A stretch of DNA of 64,000 bases from Candidatus Petromonas tenebris (GTDB lineage Bacteria > Bacillota > Clostridia > Peptostreptococcales > Caminicellaceae): assembly GCA_014236755.1 (NCBI GenBank), contig JACCKY010000012.1:1-64000 (forward strand), given 5' to 3'. A program made the translations under genes and the position numbers. Positions within the stretch are counted from its first letter, which is position 1. Every line of letters starts with the position of its first letter. Under the pieces are notes generated by a model, which worked only from the letters and a program-made list of their open reading frames with translations, was not told the origin of the DNA and did no database searches. Positions 1 to 64,000 of the stretch are shown in pieces.

Positions 1-153
1 TTAAATGAACAAGAACCACATCATTACACCAAGGGAGATATTATTAATATCCCATACAAAACAAAAATGAATGTCCATAATCAAGACGAAGAAGTATTGG
101 AATTCTTTGTGGTAAAATCGCCTAATCCTAAAAACTACAAGGAGAAGGAGTGA
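1..153 (+). CDS. Cupin-domain protein, C-terminal end (partial)
   Basis: The window opens inside a reading frame that gives 50 residues before TGA. The visible part has His-His, then KGDIINIPY and FFVVKSP, the pattern of the second half of a small metal-binding cupin barrel (cupin_2). The start and the first cupin motif lie outside the window, so substrate and function cannot be told. The stop is followed within 10 bases by the start of a truncated permease, suggesting the two were cotranscribed. Confidence 0.6.
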   Translation, partial: LNEQEPHHYTKGDIINIPYKTKMNVHNQDEEVLEFFVVKSPNPKNYKEKE

Positions 154-159
154 TGAAAG

Positions 160-264
160 GTGGATATTTTTACAGCATCATTATGGGGGATAACAGGGGC
201 TGCGTTTGTCGCATCTCTTATTAAAAACAAGCAAAAGACATTTAATTCAGGGTTAAGGTTTTAA
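160..264 (+). pseudogene. Truncated permease, N-terminal stub
   Basis: GTG start 5 to 6 bases after the cupin stop, preceded by AGGAG-like sequence. The 34 residues begin DIFTASLWGITGAAF and continue into a charged KNKQKT loop. This resembles the first membrane helix of the large permease family once called DUF318. Those proteins are around 300 residues, so only the first tenth remains and the frame then runs into unrelated AT-rich DNA. It is most likely a deletion remnant; the family call is tentative. Confidence 0.45.
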
Positions 265-833
265 TTTCTGTTTTTAGATGCTTATTCTTCATAAAGCACT
301 ATCTCCCTTCCAAAATTTTATGCCATTATAGGAAAGGATAAATATAAAAGTCAACTATTTTTATCATAAATTTAGTTCTAAAAGAAGGGTATGTCTTCAG
401 GCTCAACAATGATGGGATTTAAATTTTTATCCACTAAAACAGATGGTGTGTATTTTTCGGGATTAAGATATTCATCAAGTTTAAATGGGATGCCATTTAT
501 TATCTTACCAACCATGCTAATAATTTGTTCTGATTTTTAATTACTATATTTGCAAATTTTAGTGGGCAGATGGAAGGAAATAGGGGCGTTTTTTCACCAA
601 ACTTTATTATGATTCAACATCTTGCAGTATAATAATCAGTTTTTTACTTAAAAGTAGATTTTTTCAAAATATCCCAATTAATAATATCTATAAATTTTTC
701 AAAAAGGGTGGTAATTATATTAAACCAAAGGTTACTGACTATTTTATACCTAAATTTATGGAATTTCTTGAAGATTTATCATATTTTATTTTGTCAATGG
801 TTTATTTTTACATTTATTGAACACTAGTGATAG
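265..833. other. Decayed stretch without an intact gene
   Basis: About 570 bases of AT-rich sequence with many stops in all frames. One minus-strand frame (515 down to 378) encodes 45 residues ending VEPEDIPFF and stays open a few codons upstream of its ATG. It reads like the tail of a protein, but I do not recognise the family. A plus-strand stretch near 725-810 is briefly open. I see no repeat or RNA structure here and interpret it as debris between two deletion points. Confidence 0.4.
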
Positions 834-2662
834 AGTATAGCAGAATTACTAAGAGGTCCTTATAAAAAGGAACAGTACGGTGATGTGATACTGCCTATGG
901 CCGTACTCAGGAGGTTTGACAGCGTTCTTGCAGCCACTAAGCAACAAGTATTAGAACGGTATGAAATGTTAAAAAAATCAGGGCTCCAAAACATGGACCA
1001 TGTTTTAAACAGGATTTCAAAGCAGGAATTTAATAATACAAGTAAATATGACTTTGAAAAGTTGCTGGCTGACCCAGATAATATCGCAAACAATTTAAGG
1101 AATTATATAAGGGGTACATATTTGAAGAACTAATTAGAAGGTTTTCTGAATACGGAGAAGCGGGAGACCACTATACCCCTCGTAAAGTTATCAGGCTTAT
1201 GGTGGATATCCTCCTTAACGAAGATAATGAGGAATTAACGCAACCAGGGCTTGTTGTAACTGTATACGACTGCTGTGCGGGAACGGGAGGCATGCTTTCA
1301 GTTACAGAACAATACCTGAAAGAATTAAACCCTGGGATAGATGTTGAATTATTTGGCCAGGAATTAAACCCACAGTCTTTTAGTATCTGCAAATCCGACA
1401 TGCTTATAAGAGGGCAGAATGTAGACAACATCATTTTGGGGGACAGTTTTACCCAGGATGGACATAGAGGGAGAACCTTTAGATACATGCTTACCAATCC
1501 CCCTTTTGGTGTAGAATGGAAAAAAAGCACAAAAGTTTATCAAAGATGAACATGAAAAGGAGGGTTTTGATGGTAGGTTTGGCGCAGGGCTTCCAAGAAT
1601 ATCCGATGGCTCCCTTTTATTTTTGCAGCACTTGATATCCAAAATGAAACAGGACGAAAAAGGCAGCCGTATCGCTATTATCTTTAATGGCTCACCATTG
1701 TTTACGGGGGATGCAGGCTCAGGAGAATCGGAAATCAGACGCTGGATAATAGAAAACGATATGTTCGAGGGGATTATTGCACTGCCTGACCAGTTATTCT
1801 ACAATACAGGTATTTCTACTTATATCTGGATAGTAACCAATCGTAAGAATAGTGACCCAATGAAGGGGCCTGTAAGGACAGGGAAAATACAGTTGGTCAA
1901 CGCAGTAGACTTCTATCAGAAAATGAGGAAAAGCCTTGGAAACAAGAGAAATGAAATCACTGAAGAACAAATAAAAGAAATTATGAGGATATATGGTGAG
2001 TTTAAGGAGAACGAATACTGCAAGATTTTTGATAATGAAGATTTCGGATATCAGAAGATAGTTGTAGAGAGGCCTTTAAGGCTTAATTTCCAGGTAACTG
2101 AAGAGAGGATTAATAATCTATACAATGAAAGAGCCTTTAAGAAACTTGCTGAAACTAGAAAAAAGGTGCAGCATGATTAAAGGAAATAGGGGAAGGCAAG
2201 AAACTTCAACAGCAAATAATAGATGTCTTAAAGACAATGGATTCTACTATTCTGTATAAAAACAGGGATGATTTTACAAAAGTATTCAAGAAGGCTTTTA
2301 AAAATATTAATATTAAATTGAATAGTTCTTTGTTAAAGGCTATTCTCTCTGCGTTGTCCGAGAAGGATGAAACATCAGATATTTGTGTGGATAGTAAGGG
2401 CAATTCAGAACCAGACCCAGATTTGAGGGATACTGAAAATGTATCTTTGAAAGAGGATATCCATGTATACTTTGAACGGGAAGTAAAACCCCATGTGCCC
2501 GATGCCTGGATAGATGAAAGTAAGACTAAAATTGGATACGAAATACCTTTCACAAGACATTTTTATAAATACCAGTCCCTAAGGCCTTCTGAAGAGATTA
2601 TGAAGGAAATTAAAGAACTGGAGCAGAGCATTTTGGAGAAATTGAAGAAGGTGATGGGGGGA
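834..2662 (+). pseudogene. hsdM: Type I restriction-modification methyltransferase, degraded
   Basis: HsdM is the adenine-specific DNA methyltransferase subunit of type I restriction systems. Family landmarks appear in order but in alternating frames: the N-terminal helical domain (IAELLRGPYKKEQYG, 837-900), the AdoMet motif CAGTGGM (near 1280), the catalytic NPPFG (near 1498), the PDQLFYNTGISTYIW block (near 1790) and a C-terminal DAWID segment (near 2505). The start codon is missing, with stops just before 834. Around 1115 the reading jumps from NLRNYI to GYIFEELIRRFSE, so about 50 family residues are deleted. Further shifts lie near 1540, in a run of seven A, and near 2180. Because a deletion accompanies the shifts, this is real decay and not only homopolymer error. 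Confidence 0.85.
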
Positions 2663-2843
2663 ATGAGTAAGTTTAGGAGGTATGAAAGATATAAGGATTC
2701 AGGGATTGAGTGGATAGGGGAGATACCAGAGCCTTGGACGGTTAAGAGAATTAAGTATATTTCAAGTATGATATCTAAAGGTACTACTCCATCTACTATT
2801 GGACAACAAATATTAGATAGTGGGAAAATACGGATTTAAAGAG
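2663..2843 (+). pseudogene. hsdS: Type I restriction specificity subunit, N-terminal stub
   Basis: An ATG at 2663 opens the typical HsdS beginning: RYKDSGIEWIGEIPEPW, then KGTTPSTIGQQILDSGKIR, the first part of target recognition domain 1. Only about 58 residues of a roughly 400-residue protein remain. The upstream hsdM tail reads in-frame into this start, giving an apparent HsdM-HsdS fusion that is probably a by-product of frameshifts. After DSGKIR the sequence switches to hsdR in another frame, so most of hsdS and of hsdR has been removed in one deletion. Confidence 0.8.
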
Positions 2844-3374
2844 TCAGAACTTCCAGAACGGTTTGCCACCGATAAATTGAATAAGTTTGCTCATATATAC
2901 TTTAAGCAAAAAGATAAAAAGACTTCTAAAGATAGGGCAATGCTAAACCACTTTATAGATGTGGCCGTAGAAAGGTTTAAGAAACTGGATAAACAGCGGA
3001 AGCAGGATTTTAGCAGCCAGAGTATGAAATACGTAAGGCTTTATTCCTTCATCCTTCAAATAACGCCTTTTGAAGATGTTGAACTCCATAAGTTGTATGT
3101 ATATTTAACATATCTGCTTAAAAAACTGCCAAAGGAAAAAGGCTCTACTGTCCACCTGGCAGATGAGATTGCTTTAGAGTATTATGCTACCAAAAAGACA
3201 TTTGATGATTTTCGGCTTGCTTTTGAAAAAGTCTTTATCAATAAAGTGATTGACAGGATGGACCAGAATCAGACCTTCTTTACACGCATTTTGGATGATG
3301 AACAGTTCAAAAATGCATTGATGGAATTTATGCTGGTTGAAACCTATGAAAAATTAAATAACATGACAATTTGA
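2820..3374 (+). pseudogene. hsdR: Type I restriction endonuclease, C-terminal fragment
   Basis: The frame gives 184 residues matching the C-terminal helical region of HsdR: KFAHIYFKQKDK, a MLNHFIDVAVERFKKL helix, YVRLYSFILQITPF and the LHKLYVYLTYLLKKLP stretch. The nuclease and DEAD-box motor domains, normally about 800 residues upstream, are absent. The GTG at 2820 is an artefact of the fusion with hsdS and not a native start. No restriction activity is expected from this locus. Confidence 0.8.
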
Positions 3375-3397
3375 TGACAAAGTAAAGGAGAAAATGT

Positions 3398-3916
3398 ATG
3401 AGTAAATGTGAAAGATGTGGAACAATTTCTAAAAGTAATGGCATGGTAATAACAACCACAGAGGAAGGGAAACCATCAGAAACAATCTGCGGTGACTGTT
3501 ATAATGCTTATATGGCAGAGATGCTTGAGGTTGAAGATTATAAAGATTTTGAACCAAGAGCAATTTTTACTGATTGTGAAGGAATAGAACATTGTTTTGA
3601 GATAAGGAAGAAAATTTATCCAACGGGAATTTGCTGGGAAGCCAATGAATTTTTTTAAGAGGATAAAATAGGATATTCCTTTGAGGTACACCAGGATTTT
3701 GATACTGACTCAAATGAGGCAATAGAAAGGCTTTATAGAAAGATAAGAAAGGGTTTATCACGAAAGTTTGTAAAAAGAGAAGTATTTCAGGGACAAGAGT
3801 TTTTATCTTTTAAAGATAATATAATAGAAGGGCGTATTGAATGGGATTACAGGTATGACGATAGAACTCCCAAATTTATTATAGATGGACAGGTTGTAGG
3901 CAAGGGGAGAAATTGA
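3398..3916 (+). pseudogene. DUF7713-like zinc-ribbon protein with in-frame stop
   Basis: A good ribosome binding site (AAAGGAG) precedes ATG 3398. The first 86 residues hold two Cys pairs (CERCG and CGDCY), then HCFEIRKKIYPTGICWEA. A TAA at 3656-3658 interrupts the frame, but the same frame continues without further stops for 85 codons. That part contains GYSFEVHQDFDTD, IRKGLSRKF and GRIEWDYRYD, which complete the DUF7713-type domain. The break therefore looks like a single GAA-to-TAA change. The protein also ends earlier than relatives, after IDGQVVGKG, so a second lesion is likely. Function of the family is unknown to me. Confidence 0.6.
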
Positions 3917-3952
3917 AGATAATTTACGGATGATGTAGGTTCAGTAACTCAA

Positions 3953-4129
3953 GTGATAGTATTTGGCGGGGGAAATGCTGCGTCAAATGAACCATTCTTT
4001 AATCAGATAACCATTAATATGGTTGAATGTATATTAAAACTTGCAATGGAATTATATTTGTTTATTGGAAGTAAAGGAATCGTAACAATTGCTAGAAGAA
4101 TTTATGATAGTGGTATGCATGACCAATAA
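3953..4129 (+). CDS. Possible 58-codon ORF or gene remnant
   Basis: A frame open from about 3925 to a TAA at 4127 encodes VIVFGGGNAASNEPFFNQIT and a hydrophobic Leu-rich tail. The GTG at 3953 is the first plausible start, but it has no clear ribosome binding site. I do not recognise the sequence. It may be a leftover of a longer gene between the DUF7713-like gene and the next zinc-ribbon gene. Confidence 0.2.
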   Translation: MIVFGGGNAASNEPFFNQITINMVECILKLAMELYLFIGSKGIVTIARRIYDSGMHDQ

Positions 4130-4174
4130 TAATGTTAGCAGTTGTTTAAAATATTAATGAAAGGGATGAAATAA

Positions 4175-4753
4175 TTGGCAAAATGTACACTTTGTAACAC
4201 GAAAAAATCAAAGAGATTATGTCCTGTCATAAATGAATATATCTGTCCAGAATGCTGTGGCAGTAAAAGAGGTGTAGAGATTAACTGTGCACCAGAATGC
4301 AGTTTTTATGTACAATGTAAACGCAGGGAAAATGAAAAAGCCATCGGCAAATTAGTTAAAGAATCATTTAATGATGAATATAATGACTTGTTCAAGGATG
4401 AAAGAGTGGTTAATGTAGCAGGGCCGTTTGAATTGTATATATTTGAGAACTATTATAATGACATTAGAGTGAAAGATAATAATATCTATCAGTGCCTATT
4501 GAAAATGTACTATACCCTTGATGGGCAAGGTGATATCTACACTTTTGATGAATTTGAAACAGAGTTATTTAATAAATTTAAAGAAGTTGTTAAGCAGGAA
4601 AACACGCCTGTTGAACTACAAAAGACTATTATACTAAGATTGATGAAGTCAATCGAGCAGGTAACAGGCGGCATTTTTGGAAACAGGAATTACATGGAGA
4701 TGCTGCGTGGACAGTTCACCCATACAGGTAGAATGGGTGGAATGTTTTTGTAG
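4175..4753 (+). CDS. N-terminal zinc-ribbon protein, function unknown
   Basis: The TTG start at 4175 follows AAAGGGA by a normal distance and puts the metal-binding motif at the very N-terminus: CTLCNTKKSKRLC then CPECCGSKRG, with more Cys at CAPECSFYVQC (residues 3 to 50). Eight or more Cys in 50 residues imply zinc binding. The rest (60-192) is mixed and acidic, with no motif I know, ending in a Gly/Met-rich tail (GRMGGMFL). Related uncharacterised proteins with a CPxCC ribbon occur in clostridia. The gene is intact, unlike most neighbours. No function is proposed. Confidence 0.65.
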   Translation: MAKCTLCNTKKSKRLCPVINEYICPECCGSKRGVEINCAPECSFYVQCKRRENEKAIGKLVKESFNDEYNDLFKDERVVNVAGPFELYIFENYYNDIRVKDNNIYQCLLKMYYTLDGQGDIYTFDEFETELFNKFKEVVKQENTPVELQKTIILRLMKSIEQVTGGIFGNRNYMEMLRGQFTHTGRMGGMFL

Positions 4754-5012
4754 TGTTATGACAAATATCTATATAATAAATGACCTATATTAAGAAACAA
4801 GAATCATGATTCTGGATGAAGGTTATATTATAAAGAGACTATCCTTTATTAATTTTATTTAGGCTTGGCGTTTTAATATATACTTCTAATCAGTGGCAAG
4901 GTTTTAAAAATTGCAGGCAGTGCAATATTAATGATGCTGGTAAGCCTTTTTATTTACCATGCTAAACAGGAAGGCTTGCTTTGCTTGGATGTTGTAGAGG
5001 TAAAAGCAGAAG

Positions 5013-5147
5013 TTGTATATAAGCATAATATGTGTTAAAATGTAAGCATAAAAGTAAGGTATACGGATGGAGAGCATATTCTCTTCTTACGGCCAGATTA
5101 GATTCTGGAATGACATAAGGGAGAATATGCTCTTTTTGTATTTATAG
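5013..5147 (+). promoter_or_regulatory. Promoter and nested-hairpin leader, copy 1
   Basis: TTGTAT (5013-5018) and TAAAAT (5036-5041) are spaced 17 bases apart. The leader then forms a perfect 12-bp stem, GAGCATATTCTC (from 5072) with GAGAATATGCTC (to 5132), followed by T5. A smaller CCAGA/TCTGG hairpin (5093-5107) lies inside the loop. Hairpin plus U-tract is an intrinsic terminator between the promoter and the gene at 5169. The same arrangement recurs at 6553 (copy 2), before a different gene. The upstream stretch 4754-5012 shows nothing else I can name. Confidence 0.6.
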
Positions 5148-5168
5148 AGTTTTTATGGAGGTTGGGCG

Positions 5169-5909
5169 ATGGTAGATGATAGGATGCTCACGATTCAGGC
5201 ATTTATTCAAAAAATTACAAATGATTTCAAGAAAGCATTCCCACAGGTGAGCATAGAAAAAGATTCAATCTGTTTCGGTTCTGGGGTGATACATGTAGAA
5301 ATTCCAATCGGCAGCATGTATAGAGAATATCAAATAACCGATTACCCTAAGACAAAAGAATCATATATAAAAATTGGCAATGAAATACTTAACCAATACA
5401 AGTTCAAAGTGGATTATTCTAATGTCTATCCGATATTGAAACACCGTGATTTTGATAAAAATGCAAAAGTTTAGTTTTATAAGAAGAGAGCCTTTGCAGA
5501 CGTGGATGTGCTGTATGTTACAGATATGGGAGAAACTTTCCGTTTCTTCACTACAGATGATGATGTAGATTTTAGTGTGCTTGAACGAAAGGCTATGGAA
5601 AATATAAACAAAATGACTGCTGTTCTTGTGTCTTTAGATAAGGGATTGCAGGTATTTACGCTAAGGCATACAACGGATTTTGCAAGTTCACTGTTTTTAT
5701 CATCCTCAATAAGTAGACAGATAAGGGAGAAGGTGGGAGAAGATATATTATTTGCAATTCCCAGTACATCATCTATCCTTGTTGCAAAGTACAATTATTA
5801 CAATGAGAGACTGCTTGAACATCTTATAAAATGTGATTCGGACCCTAACAAGGTTTCAAACTCAGTATATAGACGTAAAAATGGAATGCATTATATGAAA
5901 GTATGTTAA
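5169..5909 (+). pseudogene. DUF1444-like protein with in-frame TAG
   Basis: ATG 5169 follows GGAGG. The first 101 residues (IQAFIQKITNDFKKAFPQ, then YREYQITDYPKTKESY, then YPILKHRDF) resemble the N-terminal half of DUF1444/YtpQ proteins. TAG at 5472-5474 stops the frame, but the same frame continues uninterrupted to 5907 with FADVDVLYVTDMGETFRFF and a long helical tail. One codon change, probably from GAG, therefore splits an otherwise intact gene of about 246 codons. The second half alone has no good start or ribosome binding site. The family function is unknown. It sits behind leader copy 1. Confidence 0.5.
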
Positions 5910-6075
5910 GGAGTAAGAGAAAATAAAGAATAAGATAAATATGGACGATTAGTGTTATTGATACTATCATGGATACATTTTTGATTTATTTTTAATTAAA
6001 ACTTTGAGTTAAGGTATTTATACTAAATAAACAATAAAAAACATAATAAAATTTTATGGAAGGAGCGATGAATTT

Positions 6076-6255
6076 ATGAATAAGGTATTAATAGAGTGTG
6101 ATGAACTTATTGATGAATATGAATTAAATGAGGAAAAGATTTTAAAACAGTTACAATCAATGAAAATAGAAAAAGGAGCAGAGGATTTTGTCATTGTATA
6201 CAATAATGACTCACATTACACACTGATTGGTGAAATTAAGGGTAATCAGTTCTAA
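6076..6255 (+). CDS. Small acidic protein, 59 residues, unknown
   Basis: ATG 6076 has GGAAGGAG about 9 to 14 bases upstream; an earlier ATG at 6068 stops after three codons. The product is acidic in its first half (ECDELIDEYELNEEK) and then predicts a beta segment (DFVIVYNNDSHYTLIGEI). There is no signal or membrane segment. I do not recognise it. The clear ribosome binding site and single intact frame argue that it is translated. It ends convergently with the small ORF on the other strand. Confidence 0.5.
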   Translation: MNKVLIECDELIDEYELNEEKILKQLQSMKIEKGAEDFVIVYNNDSHYTLIGEIKGNQF

Positions 6256-6403
6256 CCAATATTGAAAAAGCCATTGCGTTTAAAAAAAGGATTAATATCT
6301 CAATTGCTTCGGTTATTTCACCTGAAGCCTTAGTTTCTATTATACTTTTTACAGCCTGTTTAAGGTAATTTAGTTCTATTCCAAAAACTTCCAAATTTAT
6401 CAC
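6236..6403 (-). CDS. Possible small ORF, 55 residues, unknown
   Basis: Read on the minus strand, AAGGAG lies 8 bases before a GTG at 6403, and the frame is open to TAA at 6236. It gives INLEVFGIELNYLKQAVKSI followed by a hydrophobic helix near the end (AIEILILFLNAMAFSI). The ribosome binding site is the main support; codon content is neutral. It overlaps the tail of the 59-residue gene by about 20 bases, tail to tail. It could also be the 5' end of a gene whose remainder was lost. The flanking stretch 6404-6552 shows nothing further. Confidence 0.3.
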   Translation of the reverse strand: MINLEVFGIELNYLKQAVKSIIETKASGEITEAIEILILFLNAMAFSILVRTDYP

Positions 6404-6552
6404 TTCAACCACTCCTTCACGAAAGTTTGAAACATTATAGGGATAGGCTTATGGAAAGTCAAATTAATAGAGGTAAAAGTTATAAATAGGCTAAGAAGGA
6501 TATATAGGGTTAAGATGAGTTGGGTAAATTAGTTGTAAAAGTTATAATATGA

Positions 6553-6672
6553 TTGTTTTCGTTTTTTATATGCGCTACAATAGCGTTAGCGACACAGACG
6601 GAGAGCATATTCTCTTTATACAGCCAGATTTATGCTGGCAGTAATTAAGGAGAATGTGCTTTTTATTTTTTG
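6553..6672 (+). promoter_or_regulatory. Promoter and nested-hairpin leader, copy 2
   Basis: TTGTTT (6553-6558) and TACAAT (6576-6581) are again spaced 17 bases apart. GAGCATATTCTC (from 6603) pairs with GAGAATGTGCT (6649-6660), then a T-rich run follows. The internal hairpin is GCCAG/CTGGC (6622-6638). Compared with copy 1, one A on the 3' arm is G, which keeps pairing as a U-G wobble, and the inner hairpin differs while remaining paired. Conserved shape with changed bases suggests selection on RNA structure. The downstream gene is the Rpn-like pseudogene at 6719. Confidence 0.6.
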
Positions 6673-6718
6673 CAAAAAAAAATTGAGACGATAAAATTCA
6701 AGGTTAGAGGTGATGGAT

Positions 6719-7583
6719 ATGAGAGCAACTTTTCAGGAAGAGAGTTATATCGCAAAATGTTTTAATAGGACATTTCAAGGAGTGTCATTTAAGGGGATTG
6801 GGTTAGAGTTACCGAGGATAAAGGAAATAGTGGAAGTAGAAAGAATAGAGAATTATAAAAAACCACTTCTAATGTTTTTGCTTGAAGATGATTCAGTATT
6901 TCATATTGAAATTATGAATGATGAAATAAAGCCTGACGTCCAGAGTATGCTGACCTATGATATGAGTATAGTATTGAAATATGGAATGCAAGTAAAGGTT
7001 GTTATTCTGAATTTTGGAAGCAGGCAAAATGGAGAAGAGTTTTGGTTCAGTACATTATGAGGCTCAGATGCTAGATTTAGCAGGTATTGATGGAGAAAAA
7101 ATATATGATGAAATCAGCCAGAAAATTTGTTCAGGCTGTCCACTTGATGGGAGAGATAAACTGAGCCTGGTATTTCTTCCATTTATGAAGCATTCATTGC
7201 CCTTCGAAGAAGCACTATCAAAGGTTTTATTACTTATAGAAGCATTAAATGAAGAGGAAGAACGATTGGTTTACTTGACGGTAATAACCGAAATCGCATC
7301 AAGATTTACTGGGAATCAAGGGCTTGAGGCTTTAAAGGAATGCCTGATGGATAGTGAGGTAGGGCTAAGGATTAAGGAGGTAGGGGTCAAGGAGGGAATG
7401 CAAAATTCGTTACTAACAATTCTTTTACATAAATTTGATTCCTTACCTGACAATCTGTACTATGCTATTACAAATCAGCAAAATGAGAATATTTTGATGG
7501 AGTGGCTTGGGAAGGTTTCAGGTATCAATGGCATAGACAAACTTGAAAAAATGGTGTTTAGTAGAAATAGAATAAAGGAATAA
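6719..7583 (+). pseudogene. Rpn-like PD-(D/E)XK nuclease, frameshifted
   Basis: The protein reads from ATG 6719 (AGAGG upstream) to about 7050, and then in another frame to 7583. The first half carries MFLLEDDSVFHIEIMND and MLTYDMSIVLKYGMQVK, the pattern of Rpn recombination-promoting nuclease or transposase-like proteins. The ExQ pair of the family reads EIM here. The second half has LDLAGIDGEKIYDEI, a helical region, and a VKEGMQNSLLTILLHKF tail like DUF4351. Combined length of about 288 codons fits the family. The shift lies near GAGTTTTGG at 7035. An overlapping ATG at 7014 could let the second half be made separately, which I consider unlikely. Confidence 0.55.
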
Positions 7584-8041
7584 ACTCCCATTACCCTTAT
7601 TGCCCTTGAACCTCCTATCCCCTAAAACCCTATAATATATATGTATATTAGTTAAAGTACAATAAAGGCTTATATTTCAATAGATTTGAAGTATTTTGAA
7701 GCGACAAAAATTTAAATCCCTATAATTAATAATAAATTGGACCCAAAATTTAACAAGGGACTTTCAGGGTTAAAATATGTAATGAAGTTTTTGAAGTAAT
7801 GAAGTATAAAACAATACTTTATGAATAAAAAATTACAAAGTTATTTGAAGTTGAAGTATTACGTTTAACTATATTCTAAGAACCTGGAATCTTTAATGTT
7901 GCAGTTGCTGTTTTGAATGCCTATAAAAGAAGTTTAGAAAAAATATTCTATTACAAATGCGTTACATTTGTTAAAAGTGGACCTGACAGATTTATTCACG
8001 CGCGTTATAATCGTATTAAAAAGGAAGGGAGTTGATTATAG
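7584..8041. other. Gene-free stretch with clustered TGAAGT words
   Basis: Strongly AT-rich with no open frame of note. The hexamer TGAAGT recurs six times between 7687 and 7857 (near 7687, 7784, 7792, 7799, 7846 and 7852), some copies 6 to 8 bases apart. That resembles short iterons or a degenerate tandem repeat. The last 40 bases contain AAGGAAGGGAG, the ribosome binding site of the next gene. I see no convincing RNA structure. Confidence 0.4.
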
Positions 8042-8242
8042 ATGAAAAAGAGAATGAATATAATTTTTAACATGGTCATACCTACAGCGTTTGCATATAT
8101 AGTATTTTTTCTACTTTACAATATGTTTCAAGAAAAGTTTTTTGAATACAGGTGGATGGGGGTAATACCGTTTCTAATAGTTACAGGATTTATTATTACA
8201 GAAAACAGAAAAGAATGGAAAACAATAAATCAGCAGGGATAA
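8042..8242 (+). CDS. Small membrane protein, two predicted helices
   Basis: ATG 8042 follows GGAAGGGAG by a normal distance. The 66 residues start KKRMNIIF and contain two hydrophobic segments, about residues 8-27 (MVIPTAFAYIVFFLLY) and 39-54 (MGVIPFLIVTGFII), with a charged end (ENRKEWK). This predicts a two-helix inner-membrane protein. Integral small proteins of this size, paired with a tiny one-helix ORF, are common in accessory DNA, but I do not recognise a family. The next small ORF starts 41 bases later. Confidence 0.5.
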   Translation: MKKRMNIIFNMVIPTAFAYIVFFLLYNMFQEKFFEYRWMGVIPFLIVTGFIITENRKEWKTINQQG

Positions 8243-8283
8243 GGGGAGACCTTATCTCTGTTTTGTTAGGGGGAGAAGTGAAT

Positions 8284-8367
8284 ATGGGGTATTTAATAGT
8301 TACTATGATTTTTTGCATTACTCTCGTCAGTATTGCAGCGATTTGGTTTATGTTTAAAAAGAAATAG
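8284..8367 (+). CDS. Single-helix 27-residue membrane peptide
   Basis: ATG 8284 lies behind GGGGGAGAAG. The product is almost one hydrophobic helix (GYLIVTMIFCITLVSIAAIW) with a positively charged end, FMFKKK. Positive-inside logic would put the C-terminus in the cytoplasm. It could be a small membrane subunit partnered with the preceding gene, or a hydrophobic toxin-like peptide. No antitoxin RNA could be identified opposite it. A longer frame starting at 8152 overlaps the preceding gene and is less credible. Confidence 0.4.
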   Translation: MGYLIVTMIFCITLVSIAAIWFMFKKK

Positions 8368-8528
8368 TATCTTCTTATTTCAAAAGTACACTTTTTAGAA
8401 TAGCAGATTAAAGGGCCTGAATAGCATCTCAAGAAGTTGAATTTATATTTTGAGATATACCTTAAATGCAAATAGATATTTTGAACTTGATGTTCTTTGT
8501 AAATGACTAAATTGATATAAAAGAATAA

Positions 8529-8559
8529 AATACACCCATATACAAAACGTGGGTGTATT
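8529..8559. terminator. Bidirectional hairpin terminator
   Basis: AATACACCCA (8529-8538) pairs with TGGGTGTATT (8550-8559). T-rich sequence follows on the minus strand and ATTTTA on the plus strand. It lies just past the stop of the minus-strand integrase remnant and after the small membrane genes, so it can serve both. Confidence 0.65.
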
Positions 8560-8572
8560 GATTTTAAGATAT

Positions 8573-9103
8573 TTAATAATCAGTTAAAGCATTAATGCTC
8601 TTTTCCAAATCCTCATGTCTTACCTTGAGGTAAATGGCACTGCTTTCTATACTTTCATGTCCTAAGAGATACTGTACGGTATTGATATCAGCATTGGGTG
8701 TGTTAAGAACTTGAATTGCAAAGTGATGCCTGAACATATGAGGGTATATTTTAATATTGGTGTCATTTTCCCAGCACTTTAATATCTTGAAGATTCCAGA
8801 ACGGGTAAAGGGCTACTTTCTTTCGCTAATCAGAAGGTATTCAGAATTTATAAATGCCTTATTCCTAACTTCCATATATGGAGTAATTGCCTTTCTTGCA
8901 TCTAAATGAAGGGGAATATCCCTTTCTTTTTGATTCTTACCTATAACTCTTAGATTTCCAGACCGTTCATTTATGGCTATGTCATCAAGGCGGATATTTA
9001 TAAGTTCACTTACCCTGACTCCAGTTTTAGATAATAATTCAAAAACCACTATCCATAATTCCTTATGACTTTTATGAACATATCGCTTATCTGAAGGAGT
9101 CAT
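8573..9103 (-). pseudogene. Tyrosine recombinase catalytic domain, broken
   Basis: Reading leftward from 9103, the frame gives the catalytic half of a phage/transposon integrase. It has the Arg-I box (TGVRVSELINI), the beta-hairpin Lys (VIGKNQKERDIPL), HMFRHHFA with the His-x-x-Arg pair, LLGHES and the Tyr nucleophile region (SSAIYLKV). TAG at 8813-8815 interrupts it between ISERK and PFTRSGIFK, yet the frame is otherwise open to TAA at 8573. The N-terminal core-binding domain of about 100 to 150 residues is absent, because the sequence passes directly into acoB on the other strand. It is probably an inactive remnant of the element that brought or rearranged this block. Confidence 0.75.
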
Positions 9104-9887
9104 AATAGGATGTGCTGTTGGGTCAGCTGCTACAGGATTAAGACCAGTGGCAGAGCTTATGTTTATAGATTTCCTAACAGTTGGAATGGACCAACTTGTG
9201 AACCAAGCGGCAAAAATGAGATATATGTTTGGTGGAAAAATTACTCTTCCTATGGTAGTTAGATTACCGGCTGGTGCAGGTGTTCAAGCAGCAGCACAGC
9301 ATTCCCAATCTCTAGAAGCATGGCTTACTCATGTGCCTGGACTTAAAGTTGTATATCCATCAACGCCGCAAGATGCCCTTGGACTTATGTTAAGTGCTAT
9401 AGAAGATGATAATCCTGTAATGTTTATAGAGCATAAATTGCTATATTCAGTTACAGGTGAAGTTGAAGATGATGTAAAGCCAATTCCTTTAGGATTGGCA
9501 GATATTAAAAGAGAAGGTAGTGATGTTACTGTAATAGCTACTGGGAAAATGGTTCATGATGCATTAAAAGCTGCTGAATTGCTTTCGAAAGAGGGCATAG
9601 AGGTTGAAGTAATAGATCCAAGGTCTTTATATCCTCTTGATAAAGAAACAATATTTAAATCTGTACAAAAGACCAATAAAGTAGTTATAGTTACTGAAGA
9701 AAACAAGCGAGGTGGTTATGGCGGAGAAATTTCTGCGCTGATTTCAGAAAATTATTTTGATTATCTTGATGCACCTATAATAAGATTAGGTGCTCTAGAT
9801 ACTCCAATACCATTTTCTCCCAAACTTGAAAGCTATGTAATTCCTAATGAAACAGATATAGTTAATGCTGTTAAGAAAATGATATAA
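9102..9887 (+). pseudogene. acoB: Acetoin dehydrogenase E1 beta subunit, 5'-truncated
   Basis: From about 9102 the plus strand reads IIGCAVGSAATGLRPVAEL and then the rest of a TPP-dependent E1 beta subunit: MFIDFLTVGMDQLVNQAAK, PAGAGVQAAAQHSQSLEAW, the C-terminal transketolase domain (VTVIATGKMVHDALKA) and IDPRSLYPLD. About 55 to 60 N-terminal residues are missing, including the EDVG region that supplies a thiamine-diphosphate contact. The partner acoA, normally directly upstream, is absent. GTG 9147 is an in-frame start without a ribosome binding site. The stump is open to its normal stop and lies 53 bases before acoX. It cannot form the alpha2-beta2 E1 enzyme. Confidence 0.85.
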
Positions 9888-9940
9888 AAATCTTGAAAGA
9901 GGTAGCATAGCTATCTCTTTCTTAAAGGAGAATATATTAA

Positions 9941-10936
9941 ATGGCTACAATAGGTATTATTGCTAATCCTGCATCAGGCAAGGATATCAGAAGGCTTGTG
10001 TCCCATGCTACTGTAGTTGATAATAATGAAAAAGTAAATATTGTGGAGAGAGTAATACTGGCTGCACAAAAATGTGGTGTAACTAAGGTATATATCATGC
10101 CAGATACTTATCAAATTGGGTATAAAGTTGAGGATAAATTAATCACTTCAAAGGAGTTAAAGGCTGAAATAGAAGTATTAGAAATAAAGATTACTGGAAG
10201 TCAGTTGGATACAACAATGGCATCAGAAATTATGGAGGAGAAAGGAGTAGGATGTATAGTTGCCCTTGGTGGAGATGGGACATGTAGAGCTGTAGCGAAA
10301 GGAATAGAAAACACACCATTAATTGGATTATCTACAGGAACTAATAATGTTTATCCAGAGCTGACTGAGGGCACGGTGGCTGGAATGGCAGCTGCAATAG
10401 CTGCATCAAAAAAATATAGTATACAAGACATTTGTAAAAAAGATAAGAGGATTGAGATATATAAGAATGAAAAACTTATTGATATTGCTTTGGTAGATGT
10501 AGTTTTATCAAAAAACATATTTGTAGGAGCTAAGGCCATATGGAATATTGAAGATATATTAAAAATAATAGTAACGAGAGGTCACCCTGCTAGTATAGGA
10601 TTCTCGTCCTTGGTTGGATGCAAAATGATTGTTAAGGAAGAGGATGATTTTGGTATTTGCATTGATCTGACAAAAGATAAATATAAAATCAAAGCTCCTA
10701 TAGCTGCTGGATTAGTAGAAAAAATAACGATAGGTGAACCTGAAATAATTGAAATGAATAAAGATTATGTATATATACCAGAAAACAAAGGAATAATCGC
10801 CTTAGATGGTGAAAGGGAGATAATTTTTAAAAAAGGAGATAAATTTATCTTTAAAATAACTAGAAATGGACCTCTCCATGTAAATATTGTAAAGACATTA
10901 GAAATAGCGCAGAAAGAAGGATTTTTTAATTATTAG
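9941..10936 (+). CDS. acoX: Acetoin catabolism protein X
   Basis: AcoX is found only in acetoin dehydrogenase operons and resembles ATP-NAD kinases; its reaction is not established. The protein has 331 residues. IANPASGKD is at 7-15, the kinase-type GGDGT at 110-114 (in CIVALGGDGTCRA) and STGTNNVYP at 131-139, the order expected for the NAD kinase/diacylglycerol kinase fold. ATG 9941 follows AAAGGAG. It sits between the acoB stump and acoC in the usual operon order. With acoA gone and acoB truncated, it is probably now a passenger, though its frame is intact. Confidence 0.85.
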   Translation: MATIGIIANPASGKDIRRLVSHATVVDNNEKVNIVERVILAAQKCGVTKVYIMPDTYQIGYKVEDKLITSKELKAEIEVLEIKITGSQLDTTMASEIMEEKGVGCIVALGGDGTCRAVAKGIENTPLIGLSTGTNNVYPELTEGTVAGMAAAIAASKKYSIQDICKKDKRIEIYKNEKLIDIALVDVVLSKNIFVGAKAIWNIEDILKIIVTRGHPASIGFSSLVGCKMIVKEEDDFGICIDLTKDKYKIKAPIAAGLVEKITIGEPEIIEMNKDYVYIPENKGIIALDGEREIIFKKGDKFIFKITRNGPLHVNIVKTLEIAQKEGFFNY

Positions 10937-10991
10937 AATTATTTATCCATAGTATTGAGTATAAAAATAGCAATTACAAGGAGGAATAGTA

Positions 10992-12290
10992 ATGGCGGAT
11001 GTAATTGTAATGCCTAAGCTTGGCCTTACCATGAAAGAAGGAAAAATAGCAAAGTGGCATAAAAATGAAGGAGATGAGGTTAATGAAGGAGAAACCTTGC
11101 TTGAGGTTGCAACAGATAAACTAACCAATGAAGTAGAAGCAAATAAAAGCGGTTTTATTAGAAAACTATTAGCCAAGGAAGGAGATGTAATTCCTTGTCT
11201 AGAGCCTATTGCCATTATAGGGAATAAAGATGAAGACATATCTTCCTTATTATCCCAATCAACAGTAAAAGCAGAGAAAGAGGATAGTGTTAAAACTTCT
11301 AGTAATAAACAAGAGGTAGAGAAAAAAACAAATCAATCGAAGAGAGTGAATGTTTCACCAATAGCAAAAAAACTAGCACAAGAAAAGGGAATTGATATTG
11401 CCGATGTTGTTGGAACTGGTCCACAGGGGAGAATAACGAAGAATGATGTTGAAAAATACTTGGAAGTTAAAGGTAAAGTAAAGACATCTCCAATGGCAGA
11501 GAAGGTTGCTAGTGAATTGAACGTTAAACTTTCAGATATTAATAAATATGGTAGAATAATGAAGCAGGATGTATTAGATTTTAACAAAAAGCGCAAACTA
11601 CTTGAAGCTGCTAACCCTATTGATGAAAGAGTTCCTATGACTGAAATGAGGAAAGTTATAGCCCGAAGGATGTCACAAAGTTGGGAAATTTCACCTGCCG
11701 TTACCTATGATATCAAAGTAGATATTACAAATCTAAGACGATTAAAGAATGAACTAAAAGACATTTATAAGGTAACATATACTGATCTTTTAGTTAAGAT
11801 TCTTTCAAAATCTCTTCTAGATTTCCCCTTGTTAAATTGTTCAATAGATGGAGAAGAGTTGATATATAGAAATTATGCTAATATTGGTGTAGCCGTTGCA
11901 ATAGATAATGGGCTTGTAGTACCTGTAGTAAAATATGCAAATGTTAAAGGTTTAAAAGAAATTTCTTCTGAGATTAAAGAACTTGTTTTTAAAGCGAAAA
12001 ATAACGAACTTTCTACAGATGATTTAACTGAAGGAACTTTTACTATCACTAACCTAGGAATGTATGGAATAGATTCCTTCTCACCAATCATCAATCAACC
12101 TGAAGTAGCAATACTTGGAGTTAGTACAATAGTAGAAACACCAGTACTACAAAATGGAAATATTATAAATAAACCATTTATGAAATTATCTCTAACAGCA
12201 GACCATAGAGCAGTGGATGGAGCAGTTGCCGCTCAGTTCCTTTATAAAATCAAACAATATATCGAGAAGCCTGAAATGTTAATACTATAG
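10992..12290 (+). CDS. acoC: Acetoin dehydrogenase E2 (dihydrolipoyl acetyltransferase)
   Basis: E2 moves the acetyl group from lipoate to CoA and forms the core of the complex. In order: a lipoyl domain (1-78) with the lipoylated Lys at 43 in EVATDKLTNEVEA; a Lys/Glu/Ser linker; two peripheral-subunit-binding domains (about 119-157, with VGTGPQGRITKNDV, and 165-198); and the catalytic domain from about 211, with TADHRAVDG at 402-410 (His405, Asp409). Two binding domains are more than most E2 proteins have. The ribosome binding site is AAGGAGG. It lies 55 bases after acoX and 17 before acoL. A 2-oxo acid E2 for another complex is possible, but the neighbours favour acetoin. Confidence 0.9.
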   Translation: MADVIVMPKLGLTMKEGKIAKWHKNEGDEVNEGETLLEVATDKLTNEVEANKSGFIRKLLAKEGDVIPCLEPIAIIGNKDEDISSLLSQSTVKAEKEDSVKTSSNKQEVEKKTNQSKRVNVSPIAKKLAQEKGIDIADVVGTGPQGRITKNDVEKYLEVKGKVKTSPMAEKVASELNVKLSDINKYGRIMKQDVLDFNKKRKLLEAANPIDERVPMTEMRKVIARRMSQSWEISPAVTYDIKVDITNLRRLKNELKDIYKVTYTDLLVKILSKSLLDFPLLNCSIDGEELIYRNYANIGVAVAIDNGLVVPVVKYANVKGLKEISSEIKELVFKAKNNELSTDDLTEGTFTITNLGMYGIDSFSPIINQPEVAILGVSTIVETPVLQNGNIINKPFMKLSLTADHRAVDGAVAAQFLYKIKQYIEKPEMLIL

Positions 12291-12307
12291 GAAAGGAGCC
12301 TGGATAT

Positions 12308-13699
12308 ATGAAAGTAGTTGTTCTCGGTGGTGGACCAGGAGGATATGTATGTGCAATTAGAGCGGCACAACTTGGAGCAGATGTTACGGTTATAGAAAAG
12401 GAACGTATGGGAGGAACATGCCTAAATGTCGGATGTATTCCAACAAAGGTACTTCTTCATACTACCGAAATATATAAGACAATTAAGGAAGAATCTAAAG
12501 AGCTTGGTATAAAAGTAGATAATATTGATATAGATTGGACTGCACTTCAAAAGAGAAAAGAATCAATAGTCAATCAATTAATAGGCGGTGTAGAAACTCT
12601 CTTAAAATCTAATAATATTACAAAAATAAGTGGACAAGGAAAGTTTATAAGTGATAAAGAGATTAGAGTTACCTTATCTAATGGGAAAAGGGAAATTATT
12701 AAATTTGATAAAGCAGTAATTGCTACCGGATCAGAACCTACAATAATTCCTTTAGAAGGTGTTGATTTAGATGGAGTTATTACAAGTAATGAAGCTTTAT
12801 CTTTAAAGGAAATACCAGAAAGCATGTGTATAATAGGAGGAGGAGTAATTGGTAGCGAATTTGCATGCGTGTATTCTTCCTTAGGTACAAATGTTACAAT
12901 TATTGAAATGCTCCCGGAAATTTTGACTACAATGGATGAGGACATTGTTAACATTTTAAAAAATCAACTAATTCAATCAGGTGTAGATATATATACAAAA
13001 ACAAAAGTTGATAGTATTCAACAATATAAAGATAAATTAGTTGTCAGTACTAGTTCTCAAGGGAGTAAACAATCATTTGTAGTAGAAAAAGTTTTATTGG
13101 CAGCTGGAAGAAGACCAGCTACGAAAAATTTAGGACTTGAGGATATTGGAATAAAAGTTGATAGAGGTGCTATTGTAGTTGACAGGAGAACCATGGAAAC
13201 CAGTGTAAAAAATATATATGCTATTGGTGATTGTAATGGAGGAACTTTGCTTGCCCACGTTGCTTCAGCTGAAGGTATAGTTGCAGCAGAAAATATTATG
13301 GGTAAGGTATCTAAAATTAAATTAAATCCCACACCTTATGCAGTATATACTAAACCAGAATTAGCAGCTGTAGGCATTACAGAAAAGGAAGCAAGAAAAC
13401 AGGGATATGAAGTTCGAGTTGGAAAGTTTCCTTTATATGCCAATGGGAAATCATTAATCATGGGTGAGTTAAATGGAATTGTAAAGTTCGTAGTGGATGC
13501 TAAGACTGATGAAATACTTGGTATACACATGGCAGGGCCAAGAGCAACGGATTTAATTGCAGAAGGAGCATTAGCTCTCAGATTAGAAGCTACAGTTGAA
13601 GAAATTATTACAACTATTCATGCTCATCCAACTGTAGGAGAAGCATTCCATGAAGCAGCCCACGCGGTTCACCGTTCAGCGATACATTTACCAAGATAA
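12308..13699 (+). CDS. acoL: Dihydrolipoamide dehydrogenase (E3)
   Basis: This flavoprotein reoxidises dihydrolipoamide on E2, passing electrons to NAD+. The 463-residue protein has the FAD-binding GGGPGG at 7-12, the redox disulfide in GGTCLNVGCIPTK (Cys38, Cys43), the NAD Rossmann motif IGGGVIGSEFA (about 177-187), a second FAD motif AIGDCNGG (about 305-312) and the C-terminal HAHPTVGEAFHE, which carries the catalytic His/Glu pair. ATG 12308 has AAAGGAG upstream. It is the last gene before a strong terminator. Because it is intact, it could still serve another lipoyl complex such as glycine cleavage. Confidence 0.9.
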   Translation: MKVVVLGGGPGGYVCAIRAAQLGADVTVIEKERMGGTCLNVGCIPTKVLLHTTEIYKTIKEESKELGIKVDNIDIDWTALQKRKESIVNQLIGGVETLLKSNNITKISGQGKFISDKEIRVTLSNGKREIIKFDKAVIATGSEPTIIPLEGVDLDGVITSNEALSLKEIPESMCIIGGGVIGSEFACVYSSLGTNVTIIEMLPEILTTMDEDIVNILKNQLIQSGVDIYTKTKVDSIQQYKDKLVVSTSSQGSKQSFVVEKVLLAAGRRPATKNLGLEDIGIKVDRGAIVVDRRTMETSVKNIYAIGDCNGGTLLAHVASAEGIVAAENIMGKVSKIKLNPTPYAVYTKPELAAVGITEKEARKQGYEVRVGKFPLYANGKSLIMGELNGIVKFVVDAKTDEILGIHMAGPRATDLIAEGALALRLEATVEEIITTIHAHPTVGEAFHEAAHAVHRSAIHLPR

Positions 13700-13712
13700 A
13701 TAATGTAATTTC

Positions 13713-13780
13713 AAAATAGTATTTAGGACTTTGGCGAAAAAATTTTTGTCGTTAAAGTCCTAAAATACTATTGGGTTTTT
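13713..13780 (+). terminator. Strong intrinsic terminator after acoL
   Basis: A long stem pairs AATAGTATTTAGGACTTT (from 13714) with AAAGTCCTAAAATACTATT (to 13772), with a loop around 13735-13752, and is followed by GGGTTTTT. It closes the acoX-acoC-acoL transcript. The following 224 bases (13781-14004) are AT-rich with a small GATTGTA/TACAATC hairpin near 13959 and no gene. Confidence 0.85.
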
Positions 13781-14004
13781 ATGAGAAAGTACATTAAAAG
13801 AAAATAATTATTTGAATAAATTTATTTATTTGAATTTTCATAAAAAACATATTAAAGACCTTTCTATGTCGATATTTTTATAGTAATATATAAATAATAT
13901 TGATATAGTGGAGGTAAATAAAAGGCCTAACGGTCAATAATATAGCAATTAAGCTGATTGTAGAATTTTACAATCGCCTACTATATTTATAAGAGGGTGA
14001 AAAA

Positions 14005-14988
14005 ATGAAATATATAAAAACTGATTGGGATATACCATATTATAATTTTGCACTTGAAGAATATTTGATGAATGAAGCACCGGAAGATAGTTATATTTTC
14101 TTTTATATACATAAACCATCTATAATTGTTGGGAAGCATCAGAATACTATAGAAGAAATTAATAAAGAATTTGTTGAAGAAAATGGTATTATTGTAGCTA
14201 GAAGATTATCAGGTGGTGGAGCAGTATATCATGATGAAGGAAATCTGAATTTCTCATTTGTGCAAAAGGCACAAAAACAAGATTTCAATAATTTTGAAAA
14301 ATTTACACGACCAATAATAAATGCATTGAAAGAACTGGGAGTAGAAGCTGAACTTTCAGGTAGAAATGATATATTAGTTAACGGTAAAAAAATATCAGGA
14401 AACGCACAATACTATAAAAAGGGGAGAATATTAAGTCATGGTACTTTACTATTTAACGCTGATATGACTAATTTATCTAAAGCATTAAAAGTTAAAGACT
14501 TAAAAATTAAGTCGAAAGGAATTAAGTCAGTTAGAAGTAGGGTTGCAAATATTAAAGATTATATGGGAAAGGATATGTCGATATTTGAATTGAAAAATTA
14601 CATTTTAAATTATATTTCTGACAATGTTGATATTGACGAATATGTTTTGAATGAAAGCGAATTAAAAAAAATTATTGAAGTTGCAAATAATAAATTTAGC
14701 ACATGGGATTGGATTTGGGGCAATTCTCCAGAATATGAAATTCAGAAAATTAACAAATTTCCGTGTGGCTTAATTGATGTACGATTAAATATTAAAAATG
14801 GTAAAATTAAAGACTGCAAAATATATGGAGATTTTTTTACAAAGAGAAATATAGAAGAATTAGAAGAATTTTTGTGTGATAAAACTTATGAAAAGGACAG
14901 TATTAAAAACGATTTAAAAAATATTGACTTATCAGATTATTTTCATGGGCTTGACTTAGAAAAATTTGCAGAGTTTTTAACTGTTTGA
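14005..14988 (+). CDS. lplA: Lipoate-protein ligase
   Basis: The enzyme attaches scavenged lipoate, via lipoyl-AMP, to E2-type domains such as that of AcoC. The 327-residue protein starts MKYIKTDWDIPYYNFALEEY. RRLSGGGAVYHD is at 66-77 and NFSF at 82-85; NDILVNGKKISGNAQ at 121-135 contains the adenylate-binding Lys. A C-terminal accessory domain with WDWIWG and a cysteine-containing CGLIDVRL stretch completes the full-length LplA form. GAGGGTG precedes the ATG. Placement next to an acetoin dehydrogenase operon is typical. It is transcribed separately, behind the terminator at 13713. Confidence 0.88.
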   Translation: MKYIKTDWDIPYYNFALEEYLMNEAPEDSYIFFYIHKPSIIVGKHQNTIEEINKEFVEENGIIVARRLSGGGAVYHDEGNLNFSFVQKAQKQDFNNFEKFTRPIINALKELGVEAELSGRNDILVNGKKISGNAQYYKKGRILSHGTLLFNADMTNLSKALKVKDLKIKSKGIKSVRSRVANIKDYMGKDMSIFELKNYILNYISDNVDIDEYVLNESELKKIIEVANNKFSTWDWIWGNSPEYEIQKINKFPCGLIDVRLNIKNGKIKDCKIYGDFFTKRNIEELEEFLCDKTYEKDSIKNDLKNIDLSDYFHGLDLEKFAEFLTV

Positions 14989-15241
14989 TATTTAAGTGCT
15001 AAGTAATGCGTTTAATTAATCTAAATAGAAATTCTTTCTGGTAACCTTATTATATAAAATACTATCATAATCACAAAGAAAAGGTTTTCCATTAAGTGAT
15101 TTCAAAAAAATATATATTACTATAGATATATTTATCTAAGTTAGGATATTAAGTAATAATTATCCAAATTAACAGTAATCTTTATATAAAAGCTACGGAA
15201 CTAATAACAGAGTTACACTGTTATTTTGAAGGGGTGGTATT

Positions 15242-15451
15242 TTGGATAATTATAATAATGAGCGGAAAGAACAATGGATGAAATTTATTAATGAAAATAT
15301 TATAGATTCCTCAGTCAATCCAATTATTGCAGAGTCGTGGAAAAGATGCAAAGAATATGGAGTTGATCATTTAGATTGTGCATCTCTTCCTAGAGATTTA
15401 ATTGAAAGCGAATTATTTGGATATGAGAAGGGTGCATTTAATAGAATTTAA
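15242..15451 (+). pseudogene. acoR: Sigma-54 activator remnant with internal deletion
   Basis: A TTG start behind GAAGGGG gives 69 residues. The first 45 match the start of AcoR-type activators ([18 protein letters not shown]). The next 18 or so are from the AAA+ domain ([18 protein letters not shown]), where the family continues into the sigma-54-contacting GAFTGA loop. Here it reads GAFNRI and stops. Roughly 300 to 350 residues between the two parts, and all of the rest, are missing, so this is a doubly deleted activator of the acetoin genes. No regulatory activity is expected. Confidence 0.75.
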
Positions 15452-15540
15452 GGGTTAGAAGATGAAACTTGCATAAGTATGGTCAGCCTAGTTATAAAAA
15501 TTAACGATCATTAAAATACTATTATTTGCTATAAAAAAGA

Positions 15541-15600
15541 TTGACTCTAGCAAAAAATAGGTATATACTATTTTTTAGAAAACACATGAATAATTGTTCA
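15541..15600 (+). promoter_or_regulatory. cadC promoter and ArsR-type operator
   Basis: TTGACT (15541-15546) and TATACT (15564-15569) are spaced exactly 17 bases. Just downstream, TGAATAATTGTTCA (15587-15600) is an imperfect dyad of the type bound by ArsR/SmtB metal sensors. Its position over the transcription start fits metal-relieved autorepression of cadC-cadA. Confidence 0.7.
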
Positions 15601-15622
15601 TACGATAAAAGGAGCTGATGAT

Positions 15623-16000
15623 GTGAAGAAAGATAGACTAAATGCGGAATTTTGTAATTGTAATGTTATACATGAAGATGTTGTAAATAGGGTAAGTGAA
15701 AAGATGCCAGAGGAAGAAAAGCTGTATGATTTGGCGGAACTTTTTAAGGTGTTTGGAGATACGACTAGAATTAAAATAATCTATGCTCTGTTTGAATCGG
15801 AAATGTGCGTATGCGATATAGCTGCATTGCTAGGTATGACCCAGTCAGCCATATCACATCAACTGAGGGTTTTGAAGTCAGCAGGGCTGGTAAAATACAA
15901 AAGAGAAGGCAAAATAGTCTACTATTCATTAGATGATGAACATGTCAAAAATATTTTTGACCAAGGTTTCGTTCATATAAACCATAAATATATGTACTAA
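15623..16000 (+). CDS. cadC: CadC-type ArsR family metal sensor
   Basis: A 125-residue winged-helix repressor that releases DNA on binding Cd, Pb or Zn. The N-terminal CNC at 11-13, together with Cys62 and Cys64 in MCVCDIAALLG, builds the thiolate-rich alpha3N site typical of CadC. The DNA-recognition helix is MTQSAISHQLRVLKSAGL (72-89) and the wing is KREGKIVYYSL. The C-terminal DDEHVKNIF and HINH supply an alpha5-type zinc site. The start is GTG 15623 behind GGAG; the nearby ATG at 15618 stops at once. The operator lies at 15587 and the pump gene follows 70 bases later. Confidence 0.85.
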   Translation: MKKDRLNAEFCNCNVIHEDVVNRVSEKMPEEEKLYDLAELFKVFGDTTRIKIIYALFESEMCVCDIAALLGMTQSAISHQLRVLKSAGLVKYKREGKIVYYSLDDEHVKNIFDQGFVHINHKYMY

Positions 16001-16070
16001 TGTAACAATTTATAGCAATTAGAACAATCAATAATTGAAGTTTGCAAATTGAAATAAGGGGGTTCGAAAA

Positions 16071-18446
16071 GTGAAAAGAGAACTAGTTTTAGAAGGACTG
16101 GATTGTGCAAACTGTGCAGCAAAAATTGAAGTTAAAGTCAGGGAGCTTGAGGATGTAAAGGAAGCAACATTAAATTTTATTACCAAGACTTTATCTATAG
16201 AAATAAAAGATGTAGATAAAATAGACTCTGTTATCTCAGAAATAAGGAATATAGTTAACAAATTTGAACCCCATGTTGTGGTACAAGAAAAAATAATAGA
16301 TAAATCTTCTAAAAAAGTATTAGTTTTAATGGGGCTCATGTGTGGAAGCTGTGCTGCAAAGATTGAAAATGAAATAAAAACTTTTAAAGGTGTAAAAAAT
16401 GCTCACATAGACTTTGTATCCGGTAGACTGGTTATAGAGGCCAATAAAAAAAATTTAGATAGAATTGTGGAAGAAGCTATAAAAATAGTAAAGAGAATAG
16501 AACCAGATGTAGATGTAATGGAGGAAAATAAAGTCACTAGTACATCTGAACACTATAATTCATTTGATCGTGGTAATGAACAAAGTCATAGTGAAGGAAA
16601 TAATAAAAAAGAGCTTATGAGACTAACAATTGGTATAATATTTTTCGGATTAGCAATAATATCTAAATTTTCCTTCTGGACTGAATATACTCTATATTTT
16701 ATAAGCTATCTCATAATCGGTGGAAAGGTTTTAAAAAGAGCGGGAAAAAACATACTAAGAGGTCAGGTTTTTGATGAAAATTTTCTAATGGCTTTAGCTA
16801 CTGTGGGAGCATTTGCGATTAAAGAGTTCCCTGAAGGAGTAGCGGTTATGCTGTTCTATGAGATTGGTGAATATATCCAGGAGCTTGCAGTCAACCGATC
16901 AAGAAAGTCTATTGCAGAGCTGATGGATATAAGACCTGACTATGCAAATTTAAAGATAGGAAATGATATACAAAAGGTATCCCCTGAAGAAGTAAATATC
17001 GGGGACTTGATTATCATAAAACCAGGGGAAAAGGTGCCACTCGACGGAACAGTTATAGAAGGAAGTTCCATGTTAGATACATCTGCCCTTACAGGAGAGT
17101 CGGTTCCAAGGGAGGTCCAAGCTGGAAGCGAAGTTTTGGGAGGATTCATAAATAAAAATGGACTTTTAACTGTGAAAGTAGCTAAGGAATTTGGAGAATC
17201 TACAGTATCGAAGATACTTGAGCTAGTCCAAAATGCAAGTAGTAAAAAGGCGCCGACAGAAAACTTCATTACAAAATTTGCAAGATATTATACACCGGTA
17301 GTAGTTTTTGTAGCTGTTGGATTAGCCGTAATTCCACCCTTGGTTATTGATGGAGCCGTATTTTCACAGTGGATATATAGGGCGCTGGTATTTCTTGTAA
17401 TATCCTGTCCATGTGCTTTAGTAGTATCCATACCTCTTGGTTTTTTCGGAGGAATAGGTGGAGCATCTAAAAATGGTATACTTATAAAAGGAGGAAACTA
17501 TCTAGAGGCCCTTAACAATGTAGAAACTGTTGTACTGGACAAAACAGGGACATTAACTAAGGGAGTATTTAAAGTAACAAAGCTTCACACCAAAGAAAAT
17601 GTAGACGAAGAAGAGCTATTAGAATATGCTGCTTTTGCAGAGAGCTATTCAAATCATCCTATAGCTGAATCAATACTAAAGGAATACGGAAAAGAAGTAA
17701 ATAAGGATGAAATAATGGATTATGATGAATTATCAGGGTATGGTATAAGGGCAAAGGTAAAAGGCAAAGAAATTTTAGCAGGAAATCATAAGTTAATGGC
17801 AAAAGAAAACATTGATTTTGAAGATGTAGATGAGGTTGGAACTATAGTTCACATAGCAATAGATAAAGAATATGCAGGATATATCGTTATAGCTGATGAA
17901 ATCAAAAAAGATTCAGAAAAGGCAATAAAAGACCTTAAAGCCGTTGGAGTAAAGAAGACCGTAATGCTTACGGGAGATAATAAAAATGTAGCCCATAAAG
18001 TAGCACGGCAGCTAGGTCTGGATAAAGTGTATGCGGAGCTTTTACCTCAGCATAAGGTAGAAAAGGTAGAAATGCTTGAAAAAGAAAAAAACCCTAAAGG
18101 AAAGCTCATATTTGTGGGAGATGGTATAAATGATGCACCTGTACTTGCGAGATCAGATATAGGCGTAGCAATGGGTGGACTTGGATCTGATGCTGCTATA
18201 GAAGCTGCCGATGTTGTTATTATGACGGATGAACCGTCAAAAATAGCCACGGCAATAAGAATTGCAAATAGAACGAAAAAAATAGTGTGGCAAAATATAA
18301 TATTTTCATTGGGAATAAAGGCGGTTGTGATGATTCTAGGTGCTGTTGGAATGGCGACAATGTGGGCAGCAGTATTTGCTGATGTTGGTGTGGCCCTAAT
18401 AGCAGTTTTAAATGCAATGAGGGTCATGAACGTAGAAAATATATAG
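16071..18446 (+). CDS. cadA: P1B-type Cd/Zn/Pb-exporting ATPase
   Basis: An inner-membrane pump expelling soft divalent metals. The 791-residue protein has two heavy-metal-associated domains with CxxC at 12-15 (CANC) and 91-94 (CGSC), then a short His/Ser-rich linker (about 157-178). In the core, TGES is at 341-344, CPC in transmembrane helix 6 at 446-448, DKTGT at 490-494 (phosphorylated Asp490), the SNHPIAES nucleotide-binding motif at 527-534, and GDGIND at 683-688. CPC, and not a copper-type His-rich pattern, plus the CadC neighbour favour Cd/Zn/Pb. GTG start 16071 behind AAGGGGG. Confidence 0.9.
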   Translation: MKRELVLEGLDCANCAAKIEVKVRELEDVKEATLNFITKTLSIEIKDVDKIDSVISEIRNIVNKFEPHVVVQEKIIDKSSKKVLVLMGLMCGSCAAKIENEIKTFKGVKNAHIDFVSGRLVIEANKKNLDRIVEEAIKIVKRIEPDVDVMEENKVTSTSEHYNSFDRGNEQSHSEGNNKKELMRLTIGIIFFGLAIISKFSFWTEYTLYFISYLIIGGKVLKRAGKNILRGQVFDENFLMALATVGAFAIKEFPEGVAVMLFYEIGEYIQELAVNRSRKSIAELMDIRPDYANLKIGNDIQKVSPEEVNIGDLIIIKPGEKVPLDGTVIEGSSMLDTSALTGESVPREVQAGSEVLGGFINKNGLLTVKVAKEFGESTVSKILELVQNASSKKAPTENFITKFARYYTPVVVFVAVGLAVIPPLVIDGAVFSQWIYRALVFLVISCPCALVVSIPLGFFGGIGGASKNGILIKGGNYLEALNNVETVVLDKTGTLTKGVFKVTKLHTKENVDEEELLEYAAFAESYSNHPIAESILKEYGKEVNKDEIMDYDELSGYGIRAKVKGKEILAGNHKLMAKENIDFEDVDEVGTIVHIAIDKEYAGYIVIADEIKKDSEKAIKDLKAVGVKKTVMLTGDNKNVAHKVARQLGLDKVYAELLPQHKVEKVEMLEKEKNPKGKLIFVGDGINDAPVLARSDIGVAMGGLGSDAAIEAADVVIMTDEPSKIATAIRIANRTKKIVWQNIIFSLGIKAVVMILGAVGMATMWAAVFADVGVALIAVLNAMRVMNVENI

Positions 18447-18466
18447 ATAGCTGGAGATGAATATTT

Positions 18467-18666
18467 GTGGATAAAGACAAATTAAATAAAATAAGAGAAA
18501 ATATAAAACTCTTTTTGAAAAGTGCCTTTGATATGGAAGACAGATCAAGTGCTCTCATAAAAAAAAAGAGGCAATGGATGAGCTGGATAACTTTATGCTT
18601 TTATGCTATGCAGACCTGCTTCCCATTGAAGAAACAAAGAAGGCTGTGAAGGTTCTAGAGATATAG
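18467..18666 (+). pseudogene. Small protein gene with poly-A frameshift
   Basis: It starts with GTG 18467 shortly after cadA (GGAG upstream) and reads DKDKLNKIRENIKLFLKSAF to a run of nine A near 18560. After it, the sequence makes sense only in another frame: EAMDELDNFMLLCYADLL, then VKVLEI and TAG at 18664. Adding one A (or removing two) gives a continuous helical protein of about 66 residues. It could be a true lesion or a homopolymer sequencing error. I do not recognise the family. Its place directly behind cadA suggests cotranscription. Confidence 0.45.
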
Positions 18667-18697
18667 AAAAAATAGCAAAGTATTTTAATTAAAATAA

Positions 18698-18746
18698 AAA
18701 AAACATGGAAAAGCAGTAATTAATGCTGTGATTCCATGTTTTTTTA
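18698..18746 (+). terminator. Terminator of the cad operon
   Basis: AAACATGGAA (from 18701) pairs with TTCCATGTTT (to 18741) around an inner GCAGTAATTAATGCTG hairpin, followed by seven T. A standard strong intrinsic terminator. Confidence 0.85.
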
Positions 18747-18767
18747 TATTGCAAAAGGAGGAAAAAA

Positions 18768-18848
18768 TTAACACAAAAATAACACAATCTTAACAATCTT
18801 AACAAACTTAACATAGATTTAACAAAACTAGCTTAAAAATATTATAAT
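18768..18848 (+). promoter_or_regulatory. Pho-box array and promoter of Na/Pi transporter
   Basis: TTAACA or ATAACA hexamers begin at 18768, 18779, 18790, 18799, 18808 and 18819, a spacing of 9 to 11 bases, so all lie on one face of the helix. This is the direct-repeat arrangement known for PhoP/PhoB boxes (TTAACA-type in Bacillus). TATAAT at 18843-18848 lies 18 bases past the last repeat, which therefore occupies the -35 position, as expected for an activated phosphate-starvation promoter. The downstream gene is a phosphate transporter with a PhoU-like domain, which makes the reading functionally coherent. Confidence 0.75.
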
Positions 18849-18906
18849 ATTATTATAAACAGGGAGAAGTTATTATCTAAAAAAACAGGAAGATGGAGGT
18901 TTTAAC

Positions 18907-20523
18907 ATGGAAATTGCTTTTGGTGTCCTCGGAGGTTTAGGTCTTTTCCTATACGGAATGAATGTAATGGGGACAGGTCTACAAAAAGTTGCAGGAGAGA
19001 AACTTAAAAAGTTAATAGAAATATTAACTAATAACAGATTCATGGGAGTTTTAGTTGGTGCAGGAGTTACAGCAATTATTCAAAGTAGTAGTGCTACAAC
19101 AGTAATGGTTGTAGGCTTTGTTAATGCAGGGCTCATGAAGTTGACCCAGGCTATAGGTGTCATAATGGGAGCAAACATAGGTACAACTATTACTGCTCAG
19201 TTAATAGCTTTTAAACTTTCTGATATAGCACCTATTGTAATTGCTATCGGTGTAGGCATATGGTTATTTTCATCCAAAAAGAAACATAAAGAGATTGCTG
19301 AAGTACTTATTGGATTTGGTATTCTATTTATAGGTATGGATTTTATGAAGCACGCTTTAAAACCTTTAAGAACCTATCAAGGATTTATTGATATATTAAC
19401 AAGTCTTAAAAATCCTATTCTTGGAATATTAGTAGGATTTGGATTAACTGTAATTGTTCAAAGTAGTAGTGCTTCTATAGGATTATTACTTGCTTTAGCC
19501 AGTCAGGGATTAATAACAATTGATATTGCCTTGCCAATACTATTTGGTGATAACATAGGTACATGTACAACTGCATTATTATCAAGTATAGGGGCTAGTA
19601 AGACTGCGAAGAGAGCAGCAATTATGCATTTGCTATTTAATGTGATCGGAACTATTTTATTTATGGTAGTGTTAAGGTATCCAATAGAAAAGCTGGTTGT
19701 TTACTTATCTCCTAATGATATTCAGAGGCAGATTGCAAATGCACACACATTTTTTAATATAACTAATGTTATTGTTCAGTTACCATTTGCAGGGCTTATA
19801 GTTGCAGCTGCTAAAAAAATAATTCCAGGAGAAGTTGAAGAAGCTGTTGGTTTAAAATATCTTGATTCAAGAATCATAGAGACTCCATCTATTGCAGTAG
19901 GACAAGCTTCTAAAGAAGTGTTGAGAATGGGTAAGATGGTTCAAAATAATTTAAGAATGTCTATTGAATCATTTATAAATAAAGATGAAAAACTTACTGC
20001 GAAAGTTTTTGAGGAAGAAAAGAAGATTAACGAAATGGAAAAAGAAATTACAGAATATCTTATTAAGCTGTCAAATGCGCCTTTAACCGATGAACAGCAT
20101 GCCAAAATAACTACTCTGTTTAATACAATTAATGACCTTGAGAGGGTAGGAGACCATGCAGATAACTTAGCAGAGTTGGCTCAGTACAGTATTGATAACA
20201 GATGTTCCTTTACTGACCAAGCTATAGAAGAATTAAAAACTATGTTTGACAAGACGGAAAAAACATTTAAAGAAGCTCTGTGGGCCTTTAAAACTGCTGA
20301 TATACAAACAGCCAAAAGGGTTTTGGAATTTGAGCGAGATATAGATATGCTAGAAAAACAATATAGAGCAAGTCATATTAAAAGATTAAATGAACAAATG
20401 TGTAGTCCTAGTTCAGGTATAGTTTTCCTAGATGTCATTAGTAATTTAGAAAGGGTAGCTGATCATTCATCTAACATTTCCTTATCAGTTTTAGATGCAT
20501 TAAAAGACAAAAAGATAATATAA
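18907..20523 (+). CDS. Na+/phosphate symporter with PhoU-like tail
   Basis: A 538-residue membrane protein of the Na/Pi cotransporter II (NptA/YjbB) family. Two inverted repeats each carry the signature Gln-Ser-Ser-Ser: QSSSATT at 59-65 and QSSSAS at 185-190. Helices fill residues 1 to about 315, with GANIGTT and GDNIGT turns. Residues from about 330 to 535 are two PhoU-like helical bundles (NDLERVGDHADNLAE and SNLERVADHSSNIS). The substrate is most likely inorganic phosphate imported with sodium. The ATG follows GGAGG. Six Pho-box repeats upstream support induction by phosphate limitation. Confidence 0.88.
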   Translation: MEIAFGVLGGLGLFLYGMNVMGTGLQKVAGEKLKKLIEILTNNRFMGVLVGAGVTAIIQSSSATTVMVVGFVNAGLMKLTQAIGVIMGANIGTTITAQLIAFKLSDIAPIVIAIGVGIWLFSSKKKHKEIAEVLIGFGILFIGMDFMKHALKPLRTYQGFIDILTSLKNPILGILVGFGLTVIVQSSSASIGLLLALASQGLITIDIALPILFGDNIGTCTTALLSSIGASKTAKRAAIMHLLFNVIGTILFMVVLRYPIEKLVVYLSPNDIQRQIANAHTFFNITNVIVQLPFAGLIVAAAKKIIPGEVEEAVGLKYLDSRIIETPSIAVGQASKEVLRMGKMVQNNLRMSIESFINKDEKLTAKVFEEEKKINEMEKEITEYLIKLSNAPLTDEQHAKITTLFNTINDLERVGDHADNLAELAQYSIDNRCSFTDQAIEELKTMFDKTEKTFKEALWAFKTADIQTAKRVLEFERDIDMLEKQYRASHIKRLNEQMCSPSSGIVFLDVISNLERVADHSSNISLSVLDALKDKKII

Positions 20524-20558
20524 ACAAAGACTCCTGGATATCCAGGAGTCTTTGTTTA
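20524..20558. terminator. Bidirectional terminator between convergent genes
   Basis: AAACAAAGACTCCTGG (from 20523) and CCAGGAGTCTTTGTTT (to 20558) form a 16-bp perfect stem with a four-base loop; the ends give a U-rich tail on both strands. It serves the Na/Pi transporter and the convergent aspartate kinase. The latter's stop codon lies inside the 3' arm. Confidence 0.85.
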
Positions 20559-21872
20559 TACTACAAAGGCGTAATATATTGCCCTTACAGCTTTTTCAAA
20601 ATCTTTATTTTCAACGCCGATTATGATATTAATTTCGCTTGAGCCTTGATCGATCATACGTATATTGATACCGGCTTTAGCAACAGCTGTAAAGAGTTGG
20701 GCAGCCATTCCGGGAGTATATGCCATGCCATGACCTACCGTAGCAATAAGGGCCATATCGGGATATATATCGATTGAGTCAGGTTTACACTGCTCACTAA
20801 TTTCCCTTAATACTTTTTCCATCTTTTTTTCTATTTTAGAATTTTCTACTATGATAGATATATTATCAATACCAGAGGGTAAATGTTCAAAGGGTATATT
20901 ATTGGACTCTAAGATAGAAAGTATTCTGCGTACAAAACCGATATCAGATTTCATAAGATTTTTTTGAATAGCTATAACAGTAAAATCCTTTCGACCTGCT
21001 ATGCCAGTTATGGAGCCGGCTCGTATTTTAGGACTTTTATCATTTAAGATAATTGTACCTGGATTATCAGGTATGTTAGTATTTCTGATGTTTATTGGGA
21101 TGCCCGCTTCTCTTACAGGGAACACAGCATCTTCATGCAAGACTGTGGCTCCCATATAAGAAAGCTCCCTAAGTTCATCGTATGTTATTTCTTCAATTCG
21201 TTTAGGATTATCGACTATACGAGGGTCGGCCATAAGAAATCCGGAAACGTCTGTCCAATTTTCATATACACTTGCTTTAACAGCCCGTGCCACTATGGAT
21301 CCGGTCACATCAGAACCTCCCCGAGAAAATGTTTTAATTTTACCATTGGAACTGCATCCATAAAAACCAGGTATTACGGCATTTTCATGGTTAGCTAATC
21401 GATTGGCAACAGTTTCTTGTGTCTTTTTAGAATCAAAGGAACCATATTCATCAAAAAAAATCATTTCAGCAGGGTCAATAAAATCGTATCCCAAAAACTC
21501 TGACAGTATGAGGCCGTTTAAGTATTCACCTCTGCTGGCAATATAGTCTACTGATGCATTTGTTTCAATCTTATGTTTGATTTCTTTAAGGTAAGGGTTA
21601 AGGTCAATAGATAGATTAAGCTCGTTTACAATATTAAAAAAACGTTCACTAATGATATCAAATAATTCATTAAAGGGAACGGAATACTGTACATGAGCAT
21701 GGCAAAGGTACAATAGATCGGTAATTTTACTGTCTCCATTATATCTTTTGCCGGGGGCAGATACAACTACATAACGTCGACTTTTATCTGCCAGAATGAT
21801 GTCCCTAACCTTTCTCATTTGCTCAGCACTGGCTAAAGATGAACCGCCAAATTTTGCTACTTTTATACTCAT
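20556..21872 (-). CDS. lysC: Aspartate kinase
   Basis: Catalyses ATP-dependent phosphorylation of aspartate, the first step towards Lys, Thr, Met and diaminopimelate. The 438-residue protein has KFGGSS at 7-12, VVVSAPG at 35-41 and the substrate-binding SRGGSDVTG at 183-191. Two ACT domains occupy about 300-438 (TVIAIQKNLMKSDIGFV and IATVGHGMAYTPGMAAQLF), the regulatory region for end-product inhibition. It stands alone, with no other lysine or threonine gene nearby. GGGGGAG precedes the ATG. No lysine riboswitch is visible in its short leader, so control may be allosteric only. Confidence 0.9.
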   Translation of the reverse strand: MSIKVAKFGGSSLASAEQMRKVRDIILADKSRRYVVVSAPGKRYNGDSKITDLLYLCHAHVQYSVPFNELFDIISERFFNIVNELNLSIDLNPYLKEIKHKIETNASVDYIASRGEYLNGLILSEFLGYDFIDPAEMIFFDEYGSFDSKKTQETVANRLANHENAVIPGFYGCSSNGKIKTFSRGGSDVTGSIVARAVKASVYENWTDVSGFLMADPRIVDNPKRIEEITYDELRELSYMGATVLHEDAVFPVREAGIPINIRNTNIPDNPGTIILNDKSPKIRAGSITGIAGRKDFTVIAIQKNLMKSDIGFVRRILSILESNNIPFEHLPSGIDNISIIVENSKIEKKMEKVLREISEQCKPDSIDIYPDMALIATVGHGMAYTPGMAAQLFTAVAKAGINIRMIDQGSSEINIIIGVENKDFEKAVRAIYYAFVV

Positions 21873-21937
21873 ATTAATTCTCCCCCTAATTTCTTATAAT
21901 TCATATAATAGCTTTTAGAAAATTACTATTGCAGATA

Positions 21938-21965
21938 ATTATATAACAAAAATTTAAAATTTCAA
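21938..21965 (-). promoter_or_regulatory. Promoter of aspartate kinase gene
   Basis: On the minus strand TTGAAA (21965-21960) and TATAAT (21943-21938) are separated by 16 bases, about 65 bases before the ATG. Confidence 0.6.
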
Positions 21966-22040
21966 TATGTTTTTTAAATTGATGACATTTTGCAGCCCAA
22001 TAAGTATGAAAAATAGTACAGCGAATATTTGCCAAATTTC

Positions 22041-22223
22041 TAACTTAACCTCTTGTGCTAGTTACTCTAACAGTATAGCTTTAAATATCCTTCAACGTTT
22101 CCTCTGAAGCGACTTTGAAGAGCTGTTTTTACCTCTAAATCTTTTTTATATAAAACAGTTCTTCTACGGAGCCTGAAGAGGATTATTGAAGGATATCTAT
22201 AAGGAACTACGAGAGCAAGTTAA
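22041..22223 (-). repeat. ~183-bp palindromic intergenic repeat, copy A
   Basis: Full-length copy, inverted relative to the copies at 33071 and 53124. Ends are TTAACTTGC... and ...GAGGTTAAGTTA; nested pairs include the arms ATATCCTTCAA/TTGAAGGATAT and GAAGAGCTG/CAGCTCTTC, so the whole element can fold into one long hairpin. No open frame exists inside. It sits between aspartate kinase and the antiporter promoter. The copies differ by scattered substitutions and keep the same length. Confidence 0.8.
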
Positions 22224-22268
22224 TTTATCATAGATCAAAACATAAAATTAGGTGTCTATAGATTTTTC

Positions 22269-22465
22269 TTGACAACTTTTATTAAACTTTATATATTATA
22301 ATAGTAAAAGAAAAATTAATAAACCTAGAACACAGGGGAGTAACTAGCACTTTAAAAGTGGAATTAAGCCAACATCGTGATAAGATACCTTATCTGGTTT
22401 AATTTGAAATAGTGAGACTTGTGTGTAGCGTATTAGATTACGTTATGCACAAGTCTTTTGTATTT
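22269..22465 (+). promoter_or_regulatory. yybP-ykoY (Mn2+) riboswitch with promoter and terminator
   Basis: TTGACA (22269-22274) and TATATT (22292-22297) are spaced 17 bases. The leader then shows the conserved yybP-ykoY landmarks in order: AGGGGAGTAACTAG (22334), CCAACATCG (22369) and GTGAGACTTG (22412). The 3' part can form a terminator stem, AGACTTGTG (22415) with CACAAGTCT (22448-22456), followed by T4. The stem overlaps the GTGAGACT motif, so ligand binding and termination are mutually exclusive. The class senses Mn2+ and is known upstream of cation transporters. The gene downstream is such a transporter. Confidence 0.8.
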
Positions 22466-22511
22466 TACCAGACAAGAAATATCAAAATAATAAATGAGGT
22501 GAATTTAAGCT

Positions 22512-23543
22512 ATGGAACATTTAATAACCAGTATTGTCATGAAGTTATCTTTACCTTTTCTTTTTACAATTATAGCGATATCTCTATATACCTTAAGTAA
22601 AGGGGCAGACATGCTAGTAACTGAGGCAGTTGTATTGTCAGAAAAACTGGGTATTCCCAAAATGATTATAGGTGCAACTATAGTAAGCCTTGGTACCACA
22701 CTCCCGGAAACAGCTGTATCAGTAGTAGCTGCAGTTGCCGGAGATGCCAGCTTGGCACTGGGAAATGCAGTAGGATCAATTATCTGTGATACCGGTCTTA
22801 TTTTGGGGATTGCCACCTTAATATCTCCTCTACCACTACAGAAAGAGATTGTAAACAGACACGGATGGATTCAGTTTGGTGCAGGAGTTTTATTAGTTCT
22901 GGTATCCATTCCCTATAGTAATATAGGAATTATATTTACAAAGGGACATTATTTACCAAGGTTTATAGGATTTATATTCGTCGGATTATTAGTAGTTTAT
23001 ATTTACTTGTCAATGAAATGGGCCAAGGATTCTCAGAATAATTATCTAGAAGATGAATTGGAAGAGTTTGAGCATAAAGAGCATAGTAAAAGTCAATTTT
23101 TAGTAATTATAAAATTTGTTATGGGAATAGCATTGGTTATCCTTTCTTCAAAAATACTTATTCCAACGGTTAAGGAAACTGCCTTGAGGCTGAATGTTCC
23201 AGATAGCGTAATAGCTGCCACATTAGTTGCCTTTGGAACATCATTACCTGAGTTAGTTACATCTATAACTGCAGTATTAAAGGGACACGGAGAGCTTGCT
23301 GTAGGAAACATTATTGGAGCAGATATACTAAATGTACTGTTTGTCATCGGCACATCTGTTTCCTTTGCAAAGACTGGAGTATTTGTTGAGCCTAAGTTCT
23401 TTAAATTATACTTTCCGGCAATGCTGTTTATACTGGCGGTATTCAGGGTGGGAACGATTCTATATAAAAAAGAGCTTAAAAGACTCTTTGGATTTATACT
23501 CCTTGGAACCTATATACTTATCAGTGCAATAAGCTATATTTAA
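22512..23543 (+). CDS. Calcium/cation:sodium antiporter (CaCA family)
   Basis: A 343-residue inner-membrane exchanger, YrbG-like. The two alpha repeats are clear: GATIVSLGTTLPE at 54-66 and ATLVAFGTSLPE at 236-247. Each is followed by ALGNAVGS or AVGNIIGAD, which line the ion path, with opposite membrane orientation. An acidic loop (EDELEEFEHKEH, about 180-191) separates the halves. Members exchange Ca2+ for Na+ or H+. The upstream Mn2+ riboswitch raises the possibility that it exports Mn2+ or protects against it. ATG 22512 follows GAGGTG by a normal distance. Single-gene transcript closed by the terminator at 23552. Confidence 0.85.
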   Translation: MEHLITSIVMKLSLPFLFTIIAISLYTLSKGADMLVTEAVVLSEKLGIPKMIIGATIVSLGTTLPETAVSVVAAVAGDASLALGNAVGSIICDTGLILGIATLISPLPLQKEIVNRHGWIQFGAGVLLVLVSIPYSNIGIIFTKGHYLPRFIGFIFVGLLVVYIYLSMKWAKDSQNNYLEDELEEFEHKEHSKSQFLVIIKFVMGIALVILSSKILIPTVKETALRLNVPDSVIAATLVAFGTSLPELVTSITAVLKGHGELAVGNIIGADILNVLFVIGTSVSFAKTGVFVEPKFFKLYFPAMLFILAVFRVGTILYKKELKRLFGFILLGTYILISAISYI

Positions 23544-23551
23544 TAATATGT

Positions 23552-23587
23552 AAAACGGGAGATGAGATTTCACACATCTCCCGTTTA
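23552..23587. terminator. Terminator after antiporter gene
   Basis: AAACGGGAGATG and CATCTCCCGTTT form a 12-bp stem (23553-23587). It can act for the antiporter on the plus strand and for minDE on the minus strand. Confidence 0.75.
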
Positions 23588-23614
23588 AGCTTCATCGGAT
23601 AAAAGCAGTCTTTA

Positions 23615-23902
23615 TTATATTCTACCTTTAATGTTTTTGATAGGAATATTTGCAACTAGTTTTGATATTATAGCTCCATTTTCTTCAGATTTTTCTATCC
23701 TAACATCTATATCGTTATCACTGATTTCGACATATTCAAGCACTGCATTTTTGATGTCAGCTTTGAATTTTTCTATAAAATTATTGGAGGTAGAAATTCT
23801 GTCATGTGTTAGAACTAGCTGAAGTCTTTCCTTTGCTACCTGTCTACTTTCTATATTGTCCTGACCAAATGACTTTTTAAGCTTGTTTATTATTTGTAAC
23901 AT
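23615..23902 (-). CDS. minE: Cell division topological specificity factor MinE
   Basis: MinE stimulates MinD ATPase at the membrane and drives Min oscillation. The 95-residue protein has the N-terminal membrane helix (LQIINKLKKSFG), the MinD-contact segment KERLQLVLTHDR (25-36) and the dimeric topology domain with VEISDNDIDVRIE. Length is typical. It overlaps the 3' end of minD by 26 bases, indicating translational coupling. No minC lies in the window, so the division inhibitor must be encoded elsewhere or be missing. Confidence 0.88.
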   Translation of the reverse strand: MLQIINKLKKSFGQDNIESRQVAKERLQLVLTHDRISTSNNFIEKFKADIKNAVLEYVEISDNDIDVRIEKSEENGAIISKLVANIPIKNIKGRI

Positions 23903-24719
23903 AATTTCTTCCCTTCTTTAATGGATTTATTTCCAGCAATCTTTTAAGCTTACCTATTATGCTCAATTTTTCTTCTTCAGGACTTATGAAATCGACATCT
24001 TCTCCCATAATTCTTCTTACTATATTTTGATATATTTTACTAATAAAGAGTTTATTGTCGGAAATTATCGGCTCTCCTTTATTAGAGGATTTAATAATAC
24101 CTTCATCATCGGGTACTATGCCGATTAAATCCAACATTAATATATCATTTACATCCTCAGCCGACAACATATCCCGGTTATTTACCAGCTTAACATTATA
24201 TCTGTTAATTATAAGCATGTTATCTGTTTTTCCTTCTGCTTCTAATAAACCTATAACTCTATCGCTATCCCTTACAGAGGACACTTCCGGAGTCGAAACT
24301 ATGATTGACTTGTCTGCACCAGCGATTGCATTTTTGAAACCTTGCTCTATTCCTGCTGGACAATCTATCAATATGTAATCGAATTGTTTACGCAGAACAT
24401 TGCATAACTGCTTGATCTCTTCTGGCGATACAGAGGTCTTATCTTTAATTTGTGAACTTGGAAGAAGATAAAGTCCTTCATATCTTTTATCTTTAATTAA
24501 AGCCTTATTATAATCGCAGTTACCCCTCACTACATCAACTAAGTCATATACTATCTTATTTTCAAGACCTAAAACTATATCTAAGTTTCTCAAGCCTATA
24601 TCCAGATCTAAAGCTGCTACTTTTTTTCCAGCAAGGGCCAATCCTGTAGCAAGGTTTGCCGTTGTAGTTGTTTTGCCCACTCCACCTTTACCGGAAGTGA
24701 TTACTATTACTTCACCCAA
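23877..24719 (-). CDS. minD: Septum-site determining ATPase MinD
   Basis: MinD is a deviant Walker ATPase that binds the membrane as a dimer and recruits MinC and MinE. I chose the TTG at 24719: GGAGG lies 7 bases upstream and the protein then begins GEVIVITSGKGGVGKTT, as in the family; an ATG 30 bases earlier lacks a site. GKGGVGKTT falls at 10-18, LDLDIGLRNLD follows, and LIDCPAGIEQGF marks switch II. The membrane-targeting helix IIGKLKRLL is near the end, but about 20 extra residues (EINPLKKGRNYV...) follow it, longer than usual. It is cotranscribed with minE. Confidence 0.9.
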   Translation of the reverse strand: MGEVIVITSGKGGVGKTTTTANLATGLALAGKKVAALDLDIGLRNLDIVLGLENKIVYDLVDVVRGNCDYNKALIKDKRYEGLYLLPSSQIKDKTSVSPEEIKQLCNVLRKQFDYILIDCPAGIEQGFKNAIAGADKSIIVSTPEVSSVRDSDRVIGLLEAEGKTDNMLIINRYNVKLVNNRDMLSAEDVNDILMLDLIGIVPDDEGIIKSSNKGEPIISDNKLFISKIYQNIVRRIMGEDVDFISPEEEKLSIIGKLKRLLEINPLKKGRNYVTNNKQA

Positions 24720-24987
24720 TATAAATCCTCCTTGTCTATATATGTCCATTTTTGTAATTAACTATCATATAATTGTATTTTATCATAATAATAGAATTAT
24801 GACATATATTTACTTGATTTTTCGCTCTTTATAAGTAAAAATAGTACAAAAGTAGGGGAGAAATAAGATGCTGATATTAATATATATTGGCGTCTTTTTT
24901 TTATTGCAAAAAAGAAAGATGTTCTAATATAAAAACACAATAGGTATGAACGATATTTGCTTAATGATAATTTATAAAAATACAAGC

Positions 24988-25084
24988 ATAAATATACAGA
25001 AATATATTGACTTTACAACCTTGAATAGATATAATAATTTTAAAATACTCATAAATTTGCAATAAAATTTATAAATATACAGAA
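24988..25084 (+). promoter_or_regulatory. argF promoter with flanking direct repeats
   Basis: TTGACT (25007-25012) and TATAAT (25030-25035) are spaced 17 bases. The 14-mer ATAAATATACAGAA occurs on each side of the promoter (24988 and 25071), 83 bases apart. A related CATAAATATAC lies upstream of argG (31870). Their position suggests binding sites for a regulator of arginine genes such as ArgR/AhrC. This is inference from position and sharing only. The stretch 24750-24987 is AT-rich and shows nothing else. Confidence 0.5.
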
Positions 25085-25107
25085 GGATGGAAAAGGAGGG
25101 CTATAAA

Positions 25108-26166
25108 ATGTCTATGAGTTCAGAGGTTGTAAAAGATATGCAGGATTATCTAGAAACAGTAGTAGGCTTAGGCACATCTGTAAATTTGAAGGGAAAGAGT
25201 TTTTTAACGCTAAAGGATTTCAGTACAGAAGAAATACAGTATCTTCTTGACCTTTCGAAAGAATTAAAGAAAAAGAAAAAAGCAGGGATAAAAGGTAGTT
25301 TGCTATCGGGTAAAAATATCGTCTTGATATTTGAAAAAACTTCTACTAGAACGCGATGTGCTTTTGAAGTTGCTGCCCACGACGAAGGAGCTACCACAAC
25401 ATTTCTAACTAATTCCCAAATGGGAATTAAGGAATCTATCGAAGATACTGCAAAAGTTCTTGGAAGATTTTATGATGGAATTGAATTTAGAGGTTATAAG
25501 CAGGAAACTGTGGAAAAACTGGCTGAGCATTCAGGAGTACCGGTTTGGAACGGACTTACGGATTTATACCATCCAACGCAAATATTGGCAGATTTTTTAA
25601 CGGTGGAGGAGCATTTAGATAAACCCTTAAATGAAGTCAAGTTTGTCTATATGGGTGATACAAGAAATAATATGTGTAATTCTCTGATGATAGGTGCAGC
25701 TAAAATGGGAATGAATTTTGTAGCCATAGGGCCAAAAGAATTGTTTCCATCTGGGGAATTAGTTAATGAAATGAAGGAAGTAGCGAAGGAAACTGGAGCT
25801 TCAATAAGGGTTACGGATGATGTAAATGAAGTAAAAAATGCTGATGTAATATATACCGATGTTTGGGTTTCTATGGGAGAGGAAGATCAGTTTGAGAAGA
25901 GAATAAAGCTTTTAAAAGACTATCAGGTTAACATGGATGCTATTAAAAAGACTGAAAATGATGAGGTTTTATTCCTACACTGCCTTCCGGCCTTTCATGA
26001 TACTAAAACCAAAATCGGAAAAGAAATTTATGAAAAGTTTGGTATCAAGGAGATGGAAGTTACTGATGAAGTATTTAGATCAAAGCATTCAAAAGTCTTT
26101 GATGAAGCAGAAAATAGAATGCATACAATTAAAGCAGTAATGGTCGCTACTATAGGGAATTTATAG
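25108..26166 (+). CDS. argF: Ornithine carbamoyltransferase
   Basis: Forms citrulline from ornithine and carbamoyl phosphate. Start ATG 25108 is placed by AAGGAGGG eight bases upstream. Of 352 residues, the first 25 or so extend beyond usual OTCs (about 330). STRTRC at 79-84 binds carbamoyl phosphate, HPTQ is at 155-158, DVWVSMGEE at 251-259 (SMG ornithine loop) and HCLPAFHD at 291-298. It could run anabolically or catabolically, but linkage to carA-carB, 32 bases downstream, favours arginine synthesis. Confidence 0.9.
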
Positions 26167-26198
26167 TATGCAGGCATTGAATTTGTGAGGAGAGAGGT

Positions 26199-27269
26199 AT
26201 GGATATGGATGGGATTTTATATTTAGAAGATGGGAGTATTTATAAAGGTAAAGGGTTTGGCCATAAAGGGACTTCCGTAGGTGAGCTGGTTTTTAATACT
26301 TCAATGACTGGATATGAGGAAATACTTACGGATCCTTCCTATGCAGGTCAGATAATAACCATGACCTACCCATTGATTGGAAACTATGGTGTGAACAACA
26401 TGGAAAAGCAGTCGGATAAAATACATGCAAAGGGCTTTGTAGTAAAGTCGATATCCAAGACTCCTTCCAATTACATGAGTGAGCATGATATAGATGAAAT
26501 GCTGAAAAAAATGAATATAGTTGGAGTATATGACGTTGATACAAGAAGCATTACAAAGAAAATTAGAACTGCAGGAACTTTAAAGTGCGTCATATCAAAT
26601 GAGGAACTACCTATGTATGAACTTGAAAAATATTTAAAAGAAAATGATAAAAAAGATGATTGGATGAAAAAAGTGGGAACGAAGCAAGTATACCATATAT
26701 CGGGGATAGGACCTACAATAGCCCTTATGGATTTTGGAGTTAAGAAAAATATTATAAATAATCTGATTAAAAGAAAATGTAACATAACTGTATTTCCCTA
26801 TAATACTAGTTATGAAGAAATAATGAATATAAATCCCGATGGAGTGCTGCTCAGTAATGGACCTGGAGATCCTACCCAGGCTGAGGAGGCCATAGAAGTT
26901 GTAAAAAAGCTTATAAATAAGATTCCCACCTTTGGAATTTGTCTGGGACATCAAATACTAGCCATTGCCCTTGGGGGGAAGACCTATAAGATGAAATACG
27001 GCCATAGAGGAGGAAATCATGGAGTATTTGACATAGAAAAGGATAAAGCATATATAACATCGCAAAATCATGGTTATTGTGTTGACAGCAAAAGCATGAT
27101 GGATAGGGGAATGATAATAACCCATAAAAATTTAAATGATGATACTGTAGAGGGAATGAAGCATAAAGAACTCCCAGTGTTTTCCATACAATTTCATCCA
27201 GAAGGAGCACCGGGACCTGAGGATTCAGCATATTTGTTTGACAAATTTATTGATGTAGTAGAGGGGTGA
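26199..27269 (+). CDS. carA: Carbamoyl-phosphate synthase small (glutaminase) subunit
   Basis: Releases ammonia from glutamine and channels it to CarB. The 356-residue protein has the N-terminal CarA domain (LEDGSIYKGKGFG, FNTSMTGYEE) and the class I glutamine amidotransferase domain from about 170. That domain carries the nucleophile Cys248 in GICLGHQ and the FSIQFHPEG His/Glu pair near 332-340. GAGGAG lies 6 bases before ATG 26199, preferred over the ATG two codons later. Its stop overlaps the beginning of carB's frame, a sign of coupled translation. Operon order argF-carA-carB. Confidence 0.9.
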   Translation: MDMDGILYLEDGSIYKGKGFGHKGTSVGELVFNTSMTGYEEILTDPSYAGQIITMTYPLIGNYGVNNMEKQSDKIHAKGFVVKSISKTPSNYMSEHDIDEMLKKMNIVGVYDVDTRSITKKIRTAGTLKCVISNEELPMYELEKYLKENDKKDDWMKKVGTKQVYHISGIGPTIALMDFGVKKNIINNLIKRKCNITVFPYNTSYEEIMNINPDGVLLSNGPGDPTQAEEAIEVVKKLINKIPTFGICLGHQILAIALGGKTYKMKYGHRGGNHGVFDIEKDKAYITSQNHGYCVDSKSMMDRGMIITHKNLNDDTVEGMKHKELPVFSIQFHPEGAPGPEDSAYLFDKFIDVVEG

Positions 27270-27274
27270 GAAGA

Positions 27275-30200
27275 TTGCCATTAGACAAAACACTAAAAAA
27301 AGTAATGATTATAGGTTCAGGCCCAATAATCATAGGCCAGGCTGCAGAATTTGACTATTCAGGTACTCAGGCATGTAAGGCAATTAAAGAAGAAGGTATA
27401 GAGACTGTCCTTGTGAACAGTAATCCGGCAACTATAATGACAGATACAAATATAGCCGACAAAGTATATATTGAACCTTTAAATATAGAAACTTTAGAGA
27501 AAATAATAGAAAAAGAAAAACCCGATGGAGTACTGGCAGGGTTTGGAGGGCAGACAGCCCTAAATCTTGCTATGGAGCTTGAGGGTGAAGGAATACTTAA
27601 AAAGTATGGAGTAAAGTTACTAGGGGTAAATAGCGATACTATAAAAAAAGCTGAGGACAGAGAAGAGTTTAAAAAGTTGATGATTGAAATAAATGAACCG
27701 ATACCTATGAGTATGACTGCAACCACAATTCATGAGTGCGAAAAGTTTGCAAAAGAATATGGATACCCCCTTATAATAAGACCTGCCTATACCCTTGGAG
27801 GAACTGGGGGAGGAATTGCAAATAACCATGAGGAACTTCTTGAAATTTGTGACAATGGAATAAAGAGTAGTCCCATAGGCCAGGTGCTCATAGAGCAGAG
27901 TGTAGCGGGGTGGAAGGAAATAGAGTATGAAGTCATAAGGGATAAAAAGGATAATTGTATTATAATTTGTAATATGGAAAATATAGATCCCGTAGGTGTC
28001 CATACGGGAGACAGTATAGTTGTAGCTCCTTCCCAGACCTTAAGAGATAAGCAATATCAAATGCTTCGGCAAGCAGCCATAAAGATTATAAGAAGCCTCA
28101 AGGTGGAAGGTGGATGCAATATACAGTTTGCTTTAGACCCTGAAAGTGAAAAGTATATAGTTATAGAAGTTAATCCAAGGGTTAGTCGTTCAAGTGCCTT
28201 GGCATCTAAAGCTGCCGGTTATCCTATAGCTAAAATAGGTGCTAAAATAGCCATAGGCTTCAGTTTGGATGAACTTAAAAATTATGTTACTAAAAATTCT
28301 AGTGCTTTTTTCGAGCCAGCATTAGATTATGTTGTGGTTAAAATACCTAAGTGGCCCTTTGACAAATTTGGAAAGGCATCAAAAACCCTTGGAACCCAGA
28401 TGAAAGCTACAGGTGAAGTTATGGCAATAGGAAGGACCTTTGAAAGTGCTCTTTTAAAAGCCATAACGTGTCTTGAGGGGAAATATATTGGGCTTAGGAT
28501 ACCACATATAATGGTGATGGAGGATGAAGAGTTAGTATATAAGATAAGCCTATGCGATGATGAGAGGATATTTGCCATAGCAGAGGCTTTTAGACGAAAG
28601 ATGTCATTAGATGAAATATGGAATATTACAAAAATAGACAAATGGTTTTTGTATGGAATAAAAAACATTGTCGATATGGAGCTGAAATTAAAAACAACAA
28701 AGGTCGACAAAAAATTTCTATTGGAAGCTATGGCAATGGGCTTTACAAATGAAGAAATATGTGACCTGATTGGTTTAGATACCAATGAACTGGAAAGTTT
28801 TAGAAAAGAACATGATATTTTTCCCGTATATAAAATGGTGGATACCTGTAGTGGTGAGTTTGAAGCAAGCACACCATACTATTATTCCTGTTATGAAGAA
28901 GAGGATGACAGTATAGTATCTGACAGGAAAAAGATATTGGTTATAGGCTCTGGACCTATTAGAATAGGTCAGGGGATAGAGTTCGACTACTGTTGTGTTC
29001 ATGGAGCATGGGCAATAAAAAACGCAGGATACGAATCTATTATCATGAATAATAATCCAGAAACTGTGAGCACTGATTTTGATACGGCAGATAAATTATA
29101 CTTTGAATCCCTTTATATAGATGACGTTATGAATGTAATAAGAAAGGAAAAGCCCGAAGGAGTAATTGTACAGCTGGGAGGGCAGACTTCTGTAAATCTT
29201 GCAGAAAAACTTCATAAGCTGGGAGTTAACATACTTGGGACATCCTTTGAATCAATAGATCTGGCAGAGGATAGGGATAAATTTGCTAAATTTCTAAATA
29301 AATTGGATATTCCTGTGCCTATAGGGAGAGCAGTAGTTAATACAGAGGAAGCTATAGATACAGTTGAAAAGCTTGGGTATCCAGTTATAGTAAGACCTTC
29401 CTATGTTATTGGAGGAAGAGCAATGGAAGTAGTTTATGATGAAAAGAACCTTTTGGAATATCTGAAAGAGGCAGTAAGTCTTTCAGAAGAATATCCCGTA
29501 CTGATAGACAAATATGTAAAGGGTACTGAAATAGAGGTAGATGCCGTAGCCGATGGAGAAAATGTAATTATACCTGGAATAATGGAACACGTAGAAAAGA
29601 CGGGAGTGCATTCGGGTGACAGCATAAGTATATATCCATATTTTACTCTTTCAAAGGAAGTAGTAGATAAACTTGTAGAATATACTAAAAAAATAGTTAG
29701 AGAGCTAAAAGTTATTGGACTCATAAATATTCAATATGTTTTTGACGGAAAGGATATTTATGTAATAGAGGTTAATCCTAGAGCATCGAGAACTGTTCCC
29801 ATACTCAGTAAGGTAACGGGTATACCTATGGTAAAATTGGCCGTAGAAGTTATGTTGGGCAAGAAACTTAAAGAGTATGATTACGGTATAGATCTTATAG
29901 AAAATAAGAATCTATATGCCGTAAAGGTTCCTGTTTTTTCAATGGAAAAGATAAGTGATGTAGATATGGTCCTTGGACCAGAGATGAAATCTACAGGAGA
30001 GGTTCTCGGAATAGACAGAGATTTTGAAAAAGCTGTATACAAGGGATTTACAGCTTCAGGAATCAATGTTCCAAATAAAGGTAGCCTATATGTATCATTA
30101 AAGAATGACGATAAGGGTGAAGGATATGAGGTTGTAGAGGCCTACTTAAAAGCAGGATTTAAAATATATGCATCCGATGGAACAGCAAAAGCTTTGAAAG

Positions 30201-30451
30201 ATAAAGGAATACAATATGAAATATTAAGCAAGGAATATGCAATTAATTATATAGCAGATAAAAAAATAGATATAGTGATAAGTACTGATTTAGAAGAAAA
30301 ATCATTAGAAATTAGAAATAAAGCGGTATTGTATAAGACTATACTATTTACCTCCCTTGATACAGCAGGGCTATTCCTGAAGGCCATTAAGGTCAAAAAA
30401 GAAGGTATAGGAGTCGAGTATCTGACAGTAACAGAGTATTTGAAGGGTTAA
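27275..30451 (+). CDS. carB: Carbamoyl-phosphate synthase large subunit
   Basis: Makes carbamoyl phosphate from bicarbonate, ammonia and two ATP. Start TTG 27275 is favoured: GAGGGG lies 8 bases upstream and PLDKTLKKVMIIGSGPII then matches the family beginning; the in-frame GTG at 27266 is too close to that site. Two homologous ATP-grasp halves are visible (IIGSGPIIIGQAAEFDYSG, then VIGSGPIRIGQGIEFDYC at about residue 550). The C-terminal MGS-like allosteric domain starts near 930 (GFKIYASDGTAKALKDKGI). The length of 1,058 residues is normal. Association with argF suggests the arginine-linked enzyme. Confidence 0.92.
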   Translation: MPLDKTLKKVMIIGSGPIIIGQAAEFDYSGTQACKAIKEEGIETVLVNSNPATIMTDTNIADKVYIEPLNIETLEKIIEKEKPDGVLAGFGGQTALNLAMELEGEGILKKYGVKLLGVNSDTIKKAEDREEFKKLMIEINEPIPMSMTATTIHECEKFAKEYGYPLIIRPAYTLGGTGGGIANNHEELLEICDNGIKSSPIGQVLIEQSVAGWKEIEYEVIRDKKDNCIIICNMENIDPVGVHTGDSIVVAPSQTLRDKQYQMLRQAAIKIIRSLKVEGGCNIQFALDPESEKYIVIEVNPRVSRSSALASKAAGYPIAKIGAKIAIGFSLDELKNYVTKNSSAFFEPALDYVVVKIPKWPFDKFGKASKTLGTQMKATGEVMAIGRTFESALLKAITCLEGKYIGLRIPHIMVMEDEELVYKISLCDDERIFAIAEAFRRKMSLDEIWNITKIDKWFLYGIKNIVDMELKLKTTKVDKKFLLEAMAMGFTNEEICDLIGLDTNELESFRKEHDIFPVYKMVDTCSGEFEASTPYYYSCYEEEDDSIVSDRKKILVIGSGPIRIGQGIEFDYCCVHGAWAIKNAGYESIIMNNNPETVSTDFDTADKLYFESLYIDDVMNVIRKEKPEGVIVQLGGQTSVNLAEKLHKLGVNILGTSFESIDLAEDRDKFAKFLNKLDIPVPIGRAVVNTEEAIDTVEKLGYPVIVRPSYVIGGRAMEVVYDEKNLLEYLKEAVSLSEEYPVLIDKYVKGTEIEVDAVADGENVIIPGIMEHVEKTGVHSGDSISIYPYFTLSKEVVDKLVEYTKKIVRELKVIGLINIQYVFDGKDIYVIEVNPRASRTVPILSKVTGIPMVKLAVEVMLGKKLKEYDYGIDLIENKNLYAVKVPVFSMEKISDVDMVLGPEMKSTGEVLGIDRDFEKAVYKGFTASGINVPNKGSLYVSLKNDDKGEGYEVVEAYLKAGFKIYASDGTAKALKDKGIQYEILSKEYAINYIADKKIDIVISTDLEEKSLEIRNKAVLYKTILFTSLDTAGLFLKAIKVKKEGIGVEYLTVTEYLKG

Positions 30452-30487
30452 GAACAAAGGCGTTTTCGACGCTTTGTTAGCTCTTAG
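30448..30487 (-). repeat. Short hairpin repeat, copy 1
   Basis: Read on the minus strand, CTAAGAGCTAACAAAGCG, a short loop, then GCCTTTGTTCTTAA. The AACAAAG and CTTTGTT arms pair. Nearly the same sequence occurs at 42196 and a looser one at 63035. It begins within the carB stop codon and may help end the carB transcript. Confidence 0.55.
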
Positions 30488-30551
30488 TTTTTAGTCCCTA
30501 GTTCTTAGCCTTAGGGCAAAGTTTTAGGGTCAAAAAAAACAAAACCAAAAT

Positions 30552-30581
30552 AAAGCCATAGAATTTAAATCCTATGGCTTT
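30552..30581. terminator. Terminator of argG (bidirectional)
   Basis: AAAGCCATAG (30552-30561) pairs with CTATGGCTTT (30572-30581). The minus-strand continuation is T-rich, so it ends argG transcription and may also act on carB. Confidence 0.75.
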
Positions 30582-30589
30582 AAGTATGT

Positions 30590-31801
30590 TTATTTTTCAT
30601 CTAAGTTATCTTTCATAAGTGCACGTATTGTTAATGGTAGTGCAAATAGGTTGATAAATCCTTCAGCGTCTTTCTGATTGTATACGTTATCTTCTCCAAA
30701 GGTTACGAACTCTTCGTTATATAGAGAGTATGGAGACTTTGTTCCTGCAATATTACATGTTCCCTTATAAAGTTTCAATTTAACAGTACCGGTAACTACT
30801 TCTTGAGTGCTGTCTACGAATTTATCCAGTGCTTTCTTAAGGGGAGTAAACCATAAACCATCGTAAACCAGTTGAGCATATTTTTCTGCTACGATCTTTT
30901 TAAAACTTAAAGTGGCTCTATCAAGAACAAGCTTTTCTAAAGACTTATGGGCAAAGTAAAGTACTGTTCCTCCTGGAGTTTCATAAATGCCTCGAGATTT
31001 CATACCTACAAGTCTGTTTTCCACTATGTCTATAACACCTACTCCATTGGCTCCAGCAATATCATTAAGTTTATATACCAAATCGACAGGCGAATATTTT
31101 ACCCCATCAACAGCTACTGGTATACCTTTCTCAAACTCTATTTGTACATAGGTTGGATTATCTGGTGCTTTCTCAGGTGGTACACACATTTTATAAATAT
31201 TGTTGTCATGCTCATTCCATGGATCCTCCAGATTACCTCCTTCGTGACTTAGATGCCAAAGGTTTCTGTCGCGACTATATATATCCTTTTTAGTAACTGG
31301 AATTGGAATATCATGTTTTAAAGCATAATCTACACAGTCTTCACGGGATTTTAGGTCCCACTCTCTCCATGGAGCTATGATTTTCATATGCGGGTTTAAA
31401 GCTTTAATAGTCACTTCAAAACGTACTTGGTCATTTCCTTTACCGGTTGCACCATGGGCAATTGCAACGGCTCCTTCTTGTTCAGCGATTTCAACTAATT
31501 TTTTAGCTATAAGTGGTCGTGCAAAGGAAGTTCCAAGCAGGTAGTCATCTTCATAAATAGCACCTGCCTTTAGTGTGGGGAAGATATAATCCGTAACGAA
31601 CTCATCCTTAACATTCACTACGTATGCCTTTGACGCCCCTGTATTTAGAGCTTTCTTTTCAACCGCTTTCAAATCCTCTTCCTGGCCTACATCAACACAA
31701 ACAGCAATAACATCAAAATTATGTTCTTCTTTTAACCACTTTAATATTACAGATGTGTCAAGCCCTCCTGAATAGGCTAAAACTACTTTATCCTTTTTCA
31801 T
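30590..31801 (-). CDS. argG: Argininosuccinate synthase
   Basis: Joins citrulline and aspartate with ATP to argininosuccinate. The 403-residue protein has the N-type ATP pyrophosphatase loop AYSGGLDTS at 9-17, then [13 protein letters not shown] (citrulline and aspartate contacts) and [28 protein letters not shown] is also present. It lies convergent to argF-carA-carB, so three of the later arginine steps are clustered, but no argH is in the window. GGAGG precedes the ATG. Confidence 0.93.
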
Positions 31802-31816
31802 AAATATGCCTCCTTT

Positions 31817-31869
31817 TGAATAATTATGAATTTATATGTATATTATATCAGAAAAAATAAAATAATCAA
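31817..31869 (-). promoter_or_regulatory. argG promoter with candidate operator
   Basis: On the minus strand TTGATT (31869-31864) and TATAAT (31847-31842) are 16 bases apart. Just downstream, ATTCATAATTATTCA (31831-31817) lies between the promoter and the ribosome binding site. A near match, ATTCATAATATTATCA, sits at the same relative place in the azlC promoter. ARG boxes are built from TGAAT/ATTCA-type half sites, so ArgR/AhrC binding is plausible but unproven. Confidence 0.45.
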
Positions 31870-31976
31870 CATAAATATACTTGGTTTTTTTATAAATATT
31901 CAAAAATATGACTAATAATGACCTATAAATCCGTGGAGTTAAAAGATTAGATTATTTATAAATATTCAAAAGATTA

Positions 31977-32037
31977 TTGACAATAAATGTAGTAGTTACT
32001 ATAATAATCACTATAATAATTATTCATAATATTATCA
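31977..32037 (+). promoter_or_regulatory. azlC promoter with candidate operator
   Basis: TTGACA (31977-31982) and TATAAT (32000-32005) have ideal 17-base spacing. A 12-base direct repeat, ACTATAATAATC/ACTATAATAATT, spans the -10 region and start. ATTCATAATATTATCA (32022-32037) follows and resembles the argG element. Confidence 0.6.
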
Positions 32038-32071
32038 TGATTATTTATAGGCATAAGGGGGATGATTTAGG

Positions 32072-32776
32072 ATGAGAGAAAAATATTTTGACATAAAGGA
32101 AGGATTGGTAACGGGATTTCCAATCGTTATAGGTTATGTACCAATAGCTATGGCTTTTGGAATTCTGGCTAAGGCTACAGGTATTACTATGATGGATAGT
32201 TTTTTATTTTCTGCACTGGTTTATGCAGGAGCAAGTCAATTTATGGCTCTTAATTTATTAAATGCAGGTGTAGGAATTGGAGAAATTATTGTTGCTACGC
32301 TTCTTATGAATTTTCGCCATTTTTTGATGAGTGCTTCCCTTTCCACTAAAATGAGAAATAGAGAGAAAAAATGGATACCTTTAATTGCCTTTGGTGTAAC
32401 CGATGAGACTTTTTCAGTAGCGTCATTTAAAAAACAGATGATTGATAAGGAATTTATTCTACCACTGCAGGCAGTGGCGTATTTTTCATGGATAGGAGGA
32501 ACTTTCTTAGGATATATAGTAGGAGAGATACTACCATCGGATATAAAAAGCAGTATGGGTATAGCTCTATATGCTATGTTTGTAGCTATTTTAATCCCAG
32601 AGGCCAAAAAATCGAGTAGAGTTGCATTACTTGCGGGTTTGTCGGGAATGATGAATTTTTTATTAAATTACTTTAAAGTTTTGCCTCAAGGGTGGACTCT
32701 AGTCTTAGTTATAATCATTGTAGCTGCCTTTGGAGCCTTCGTATTTGATAGAGAGGAAGTGAAGACCATTGAATAA
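32072..32776 (+). CDS. azlC: AzlC family amino-acid exporter, large subunit
   Basis: AzlC with AzlD forms a two-component exporter of branched-chain amino acids or analogues. The 234-residue protein has several hydrophobic segments and family landmarks: PIVIGYVPIAMAFGILA near the start, YAGASQFMALNLL and NFRHFLMSASLS. ATG 32072 follows AAGGGGG. It overlaps azlD by 8 bases. The shared motif with the argG promoter hints at control by amino-acid supply; the true substrate is not shown by the sequence. Confidence 0.85.
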   Translation: MREKYFDIKEGLVTGFPIVIGYVPIAMAFGILAKATGITMMDSFLFSALVYAGASQFMALNLLNAGVGIGEIIVATLLMNFRHFLMSASLSTKMRNREKKWIPLIAFGVTDETFSVASFKKQMIDKEFILPLQAVAYFSWIGGTFLGYIVGEILPSDIKSSMGIALYAMFVAILIPEAKKSSRVALLAGLSGMMNFLLNYFKVLPQGWTLVLVIIIVAAFGAFVFDREEVKTIE

Positions 32777-33074
32777 ATATTTATTGTTGATTATCGGGAT
32801 GATGATTGTGACCTATATACCGAGACTTTTTCCCTTTGTAGTAGTATACAGGGAAAAGATGCCAGCTAGGTTGTCAAAGTTTTTACAATTCATACCATGT
32901 GCTGCTTTGGGAGCTCTAATTATTCCGGGAGTATTTTCATCGATACCAGAAATGCCCCAAGCTGCAATATTTGGCATTGGATTTGCTTTTATTTATGCAT
33001 GGTATAAGGGGGGTATAATAGTTCCGGTGCTGGGATCAATATTGGTAGCCTATGGAGTACTTTTAGTAAATTAA
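32769..33074 (+). CDS. azlD: AzlD family amino-acid exporter, small subunit
   Basis: A 101-residue, four-helix membrane partner of AzlC. Start TTG 32769 overlaps the azlC stop by 8 bases, with GAGGAAGTGAAG upstream. Landmarks are MMIVTYIPRLFPF near the start and LQFIPCAALGALIIPGVF in the middle. The size and tandem position match known azlCD pairs. The stop codon coincides with the start of palindromic repeat copy B. Confidence 0.85.
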   Translation: MNKYLLLIIGMMIVTYIPRLFPFVVVYREKMPARLSKFLQFIPCAALGALIIPGVFSSIPEMPQAAIFGIGFAFIYAWYKGGIIVPVLGSILVAYGVLLVN

Positions 33075-33253
33075 CTTGCCTCGCTAGTTCCTTATAGATA
33101 TCCTTCAATAATCCTCTTTTGGCTCCGTAGAAGAGCTGTTTTATATAAAAAGATTTAGAGGTAAAAATAGCTCTTCAAAGTCGCTTCAGAGGAAACATTG
33201 AAGGATATTTAAAGCTATACTGTTAGAGTAACTAGCACAAGAGGTTAAGTTAA
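33071..33253 (+). repeat. ~183-bp palindromic intergenic repeat, copy B
   Basis: Reference-orientation copy, TTAACTTGCC... to ...GGTTAAGTTAA. It is nearly identical to copy C and to the reverse complement of copy A. Its first bases include the azlD stop codon. The arms AGATATCCTTCAA and TTGAAGGATAT pair, as do GAAGAGCTGTTTT and AAAATAGCTCTTC near the centre. It lies between azlD and the TrmB gene and might act as a transcript end or processing structure. Confidence 0.8.
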
Positions 33254-33287
33254 TCTTTTAAATATGTAGTGGAAAGGTGAACTGTAT

Positions 33288-34124
33288 ATGAATAATGGTA
33301 CACAAATTATAGAGGACATGAAAACTTTAGGGTTTAGCGAGTATGAAGCTAAGGCATATTTAAAACTCTTGGAGGAATATCCTGTAAATGGCTATACAGT
33401 GAGTAAAAATTCTGGTATTCCAAGGTCAAGGATATATGAAGTGTTAGAGAGTTTAAAAGACAAACAAATAGTTTTTGAGCAAAAGAAAGAAAAGTCAACG
33501 TTATACCATCCCCTTGATCCTAAATTACTGGTAAAAAAATTTAAAAAACATTTCAATGAAGTATTGGATAACTTGAATGATTATACAAAGAGGATCTATT
33601 TGGAGGAACAAAGTGATAACAGATTAATTGTCATCAAGGGAAGAAAAAAAATAATGGATTTTCTGAGTATGTTGATCGTAGATTCAAAAAAGAGGATCGT
33701 TCTTTCAATATGGGAAGAAGAAATAAATGATATTTCTGACGTTCTTGATGAGGCCATAGATAGAGGAGTTATGGTTAAAGGTATATATTTCGGTAAAAAC
33801 AACCGATACAAGGAATTAGCTCCCCATAGAAGAATAGAAAGATACCTTTCTGAAAAAAAGGAGAGATACATAACTGTTATAATTGACGGAGTTCATGTAG
33901 TATCGGGGGTAGTATCGAGGGGAGAAAATAGTCAGGTAACCTGGACTAAAGACGCCGGCTTTATAGAAATGAGTGAGGATTACATAGCACATGATTTGAT
34001 GGTAAACCTATATTCTCAAAAGCTGTCAAATGATGAAAAAGAGAAGTATGAAAAATTTTTAGATAATGTTAGAAAAGAATATTTTGGATTTACTGAGGAG
34101 GAATTTAAAAATTTTAATAAATAA
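33288..34124 (+). CDS. TrmB-type transcriptional regulator
   Basis: A 278-residue protein with an N-terminal winged helix (about 8-75: LGFSEYEAKAYLKLLEE, then SGIPRSRIYEVLESLKDKQI) typical of TrmB/SMC-like regulators. A Lys-rich coiled segment (80-110) is followed by a phospholipase-D-like effector-binding domain (about 112-255). The inducer is unknown; TrmB proteins often sense sugars, but the family is broad. Neighbours do not reveal the target. GGAAAGGTG precedes the ATG. A separate promoter is likely, as the repeat lies between it and azlCD. Confidence 0.75.
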   Translation: MNNGTQIIEDMKTLGFSEYEAKAYLKLLEEYPVNGYTVSKNSGIPRSRIYEVLESLKDKQIVFEQKKEKSTLYHPLDPKLLVKKFKKHFNEVLDNLNDYTKRIYLEEQSDNRLIVIKGRKKIMDFLSMLIVDSKKRIVLSIWEEEINDISDVLDEAIDRGVMVKGIYFGKNNRYKELAPHRRIERYLSEKKERYITVIIDGVHVVSGVVSRGENSQVTWTKDAGFIEMSEDYIAHDLMVNLYSQKLSNDEKEKYEKFLDNVRKEYFGFTEEEFKNFNK

Positions 34125-34228
34125 ACCTAGAAAAATTTTAAAATTTATTATAAATTTTAAATATATCTAATATTTTGTTTAAAGGTAGGATTTAAAGTAC
34201 AAGTGCAAATTACTTGGGGGGTAATCCA

Positions 34229-35140
34229 ATGGAAAGGAATAAAGAATGCATTAAAATATTGTTGGTAGAAGATAATTTGCTCTACGTTAGAATTATAAAT
34301 GACATGCTGACAGAGTATCAGAATATCGAGTTTTTAATAACTCACGTTGAACTTTTAAAGGATGCTTTAAACATGATTGATAAGAAAAAATTTGACGTAA
34401 TTCTATTGGATTTGATATTACCGGATTCCCAAGGATTTGACACTTTTAGGAAAATAAAAAAGAGTTCTGAAGGGATACCTATAATACTTCTTACAGGAGT
34501 AAGTGATGAATCTATAGCATTAAAAGCAGTTAAAGAAGGAGCACAGGATTATCTTAATAAAAGTGAGGTTTCACCTGGGATCTTAACTAGAGCTATTCGT
34601 TATTCAATTGAACGGCAGCAATTACTTATAAAATTAAAGGAAAAATCAATACTTGATGATCTGACCGGTTTATATAACAGAAGGGGATTCTTTACATCTG
34701 CTCAAAGAGAAATAAAGAGATCTAAACGTTCTAATAAAGGTTTTTCACTAGTATTCATAGATCTGGATGGCCTAAAGTGGATTAATGATAACCTAGGACA
34801 TGCTCAAGGTGATAATGCCATAATCGATACAGCAAATGTATTAAAAAGCACGTTTAGAGAATCTGACATTATAGGTAGAATTGGAGGAGATGAATTCGTA
34901 GTTATTACATTGGATACTGATTGCGAAAGTTCTGAACTGATTTTGAAGAGGCTTGAAAGAGCTATAAAAAGACACAATAGTAGAAGTAACCGACCATATA
35001 AACTATCAATTAGCGCAGGGGTTGTATATTATGATCCCAAAGATGAAATAACACTAGATGAACTTCTTTCAAGAGCTGATAAAATAATGTATAAATCAAA
35101 GGAAGAAAAGAAAAAGGTAGAGAAATTTCAAAGGTTTTAA
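34229..35140 (+). CDS. Response regulator with diguanylate cyclase output
   Basis: A cytoplasmic two-component effector predicted to make cyclic di-GMP. ATG 34229 follows GGGGGGT. The receiver domain (8-125) has acidic Glu14/Asp15, the phospho-acceptor Asp61 (LLDLILPDS), Thr89 (LLTG) and a Lys near 111. The GGDEF domain (about 140-300) has an intact GGDEF at 219-223, and RESD at 210-213 is the inhibitory I-site spaced five residues before it. It should therefore be active and product-inhibited. No histidine kinase is next to it, so the activating partner is unknown. Confidence 0.85.
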   Translation: MERNKECIKILLVEDNLLYVRIINDMLTEYQNIEFLITHVELLKDALNMIDKKKFDVILLDLILPDSQGFDTFRKIKKSSEGIPIILLTGVSDESIALKAVKEGAQDYLNKSEVSPGILTRAIRYSIERQQLLIKLKEKSILDDLTGLYNRRGFFTSAQREIKRSKRSNKGFSLVFIDLDGLKWINDNLGHAQGDNAIIDTANVLKSTFRESDIIGRIGGDEFVVITLDTDCESSELILKRLERAIKRHNSRSNRPYKLSISAGVVYYDPKDEITLDELLSRADKIMYKSKEEKKKVEKFQRF

Positions 35141-35249
35141 CAACGACTATTTAGAAAGTATTTCAAAACAATATAGTGTTTATTAAAAAAGCAAAACTTT
35201 TTACAATCTGTAAAGATATACATTATAGAGAAAGGAATGTAGATACCGC

Positions 35250-35708
35250 ATGAGCGTCAAAGATGTAAAAAAATTTTTTAAGGACAAGGGACTGGATTAT
35301 GAAATAATAGAGTTTGATGAAAGTACGGCGACAGTTGAATTAGCTGCCGAAGCTATTGGCGTAAAACCAGCTTTGATTGCAAAGACCATGGCATTAAGAT
35401 TAAAGGATAGGGACATTCTTATAGTTACAAAGGGAGATGCCAGGATAGACAATAGAAAATATAAGGATTATTTTAAAACTAAAGCCAAGATGCTAAAATT
35501 TGATGAAGTTTTGGATATGACCGGTCATCCTGTAGGAGGGGTATGTCCCTTTGGATTAAAAAATCCTTTGGATATTTACTTGGATGTTTCATTAAAAGAA
35601 TTTGATTATGTTTATCCTGCTGCAGGATCCAAAAATTCGGCAGTAAAGATAAGTCCGGACGAAATACAGAAAATAACTAATGCTGTGTGGATAGATGTAT
35701 GTAAATAA
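35250..35708 (+). CDS. YbaK/EbsC family aminoacyl-tRNA deacylase
   Basis: A 152-residue member of the trans-editing family that hydrolyses mischarged tRNAs (Cys- or Pro-tRNA types). Landmarks are IAKTMALRLKDRDILIVTKG, DARIDNRKYKDYF and the GHPVGGVCPFGLKNPLDIYLD signature near 92-112. GGAATGTAG lies before ATG 35250. The exact tRNA specificity cannot be read from the sequence. It appears to be a single-gene unit between the GGDEF gene and a terminator. Confidence 0.85.
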   Translation: MSVKDVKKFFKDKGLDYEIIEFDESTATVELAAEAIGVKPALIAKTMALRLKDRDILIVTKGDARIDNRKYKDYFKTKAKMLKFDEVLDMTGHPVGGVCPFGLKNPLDIYLDVSLKEFDYVYPAAGSKNSAVKISPDEIQKITNAVWIDVCK

Positions 35709-35723
35709 AAATTGATTAAATCG

Positions 35724-35761
35724 ATAAAAAAGTATCTACTAAAAGAGTAGATACTTTTTTG
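35724..35761 (+). terminator. Terminator after YbaK-type gene
   Basis: AAAAAAGTATCTACT (35726) pairs with AGTAGATACTTTTTT (to 35760) around a short AAAAG loop. A stem of about 15 bp with a U tail, usable from both strands. Confidence 0.85.
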
Positions 35762-35882
35762 TTGATTTAATTTCAGCTTCTAGTTTTGGTTTGGTAAATT
35801 TTATGATGATTGCTTGGAGACTTTACTGAAATTAATGAGTATAATTAATAGTAAGTAAAAAAATACAAGGGGGAAATGATTA

Positions 35883-36497
35883 ATGCTTAACTATTTAGTC
35901 CAAGGTTTTATGTTGGGACTCGCTTATGTTGCACCGATAGGTATGCAAAATCTTTATGTGATAAATACTGCAATAAGTAAAAATAAAATTAAGGCATATC
36001 AAGTGGCTCTTATAACATCTTTTTTTGATATCACCCTGGCTTTAGCCTGTTTTTATGGAATGGGAGTCTTAATGGAAAAATCCCAAACACTAAAAACAGT
36101 AGTACTGCTTTTGGGAAGCATTGCAGTAATATATATAGGGATTCATCTTCTAAGAAGTATACCTGAAGCCTCAAAAGAAGTAGATGTAAATAAAACCATA
36201 ACCCGGACAATTGCAGATTGTTTTACGGTTACTTGGATGAATCCTCAGGCTTTAATAGATGGATCTTTGTTGTTAGGTGGTTTTAGAGCTTCCCTTCCAG
36301 TTGAAGCGTCAAAGATATTTATCATTGGAGTATGTTTAGCTTCTCTATCATGGTTTACAGGCGTTACAACTATAGTAAGCATTTTCAAAAATAATTTCAC
36401 TAATAAGGGCATTAAGGCCGTAAATTTAATATGTGGCGCTATTATTACATATTATGGTTTAAAGCTAGCATACAATTTCATTCAAATAATAAAATAA
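35883..36497 (+). CDS. LysE/ArgO family amino-acid exporter
   Basis: A 204-residue, six-helix inner-membrane exporter. It starts NYLVQGFMLGLAYVAPIGMQN, matching the LysE family's conserved GLxLxxxPGPxN region in its LysE/ArgO form (APIGMQN). The middle contains TVTWMNPQALIDG, a variant of the LNPHA motif of the subfamily. Substrates of that subfamily are lysine and arginine. Given the arginine genes 5 to 10 kb upstream, arginine or lysine export is reasonable but unproven. GGGGG lies 6 to 8 bases before the ATG. Confidence 0.8.
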   Translation: MLNYLVQGFMLGLAYVAPIGMQNLYVINTAISKNKIKAYQVALITSFFDITLALACFYGMGVLMEKSQTLKTVVLLLGSIAVIYIGIHLLRSIPEASKEVDVNKTITRTIADCFTVTWMNPQALIDGSLLLGGFRASLPVEASKIFIIGVCLASLSWFTGVTTIVSIFKNNFTNKGIKAVNLICGAIITYYGLKLAYNFIQIIK

Positions 36498-36965
36498 AAT
36501 CGATACTGTCTAATGAATGACAAAAGCAATATTATAGAAGAACATCAGTTGAAAGATATAACAGTAGATTAAATATTTTAATCAAATTTCAAAGGAGGAT
36601 ATTGTAATTTCTACAAAATTAAGTTATTGAATTTTTAGAATCTTATTTTTGATGTGCTACCACTCTATGTTCTATTTTTTAGTTAAAAATTAATTATGCA
36701 ATTTTCTCATATAATAAAAAAGATTTGTATAATTATTATATTTATGATAAAATCTTAACAAACAATAAATTTACTAAATGTTTACTAGATCAAAAACAAA
36801 AAAATACTTCTCCCTATTATGCTGACATAAATCAAATTAAGCGTAATCATTGAAAAAGCTAAGCTGAAGAGATGTTAAAAAAATACTAGAAACCTCTTAA
36901 ATCATCTAATGAAAATTTTATCATATAGCAATATTTTTTGAACAAAAATTTACTACAAAAACAAT
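36498..36965. other. Gene-free AT-rich stretch
   Basis: I find no credible gene or structured RNA in this stretch. A perfect-looking ribosome binding site (AAAGGAGGATATTG near 36590) is followed only by an ATT-led frame of eight codons, LSTKLSY-like, ending in TGA. This may be the stub of a lost gene. The rest is low-complexity AT-rich DNA leading to the mgl promoter. Confidence 0.4.
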
Positions 36966-37018
36966 TTGACAGCTCACTAAAAATTTAGTAAACTTTACTT
37001 GAACGGAAAACGCTTTCA
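36966..37018 (+). promoter_or_regulatory. mgl promoter with cre/LacI-type operator
   Basis: TTGACA (36966-36971) and TAAACT (36989-36994) are spaced 17 bases. GGAAAACGCTTTCA (37005-37018) lies about 10 bases after the -10 element, over the start. Its reverse complement matches the catabolite-responsive element consensus (TGWAANCGNTNWCA) at all but one position. A LacI-family repressor is encoded in the gal cluster (47799), and operators of that family have the same AACG core. CcpA, the local repressor, or both could bind here. Confidence 0.65.
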
Positions 37019-37045
37019 AAAAAATCTAAGAGGGGGAACTGTAAA

Positions 37046-38083
37046 ATGAAAAAAGTATTAGCGTTATTACTTGCATTCTCACTAGTATTTTCACTGGCAG
37101 CATGTAGTTCCAAAACAGAGACAAGCAGTGGAAGTGATTCTGAGCTTCCTAAGATTGGTGTAACAATTTATAAGTTTGACGACAACTTTATGTCATTTGT
37201 ACGTCGTGCCATTGAAACAAAGGCTCAAGGTAAAGCTGAACTGATTTTAAATGATTCTCAAAACAATCAGGCTACTCAAAATGAGCAAGTTGATATGATG
37301 ATTGCAAAGGGTGTGAAAGCTTTAGCTATTAATTTAGTTGATCCACAGGCGGCACCTACAATTATTTCTAAAGCAAAACAAGCAGATTTACCAGTTATAT
37401 TCTTTAATAAAGAACCAAGTGAAGAAGCTATGGCTTCCTATGACAAGGTTTGGTATGTAGGTACTACTTCATCTGAATCAGGAGTAATCCAAGGTAAGTT
37501 AATAGCTGATGCTTGGAAAGAACATCCTGAGTGGGATAAAAATGGAGATGGCAAAATCCAATATGTACTATTAAAAGGAGAACCAGGACATCCTGATGCT
37601 GAAGCACGTACTAAGTATTCTGTAGAAACTGTTGTAGCTGAAGGAATTGAAGTTGAACAGTTAGAGCTTCAAACAGGTATGTGGGATACTGTTAAAGGTA
37701 AAGAATTAATGGATGCATGGCTATCTAAACATGGTGATGCTATTGAATTTGTAATTGCTAATAATGATGCGATGGCATTAGGTGCTCTTCAATCATTGAA
37801 AGCAAATGGATATTTTGAAGGAGACAAGTTCATGCCTGTAGTTGGTGTGGATGCTATACCTGATGCGTTAGAGCAAATAAAAGATGGTTTAATGGTGGGT
37901 ACAGTACTGAATGATGCTAAGAACCAAGGTGGAGCTACATTTGACCTAGCCTTTAACGTTGCTAATGGAAAAGACCCACTAGCAGGTACAGAGTGGAAAT
38001 TGGATGATAAGAAAGCTGTACGTGTACCATATATAGCAATCACACAAGATAACATAGAAGTAGCTGAAGAAGCTTACAAGTAA
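37046..38083 (+). CDS. mglB: Galactose/glucose ABC transporter binding lipoprotein
   Basis: The extracellular receptor of the Mgl importer. A 20-residue lipoprotein signal ends in LAAC with Cys20. The mature protein has the periplasmic-binding fold of the RbsB type. DKNGDGKIQ at 164-172 is the EF-hand-like calcium loop characteristic of MglB and largely absent from ribose or xylose receptors. DNAMALGALQSL and VVGVDAIPDAL complete the family pattern. The 345-residue length fits. AGAGGGGG precedes the ATG. An intercistronic hairpin follows, probably giving excess receptor over ATPase. Confidence 0.92.
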   Translation: MKKVLALLLAFSLVFSLAACSSKTETSSGSDSELPKIGVTIYKFDDNFMSFVRRAIETKAQGKAELILNDSQNNQATQNEQVDMMIAKGVKALAINLVDPQAAPTIISKAKQADLPVIFFNKEPSEEAMASYDKVWYVGTTSSESGVIQGKLIADAWKEHPEWDKNGDGKIQYVLLKGEPGHPDAEARTKYSVETVVAEGIEVEQLELQTGMWDTVKGKELMDAWLSKHGDAIEFVIANNDAMALGALQSLKANGYFEGDKFMPVVGVDAIPDALEQIKDGLMVGTVLNDAKNQGGATFDLAFNVANGKDPLAGTEWKLDDKKAVRVPYIAITQDNIEVAEEAYK

Positions 38084-38126
38084 ACCTCTTTATTCAAAGA
38101 TAAATTATTAGCAGCTAACAATGTTG

Positions 38127-38152
38127 ACAAGGATGCATCCGCATCCTTGTTT
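38127..38152 (+). promoter_or_regulatory. Intercistronic hairpin between mglB and mglA
   Basis: CAAGGATGC and GCATCCTTG form a perfect 9-bp stem with a four-base ATCC loop, then TTTGCTT. The weak U tract suggests partial termination or 3' end stabilisation, a common means of making binding protein in excess. Confidence 0.65.
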
Positions 38153-38185
38153 GCTTAGATAGACAATAGAATGGGGTGAAAACCT

Positions 38186-39709
38186 ATGAGTAACAATGCA
38201 GAGTTAAAAAGAAAAGAAAAGTATCTACTAGAGATGATTAATATTACTAAAGAGTTCCCTGGGGTTAAAGCACTGGATGGTGTGCAATTTAAAGTACGAC
38301 CAGGTACTGTACATGCACTGATGGGGGAAAATGGTGCTGGAAAATCTACACTCATGAAATGTTTATTTGGTATTTATAAAAAAGATGGAGGTAGAATCCT
38401 GCTAGACGGTAAAGAAGTAGATTTTCAATCATCAAGGGAAGCACTAGATAATGGCGTTTCAATGGTCCATCAGGAATTGAATCAGGTTCAAACAACTAGA
38501 GTAATGGATAACATATGGCTTGGACGTTTTCCTAAAAAAGGACTTTTTATTGATGAAGAGAAAATGTATAATGATACATTAAGAATTTTTAAGGATTTAG
38601 ATATTCCCATAGATCCCCGTGAAAAGGTTGAAAATCTAACGGTATCAGAAAGTCAGATGGTGGAAATTGCTAAAGCTGTTTCCTATGACTCAAAAATAAT
38701 TGTTATGGACGAACCAACATCATCGTTAACAGAAAAGGAAGTTAATCATTTATTTAAGATAATTGGAGCACTTAGAGACAAAGGTGCAGGAATTATATAT
38801 ATTTCCCACAAAATGGCAGAAATCAAACAGATTGCAGATGAAGTTACAATAATGCGTGACGGTCAATGGATTGCAACTGAGAATATTGACGATATAACAA
38901 CCGATGAAATTATTAATTTAATGGTTGGACGTGACTTGACTCATCGTTTCCCACCAAAGACAAATAAGCCTGGTGATGTAATCCTAGAAGTAAATAATCT
39001 AACCGCTACTTATCAACCATCTATTAAAGACGTTTCATTTAAACTAAGAAAAGGCGAAATTTTAGGAATAGCTGGACTGGTAGGGGCAAAAAGAACTGAG
39101 CTTGTCGAAACTATTTTCGGCATAAGACATATACAATCCGGAAGTATACTTCTACATGGTAAAGAAATAAATAACAAAAATCCACACGCTGCAATAAAAA
39201 ATGGATTTGCCCTTGTTACAGAAGAACGTCGTGCAACAGGTATATTTTCTGTTTTGAATGTTAGATTTAACACTTTTATTGCTAATATAGACAAATATAT
39301 TAAAAAAAATAAATTATTAGATGAAGAACAGATAATAAAAGATACTAACTGGGTTATCAATAGTATGAGAGTAAAAACTCCATCCCACAAAACTTTAATT
39401 AGTTCACTATCAGGTGGAAATCAACAAAAAGTCATTATCGGACGTTGGTTGCTGACTGAACCTGAAATATTACTACTTGATGAACCGACACGAGGTATTG
39501 ATGTTGGAGCAAAGTATGAAATCTATCAGTTAATGGTTGATTTAGCCAATAAAGGAAAAGGAGTTATTATGGTATCTTCGGAGATGGCCGAATTATTAGG
39601 GGTAACTGATAGAATATTGGTTATGAGTAATGGAAGAGTAGCAGGTATTGTAAATACAAAAGAAACAACTCAAGAAGAAATTCTAAAACTATCAGCAAAG
39701 TTTTTATAG
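38186..39709 (+). CDS. mglA: Galactose ABC transporter ATPase, two-domain
   Basis: The ATPase that powers the Mgl importer. Of 507 residues, the first domain holds the canonical Walker [10 protein letters not shown] at 47-55 and the degenerate signature [13 protein letters not shown], with Walker [12 protein letters not shown]. The second (from about 265) has a degenerate P-loop ([10 protein letters not shown]) but a normal LSGGNQQKV signature and [11 protein letters not shown]. This asymmetric pairing is normal for the sugar-importer CUT2 family. It lies between mglB and mglC with short gaps. GGGGTG precedes the ATG. Confidence 0.92.
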
Positions 39710-39726
39710 GATAAGGAGTGAAAAAA

Positions 39727-40767
39727 GTGTTCAGCTCAATTTCTGAAAAGATGAAAGATTTAAATAAAAAAGATGTACTAACATGGATGATGAATAATGC
39801 AATTTTCTTCGTGCTTATTGGATTACTTATAGTCATTATTTCAGTTTCACCAGACTTTGTATCAATGAGGAACTTTAGAAATATCTTGGCCCAAGCATCA
39901 ACACGTGTTATTTTTGCTCTTGGTGTAGGAAGTATTATTGTTGCTAAAGGTACAGATCTTTCTTTAGGACGTCAGGTAGGGCTAGCTGCTGTAATATCTG
40001 CTTCACTTTTACAGGCGCCTGATTATGCCTACAGAATGTATCCGGATTTACCACAGTTACCAATTATTCTACCTATATTAATCGTTATGATTGTTACTGG
40101 GTTTTTTAGTTTCATTAATGGATTTATAGTTTCTAAATTTAAAGTTGATCCTTTTATTGCTACATTGGGAATGATGATTATTGTTTATGGCGTAAACTCA
40201 ATCTATTTTGACCGTCCTCCCTACGGAGCACAGCCTATTGGTGGATTAGATCCTAGATTTACAAAATTTGCACAAGGTTTCATTGACCTTGGAGGATTTA
40301 AAATCCCATATCTCGTAATTTATGCAACAATTATTACTATTTTTATGTGGATATTATGGAATAAAACAAAATTTGGTAAAAACATATTTGCAATTGGTGG
40401 TAATGAAGAAGCCGCTATTGTATCGGGTGTAAATGTAGTTAAATACCTATTAATGGTTTATACCCTTGCAGGATTTTTATATGGATTTGGTGGTTCATTA
40501 GAAGCAGCTCGTATCGGTAGTGCCACTAACAACACAGGTAATATGTATGAGCTTGATGCTATCGCTGCATGTATAGTTGGAGGTTTATCATTTTCAGGTG
40601 GTGTTGGTAGTATTGCAGGTATAGTAACTGGAGTATTAATATTCCAAGTTATTGCATACGGTCTATCATTTATTGGCGTGAACCCATATATGCAGTTTAT
40701 CGTTAAAGGTCTGATTATCATTATAGCAGTAGCTATCGATTCACGTAAACATATCAAGAAAAAATAG
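39727..40767 (+). CDS. mglC: Galactose ABC transporter permease
   Basis: The inner-membrane channel subunit of Mgl. GTG 39727 is chosen because AAGGAG (39713-39718) is 8 bases upstream; an earlier GTG at 39718 overlaps that site. The 346-residue product has about eight to ten hydrophobic helices and CUT2 permease motifs: LAQASTRVIFALGVGSIIV, KGTDLSLGRQVGL and FIATLGMMIIVYGVNSIYF. ELDAIAACIVGGLSFSGGVG lies in the coupling region. It follows mglA by 17 bases, and galK follows 56 bases later. Confidence 0.9.
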   Translation: MFSSISEKMKDLNKKDVLTWMMNNAIFFVLIGLLIVIISVSPDFVSMRNFRNILAQASTRVIFALGVGSIIVAKGTDLSLGRQVGLAAVISASLLQAPDYAYRMYPDLPQLPIILPILIVMIVTGFFSFINGFIVSKFKVDPFIATLGMMIIVYGVNSIYFDRPPYGAQPIGGLDPRFTKFAQGFIDLGGFKIPYLVIYATIITIFMWILWNKTKFGKNIFAIGGNEEAAIVSGVNVVKYLLMVYTLAGFLYGFGGSLEAARIGSATNNTGNMYELDAIAACIVGGLSFSGGVGSIAGIVTGVLIFQVIAYGLSFIGVNPYMQFIVKGLIIIIAVAIDSRKHIKKK

Positions 40768-40823
40768 AATGTTATAATATGCAGAAATTTTTATATACAA
40801 CTTTTTAGTTAGAGGTGTCCACT

Positions 40824-41987
40824 ATGAATTTAGATAATCTAGTAAATGACTTTAAGAAAGTTTTTGGAACTAAAGAAGGAATTCGCACATTCTTTGCACC
40901 GGGTCGAGTTAATTTAATAGGTGAACATACAGACTATAATGGTGGTCACGTTTTCCCCTGTGCTCTAGACCTTGGCACTTATGCTATTGCATGTAAAAGA
41001 GACGATTCGAAAATTAGATTGTACTCTAGAAACTTCGAAGATTTAGGTATTATTGAAGCAGATGTTTCTCATCTAGTTTACGATAAGAAGCACGATTGGG
41101 CCAATTACCCAAAGGGTGTTGTAAAAATGTTTAAGGATGCAGGATATAAAATTCAAACAGGATTTGAGGTTTTATTCTTTGGTAATATTCCAAATGGAGC
41201 AGGTTTATCTTCCAGTGCATCTATCGAATTAGCTACCAGTATACTTTTGAAAGGTTTGTTCAACTTAGATATTGATATGATTGAAATGGTCAAATTAAGT
41301 CAAAAATCAGAAAATGAATTTATCGGTGTGAATTGCGGTATTATGGATCAGTTTGCAATTGGTATGGGAAAAAAAGATCATGCTATTTTATTAGATGCTA
41401 ATACTTTAAAGTATGAATATGCTCCAGTAAAATTGGATGGGATTTCTATTGTTATTGCCAACACAAATAAACGCCGCGGCTTAGCTGCTTCAAAGTATAA
41501 TGAGAGGCGAAGTGAATGTGAAAATGCACTAAAAAAACTACAGGAAAAACTCAATATTTCTTCTCTAGGCGATTTATCTGAAGAAAGGTTTGAGGCAAAT
41601 AAATATTTAATTAAAAATGAGATTGAAAGAAGACGTGCAAAACATGCTGTATACGAGAACCAGCGAACTATTAAAGCTACAAAGGCACTGAATGATGGAA
41701 ATATAGAGCTTTTTGGAAAATTAATGAACGAATCTCATATTTCGTTGCGTGATGATTATGAAGTTACTTGTAGTGAATTAGACATTTTAGTAGAATCATC
41801 ATGGAAAAATGGCGCTATTGGAGCCAGGATGACTGGAGCTGGATTTGGTGGATGTGCAGTAAATCTCGTGCCAGATAATAAGCTGACAGAGTTTATTGAA
41901 AAGGTTGGCAAAGAATACGAAGAAAAAATTGGATATGAAGCTGATTTTTATGTAGTTTCTATTGGTGACGGAGCCAGAGAAATTTAG
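40824..41987 (+). CDS. galK: Galactokinase
   Basis: Phosphorylates galactose to galactose-1-phosphate, the first Leloir step. ATG 40824 follows AGAGGTG; an in-frame GTG three codons earlier overlaps that site. The GHMP-kinase protein of 387 residues has the galactokinase signature GRVNLIGEHTDYNGG at 27-41, the ATP loop PNGAGLSSSAS at 123-133 and the C-terminal MTGAGFGGCAVNL motif. It is probably cotranscribed with mglBAC, as no terminator intervenes, and is followed by a hairpin terminator. Confidence 0.92.
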   Translation: MNLDNLVNDFKKVFGTKEGIRTFFAPGRVNLIGEHTDYNGGHVFPCALDLGTYAIACKRDDSKIRLYSRNFEDLGIIEADVSHLVYDKKHDWANYPKGVVKMFKDAGYKIQTGFEVLFFGNIPNGAGLSSSASIELATSILLKGLFNLDIDMIEMVKLSQKSENEFIGVNCGIMDQFAIGMGKKDHAILLDANTLKYEYAPVKLDGISIVIANTNKRRGLAASKYNERRSECENALKKLQEKLNISSLGDLSEERFEANKYLIKNEIERRRAKHAVYENQRTIKATKALNDGNIELFGKLMNESHISLRDDYEVTCSELDILVESSWKNGAIGARMTGAGFGGCAVNLVPDNKLTEFIEKVGKEYEEKIGYEADFYVVSIGDGAREI

Positions 41988-41997
41988 TATAGTATAA

Positions 41998-42048
41998 TAA
42001 GAGGTGGTTTTGCCCTTTGCAATTTTATAAAACTGCCTCTTATTTTAT
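41998..42048 (+). terminator. Terminator after galK
   Basis: TAAGAGGTGGTTTT (from 41998) can pair with AAAACTGCCTCTTA (to 42042) across a 16-base loop, followed by TTTTA. It ends the mgl-galK transcript. The next 150 bases have a short hairpin repeat before galE. Confidence 0.65.
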
Positions 42049-42195
42049 AGTATAGAAATTTAAACATTTTTGGCAAGAAACTACAAACTACTTCTAGTAA
42101 GGTATTGGGAAGGGTAGCTTGTAACTAATAGCTGATAGCTTATGGAAAACAGGTAAAGGTTAACAGGAAAGACCCCAAAGAATGGATTGAATTTG

Positions 42196-42237
42196 CTAAG
42201 AGCTAACAAAGTGCTATAGGCATCTTTGTTCTATTTT
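42196..42237 (+). repeat. Short hairpin repeat, copy 2
   Basis: CTAAGAGCTAACAAAGTGC, loop, GCATCTTTGTTCTATTTT. It matches the element after carB (30448) on the opposite strand and, more loosely, the one before glgD. The T-rich end would allow termination upstream of galE. Confidence 0.55.
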
Positions 42238-42253
42238 AAAAGGAGGGAATGGT

Positions 42254-43243
42254 ATGGCAGTTTTAGTATGTGGTGGTGCAGGTTATATAGGTTCACACTG
42301 TGTATATGCCCTAATTGATAAGAAGGAAGAGGTAATCGTTGTAGATAATCTGCAAACAGGACATCTTAATGCAGTACATGAGGATGCAAAATTTTATCAG
42401 GGTGATATTAAAGATAAAGAGTTTTTAAATAAGGTCTTTAAGGAAAATGAGATAGATTCAGTAATACATTTTGCAGCAAATTCATTAGTTGGAATAAGTA
42501 TGAAGGAGCCTTTAAACTACTACAATAATAATGTATATGGCTCGCAGGTTTTATTGGAGACAATGAACAAGCACGGCGTAAATAAAATTGTATTTTCATC
42601 TACAGCGGCGACCTATGGAGAACCGGAAAATATTCCGATTTTAGAAACTGATAAAACGGAGCCCACTAACCCTTATGGTGAGACTAAGTTAGCTGTAGAA
42701 AAAATGATGAAGTGGGCTGATAAGGCACATAATATCAAATATATTTCACTAAGATACTTTAATGTGGCAGGAGCCCATGAAAGTGCTGTAATAGGTGAGG
42801 ATCATGATCCTGAAACACATTTGATTCCATTGATATTGCAAGTTCCCCTTGGCAAACGTAAGCACATTTCAATTTTCGGTGACGATTATGATACCCCCGA
42901 CGGTACATGCGTTAGAGATTATATCCATGTAATGGATTTAGTAGATGCCCACATTCTTGCTTTAAATAAATTGCGTGAAGGTGGAGACAGCTCAGTATAC
43001 AACTTAGGTAATGGAGAAGGATTCTCAGTAAAGGAAATGATAGAAGCAGCAAGAAAAGTAACAGGACATCCGATACCAGCAGTTATAGGAGAAAGAAGAC
43101 CAGGAGATCCATCAAAACTCATAGCTTCAAGCAAAAAAGCGCAGGAAGAATTAGATTGGAAACCGAATTTTACGAGTATTGAGGATATAATAGCGTCGGC
43201 ATGGAAATGGCATAAAAAGAACCCAAATGGATTTAAGGAGTAA
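42254..43243 (+). CDS. galE: UDP-glucose 4-epimerase
   Basis: Interconverts UDP-galactose and UDP-glucose using bound NAD. The 329-residue short-chain dehydrogenase has the Rossmann GGAGYIGSH at 7-15, the catalytic YGETK at 141-145 and SSTAATYG at 115-122. It also has [10 protein letters not shown] and [18 protein letters not shown] lies 6 bases before ATG 42254. It leads the galE-galT-galM-GH42-lacI run, whose genes are separated by only 9 to 30 bases. Confidence 0.93.
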
Positions 43244-43257
43244 GGGGTGATTAAGTA

Positions 43258-44757
43258 GTGAATATCTTCAAAGAAATAAAACGTTTGATTAACTATGGAA
43301 TAAATAAGGGATTGATATATAAAGAAGATGAAATCTATGTTAGAAATAAAATTTTGGAAATTTTAAAGTTGGATGAATATGAAGATGCAGAAGTGGAAAA
43401 AGAAGATTTAGAAAATCCTCAGAAAATTTTAGATAATATTTTAGACTATGCCTATGAAAAGGGAGTATTGGAGCACAATACAGTGACATATCGCGACCTT
43501 CTTGATACAAAAATTATGGACTGTTTTATTTCTAGACCAAGTGAAATAATAAGAAGGTTTTATGAAGATTATAAAAAATCTCCTAAACTGGCAACGGAAA
43601 ATTATTATAATATGTCAAGGGCATCAAACTATATCAGAACTGAACGAACAAATAAAAATTTAAGATGGAAAACTAAAACCAACTTTGGTGAGCTTGATAT
43701 TACAATAAACCTTTCAAAGCCAGAGAAAGATCCAAAGGCTATAACAGCGGCAAAAAGCTTAAAATCATCTTCATATCCAAAATGCTTATTATGTAAAGAA
43801 AATGAAGGTTATGCAGGCCGCATTAATCATCCGGCAAGACATAATCATAGAGTAATACCAGTGGAACTAGGTAATGAAGAATGGTTTTTACAATTCTCTC
43901 CCTATGTATACTATAATGAACATGCAATTATCTTTAAAGGTAGTCATGATCCAATGAAAATTACAAAGACTACCTTTGAAAGATTATTAGAATTTATAGA
44001 AAAATTTCCTCATTATTTTATCGGATCAAATGCTGACTTACCCATCGTAGGTGGCTCTATTTTATCCCACGATCACTTTCAAGGTGGAAACTATAGATTT
44101 CCAATGGAAAAGGCTCCTATACTAAAAAAAATAAGTATAAAAGGATTTGAAGATGTAGAGGTAGGCATTGTTAAGTGGCCCTTATCAGTTATACGAATAA
44201 GAAGTGAAAAAAGAAACAGATTGGCTGAACTGGGCGAAAAAATCCTCGATGCATGGAGAGGGTATAGTGATGAAAGCGTAGAAATTTTATCCCATACAAA
44301 TGGTGAACCCCACAATACCATTACACCCATTGCAAGATACAAAAATAATAAATTCGAGCTGGACCTGGTACTTCGAAACAATAGAACCAGTGATGAACAT
44401 CCTATGGGAATATTTCATCCCCACAGCGATGTCCATAACATAAAAAAGGAAAATATCGGATTGATTGAGGTCATGGGCCTTGCCGTATTACCTGCAAGAT
44501 TGAAAAATGAGTTGGAGTTACTAAAAGGATGTCTCATAGGAAACCAAAATATTGACGAGTATGAAGAATTGGAAAAGCACAGAGAGTGGTATAATTATTT
44601 AAAAAATAAGTATAAAGATGCCAACTTAGACTTTGATAAAATATTAAAATTAGAAGTGGGTAAGGTTTTTGAAAGAATATTAACAGATGCTGGTGTATTT
44701 AAACAGAACAGTGAAGGGCTCAAAGCCTTTGAACGATTTGCTAATTCTGTGCAGTAG
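43258..44757 (+). CDS. galT: Galactose-1-phosphate uridylyltransferase (Firmicute GalT2 type)
   Basis: Exchanges UMP between UDP-glucose and galactose-1-phosphate. At 499 residues it belongs to the longer Firmicute class, not the 350-residue His-triad class. Visible blocks are FISRPSEIIRRFYEDY, CLLCKENEGYAGR, NHRVIPVEL, FSPYVYYNEHAIIF, SILSHDHFQGG, GEPHNTITPIAR and PMGIFHPH. GTG 43258 follows AAGGGGTG. galM follows without a gap. Confidence 0.92.
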   Translation: MNIFKEIKRLINYGINKGLIYKEDEIYVRNKILEILKLDEYEDAEVEKEDLENPQKILDNILDYAYEKGVLEHNTVTYRDLLDTKIMDCFISRPSEIIRRFYEDYKKSPKLATENYYNMSRASNYIRTERTNKNLRWKTKTNFGELDITINLSKPEKDPKAITAAKSLKSSSYPKCLLCKENEGYAGRINHPARHNHRVIPVELGNEEWFLQFSPYVYYNEHAIIFKGSHDPMKITKTTFERLLEFIEKFPHYFIGSNADLPIVGGSILSHDHFQGGNYRFPMEKAPILKKISIKGFEDVEVGIVKWPLSVIRIRSEKRNRLAELGEKILDAWRGYSDESVEILSHTNGEPHNTITPIARYKNNKFELDLVLRNNRTSDEHPMGIFHPHSDVHNIKKENIGLIEVMGLAVLPARLKNELELLKGCLIGNQNIDEYEELEKHREWYNYLKNKYKDANLDFDKILKLEVGKVFERILTDAGVFKQNSEGLKAFERFANSVQ

Positions 44758-44766
44758 GTGACGTAT

Positions 44767-45804
44767 ATGTATTGGATTGAGAAGGTTTTTAATAGAGACG
44801 ACAAAGAAGCTGAATTAGTAACTATAAAAAATAAGAATGACATGGAGGTTAAGCTTCTAAATTATGGCGCAACTATAGTAGAAATGTTGGTTCCTGATAG
44901 AGATGGTAATGTGGAAAATATAGTATTGACCTATGAAAATATAGAAGACTATATAGAAAACCAGCCATACTTTGGTGCAACAGTCGGAAGAACATCAGGT
45001 CGTATTGCAAATGGCAAATTTATATTGGATGGCAAGGTATATGAGTTAAATAAAAATTATGGAATAAATCAGGGCCATGGTGGACAGAAGGGATTTAGTT
45101 TTAGATTTTGGGACTACAAAATAGTAGAAAAAGAAAGTGAAACAGTAGTAGAATTTGCATATTTAAGTAAAGATATGGAGGAAAATTATCCCGGAAACTT
45201 AAACGTAAAAGTTATTTACACTTTAACTAGTAGCAATGAATTTATAATTGAATATGAAGCTACAACCGACAAAAGGACGATATGTAACTTAACAAATCAT
45301 TCATATTTTAACTTATCCGGCAATTATAAAAGGAAAATAACTGAGCAGTATTTAAAAGTTAAGGCATCAAACTATTTGGAATTAAATGGGAATCAAATTC
45401 CTACAGGCAGACTTATTAATGTAGAGAATACTCCTATGAATTTTAAGGAATATAAATTAATTGGCAGGGATATAGACAGCGATTATGAACAGCTCTCTAT
45501 GGTAAATGGATATGACCATACATGGGTTTTAGATGAAGGAGAAGACCAGATTGAAATGTATGATGAATTAAGTGGCAGAAAAATGATTATTACTACCACT
45601 TATCCCAGCGTAGTAATTTATAGTTATAACTTTCCAAATAATGAAAAGTTGAAATATGGCAGGATAGGAAGTAAATATGATGGTATTTGTTTTGAAACCC
45701 AATATGAGCCTGATGGGATTAATAATGCAAATTTGAATTCAGCTGTTTTAGATGCAGGAGAGAAGTATTATGAAAGAACTGTTTTGAAGTTTAGGACTTG
45801 CTAG
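44767..45804 (+). CDS. galM: Aldose 1-epimerase (galactose mutarotase)
   Basis: Converts beta- to alpha-galactose for GalK. The 345-residue beta-sandwich protein has NYGATIVEMLVPDRDG, GATVGRTSGRIANGKF, the catalytic His region NQGHGGQKGF, NLTNHSYFNLSG and the Glu at CFETQYEPDGINN. ATG 44767 is preferred because TAGGTGA sits about 7 bases upstream; an in-frame GTG directly abuts the galT stop. Its stop codon overlaps the ribosome binding site of the next gene. Confidence 0.9.
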   Translation: MYWIEKVFNRDDKEAELVTIKNKNDMEVKLLNYGATIVEMLVPDRDGNVENIVLTYENIEDYIENQPYFGATVGRTSGRIANGKFILDGKVYELNKNYGINQGHGGQKGFSFRFWDYKIVEKESETVVEFAYLSKDMEENYPGNLNVKVIYTLTSSNEFIIEYEATTDKRTICNLTNHSYFNLSGNYKRKITEQYLKVKASNYLELNGNQIPTGRLINVENTPMNFKEYKLIGRDIDSDYEQLSMVNGYDHTWVLDEGEDQIEMYDELSGRKMIITTTYPSVVIYSYNFPNNEKLKYGRIGSKYDGICFETQYEPDGINNANLNSAVLDAGEKYYERTVLKFRTC

Positions 45805-45815
45805 GAGGGATCGTA

Positions 45816-47771
45816 GTGTATCTAGGCGTAGATTACTACCCGGAACATTGGGATGTAAGTATGATAGACGAAGATATGCAGCGTATGAAGGAGATGGGAG
45901 TAAATATTATTCGCATTGGTGAATTTGCGTGGCATCTTATGGAAAAAAAAGAAGGAGAGTATGACTTTTCATACTTTGATATGGTAATAAGAAAAGCCCA
46001 AAAATACGATTTGAAAGTTATATTCGGTACGCCAACGGCCACTTTTCCCGCATGGCTTGCAAAAAAACATCCGTCAATTTTATCTAAGGATGAGTACGGT
46101 CATACCAGAGTATTTGGCGGTAGAAGGCAATATTGTTACAATTCTGAGGTCTATCGTGAATACACAAAAAAAATTGTACAAAAGTTAGTTAATCATTACA
46201 AAGATGAAGAGTCAATTATAGTTTGGCAGATTGATAATGAATTTGGTCATGAAGGGAGTGACATGTGCTTTTGTGAGCAGTGTCACTTAAAATTTAGAGA
46301 ATTTTTACAGGAAAAATATAAAGATATAAATAATCTCAATGAAGTATATGGAACAATTTTTTGGGGCCAGACCTATAATGACTTTGATGAAATTCCACTT
46401 CCTCAACCAACTATTACTACCCATAATCCTACTTTAAGATTAGACTGGGCAAGATTTAGATCCTACTCAATCAATGATTATGCCAAAATGCAAATTAATT
46501 TAGTAAGGGAATTAAAGGGGAAGCACCAAAAAATCACCCATAATTTTTACGGAGGATTCTTTGAAAAGGCATACGACCAGAATGTGATGTCTGAGGATTT
46601 GGACTTTGTTTCTTATGACAATTATCCTGTATGGGGTGGATTAAGGGAACCTTTAAAGCCAGGGCATATTGCCATGACCCATGATTATGTTCGAGGCCTC
46701 AAAAACAAAAATTATTGGATAGTTGAAGAGTTAATGGGAGCCCAGGGTCATAATGTAATAGGATACTTGCCCCGACCAAATCAGGCTAAAATGTGGGCTT
46801 ATCAGGCTATGGCACATGGATGTGAGAATATGTTGTTTTTTAGATGGCGAGGAATGACCCGGGGAGCAGAACAATTCTGTTTGGGTATTATTGATCATGA
46901 CAATGAAGATGGTCGTAAATTTAAAGAAGTTCAGTCCTTTATGAAAGATGTCATAAAATACGAAGAGGTTATAAAGAGTGAGATAAAATCAGATATAGCC
47001 GTTTTATATGACTACGATAATATATGGTCCTGGCATTACCAGCAACAATCATCCCAGTTTAATTTTACGGATGAATTAGTTCGTCTGTATACGCCTTTTT
47101 ATAATTTAAATACTAATATTGATGTAATAAGCACTAGTAAAGACTTTTTCAAATATAAAGTATTAGTTGTACCGGTTATGAAGATTATCGATGAAAAATT
47201 AGGAAGACGGTTTGAAGAGTTCCTTCAAAAAGGCGGTACGATAATATTTTCCTTCAGAAGTGGTATTAAAGATAGAGATAATAATATTAATTTTGAAGAG
47301 GTATTCCCTTGCAAAGTTAGAAAGATAGCGGGAATTAAAATTAAGGAAGCAGAAGCTTTGCAAAAGGGGCAGGAAGTTGAAATTATTGGACTTAATAAAT
47401 ATAATGGTAAAAAAGGAAAGTGTAGCGTTTGGCGTGATTTAATTATTCCTGAAACTGCTAGGGTGTTGTATAGATATAATGATAAGTTTTATAAGGAAAA
47501 TGCATGTATTACTGAAAATAAGTATGGTAAAGGTAAAGTTTATTACGTAGGTGGCGGGATAGATATCAAAATATTAAATGATATAGCAAAAGAGATTGTA
47601 GTAGAAAATAATATCCGCTATATTGAATCACCTGAAGGTTTAGAAGTATATATAAGAGACTATAATAATGAAGAGTGGTTATTTATAAACAACCATACCG
47701 ATGAAGATATAGAGTTTAATGGAATTATTATTGAACCCTATGGAAGTGAGATAGTAAAAAGATGTGTATAA
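45816..47771 (+). CDS. GH42 beta-galactosidase
   Basis: Hydrolyses terminal beta-galactosides, feeding galactose to the Leloir enzymes. The start is GTG 45816, six bases after AGGAGGG, so the protein opens YLGVDYYPEHWD as in the family. The acid/base Glu142 lies in WQIDNEFGHE and the nucleophile is probably Glu305 in VEELMGAQ. Cys107, 151, 153 and 156 match the zinc cluster of GH42 enzymes. No signal peptide, so the enzyme is cytosolic. The 652-residue length is normal, with an A4-like trimerisation domain from about 385 and a small C-terminal beta domain. No lactose permease is nearby. Confidence 0.88.
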   Translation: MYLGVDYYPEHWDVSMIDEDMQRMKEMGVNIIRIGEFAWHLMEKKEGEYDFSYFDMVIRKAQKYDLKVIFGTPTATFPAWLAKKHPSILSKDEYGHTRVFGGRRQYCYNSEVYREYTKKIVQKLVNHYKDEESIIVWQIDNEFGHEGSDMCFCEQCHLKFREFLQEKYKDINNLNEVYGTIFWGQTYNDFDEIPLPQPTITTHNPTLRLDWARFRSYSINDYAKMQINLVRELKGKHQKITHNFYGGFFEKAYDQNVMSEDLDFVSYDNYPVWGGLREPLKPGHIAMTHDYVRGLKNKNYWIVEELMGAQGHNVIGYLPRPNQAKMWAYQAMAHGCENMLFFRWRGMTRGAEQFCLGIIDHDNEDGRKFKEVQSFMKDVIKYEEVIKSEIKSDIAVLYDYDNIWSWHYQQQSSQFNFTDELVRLYTPFYNLNTNIDVISTSKDFFKYKVLVVPVMKIIDEKLGRRFEEFLQKGGTIIFSFRSGIKDRDNNINFEEVFPCKVRKIAGIKIKEAEALQKGQEVEIIGLNKYNGKKGKCSVWRDLIIPETARVLYRYNDKFYKENACITENKYGKGKVYYVGGGIDIKILNDIAKEIVVENNIRYIESPEGLEVYIRDYNNEEWLFINNHTDEDIEFNGIIIEPYGSEIVKRCV

Positions 47772-48800
<1,029 letters not shown>

Positions 48801-48808
48801 CGATTAAA

Positions 48809-48855
48809 TAAATAAAAGATACTATAGCTTTGAAGCTACAGTATCTTTTATTTAT
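48809..48855. terminator. Bidirectional terminator after repressor gene
   Basis: AAATAAAAGATAC and GTATCTTTTATTT form the outer stem around an inner TAGCTTTGAAGCTA hairpin (48807-48853). The tails are U-rich on both strands, serving this gene and the convergent S1-domain gene. Confidence 0.85.
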
Positions 48856-48882
48856 TATGGATATATAATCCTAACTTTCTAA

Positions 48883-49254
48883 TTAATATCTTTGGTCTCT
48901 TTGCTTTATTCCCTTTAGTTTTTCATCACTATGCTTTAGAAAATTAGATAACATATTTTCAAATGATTCCTTTGGCTTTGCCTTAGTACGGTTTTTGCTT
49001 CTTTTATCGTATGATGATTTTTTGTTAACTTGTTTTATGGACAGTTCTATTTTATTATCGTCTTTGATTTTAAGAACTTTTACTTTTAGCTTTTGACCTT
49101 CTTTTAAATAATCATTAATATCCTTTACATAATCATCGGCTATCTCAGAAATATGACAAAGACCTGTCCTTTCATCAGAAAGCTTTATAAAAGCTCCAAA
49201 TTTAGTAATACCTGAAACTATACCTTCAACTATCTCTCCACTTTTTAATGACAT
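48883..49254 (-). CDS. S1-domain RNA-binding protein (YugI/GSP13-like)
   Basis: A 123-residue cytoplasmic protein. One S1 OB-fold domain fills residues 4-73: GEIVEGIVSGITKFGAFIKL, then TGLCHISEIAD, VKVLKIKDDNKIELSIKQ. It is followed by a very basic, probably disordered tail (SYDKRSKNRTKAKPKE). Homologues in Firmicutes bind ribosomes or RNA under stress. The start is the ATG at 49254 with GGAGG upstream. It is a single-gene unit facing the gal repressor. Confidence 0.85.
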   Translation of the reverse strand: MSLKSGEIVEGIVSGITKFGAFIKLSDERTGLCHISEIADDYVKDINDYLKEGQKLKVKVLKIKDDNKIELSIKQVNKKSSYDKRSKNRTKAKPKESFENMLSNFLKHSDEKLKGIKQRDQRY

Positions 49255-49418
49255 TAAATAAATTTTCCTCCTTATATTTTTAACTTAATTACTATTATAG
49301 TGTAGTTTAGGGATAATGTAAACCTAGGCTATGAATATAATAACAAATTTTTAACAAAATGCTTATATTTTATCTACTACATATAATCTTGTATCTTTTT
49401 TCTTATTACTACTGGAAT

Positions 49419-49545
49419 GTAGAAGAGCTGTTTTAATATAAAACATTTAGAGGTAAAAACAGCTCTTCAAAGTCGCTTAAGAGGAAATATTGAAGGATTT
49501 TTAAATCTGTGTTATTAGATTAACTGGGACAAGCAGTTAATTTAA
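49419..49545 (+). repeat. Palindromic intergenic repeat, partial copy D
   Basis: From GTAGAAGAGCTGTTTTA to the end ...CAGTTAATTTAAC it matches copies B and C with more substitutions; the first ~50 bases are missing or diverged. The central GAAGAGCTG/CAGCTCTTC stem remains. It lies between the S1 gene and the end of the phn operon; the flanks 49255-49418 show no gene. Confidence 0.65.
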
Positions 49546-49557
49546 CTTTTGTTTAAT

Positions 49558-50391
49558 CTATTGAAACACTCTACGTAGTCCCTCTGATAACAAATCTGCT
49601 AATATTACAAGTAATATGTAGCATATTAAAAGTAGAGCTACTTCAGTGTAATGAAACCAACTCATGCTGAGTTTGAATTGTTGACCTAAGCCACCGGCAC
49701 CTACAAATCCTACGACGATAGTTGTACGAATAATTACCTCCCAGCGATACAAAATAAAAGTAATAAACTTCGGTGTTACCATTGGCAGTACGCCATAGAT
49801 GAGAATTTGGCCTGTTGAGGCACCACTAGATGATAAATTTCTGATAGGTTTTAAGTCCAAATCTTCTACCACTTCGGCACATAACTTACCTAGTATTCCA
49901 AAGTTGTGGAGAGCTAAAGCTATAGCTCCTGGAAGAATGCCTGGTTTAAAAATAAAAACTATAATCATAGCCCAAATCAGTTCAGGCACGGCTCTAGAGA
50001 ATATATACAGACAACGAATCACTCCAAATAAAATCCAGTTATACCATTTGTTTGACATGGTTAATGTGCTATCGGCTGCATTCCTTGCAGCAGGTATTAC
50101 AGTAATTATCATACCTATGGCTGCAAATCCTATAGCCATAATACTCATTACTAAGGTCTTATAGGTAAGCTGCAAAGCATTTTTCCAGGCTTCAACATCT
50201 TTAAATGCCGGATTTTTATTTCCAATACCAGTTAAATCTCTTAAAAACTTTTTTGCATGAAATATATTTTTATTGGAAAATAGATTAAAAAAATCTGCTT
50301 TTTCCACATTAATTATAAACATCCATGAGGCAATAATTAGTATAAAAATCATTAAAAAGGAGAACCTAATAAAGTCAAATTTCCATTTCAT
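49558..50391 (-). CDS. phnE: PhnE-like ABC permease, second copy
   Basis: The inner-membrane permease of the oxyanion-type importer. I set the start at ATG 50391, where ATGA overlaps the previous permease's stop and GAAAGAGG lies upstream; the longer frame from 50424 would overlap that gene by 36 bases. The 277-residue protein has about six helices, an EAA-like loop (SSGASTGQILIYGVLPMV) and TTIVVGFVGAGGLGQQF typical of PhnE. Two PhnE proteins per transporter are common and probably form a heterodimer. Confidence 0.85.
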   Translation of the reverse strand: MKWKFDFIRFSFLMIFILIIASWMFIINVEKADFFNLFSNKNIFHAKKFLRDLTGIGNKNPAFKDVEAWKNALQLTYKTLVMSIMAIGFAAIGMIITVIPAARNAADSTLTMSNKWYNWILFGVIRCLYIFSRAVPELIWAMIIVFIFKPGILPGAIALALHNFGILGKLCAEVVEDLDLKPIRNLSSSGASTGQILIYGVLPMVTPKFITFILYRWEVIIRTTIVVGFVGAGGLGQQFKLSMSWFHYTEVALLLICYILLVILADLLSEGLRRVFQ

Positions 50392-51188
50392 TCTACCAAC
50401 CTCTTTCGAAGTAAGTTGCTCCAAAGGTCAATGATTACCACCAGTCCTATTAAAAAGAACATAAATGTCCAAACCTCATCATACTCTAAATCGGCTAATG
50501 ATAAATGGATTTGATATCCTAAACCCCCTAAGCCTACAAAGCTCATAATGGCTGAAGAACGAATGGCACATTCAAACCTATACATTGCATAACTAATCAT
50601 ATCTCCCATGGCAAGAGGTAAATAACCATAAAATAAGGCCTGTAGCTTCGAAGCTCCACTTGATTTCAGAGCCTCAATAGGTTCCTTCGGAACATCATTG
50701 ATTATGTCTGCAAAAATTCGGCCTAATGTGCCACCATAGGGAATAGCTAAGGCCAAAATTGCAGCAAAGGGCGATAAACCAATGGCAGCCACGAATAACC
50801 ATGCCCAGATCAGTTCATGAATAGCACGCATAAAACCCAATAATCCTCTAAAAAAGCTCATTGAAAATAGAGTGGTCATCTTACCTGCAGATATAACACC
50901 GGATGCCATAATTCCAAAAACAAAAGCAATAAGGATTGCTATTGTCATGCCAGCCACTGCGTATGTCAAGGTTGTCCATGATGAAGTTATGGCAAGATTT
51001 AATATTTCAGGAGATAAATCGGGATGAAAAAAACCATAGGCGATTTGAAGTATAGTAACTCCTCCTCCCGAATGAAAAAGGTTCGTTCCCCACTCCACAG
51101 ATAATAAGCTCCAGAAAAAAACTAGGATAAGTCCCAGTGTTAGGAATGTTCTTTTATGAAGGTCGATGGAGTGCCTAAGATCTCTCAT
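50388..51188 (-). CDS. phnE: PhnE-like ABC permease, first copy
   Basis: A 266-residue permease with an N-terminal helix (FLTLGLILVFFWSLLSVEWG) and five more hydrophobic segments. The EAA-like coupling loop is SSGASKLQALFYGYLPLA, and AIMSFVGLGGLGYQIHL matches PhnE proteins. The start is directly after the phnC stop and the end overlaps the second permease by 4 bases, so all four genes form one operon on the minus strand. Confidence 0.87.
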   Translation of the reverse strand: MRDLRHSIDLHKRTFLTLGLILVFFWSLLSVEWGTNLFHSGGGVTILQIAYGFFHPDLSPEILNLAITSSWTTLTYAVAGMTIAILIAFVFGIMASGVISAGKMTTLFSMSFFRGLLGFMRAIHELIWAWLFVAAIGLSPFAAILALAIPYGGTLGRIFADIINDVPKEPIEALKSSGASKLQALFYGYLPLAMGDMISYAMYRFECAIRSSAIMSFVGLGGLGYQIHLSLADLEYDEVWTFMFFLIGLVVIIDLWSNLLRKRLVE

Positions 51189-51189
51189 T

Positions 51190-51942
51190 TTATTTCAACT
51201 CCTCTAAATTATAAAGAGTGAATAAGTCCGCATCAGTTATTTTTTCTACCGGAAGGTCAAAGCATATTTTACCTTCCCTTAATCCGATTATTCGTGTAAA
51301 GAATCTTTTAGCATATTCTACGGAATGAAGACTGGCTATAAGAGTTTGATTTTCCTCCTTAACTAATTTAATGAGCATTGATAAAATATCTTCAGCACGG
51401 GATGGGTCTAAAGAAGATACGGGTTCATCGGCTAGAATTATTTCGGGATTTTGGACCAGTAACCTAGCTAATGCCACCCGCTGCTGTTCTCCGCCTGACA
51501 GATTGGAAGTTTTTTCATAGATTTTATTTGGTATACCTACTCTGTCCAGAGATTTGATAGCAAGCTCCTTATCTTGGGGAAGAATCAATGATAAAAGAGA
51601 TTTAAAAAAACCCCATTCGCCTAATCGTCCTGCTAAAACATTATGAATTACCGGTAGCTGCCCCACTAAGTCAAACTGCTGACGAATAATTCCTATTTTA
51701 CGGGAAAGTTGCTTACCTGTAGTATACTTATAACTAGGTATACCATCTATTAGTAATGAACCTTTATCAGGCTTAACGGTATTGGCTAGAATATTTAACA
51801 AAGTGGTTTTTCCTGCGCCGCTTGGACCCACTAGAGCAACTGTTTCTCCTTTTTTTATACTAAAAGAAAGGGAAGATAGTGCTGACATCTTCCCAAAGTT
51901 TTTTGATATTTCTCTTAACTCAAGTATTTTTTTTGCTTGCAT
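51190..51942 (-). CDS. phnC: PhnC-like ABC transporter ATPase
   Basis: A 250-residue ATPase. Walker A is GPSGAGKTT at 39-47, the Q-loop is in RQQFDLVGQLPV, the signature LSGGEQQRV lies at 148-156, Walker B is EIILADEPVSSLD and the switch His is in ASLHSVEYAKRF. This is the PhnC subgroup. It is the second gene of the operon, 13 bases after phnD. Substrate is set by the binding protein and not by this subunit. Confidence 0.88.
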   Translation of the reverse strand: MQAKKILELREISKNFGKMSALSSLSFSIKKGETVALVGPSGAGKTTLLNILANTVKPDKGSLLIDGIPSYKYTTGKQLSRKIGIIRQQFDLVGQLPVIHNVLAGRLGEWGFFKSLLSLILPQDKELAIKSLDRVGIPNKIYEKTSNLSGGEQQRVALARLLVQNPEIILADEPVSSLDPSRAEDILSMLIKLVKEENQTLIASLHSVEYAKRFFTRIIGLREGKICFDLPVEKITDADLFTLYNLEELK

Positions 51943-51955
51943 ATACGTTCACCTA

Positions 51956-52843
51956 CTACTTAATTATACCTAATTTTTTTGCAACGGATTTAATGGCTTC
52001 ATAGTTTTCATTTTTGGTTTCAATGAATCTATCAGCCTGGAAAAGCTCCATGATTTCACTTTTTTCGCTACCAAAGGAAAGTAGAGCCTGCTTTACCTTT
52101 TCTTTAGTTCCAACGCCAAATATCTCATCAACATTGTTAATTGTCCAGTTGTAGTCATAATAAGGTGGTGTCCTGTAAAAAACCTTTACTTTATTTAAAT
52201 CCACCTTGCCTTCATTTACAGCACTCTCCCATACAGCCTCATTTAAGGCTCCAGCCTGGAAAGCTCCAGATTCTACAAGTTTCCAAGTTTTATCATGAGA
52301 ACCAGAGAAGTTTGGCTTCCCATTAAAATCTTTATCAGGATCGATACCTGCCTTGATCAAAAAATATCGAGGCATTAAGTGGCCGGAGGTAGAGTTTTCA
52401 CTACCAAAGGTAAAGGTTAATCCCTTTAAATTTTCCAGCTTTTCGATATTTAAATCCTTTTGAACTATGAAAACAGAATGAAACTGCTCATCTCTAGGTC
52501 TTTGAGCAATGGCTTCTGAACCGGGAACTGCACTTCTTGCCTGAACTCCTGTAAGACCACCGAACCAACCTAGATGAATATCTCCCCGTTGAAAAGCTGT
52601 TACCAAAGCTGCATAATCAATAGTAGGAACATACTCTACCTGTAGGCCTGTCTTTTCACCAATATATTTTGCTAACTCTTCAAAACGTCTGTTTAATTTT
52701 GAAGCATTTTGATCGGGTATGGCTCCAATTTTAAATACTGGTTTTTCCTTTTGATTTGCTCCTGCATAATTTTCTTTCTGTGAGCAAGCAGTTAAAGAAA
52801 TTATAATAAGTGCTATTAATAAATATGCTACTATTTTTTTCAT
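51956..52843 (-). CDS. PhnD-like binding lipoprotein, possible selenate receptor
   Basis: The extracellular receptor of the importer. Its lipoprotein signal ends in LTAC with Cys20. The 295-residue protein follows a set of motifs I associate with the binding proteins annotated as putative selenate transporters: KIGAIPDQNASKLNRRF, VPTIDYAALVTAFQRGD, WFGGLTGVQARSAVPG, SEAIAQRPRDEQFHSVFI, TFGSENSTSGHLMPRYFL and FSGSHDKTWKLVESG. Classical PhnD and phosphite receptors differ in several of these. No phosphonate lyase gene is near, and no Pho box precedes it. Phosphonate or phosphite remains possible. GAGGAGG precedes the ATG. Confidence 0.75.
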   Translation of the reverse strand: MKKIVAYLLIALIIISLTACSQKENYAGANQKEKPVFKIGAIPDQNASKLNRRFEELAKYIGEKTGLQVEYVPTIDYAALVTAFQRGDIHLGWFGGLTGVQARSAVPGSEAIAQRPRDEQFHSVFIVQKDLNIEKLENLKGLTFTFGSENSTSGHLMPRYFLIKAGIDPDKDFNGKPNFSGSHDKTWKLVESGAFQAGALNEAVWESAVNEGKVDLNKVKVFYRTPPYYDYNWTINNVDEIFGVGTKEKVKQALLSFGSEKSEIMELFQADRFIETKNENYEAIKSVAKKLGIIK

Positions 52844-52897
52844 GATAGGATAGCCTCCTCTATAATAATAATTATTATTAGTCGAAATGACATTTTT

Positions 52898-52927
52898 ATT
52901 ATATAGTTTTCCGATGGGAATTGTAAA
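52898..52927 (-). promoter_or_regulatory. Promoter of the phnDCEE-type operon
   Basis: On the minus strand TTTACA (52927-52922) and TATAAT (52903-52898) are 18 bases apart. A TAATAATAATTATTATTA palindrome (52862-52880) lies between the promoter and the ribosome binding site and could be an operator. Confidence 0.55.
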
Positions 52928-52980
52928 ATAAAGTTTTTCAATAAAACTTTTTTATCTATAAGATTTTATTATAGAGATAG

Positions 52981-53127
52981 ATGATTGTTCTATGTATTAA
53001 TTGCATTGACAATGTTTTTGCTGTTGAAGATCCTAAAACAACTAGAATTGGATACTGTTGCTTGATGGAAAAACTAGGTGAAGTCTTTGGCATTGGAGTT
53101 TATTTAGGAAATGATAAGTTAACTTAA
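52981..53127 (+). pseudogene. DUF7309-like gene fragment cut by repeat C
   Basis: The 48 codons from ATG 52981 contain VFAVEDPKTTRIGYCCLMEK and LGEVFGIGVYLGND, a pattern I recall from DUF7309-type proteins (GYCC...LGE.F...VYLG). The frame ends exactly where palindromic repeat copy C begins (TTAACT at 53124). The family is much longer, so both ends are missing. The simplest reading is insertion of the repeat into, or deletion against, an old gene. Function unknown. Confidence 0.45.
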
Positions 53128-53305
53128 CTCGCCTCGCTAGTTCCTTATAGATATCCTTCAATAATCCTCTTTTGGCTCTGTAGAAGAGCTGTTTTATATA
53201 AAAAGATTTAGAGGTAAAAACAGCTCTTCAAAGTTGCTTCGGAGGAAACATTGAAGGATATTTAAAGTTATACTGTTAGAGTAACTAGCCCAAGAGGTTA
53301 ACTTT
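53124..53305 (+). repeat. ~183-bp palindromic intergenic repeat, copy C
   Basis: It runs from TTAACTCGCCTCGCTAG to GCCCAAGAGGTTAACTT and is nearly identical to copy B. Differences from B are single substitutions scattered along its length. It abuts the DUF7309-like fragment on the left and about 110 bases of sequence before the ZTP riboswitch promoter on the right. Confidence 0.8.
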
Positions 53306-53413
53306 AGTACATATTGATACCATAATATACTCTAGATATTTCTAAACAAATACGAATTATTATATAGTTAAACTCATAAAAATATGAAACGTGACGAACT
53401 AATTTTAAAATTA

Positions 53414-53575
53414 TTGACACAATGCTATGAAAATGATATTATAAACGTACGCAATATTAATAATAAATTCATTGAAAGGAAATCACATGACTGGCGGAAG
53501 TGGAATTGACCACATGGAGTGTGATTTTAAAATATGCCGACCGCCTGGGCTCCAAGTCCGGGCGGTCTGTTTTTT
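53414..53575 (+). promoter_or_regulatory. ZTP (pfl motif) riboswitch with promoter
   Basis: TTGACA (53414-53419) and TATTAT (53437-53442) are 17 bases apart. The aptamer spans about 53485-53550: ATGACTGGCGGAAGTGGA, then GACCACATGGAG, a variable linker, and GCCGACCGCCTGGGC. Those are the conserved pieces of the class sensing ZTP/ZMP, a signal of low 10-formyl-tetrahydrofolate. The 3' aptamer strand GACCGCC (53539-53545) also pairs with GGCGGTC (53561-53567), followed by TGTTTTTT, so ligand binding would prevent termination. The gene switched on is pyruvate formate-lyase, which yields formate for the folate pool. Confidence 0.88.
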
Positions 53576-53618
53576 GTTGAATCCCGGGCTTGGCTAAGAA
53601 AGTCGAGGAGGGATTTTT

Positions 53619-55853
53619 GTGTTTAAAAAAGAATGGGCAGGATTCAATGAAGGAAATTGGACTAAAGAAGTAGACGTTAGGGATTTTATTCAAAAGAATT
53701 ATACACCCTATGAAGGAGATGAAAGTTTTTTAACGGGAAAATCTGAAAGAACGGAAAAATTGTGGAATACCTGCAAAAAACTTCTTTCAAAGGAACTTGA
53801 AAAGGGAGTTCTCAGTATTGATACAAAAAGCGTTTCTGGAATAAATAGATTTGCTCCAGGTTATATAGATAAAGAAAATGAGGTTATAGTGGGGCTACAG
53901 ACAGATAAGCCCTTAAAGAGGATGATTAACCCCTATGGCGGTATAAGAATGGTAGAATCTGCACTAGAAGCATATGGATATGAAATGAATAGTAAAATAA
54001 ATGAAATTTTTAAAAATTATAGAAAAACCCATAACGATGGAGTTTTTGACGTATATACAGAAGAGATGAAGAAAGCCAGAACTGCAGGGCTATTAACGGG
54101 TCTACCTGACGCCTACGGACGAGGAAGAATAATAGGGGATTATAGAAGGATACCTTTATATGGAGTAGATTTCCTAATAGAACAAAAAAATAAAGATTAT
54201 CGAAGTTTAAAGGGACCAATGGACGATGATTTAATAAAGCTGAGAGAAGAAGTAAAGGAGCAAATACGTGCATTAAATGAAATGAAAGATATGGCTAAGT
54301 CATATGGTTTCGATATTTCTAGGCCGGCTAAAAATGCAAATGAAGCCCTTCAGTTTTTATATTTTGGCTATTTAGCAGGAGTAAAGGAAAACAACGGTGC
54401 AGCTATGTCCTTAGGAAGGATAAGTACTTTTATCGATATATATTTAGAAAGAGATTTGAATAATGAAGTAATAACAGAAGTGGAAGCCCAGGAATTAATA
54501 GACCAGTTTGTCATAAAGCTTAGAATGGTAAGACACTTGAGAACACCGGAATACAACGAGCTCTTTGCTGGAGATCCCAACTGGATTACGGAATCTATAG
54601 GAGGTATGGGGATAAATGGAAAGACCTTGGTTACAAAGACTTCCTTTAGATTTTTGCATACTTTAACAAATCTAGGTCCTGCACCAGAGCCTAATATGAC
54701 GGTTCTATGGTCTGAAAAACTTCCCGAAAACTTTAAAAAATATTGCAGTAGGATGTCAATGGAAAGCAGTTCTATTCAATATGAAAATGACGATATTATG
54801 AGAAATATTTATGGAGATGACTACGGTATAGCTTGTTGTGTTTCTGCCATGGAAATTGGTAAACAGATGCAGTTTTTCGGAGCACGGTGTAACCTGGCGA
54901 AAGCCCTTTTGTATGGAATCAACGGTGGGATAGATGAAAAAAAAGGGATATTAGTAGTGCCTGAAATAGAAAAAATTGAAGATGAAATATTAGATTATGA
55001 CAAGGTTAAGGAAAATTATTATAAGGTTTTAGAATATGTGGCTGATCTCTATGTAAACACCATGAATATAATACATTATATGCATGATAAATATGCCTAT
55101 GAGGCAGGGCTTATGGCTCTCCACGATACGAAGGTCGGAAGATTTATGGCCTTTGGAGTAGCAGGACTATCTGTAGTTGCCGATTCTCTAAGTGCAATTA
55201 AGTATGCAAAGGTTAGACCTATAAGAAGGAACGGAATAGTAGTAGATTTTGAGATTGAAGGAGATTTTCCCAAATATGGAAACGATGATGACCGGGTAGA
55301 CTATATAGCGGTAGAGATATTAAAAAAATTCATTAAAGAGCTTGAAAAACATAAAACCTATAGAAAGGCAAAGCATACATTATCAGTACTGACAATTACT
55401 TCAAATGTGGTTTACGGTAAAAAGACAGGTTCTACACCTGATGGAAGAAAGGCGGGGGAAGCCTTTGCACCAGGTGCCAATCCTATGCACGGTAGGGATG
55501 AAAATGGAGCATTGGCGGCCTTAAATTCCGTAGCAAAAATACCTTATACATCTGTTTGTGAAGATGGTATTTCAAATACATTCTCCATTGTACCTGAAGC
55601 ATTAGGGAAGGATGAGCATAGTAAAATATCTAACCTGGTTTCTATATTAGATGGATATTTTATGCAGGGAGCACATCACTTGAATGTAAACGTGATGAAG
55701 AGGGAAGTGCTTTTAGATGCCATGAAGCATCCTGAAAAATATCCCTCACTGACTATAAGAGTTTCAGGCTATGCAGTTAATTTCAATCGATTGACTAGGG
55801 AACAGCAGGCTGAGGTTATAAAGAGAACCTTCCACGAATCTATGTTTAGATAA
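53619..55853 (+). CDS. pflB: Pyruvate formate-lyase, glycyl-radical enzyme
   Basis: Splits pyruvate with CoA into acetyl-CoA and formate under anaerobiosis. GTG 53619 follows GAGGAGG. The 744-residue protein has the catalytic Cys406-Cys407 pair in GIACCVSAM and the glycyl-radical site Gly717 in RVSGYAVNF near the C-terminus, as required. [17 protein letters not shown] at the N-terminus and [14 protein letters not shown] are typical of true PFL and not of diol dehydratases. The ZTP riboswitch upstream links it to one-carbon supply. The activating enzyme gene pflA, usually next, is not found in the window. Confidence 0.93.
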
Positions 55854-55942
55854 CTAACTTTTAAATTTCTATGAAACAAAAATAAAATGTTTACGTCTAA
55901 TAATAAGCAAAGAATAGTGGAGGTGAACTTAAATGGTTCTTG

Positions 55943-56050
55943 ATGGAGGAAGAGCGGGAGGCCACACTTAATGAAAGTCAATATGGATTTTACATTTATA
56001 TACTTAATGGATATACTTTTAAGGATACTAAGAAGGCAAAAGCTATATAG
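55943..56050 (+). other. 35-codon fragment of unknown origin
   Basis: A short frame from ATG 55943 encodes EEEREATLNESQYGFYIYIL and ends KKAKAI. A GTGGAGGTG ribosome binding site lies slightly upstream, but of an out-of-frame ATG (55933). It looks like the stub of a disrupted gene between pflB and the truncated TetR gene. I do not recognise it. Confidence 0.25.
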
Positions 56051-56059
56051 CAATGGATT

Positions 56060-56506
56060 ATGATCCTGTTTTCTAATAAAAATGAAATTCTAGACTATAT
56101 TTTTGAGGTGGAGTTTAGCAAAAGAATACGTTTATTAAATGAACTAAAGAAGAAAAAGATTTCTTTGAAAGAAAAAATAGCTATTTTCCTAGATAGACAC
56201 TTTGAGGATTTACAACAAAATCTTGCAAAGGCAATAGTTATAGTGCAAGAAAGCAGAGCTCCCATAAAACATAGGCCAGAAGCAATTGAGATTTTTATGG
56301 AAAAGATTCCATTGATTTTAAAGGAAATGATTGATAAGGCTATTGAACAAGAAGAAATAAGAAAAGTAAATTCAAGATTGGTAGCAGATACTATCTTTTA
56401 TTCTATTCGTGAGATGGCGTTTAATGTTGCGAATGGTTCACAATATGATTTTTTACAGATAAAAAAAGAATTGTTAAATCTATTTTGGATTGGTTTAAAA
56501 AGGTAG
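56060..56506 (+). pseudogene. TetR family regulator lacking its DNA-binding domain
   Basis: The 148 residues begin at ILFSNKNEILDYIFEVEFSK, which corresponds to the YxYFxSKEEI segment that closes the TetR helix-turn-helix, and then give the ligand-binding helices (LKEKIAIFLDRHFEDL, PEAIEIFMEKIPLILKEM). The 45 or so N-terminal residues needed for DNA binding are missing. ATG 56060 has no good ribosome binding site. It is most likely a truncated, non-functional gene. A dominant-negative role cannot be excluded but is not suggested by context. Confidence 0.6.
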
Positions 56507-56588
56507 TTAAATAGCTTAATTGCTGTACTCTATACAAAATTTTTAGGTTTGTATTAACAAATTTTAATTAATAAGGAGGAAATTTATA

Positions 56589-56657
56589 GTGGAAATTATA
56601 AAAATGGATCAAATTGAAGGAAAGATAAACAAAAGAGGAGTTTTATTTATTTTATGA
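56589..56657 (+). pseudogene. N-terminal stub of a small cupin-like gene
   Basis: AAGGAGG precedes GTG 56589. The 22 residues EIIKMDQIEGKINKRGVLF resemble the beginning of small cupin proteins, and then the frame ends abruptly in TGA. The preceding gene is a broken TetR regulator; TetR-cupin pairs occur elsewhere, so both may be remnants of one small operon. The length gives little power, so this is tentative. Confidence 0.3.
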
Positions 56658-56660
56658 CCA

Positions 56661-57179
56661 TTATTCAGAAACAGGAATACAAATAACTTCACCAATTAGT
56701 AAAGATCTTGGATTTACATTAGGATTTGATTCAATCAGTTCCTCAACGGTTAAGTTAAATCTTCTAGCAATAGAGTAGAAGGTATCTCCCCGTTTAACAA
56801 TATATCTTCTGGTTCCTTTAGGACAAGTAACGGGTGGAACTGCCAAAGGTATGCATATGATTTGATCTACCATTATTTCATCGGGATCTATACCTGGATT
56901 AGCTTCTATCAGATCATCCAAAGAAACGTTAAAAAAGTTTGCTATTTCATTGAGAGTATCGCCGGGTCTGACTCTATAATAATTTCCCTCAGGACATGGG
57001 GGATAGATTCTCTGCATAGGTATGCATATAACTTGCCCTATACGTAGAAACATGGGATCCACAAAAGGGTTTGCAGAAATTATTGCCGGTACTGTAGTAC
57101 CGAATCTTCTAGCTAATCTGTATAAAGTGTCTCCAGGTTTTATTCTATAGGGTCTTGTTCTAGGAGGACATTGTCTCAT
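56661..57179 (-). CDS. Three-LysM-domain protein, spore-coat type
   Basis: The 172-residue protein consists almost only of three LysM peptidoglycan/chitin-binding repeats: YRIKPGDTLYRLARRFGTT (11-55), YRVRPGDTLNEIANFFNVS (68-112) and YIVKRGDTFYSIARRFNLT (125-168), each ending in (Q/E)VICIP or QIICIP. It starts MRQCPPRTRPYRIKPGDT with no signal peptide. LysM-only proteins without signals are typical of clostridial spore coat or cortex-interface proteins. The conserved CP pairs between repeats may cross-link. It is a single-gene unit with AGAGGTG upstream. Confidence 0.8.
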   Translation of the reverse strand: MRQCPPRTRPYRIKPGDTLYRLARRFGTTVPAIISANPFVDPMFLRIGQVICIPMQRIYPPCPEGNYYRVRPGDTLNEIANFFNVSLDDLIEANPGIDPDEIMVDQIICIPLAVPPVTCPKGTRRYIVKRGDTFYSIARRFNLTVEELIESNPNVNPRSLLIGEVICIPVSE

Positions 57180-57526
57180 TTGTCATATCACCTCTTATTT
57201 TTTTATAAAAAGTCCATACTGTATTATATGCAAGAAGGGCCATTGTGTTCCAATGTAAGTATGGTTTATGATCAGAACAAAGATTGTACTAATTTTGAGA
57301 GTTGTCTATCATATGTTTTTATAAAAATAATAAATTGATGGGGGATGTTATCGTGAAATATGATTTATACAAGATTATAGATAGGAGAGATATCAATTCC
57401 ATGATATGAATCGTATTGAGAAAACATTAGAGTGTATTTAGGAGAATAGATTTTTGTTACATAATAGCTTAAAGATTCATATTATGACAGTAAGATATTT
57501 TTAAAGCCAAAAGAGGAGGTGGAAAA
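57180..57526. other. Gene-free region before the glycogen cluster
   Basis: It holds the 5' regions of the LysM gene (minus) and glgP (plus). A possible 18-codon ORF (GTG 57354, KYDLYKIIDRRDINSMI) follows a GGGGG site; after its TGA another frame continues with MNRIEKTLECI. This could be the stub of a small gene broken by a frameshift. I see no structured leader. The last bases carry AAGAGGAGGTGG, the glgP ribosome binding site. Confidence 0.35.
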
Positions 57527-59143
57527 ATGAAGTATTATGGAGAGCTACCTGTCGTAGCATATTTTTGTATGGAATTTGGCCTTCATCCTTCTTTAAAAAC
57601 CTATGCAGGAGGATTAGGAGTACTTGCGGGTGATTATTTAAAGGGTGTAAAGGATTATGGTTATCCTATAGTTGGGATAGGTATAAAATGGAAGCAGGGT
57701 TACACCGACCAGTATATAAATGGGGACGGATGGCCCTACGATCTTTACAAAGACTATAAATATGACTTTTTAAAGGATACTGGTGTAAATGTGAAGGTAA
57801 AAATTCGTAATAAAGATGTTTTATGTAAGATTTGGAAGGTAGACTGTTTTGGCAATGCTCCGCTTTTTTTACTTGACACAGATCTTCCTGAAAACGAGGA
57901 CCGATGGATTACTGAAAAGCTTTATCATGGTAGTGGAGATGATAGAATTGCACAGGAGATAGTTCTTGGTGTGGGAGGAGTAAGGGCCCTAAGAGCTTTA
58001 GGGATAGATGTGGACTTATATCATTTCAACGAGGGTCATGCAGTATTTGCAGGTTTGGAGCTCATAAGAGAAAAGATGTCTAGAGGAGCATCTTTTGAGG
58101 AGGTTCTTGCAGAATCCAGAAAACAAATTGTATTTACTACCCATACTCCTGTTATTGAAGGAAATGAGTCCCACCCTATAGACAGATTAATGTATATGGG
58201 TGCTAATAACGGGATAACAAGGGAAGAGATGATTAAAATAGGGGGAGAGCCCTTCAATATGACAGTAGCAGCCCTTAGACTTTCACATATTTCCAATGCC
58301 GTATCCCAGCTTCACTGTAAGATTTCCAATGAAATGTGGAAACATGTAGATAACCGCTCAAAAATAATAGGAATTACTAATGCAATACATCTACCTACCT
58401 GGGTTGATAGTGAAATAATAAAAGCAGCTGAGGAAGATAGAGATATATGGAGTATTCATATGAAGAACAAAATAGAGCTTATAGAGTTTATAAGAGACAA
58501 AGCAGGTGTTAAACTTGAGGAGGAATCATTGCTTATTGGTTTTTCAAGAAGGGCTGCAACATATAAAAGAGGCGATTTGATATTTAGAGATGAAAACATC
58601 ATAGGACCTCTTTTAGAAAAAGGAAAGTTGCAGATAGTATTATCAGGCAAAGCACATCCTCAGGATAATGGAGGAAAGAAAATTATTGCGGACATAGTTA
58701 AAATATCTAAAAAATATCCCGATAGAATTGTTTACTTGGAAAACTATGATATTACTATAGCAAAAAAACTTGTAAGAGGTTGTGATGTATGGCTGAATAA
58801 TCCAAGAAGACCTAAGGAGGCCAGCGGGACTTCAGGAATGAAAGCAGCTATGAATGGAGTTCTTAATCTTAGCATTCTTGATGGATGGTGGCCTGAGGCT
58901 TGTAAGCACCATGTCAACGGATGGCAGTTCGGCGACGGATTTCAAGGCGCAAACGAGCAAGAAACAGATAAACATGATTTGGAAGCACTATACCAAGTGT
59001 TATTAGAGAAAGTAATACCAACTTATTATAATAATCGGAACAAATGGATAAAAATGATGAGAAACAGTATATTGAGTACTAAGGATGAGTTTTCTATAGA
59101 AAGGATGCTAAAGGATTATTACAACAAAATGTACATTGTGTAA
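57527..59143 (+). CDS. glgP: Alpha-glucan (glycogen) phosphorylase, short type
   Basis: Releases glucose-1-phosphate from glycogen. The 538-residue protein is the short GT35 form common in archaea and clostridia, not the 800-residue form. It begins YYGELPVVAYFCMEFGLHPS, then has YAGGLGVLAGDYLKG (22-36), YHFNEGHAVFA (about 165-175) and HTPVIEGNESHP. EASGTSGMKAAMNG with NLSILDGWWPE near 425-455 is the pyridoxal-phosphate and phosphate region. AGGAGGTG precedes the ATG. It opens the glgP-glgB-glgC-glgD series, but a terminator follows it. Confidence 0.9.
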   Translation: MKYYGELPVVAYFCMEFGLHPSLKTYAGGLGVLAGDYLKGVKDYGYPIVGIGIKWKQGYTDQYINGDGWPYDLYKDYKYDFLKDTGVNVKVKIRNKDVLCKIWKVDCFGNAPLFLLDTDLPENEDRWITEKLYHGSGDDRIAQEIVLGVGGVRALRALGIDVDLYHFNEGHAVFAGLELIREKMSRGASFEEVLAESRKQIVFTTHTPVIEGNESHPIDRLMYMGANNGITREEMIKIGGEPFNMTVAALRLSHISNAVSQLHCKISNEMWKHVDNRSKIIGITNAIHLPTWVDSEIIKAAEEDRDIWSIHMKNKIELIEFIRDKAGVKLEEESLLIGFSRRAATYKRGDLIFRDENIIGPLLEKGKLQIVLSGKAHPQDNGGKKIIADIVKISKKYPDRIVYLENYDITIAKKLVRGCDVWLNNPRRPKEASGTSGMKAAMNGVLNLSILDGWWPEACKHHVNGWQFGDGFQGANEQETDKHDLEALYQVLLEKVIPTYYNNRNKWIKMMRNSILSTKDEFSIERMLKDYYNKMYIV

Positions 59144-59170
59144 AAGCGGTTTAACCGCTTTTTTCTTTTT
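59143..59170 (+). terminator. Terminator after glgP
   Basis: AAAAGCGG and CCGCTTTT form a tight stem with a four-base loop (59143-59162), followed by a T-rich tract. It separates glgP from glgBCD transcription. Confidence 0.8.
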
Positions 59171-59329
59171 TTATATTTAACATTTTAACAATGATATAGC
59201 AAAATTGGAAACGTTTTACTATGAAATAGTATGTATAATATTTTGCTTCAATAATATAATGTGAAGAAAGGAAGTCCCTTTAGTCTAGATAAAGCAAAAT
59301 CAATAAAAAAATACATATGAATAAATATT

Positions 59330-59514
59330 ATAGATAGACAACTCTAAGATTTAATTTATATTACTCTAGGGATTTTGAGGTTTCCTTCTGAGTGATTTTG
59401 AAGCATTTGTTGCTACTTCTGTCTTCTTTTATTTAAAAAAGCAACAAATCTTCACATGAACCAGAAGGATTCTCAAAATCCTAATAAATTTAACCTTGAA
59501 CTTTGTTATCTATA
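59330..59514. repeat. ~185-bp palindromic element, different sequence (E)
   Basis: The ends TATAGATAGACAA (59330) and TTGTTATCTATA (59502-59513) are inverted. Inner arms AGGGATTTTGAGGTTTCCTTCTG and CAGAAGGATTCTCAAAATCC pair (split here only by the loop region), and a core ATTTGTTGC/GCAACAAAT sits around the centre. Layout and length equal the 183-bp family, yet the bases do not align to it. It is located between glgP and glgB and contains no ORF. Confidence 0.6.
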
Positions 59515-59627
59515 GATAATATACTTTAGATTTAAAGCTAAAGGGTGATTTTTTAATAATGAACAATTTAAAAAATATTTTGTAGTCTATAAATAAGACT
59601 GACATGAAAAACAAAGGGGAATTAGAG

Positions 59628-61562
59628 ATGAATGAAAGATTTATGGGATATTTGTCACCAAGTTCCTATGACATCTATCTTTTTCATCAGGGAAACAATT
59701 TTAAAAGTTATAACTTTTTAGGTGCTCATTTGACAGAACATAATGGAATAAAGGGTGTAAGTTTTACTTTATGGGCACCAAATGCAAGAGAAGTAAGAGT
59801 TGTTGGTAACTTTAACGGCTGGAATGGAATTAATTATCCAATGAGAAAAATTGACAAAACCGGAATATGGAACATTTTTATATCTGGATTAGATGAATAT
59901 GAGATTTACAAGTATGAGATTCATACAAGGGACGGTAGGGTTATACTTAAATCCGACCCTTATGCTGTATATTCTGAAGTAAAGCCAAACACTGCCTCTA
60001 TAGTAGCTTCACTGGATAAACATAAGTGGAATGATGATGACTGGATGGAGAGAAGAGACGCTGCTTATGATAAATCTCTTAATATCTATGAGTTGCATCT
60101 TGGTTCATGGAGAACAAAGGAAAACGGAGAATATTATACTTATAGTGAACTAGCAGATGAGATTATAGATTACGTGCTCAAGATGGGATACACACACATA
60201 GAGCTTTTACCAGTAATGGAACACCCTTTCGATGGTTCCTGGGGATATCAGACTACAGGATATTTTTCTATTACAAGTCGATATGGAAAACCAAAAGACT
60301 TTATGGAATTTGTTGACAGATGCCACCAAAAGGGCATTGGAGTAATTCTGGACTGGGTACCAGCACATTTCTGCAAGGATGAGCATGGACTGTTTAAATT
60401 CGATGGAACTCCTCTTTATGAAAAAAATGATCCTATCATGTCAGAAAACTATGAATGGGGAACTGCTATATTTGATTATGGACAACCCGAAGTAGTGAGT
60501 TTTCTAATATCTAATGCTTTGTTTTGGTTCGATATTTACCATATAGATGGTTTAAGGGTAGATGCAGTATCCTATATGATTTATCTGGATGCTGGAAGAG
60601 AGGAAGGCCAGTGGAGACCAAATAAATATGGAGGAAGAGAGAATCTGGAGGCAATAGAATTTATAAAGAAATTAAACAAGACTGTATTTAAATATTTTCC
60701 TAAGGCTCTAATGATTGCTGAAGAATCAACAGCTTGGCCCCTCGTAACGAGGCCTGTTCATTTAGGAGGACTAGGATTTAACTTTAAATGGAACATGGGC
60801 TGGATGAACGATATGCTTAAGTACATGGAAATGGATCCTATATATAGGAAATGGCATCACGATTTAATAACTTTTTCATTTATGTATGCATTTTCAGAGA
60901 ACTTTATACTTCCTCTGTCCCATGATGAAGTGGTTCACGGAAAAAAGTCCTTACTTAATAAAATGCCTGGAAACTATTGGCAGAAATTTGCCAATCTTAG
61001 AGTTTTTTATTCCTATATGATGGCCCATCCCGGTAAAAAGCTTTTATTTATGGGAGGAGAATTTGGACAGTTTATAGAGTGGGACTACCAAAAATCTCTG
61101 GATTGGTTTTTATTGGATTATGAAATGCATAGAAAGATGCAGCACTTTGTAGAAAAATTAAATAAATTTTATAAAGAAGAAAAGCCTTTGTATAAGCTAG
61201 ATAATGACCACAGAGGTTTTTCCTGGATAGATCATCAGAATTATGAACAAAGTATAATTACCTTTATGAGAAAGGCTAAAGAAAATGAAGAATTTTTAAT
61301 AATTCTTTGTAATTTTACACCTGAAGTACACAACAGTTATAAAGTAGGGGTTCCGAAAGAAGGAGAGTATATAGAAGTACTTAACAGTGACTTGGAAGAA
61401 TTTGGGGGATCAGGAGTTAGGAATGAAGGTACTATCAAATCAAATAAATCAAAGTGGCATAATCAGCCATATCACATAGAGATTGATGTTCCGCCTTTAG
61501 GGGCATCCTTTATAAAGCTTAAAAAGAATATGGATGAAAGTATATTAAAAAAACAGTCATAA
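59628..61562 (+). CDS. glgB: 1,4-alpha-glucan branching enzyme
   Basis: Introduces alpha-1,6 branches into glycogen. ATG 59628 has AAAGGGG 8 to 9 bases upstream; the earlier in-frame ATG at 59604 lies before that site. The 644-residue GH13 enzyme has an N-terminal CBM48 (FTLWAPNAREVRVVGNFNGW), then EHPFDGSWGYQ and GLRVDAVSYM with nucleophile Asp312. IAEESTAWP carries acid/base Glu365, LPLSHDEVVHGKKSL is the third conserved region, and a C-terminal beta domain closes the protein. It is followed 61 bases later by glgC. Confidence 0.92.
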   Translation: MNERFMGYLSPSSYDIYLFHQGNNFKSYNFLGAHLTEHNGIKGVSFTLWAPNAREVRVVGNFNGWNGINYPMRKIDKTGIWNIFISGLDEYEIYKYEIHTRDGRVILKSDPYAVYSEVKPNTASIVASLDKHKWNDDDWMERRDAAYDKSLNIYELHLGSWRTKENGEYYTYSELADEIIDYVLKMGYTHIELLPVMEHPFDGSWGYQTTGYFSITSRYGKPKDFMEFVDRCHQKGIGVILDWVPAHFCKDEHGLFKFDGTPLYEKNDPIMSENYEWGTAIFDYGQPEVVSFLISNALFWFDIYHIDGLRVDAVSYMIYLDAGREEGQWRPNKYGGRENLEAIEFIKKLNKTVFKYFPKALMIAEESTAWPLVTRPVHLGGLGFNFKWNMGWMNDMLKYMEMDPIYRKWHHDLITFSFMYAFSENFILPLSHDEVVHGKKSLLNKMPGNYWQKFANLRVFYSYMMAHPGKKLLFMGGEFGQFIEWDYQKSLDWFLLDYEMHRKMQHFVEKLNKFYKEEKPLYKLDNDHRGFSWIDHQNYEQSIITFMRKAKENEEFLIILCNFTPEVHNSYKVGVPKEGEYIEVLNSDLEEFGGSGVRNEGTIKSNKSKWHNQPYHIEIDVPPLGASFIKLKKNMDESILKKQS

Positions 61563-61623
61563 TTTGATTTTTTCAATCATATATTAATATTTGTTGGGAA
61601 AAATTTTCAAAGGGGGAATAACT

Positions 61624-62763
61624 ATGCGAAAAGCCAGGAAAGAGATTGTAGCTATGTTGCTGGCTGGAGGGCAGGGGTCAAGGCTAAAGGAGCTTACTGA
61701 AAGGCTTGCAAAACCTGCAGTACCATTCGGGGGAAAATACAGGATTATAGATTTTGCATTAAGTAATTGTTCTAACTCAGACATAGACACTGTCGGAGTA
61801 CTAACTCAATACCAGCCGTTTGAATTGAATTCCCATATAGGAATCGGAAGTCCATGGGACCTTGACAGGAGAAATGGTGGAGTACACATTTTGTCACCCT
61901 ATGTAAGTCAAGAAGGTGGAAGATGGTACAAGGGGACTGCAAATGCCATATATGAAAATATGGATTTTATTGATGCATATGATCCGGAGTACGTTTTACT
62001 CTTATCAGGTGATCATATTTATAAGATGGATTATTCTATGATGCTCAAATATCATAAGGAGAAGGATGCTAAGGCTACCATTGCAGTTATAGAGGTTCCA
62101 TGGGAGGAAGCTTCAAGGTTTGGATTAATGAATACAGACGATGAGAATAGAATTTTTGAATTTCAGGAAAAACCAGAAAATCCGAAAAGTAATCTAGCCT
62201 CCATGGGAGTTTATATATTTAAATGGCGTGTTTTAAAGAAATATTTAATAGAAGATGAGATGGACGAAAAATCAAGTAATGATTTTGGTAAAAATATTAT
62301 ACCTAAAATGGTAGATGATGGACTGAATATATACTCATATGTATTTGACGGTTACTGGAAGGATGTAGGAACTATAAAAAGTTTTTGGGAAGCCAATATG
62401 GATCTTTTGAGAGATGATAGCAATCTGAATCTTTATGATAATAATTGGAAGATATATTCAGCTAATCCAAACAGTCAACCCCACTACATTAGCTCCACAG
62501 GGAAAGTTAAGGGAGCCATGCTAAATGAAGGATGTATTGTCCATGGTGAAGTTATAAGTTCGGTATTATTCCCTGGGGTATATGTAGGAAAAAATGTAAA
62601 AGTAATTGATACTGTGGTTATGCCTAACGTTAGAATTGAGGACTATTCAGTCATTGAACAAGCAATAGTGATGAGCGATATAGTTATAAAACGTGGAAGT
62701 CAGATTGGAAACAGAGATTCAGAAGATATAGCGGTAGTAAATGAAGATAGTCTAGTTAAATAA
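61624..62763 (+). CDS. glgC: Glucose-1-phosphate adenylyltransferase
   Basis: Makes ADP-glucose, the committed step of glycogen synthesis. ATG 61624 follows AAAGGGGG. The 379-residue protein opens [20 protein letters not shown] (nucleotide loop 14-20), then [19 protein letters not shown], the [10 protein letters not shown] motif, [11 protein letters not shown] (metal/substrate Asp), [12 protein letters not shown] and a C-terminal left-handed beta helix with [10 protein letters not shown]. All catalytic motifs are present, in contrast to the paralogue glgD downstream. A terminator follows at 62841. Confidence 0.93.
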
Positions 62764-62840
62764 GGAAAGGAAACAGGTTACAGGTAACAGTTGTAAGGGT
62801 ACAATATATTCTGCCCCTACGGCAACTTTAGTTTCAACCT

Positions 62841-62864
62841 AAAAATCAGCTATGCTGATTTTTT
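62841..62864 (+). terminator. Hairpin between glgC and glgD
   Basis: AAAATCAGC and GCTGATTTT pair across a TAT loop, followed by TTAATT. It may end or attenuate the glgBC transcript before glgD. The remaining region 62865-63034 holds short repetitive words such as ACTACGAACTA but no gene. Confidence 0.65.
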
Positions 62865-63034
62865 AATTGTCTAGGAGTTTAAACATTTTTTAAAAAAATT
62901 GTAGGTATAAAACAAAGTAAATTCAAGGGATGCAAGAAATTACAAACTTTTACCAGTTAAATATTAAAAAGGCTAACAGCTAACTGCTGACCGCTCATGG
63001 CAAAAAGGTGTACCAACTACGAACTACTAACTAC

Positions 63035-63070
63035 GAACTAACAAATGCGTCAAAGAAGCCTTTGTTTTGC
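63035..63070 (+). repeat. Short hairpin repeat, copy 3 (diverged)
   Basis: GAACTAACAAATGCG, loop, AAGCCTTTGTTTTGC. It shares the AACAAA...CTTTGTT arms with the copies at 30448 and 42196. As at 42196, it is preceded within 100 bases by sequence of the AGCTGATAGC/AACTGCTGACCGC type. Confidence 0.4.
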
Positions 63071-63100
63071 TTACGTATTACACAAAGGGGGATGAATACT

Positions 63101-64000
63101 GTGAAAGATCTTATGGGAATTATAAACCTTAGTGAAAATGAAGAGACGATTAAAGAAATAACATATAATAGACCAATTGCCACTATTCCGATAGCAGGAA
63201 GATATAGGGTCATAGACTTTATACTTTCAAACATGATTAATGCAGGAATTCACAACGTGTGTATATTTACCCAAGGTAAAAGCCGTTCGCTGATGGATCA
63301 TATAGGGACCGGTAAGCCCTGGGATTTGGATAGAAAGATAGACAGATTATCTATTCTTAATCCTGTAATAAATATTAATGATATGATCACTCATACAGGA
63401 GATTTGGATAATTTTAAAAATCATTTAGACTATATTAAATACAGCCGACAAAAATATGTGCTTGTAACGCGAAGCTATATGGTTTGTAATATAGACCTTA
63501 AAGCTGTATTTAAATATCATAAAGAAACAGGAGTAGATATGACTATTGTTTATAAAAGAATGATAAACCACAATGGAAGATTTTTAGGTTGCGACACTCT
63601 TAACTTAGATGAAAATGGGAAGGTTATAAGTATCGGTAGAAATGCAGGAAGTAGAAGGTACTATAATGTGTCGGCAGAAATGTACATTATGAAAAAGGAA
63701 CTATTAATGAACATTATTCAGGACAGTATTATGATGGGAGACAGCGAATACTTGAAACAAGCAATACTAAAGAGCGTAAAGACCTTAGATGTAAATGGAT
63801 ATCCCTATGATGGATATTTAGCTTGTATTAATACAATACACAATTACTATGAAACAAATATGGATCTACTTGATGTAGATATTGCACGAGAAATGTTTTA
63901 CAAAAATGGACTCGTTTATACAAAGGTTAAGGATGAACCTCCAACAAAATACTTGGAATCTTCAAACGTTGTAAACTCCCTTGTGGCAAACGGCTGCATA
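63101..64000 (+). CDS. glgD: Glycogen biosynthesis protein GlgD (partial)
   Basis: GTG 63101 follows AAAGGGGG; the frame is open for 300 codons to the window end. GlgD is the non-catalytic or regulatory paralogue of GlgC found in Firmicutes, where the two form a heterotetramer. It keeps PIATIPIAGRYRVIDFILSN and the HIGTGKPWDLDR block. The nucleotide-binding loop of GlgC (AGGQGSRL) is replaced by GIINLSENEE, as expected for GlgD. YFIG-type catalytic motifs are not seen. The 3' end, and probably glgA, lie beyond the window. Confidence 0.88.
   Translation, partial: MKDLMGIINLSENEETIKEITYNRPIATIPIAGRYRVIDFILSNMINAGIHNVCIFTQGKSRSLMDHIGTGKPWDLDRKIDRLSILNPVININDMITHTGDLDNFKNHLDYIKYSRQKYVLVTRSYMVCNIDLKAVFKYHKETGVDMTIVYKRMINHNGRFLGCDTLNLDENGKVISIGRNAGSRRYYNVSAEMYIMKKELLMNIIQDSIMMGDSEYLKQAILKSVKTLDVNGYPYDGYLACINTIHNYYETNMDLLDVDIAREMFYKNGLVYTKVKDEPPTKYLESSNVVNSLVANGCI

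Follow-up and report, generated by a model that had tools for sequence, protein, structure and literature searches.

Two near-identical leaders precede two unrelated genes

What does an RNA do when it stands, almost unchanged, in front of two unrelated genes of the same locus? The locus lies on contig JACCKY010000012.1 of Candidatus Petromonas tenebris (Clostridia), of which we analyzed the first 64,000 nucleotides, here referred to as the window. The initial annotation had described two near-identical promoter-hairpin leaders before different genes, and both copies were indeed found, at 5070-5137 and 6601-6671, with the 16-mer GGAGAGCATATTCTCT exact at 5069-5084 and 6600-6615. With up to three mismatches, five sites were obtained in the window versus 0.52 expected, a number reached in 0 of 100 shuffles; two of these sites are simply the two arms of copy 1 on the opposite strand. 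Across the whole source genome, a search with up to two mismatches returned the two exact sites and one two-mismatch site on another contig (one site in the backward-sequence control), and the two window copies were the only leaders found there.

Both leaders contain the annotated inner CCAG/CTGG hairpin and a U tract, but the enclosing stem is 16 bp long instead of the 10 to 12 bp originally read: 5070-5085 pairs with 5119-5134, and 6601-6616 pairs with 6648-6663. The fold energy of each leader beat all 200 dinucleotide shuffles (z of -4.3 and -5.9). The prediction that an arm change between the copies yields a wobble was borne out, as two such changes do so. The 17-base-spaced promoters are present by inspection and conserved in relatives, but a consensus scan of the window listed neither of them, and promoter-like sites occurred at chance level (9 versus 9.7 expected). 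The spacing pattern TTG-N20-TANAAT is kept in 18 of 22 A-type copies and 1 of 9 B-type copies (subtypes defined below; a count made without a shuffled control), and two copies carry a second, upstream match. The leader promoters are thus supported by conservation in relatives (19/31 copies) and not by the consensus scan. All features are listed in Table 1.

Table 1. Features of the two leaders and the surrounding cassette in the window
Feature	Position	Strand	Basis
Promoter of leader 1: TTGTAT, 17 nt, TAAAAT	5013..5041	+	Sequence; kept in relatives; consensus scan not above chance
Leader 1, 5' mini-hairpin GAGA-GCAUAU-UCUC, candidate antiterminator	5070..5083	+	Subtype covariation; in silico nascent folding
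Leader 1, terminator 5' arm	5070..5085	+	Folding, covariation
Leader 1, inner hairpin CCAG/CTGG	5093..5108	+	Folding, covariation
Leader 1, terminator 3' arm and U tract	5119..5137	+	Sequence, folding, covariation
DUF1444-like gene, one in-frame stop in the window	5184..5891	+	Pfam DUF1444 in intact relatives
Small conserved ORF, shortened (about 88 aa in relatives)	6076..6252	+	Comparison with relatives
Divergent ORF, shortened (about 98 aa in relatives), candidate trans factor	6239..6412	-	Comparison; relative predicted all-helical
Promoter of divergent ORF, TTGACT-17-TATAAT	6462-6434	-	Sequence
Promoter of leader 2: TTGTTT, 17 nt, TACAAT	6553..6581	+	Sequence; kept in relatives
Leader 2, 5' mini-hairpin GAGA-GCAUAU-UCUC	6601..6614	+	Subtype covariation; in silico nascent folding
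Leader 2, terminator 5' arm	6601..6616	+	Folding, covariation
Leader 2, inner hairpin GCCAG/CTGGC	6623..6639	+	Folding
Leader 2, terminator 3' arm and U tract	6648..6671	+	Sequence, folding, covariation
Rpn-like PD-(D/E)XK gene, frameshifted in the window	6710..7583	+	Comparison with relatives; fold of relative
Conserved 66-aa membrane protein, closes the cassette	8042..8239	+	Comparison with relatives

The leaders belong to an RNA family outside Rfam

A covariance model built from the two window copies (R1) matched 2 of 393 genomes of the same order, namely, the window's own and G083, in which two copies are separated by 1.45 kb and the genes are ordered as in the window. When genome_contigs (84,980 species) was scanned with a pattern, 17 stretches were obtained, 8 of them with the full element, from Clostridium homopropionicum, Geosporobacter, Herbinix, Haloimpatiens, Lutispora, Tepidanaerobacter, and two metagenome-assembled genomes (L029 and L043); the others (L031, L032, L033, L035, L036, L038, L039, L041, and L044) were chance pattern matches without a 3' arm. 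The next model (R2) found a match in all nine element-bearing genomes, that is, the eight from the scan and the window's own, with extra copies in some. On the class, it matched 11 of 391 genomes, of which 9 were accepted; G475 and G678 (E value of 0.008) were rejected since the family core was absent by eye and the DUF1444-subfamily gene was missing. Other weak R2 matches (E values of 0.01 to 0.45), which were opposite-strand echoes, chance by eye, or uninspected, were excluded, and a weak match in G006 (E value of 0.02) was left out of the copy set. With a third model (R3), matches were obtained in 3 of the 14 genomes searched in one family and in 4 of 348 searched across the phylum, which were G974, G1044, the window's own, and G852, where the match is a relic. 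The three R3 matches of G974 comprise a good copy, a degenerate one, and a chance match. The spread of the leader is therefore patchy, as for a mobile island.

Altogether, 31 copies from Clostridia-like Bacillota were aligned as members of a structured-RNA family, representing 29 distinct sequences, as two rows duplicate others after trimming. The covariance-model search proposed earlier thus returned more copies, and their stems covary. Outside these counts stand three copies found after the alignment (L110, L111, and L113), three identical to copies in use (L082, L086, and L092), and three that are relics or doubtful (L112, L096, and L114). L112 is a relic leader after hsdR. In G613, a lone degenerate match (L096 1501-1583, minus strand; R3 E value of 2e-5) lies distant from both cassettes of that genome. 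L114, considered as a third subtype, was rejected as a chance match just after an ORF that we take to be SpoVS-like; at 1501-1577 (minus strand), it forms a terminator of the same shape, with a 5' arm dyad, and its sequence is unrelated to the leaders.

Three subtypes were distinguished. Types A1 (n = 9) and B (n = 9) precede DUF1444-like genes, and type A2 (n = 13) goes with the Rpn-like gene. The 5' arm reads GAGA-GCAYAT-TCTC in type A and GGAG-GCAYAT-CTCC in type B, so that the loop is constant while the stem changes. Four copies are exceptions: the second loop letter differs in A1_G541 and B_Herb103k, the stem differs in A1_Cbac114, and B_G479 has an extra base, which gives a loop of seven.

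The initial annotation could match this attenuator-like motif to no known riboswitch class, and this was confirmed. At gathering scores, Rfam placed no family at the window leaders or in the loci of four relatives, and below these scores only irrelevant matches far under the cut-offs appeared. A description of the motif was absent among the literature matches listed, and of five motif letter-words searched in the literature, one was present, in an unrelated Drosophila context. As far as Rfam and the searches made here go, the RNA family is undescribed. The suggestion that the cassette is phage derived was not upheld, since no real copy was recovered from viral contigs, phages, or plasmids. A loose leader pattern matched 16 stretches of viral contigs, several of which share one repeated sequence, and by eye none had CCAG followed by CTGG; three tighter patterns gave zero matches there. 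Distant blastn searches gave zero matches in phages and only one weak match in plasmids (E value of 0.9), inside a WD-repeat gene.

The leaders are tied to two genes of one cassette

The leader had been thought to be conserved separately from the genes behind it. This was not supported, as every one of the 31 copies belongs to the same gene cassette or to what remains of it, and type I restriction genes are often adjacent. In 18/18 A1 and B copies, a DUF1444-subfamily gene follows 15 to 327 nt downstream. Conversely, 14 of the 15 DUF1444-subfamily genes found in 391 genomes carry the leader, the exception (L128) being the most diverged full-length member. Among 17 genomes chosen because they hold the element, the leader precedes all 9 near full-length cassette Rpn genes, while among 11 weaker Rpn matches (77 bits or less) it occurs only at the G541 remnant. 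Nine of the 13 A2 copies stand directly before the Rpn-like gene, the window's frameshifted gene included. As for the others, only an Rpn remnant is left in G541, the gene is split by rearrangement in G732 and missing in C. homopropionicum, and no Rpn match was reported in the Haloimpatiens stretch, which ends early. In G732 (L101 5629-6559), leader 2 and the two Rpn-like halves lie in different orientations, as after an inversion. Contig C18 of G479 carries three diverged, leaderless Rpn-like matches in tandem (898-5609).

The cassette begins with hsdR, cargo genes, leader 1, the DUF1444 gene, an ORF of 88 aa, and a divergent ORF of 98 aa; it continues, sometimes after three genes (XRE, ImmA-like, and PIN-like), with leader 2, the Rpn gene, and a 66-aa membrane protein. 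Some cassettes lack single genes. hsdR was seen in 7 of 18 stretches, and that of the window is a remnant. The cargo between hsdR and leader 1 includes DUF7685, a DNA-deoxyinosine glycosylase, and a gene that presumably encodes an ADP-ribosylglycohydrolase; the island is a mosaic, with cargo that differs between constant landmarks. The XRE, ImmA-like, and PIN-like genes (the last named by eye) match PADLOC PDC-M69A, B, and C, which are the best match only for the ImmA-like gene. This module sits between the divergent ORF and leader 2 in L040 (5772-7523), L030, L043, L045, L100, L104, and L107.

The gene assignments of the initial annotation fared unequally. Pfam DUF1444 (PF07285) was matched by two intact relatives at 34.9 and 38 bits (E values of 1.6e-8 and 1.8e-9; gathering cut-off of 23.8), whereas the interrupted pieces of the window's gene alone gave no Pfam match. 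YtpQ, a studied DUF1444 protein, is described as a coproporphyrinogen oxidase, mainly of Bacillaceae (PMC10965808). The Rpn-like assignment has no Pfam match and only a low-confidence fold match. In a Foldseek search with the model of a relative (pLDDT 65), PD-(D/E)XK enzymes, namely, a Pyrococcus repair endonuclease, McrBC, and EndoMS, appeared at probabilities of 0.77 to 0.82 and E values of 0.095 to 0.23, below several unrelated entries, and nothing reached E < 0.001. According to PMC10327210, Rpn proteins of Escherichia coli are toxic and combat phages, which would be a reason for keeping the Rpn gene of the cassette off. A relative of the divergent ORF gave a confident all-helical model (pLDDT 93), for which Foldseek and VIA-align returned only common four-helix arrangements, with Foldseek E values never below 0.001; the best structural alignment (Z of 8.1 to a crystal structure titled ZETA_2) is within the chance range of such bundles. 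Of 16 loci, 15 have a near-consensus promoter before this ORF, scored as the best site within 90 nt with 10 or more of the 12 letters matching and without a control.

In the window, the in-frame stop of the DUF1444-like gene, the frameshift of the Rpn-like gene, and the hsdR remnant suggest that its leaders may be late remnants of a once functional cassette. Type I restriction remnants, named partly by eye, cover 885-3374, with HsdR in two pieces only. A tyrosine-recombinase-like fragment adjoins the island at 8813-9103 (minus strand), and a similar ORF lies past the cassette in Lutispora (L042 6190-7080), both named by eye.

The leader RNA has the conserved structure of an intrinsic terminator

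That each leader RNA forms an intrinsic terminator with a 16-bp stem, placed between the promoter and its gene, is well supported by the alignment. Among the 29 distinct sequences, 98.0% of cells in the terminator helix and inner pairs can pair, and six pairs of the helix show changes on both sides (37 cells versus 10.5 in shuffled alignments). In the first 14 type-A copies alone, covariation was not above shuffles (268 of 500 as high), the variation of the outer stem being almost all wobble. Over the 12 stem pairs outside the U tract, we counted 54 G-U cells versus 4 A-C cells. If the DNA or the other strand mattered, these counts would be alike or reversed, so the imbalance indicates selection on the plus-strand RNA and not on DNA. 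The two arms differ in their tolerance of change: in type A (21 rows), 6 departures from the majority fall in the 5' arm versus 37 in the 3' arm, and in type B (8 rows), 4 versus 14. The 3' arm thus follows the 5' arm, which therefore seems to have a second job. In 33 of 34 pairs, which are not independent of each other, leader identity exceeded the four-fold-site identity of the downstream gene; the comparison covered 12 intact genes (4 DUF1444 and 8 Rpn). When full-length RNAs were folded in silico, the terminator won in 31/31 copies.

The 5' arm can form a small hairpin with a conserved loop

The second job of the 5' arm may be a small hairpin of its own, which has the conserved loop GCAYAU and would exclude the terminator. 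Its stem covaries between subtypes (GAGA/UCUC versus GGAG/CUCC), and changes on both sides were seen at 3 of 4 pairs, in 22 cells versus 6.3 in shuffled alignments; the count of such pairs itself was no higher than in shuffles (3 versus 2.8). With the partner slid by two columns, 94.0% of cells still pair versus 99.1% in register. In silico, the mini-hairpin had a probability above 0.5 in 28 of 31 short nascent RNAs and in 23 of 31 longer ones; just before synthesis of the 3' arm, it was below 0.5 in 8 of 31 copies, one of which, B_G479, was scored at a shifted position.

A dyad in the 5' arm is weak evidence when taken alone, since a self-pairing helix of 5 arises in 9% of cases when the terminator pairs are permuted, and the chance match L114 has such a dyad as well. 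Most of the covariation comes down to a single two-state difference that many rows share by descent. Because the DUF1444 gene of the window groups with B-type genes (support of 81/84), the A label must change twice on the DUF1444 tree, although only one change is forced by strongly supported branches; repeated switching between A and B is therefore probable. Since the mini-hairpin is much less stable than the terminator, a switch would need a factor.

Proposed mechanism and alternatives

Our preferred reading, held with moderate confidence, is that the leader is a cis-acting transcription attenuator common to two promoters of a defence-island cassette and works with an antiterminator hairpin and a trans factor. 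The RNA probably switches transcription of both genes off until some signal prevents it. Judging from the promoters, transcription would start about 10 nt before the hairpin. By default, the 5' and 3' arms would pair into a strong intrinsic terminator and an RNA of roughly 80 to 90 nt would be released, which would leave the DUF1444-like and Rpn-like genes nearly silent. During synthesis, the 5' arm would first fold on itself into a hairpin of 4 to 5 bp with the nearly constant GCAYAU loop, and the terminator could form only if the 3' arm invaded through this loop. The loop would thus be both a handle for a trans factor and the landing place of the 3' arm, and a factor gripping it would block termination and turn both genes on together. 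What the analysis shows directly is the conserved terminator structure, the strand on which it acts, its constant position before the two genes, the conserved loop, and a covarying stem; termination in the cell, the switch, and the trans factor are inferred, and the modeled 98-aa helical protein divergent from leader 2 is the best candidate for this factor. A bolder version, which we consider rather improbable, makes the leader an infection sensor: two strong terminators would silence a toxic nuclease module, and either phage-altered transcription or release of the divergent ORF, as an RNA-binding protein, would cause read-through at both and arm the defence.

The leader could also be a fixed damper: with no switch involved, an ordinary terminator close to the promoter would hold down the output of two costly genes and insulate them. 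The strong terminator fold of every copy, the ease with which a 5' arm dyad arises, and the presence in the cassette of an Rpn-like gene, whose E. coli namesakes are reported to be toxins used against phages (PMC10327210), agree with it. However, a plain terminator would need neither an almost invariant 5' arm and loop with a covarying mini-hairpin nor near-identical sequence before two unrelated genes, and we regard this explanation as unlikely. Distinctly improbable, in our judgment, is an RNA antitoxin of the type III or AbiF kind, in which the terminated RNA would bind and silence the downstream protein and also limit its transcription. The order of parts resembles that given for RCd22-abiF (promoter, RNA of about 100 nt, terminator, toxin gene; PMC12373285), and one of the two downstream proteins is Rpn-like, but the RNA has no module beyond the terminator hairpin and no repeats, it serves two unrelated proteins, and at the leaders Rfam reported neither the abiF motif nor another family at gathering scores.

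The mosaic island and the palindromic leader would suit a DNA element such as an operator, a MITE-like insert, or a folded recombination site. The strand-specific excess of G-U over A-C cells points to RNA instead, the position before the genes is fixed, and in the 5' dyad the half-sites change around a conserved centre, where a dimer operator would show the opposite; this makes a DNA element very unlikely. Also very unlikely is a small RNA that is produced from two places, acts in trans, and pairs with distant targets through its conserved 5' arm. It would explain why the leader has its own promoter and terminator and a conserved 5' arm, yet that arm is buried in a 16-bp stem, and the copies track two downstream genes. 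A leader peptide was dropped because the alignments showed no conserved start codon by eye.

Comparison with known systems

One of the closest parallels to the proposed attenuator is clostridial. In Clostridioides difficile, RCd22 (Rfam abiF motif RF03085) is described as a short structured RNA with its own promoter that ends at a Rho-independent terminator before the defence gene abiF, and the logic is alike in that premature termination keeps the gene low; deletion of RCd22 raised abiF 17-fold (PMC12373285). In that description, RCd22 has two abiF hairpins ahead of a separate terminator, binds the AbiF protein, and fronts abiF, whereas here the whole RNA is the terminator hairpin and fronts two unrelated genes. 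An antitoxin motif upstream of a separate terminator, the mark of type III toxin-antitoxin and abiF RNAs, was thus absent. The type III RNAs (ToxIN) likewise combine an RNA, a terminator, and a toxin gene, parts reported to be cotranscribed (PMC12373285); in contrast to them, the leader has no tandem repeats, and the proteins downstream are not known endoribonucleases.

In the ANTAR-target leaders (EutV, NasR, and AmiR), a terminator has as its competitor a mini-hairpin whose six-base loop is held by a protein (PMC3369931). As described there, these RNAs have two hexaloop hairpins with A at the first and G at the fourth position, whereas our leader has one hexaloop, GCAYAU, with G first and Y fourth; two A1/G4 hairpins were not found, the inner loops of the copies vary in size, and an ANTAR target was dropped because the loop letters misfit. 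By the features compared, the leader is a member of neither RCd22-abiF nor the ANTAR class. The RAT of BglG/SacY, as portrayed in the same source, is also a protein-held RNA hairpin that overlaps a terminator, but it is an element of 29 to 30 nt versus about 14 nt for the GCAYAU hairpin; the two are compared here by description and length.

What is new is a cis-regulatory RNA family outside Rfam that is tied to a cassette of mobile defence islands in Clostridia-like bacteria. Its existence suggests that transcription termination can serve to keep toxic defence genes off, with one RNA design reused before two unrelated genes, and it offers the GCAYAU loop as an exact testable element together with a candidate regulator. 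If the signal were infection, this would explain how the cassette stays quiet until needed, and the leader would be a dedicated antitermination switch for anti-phage genes.

Two further features of the window lie outside the cassette. An acetoin/2-oxoacid dehydrogenase-like cluster with a lipoate ligase, named by eye, occupies 9147-14988, and a ZMP/ZTP riboswitch (RF01750, 65 bits) was found at 53477-53557 on the plus strand.
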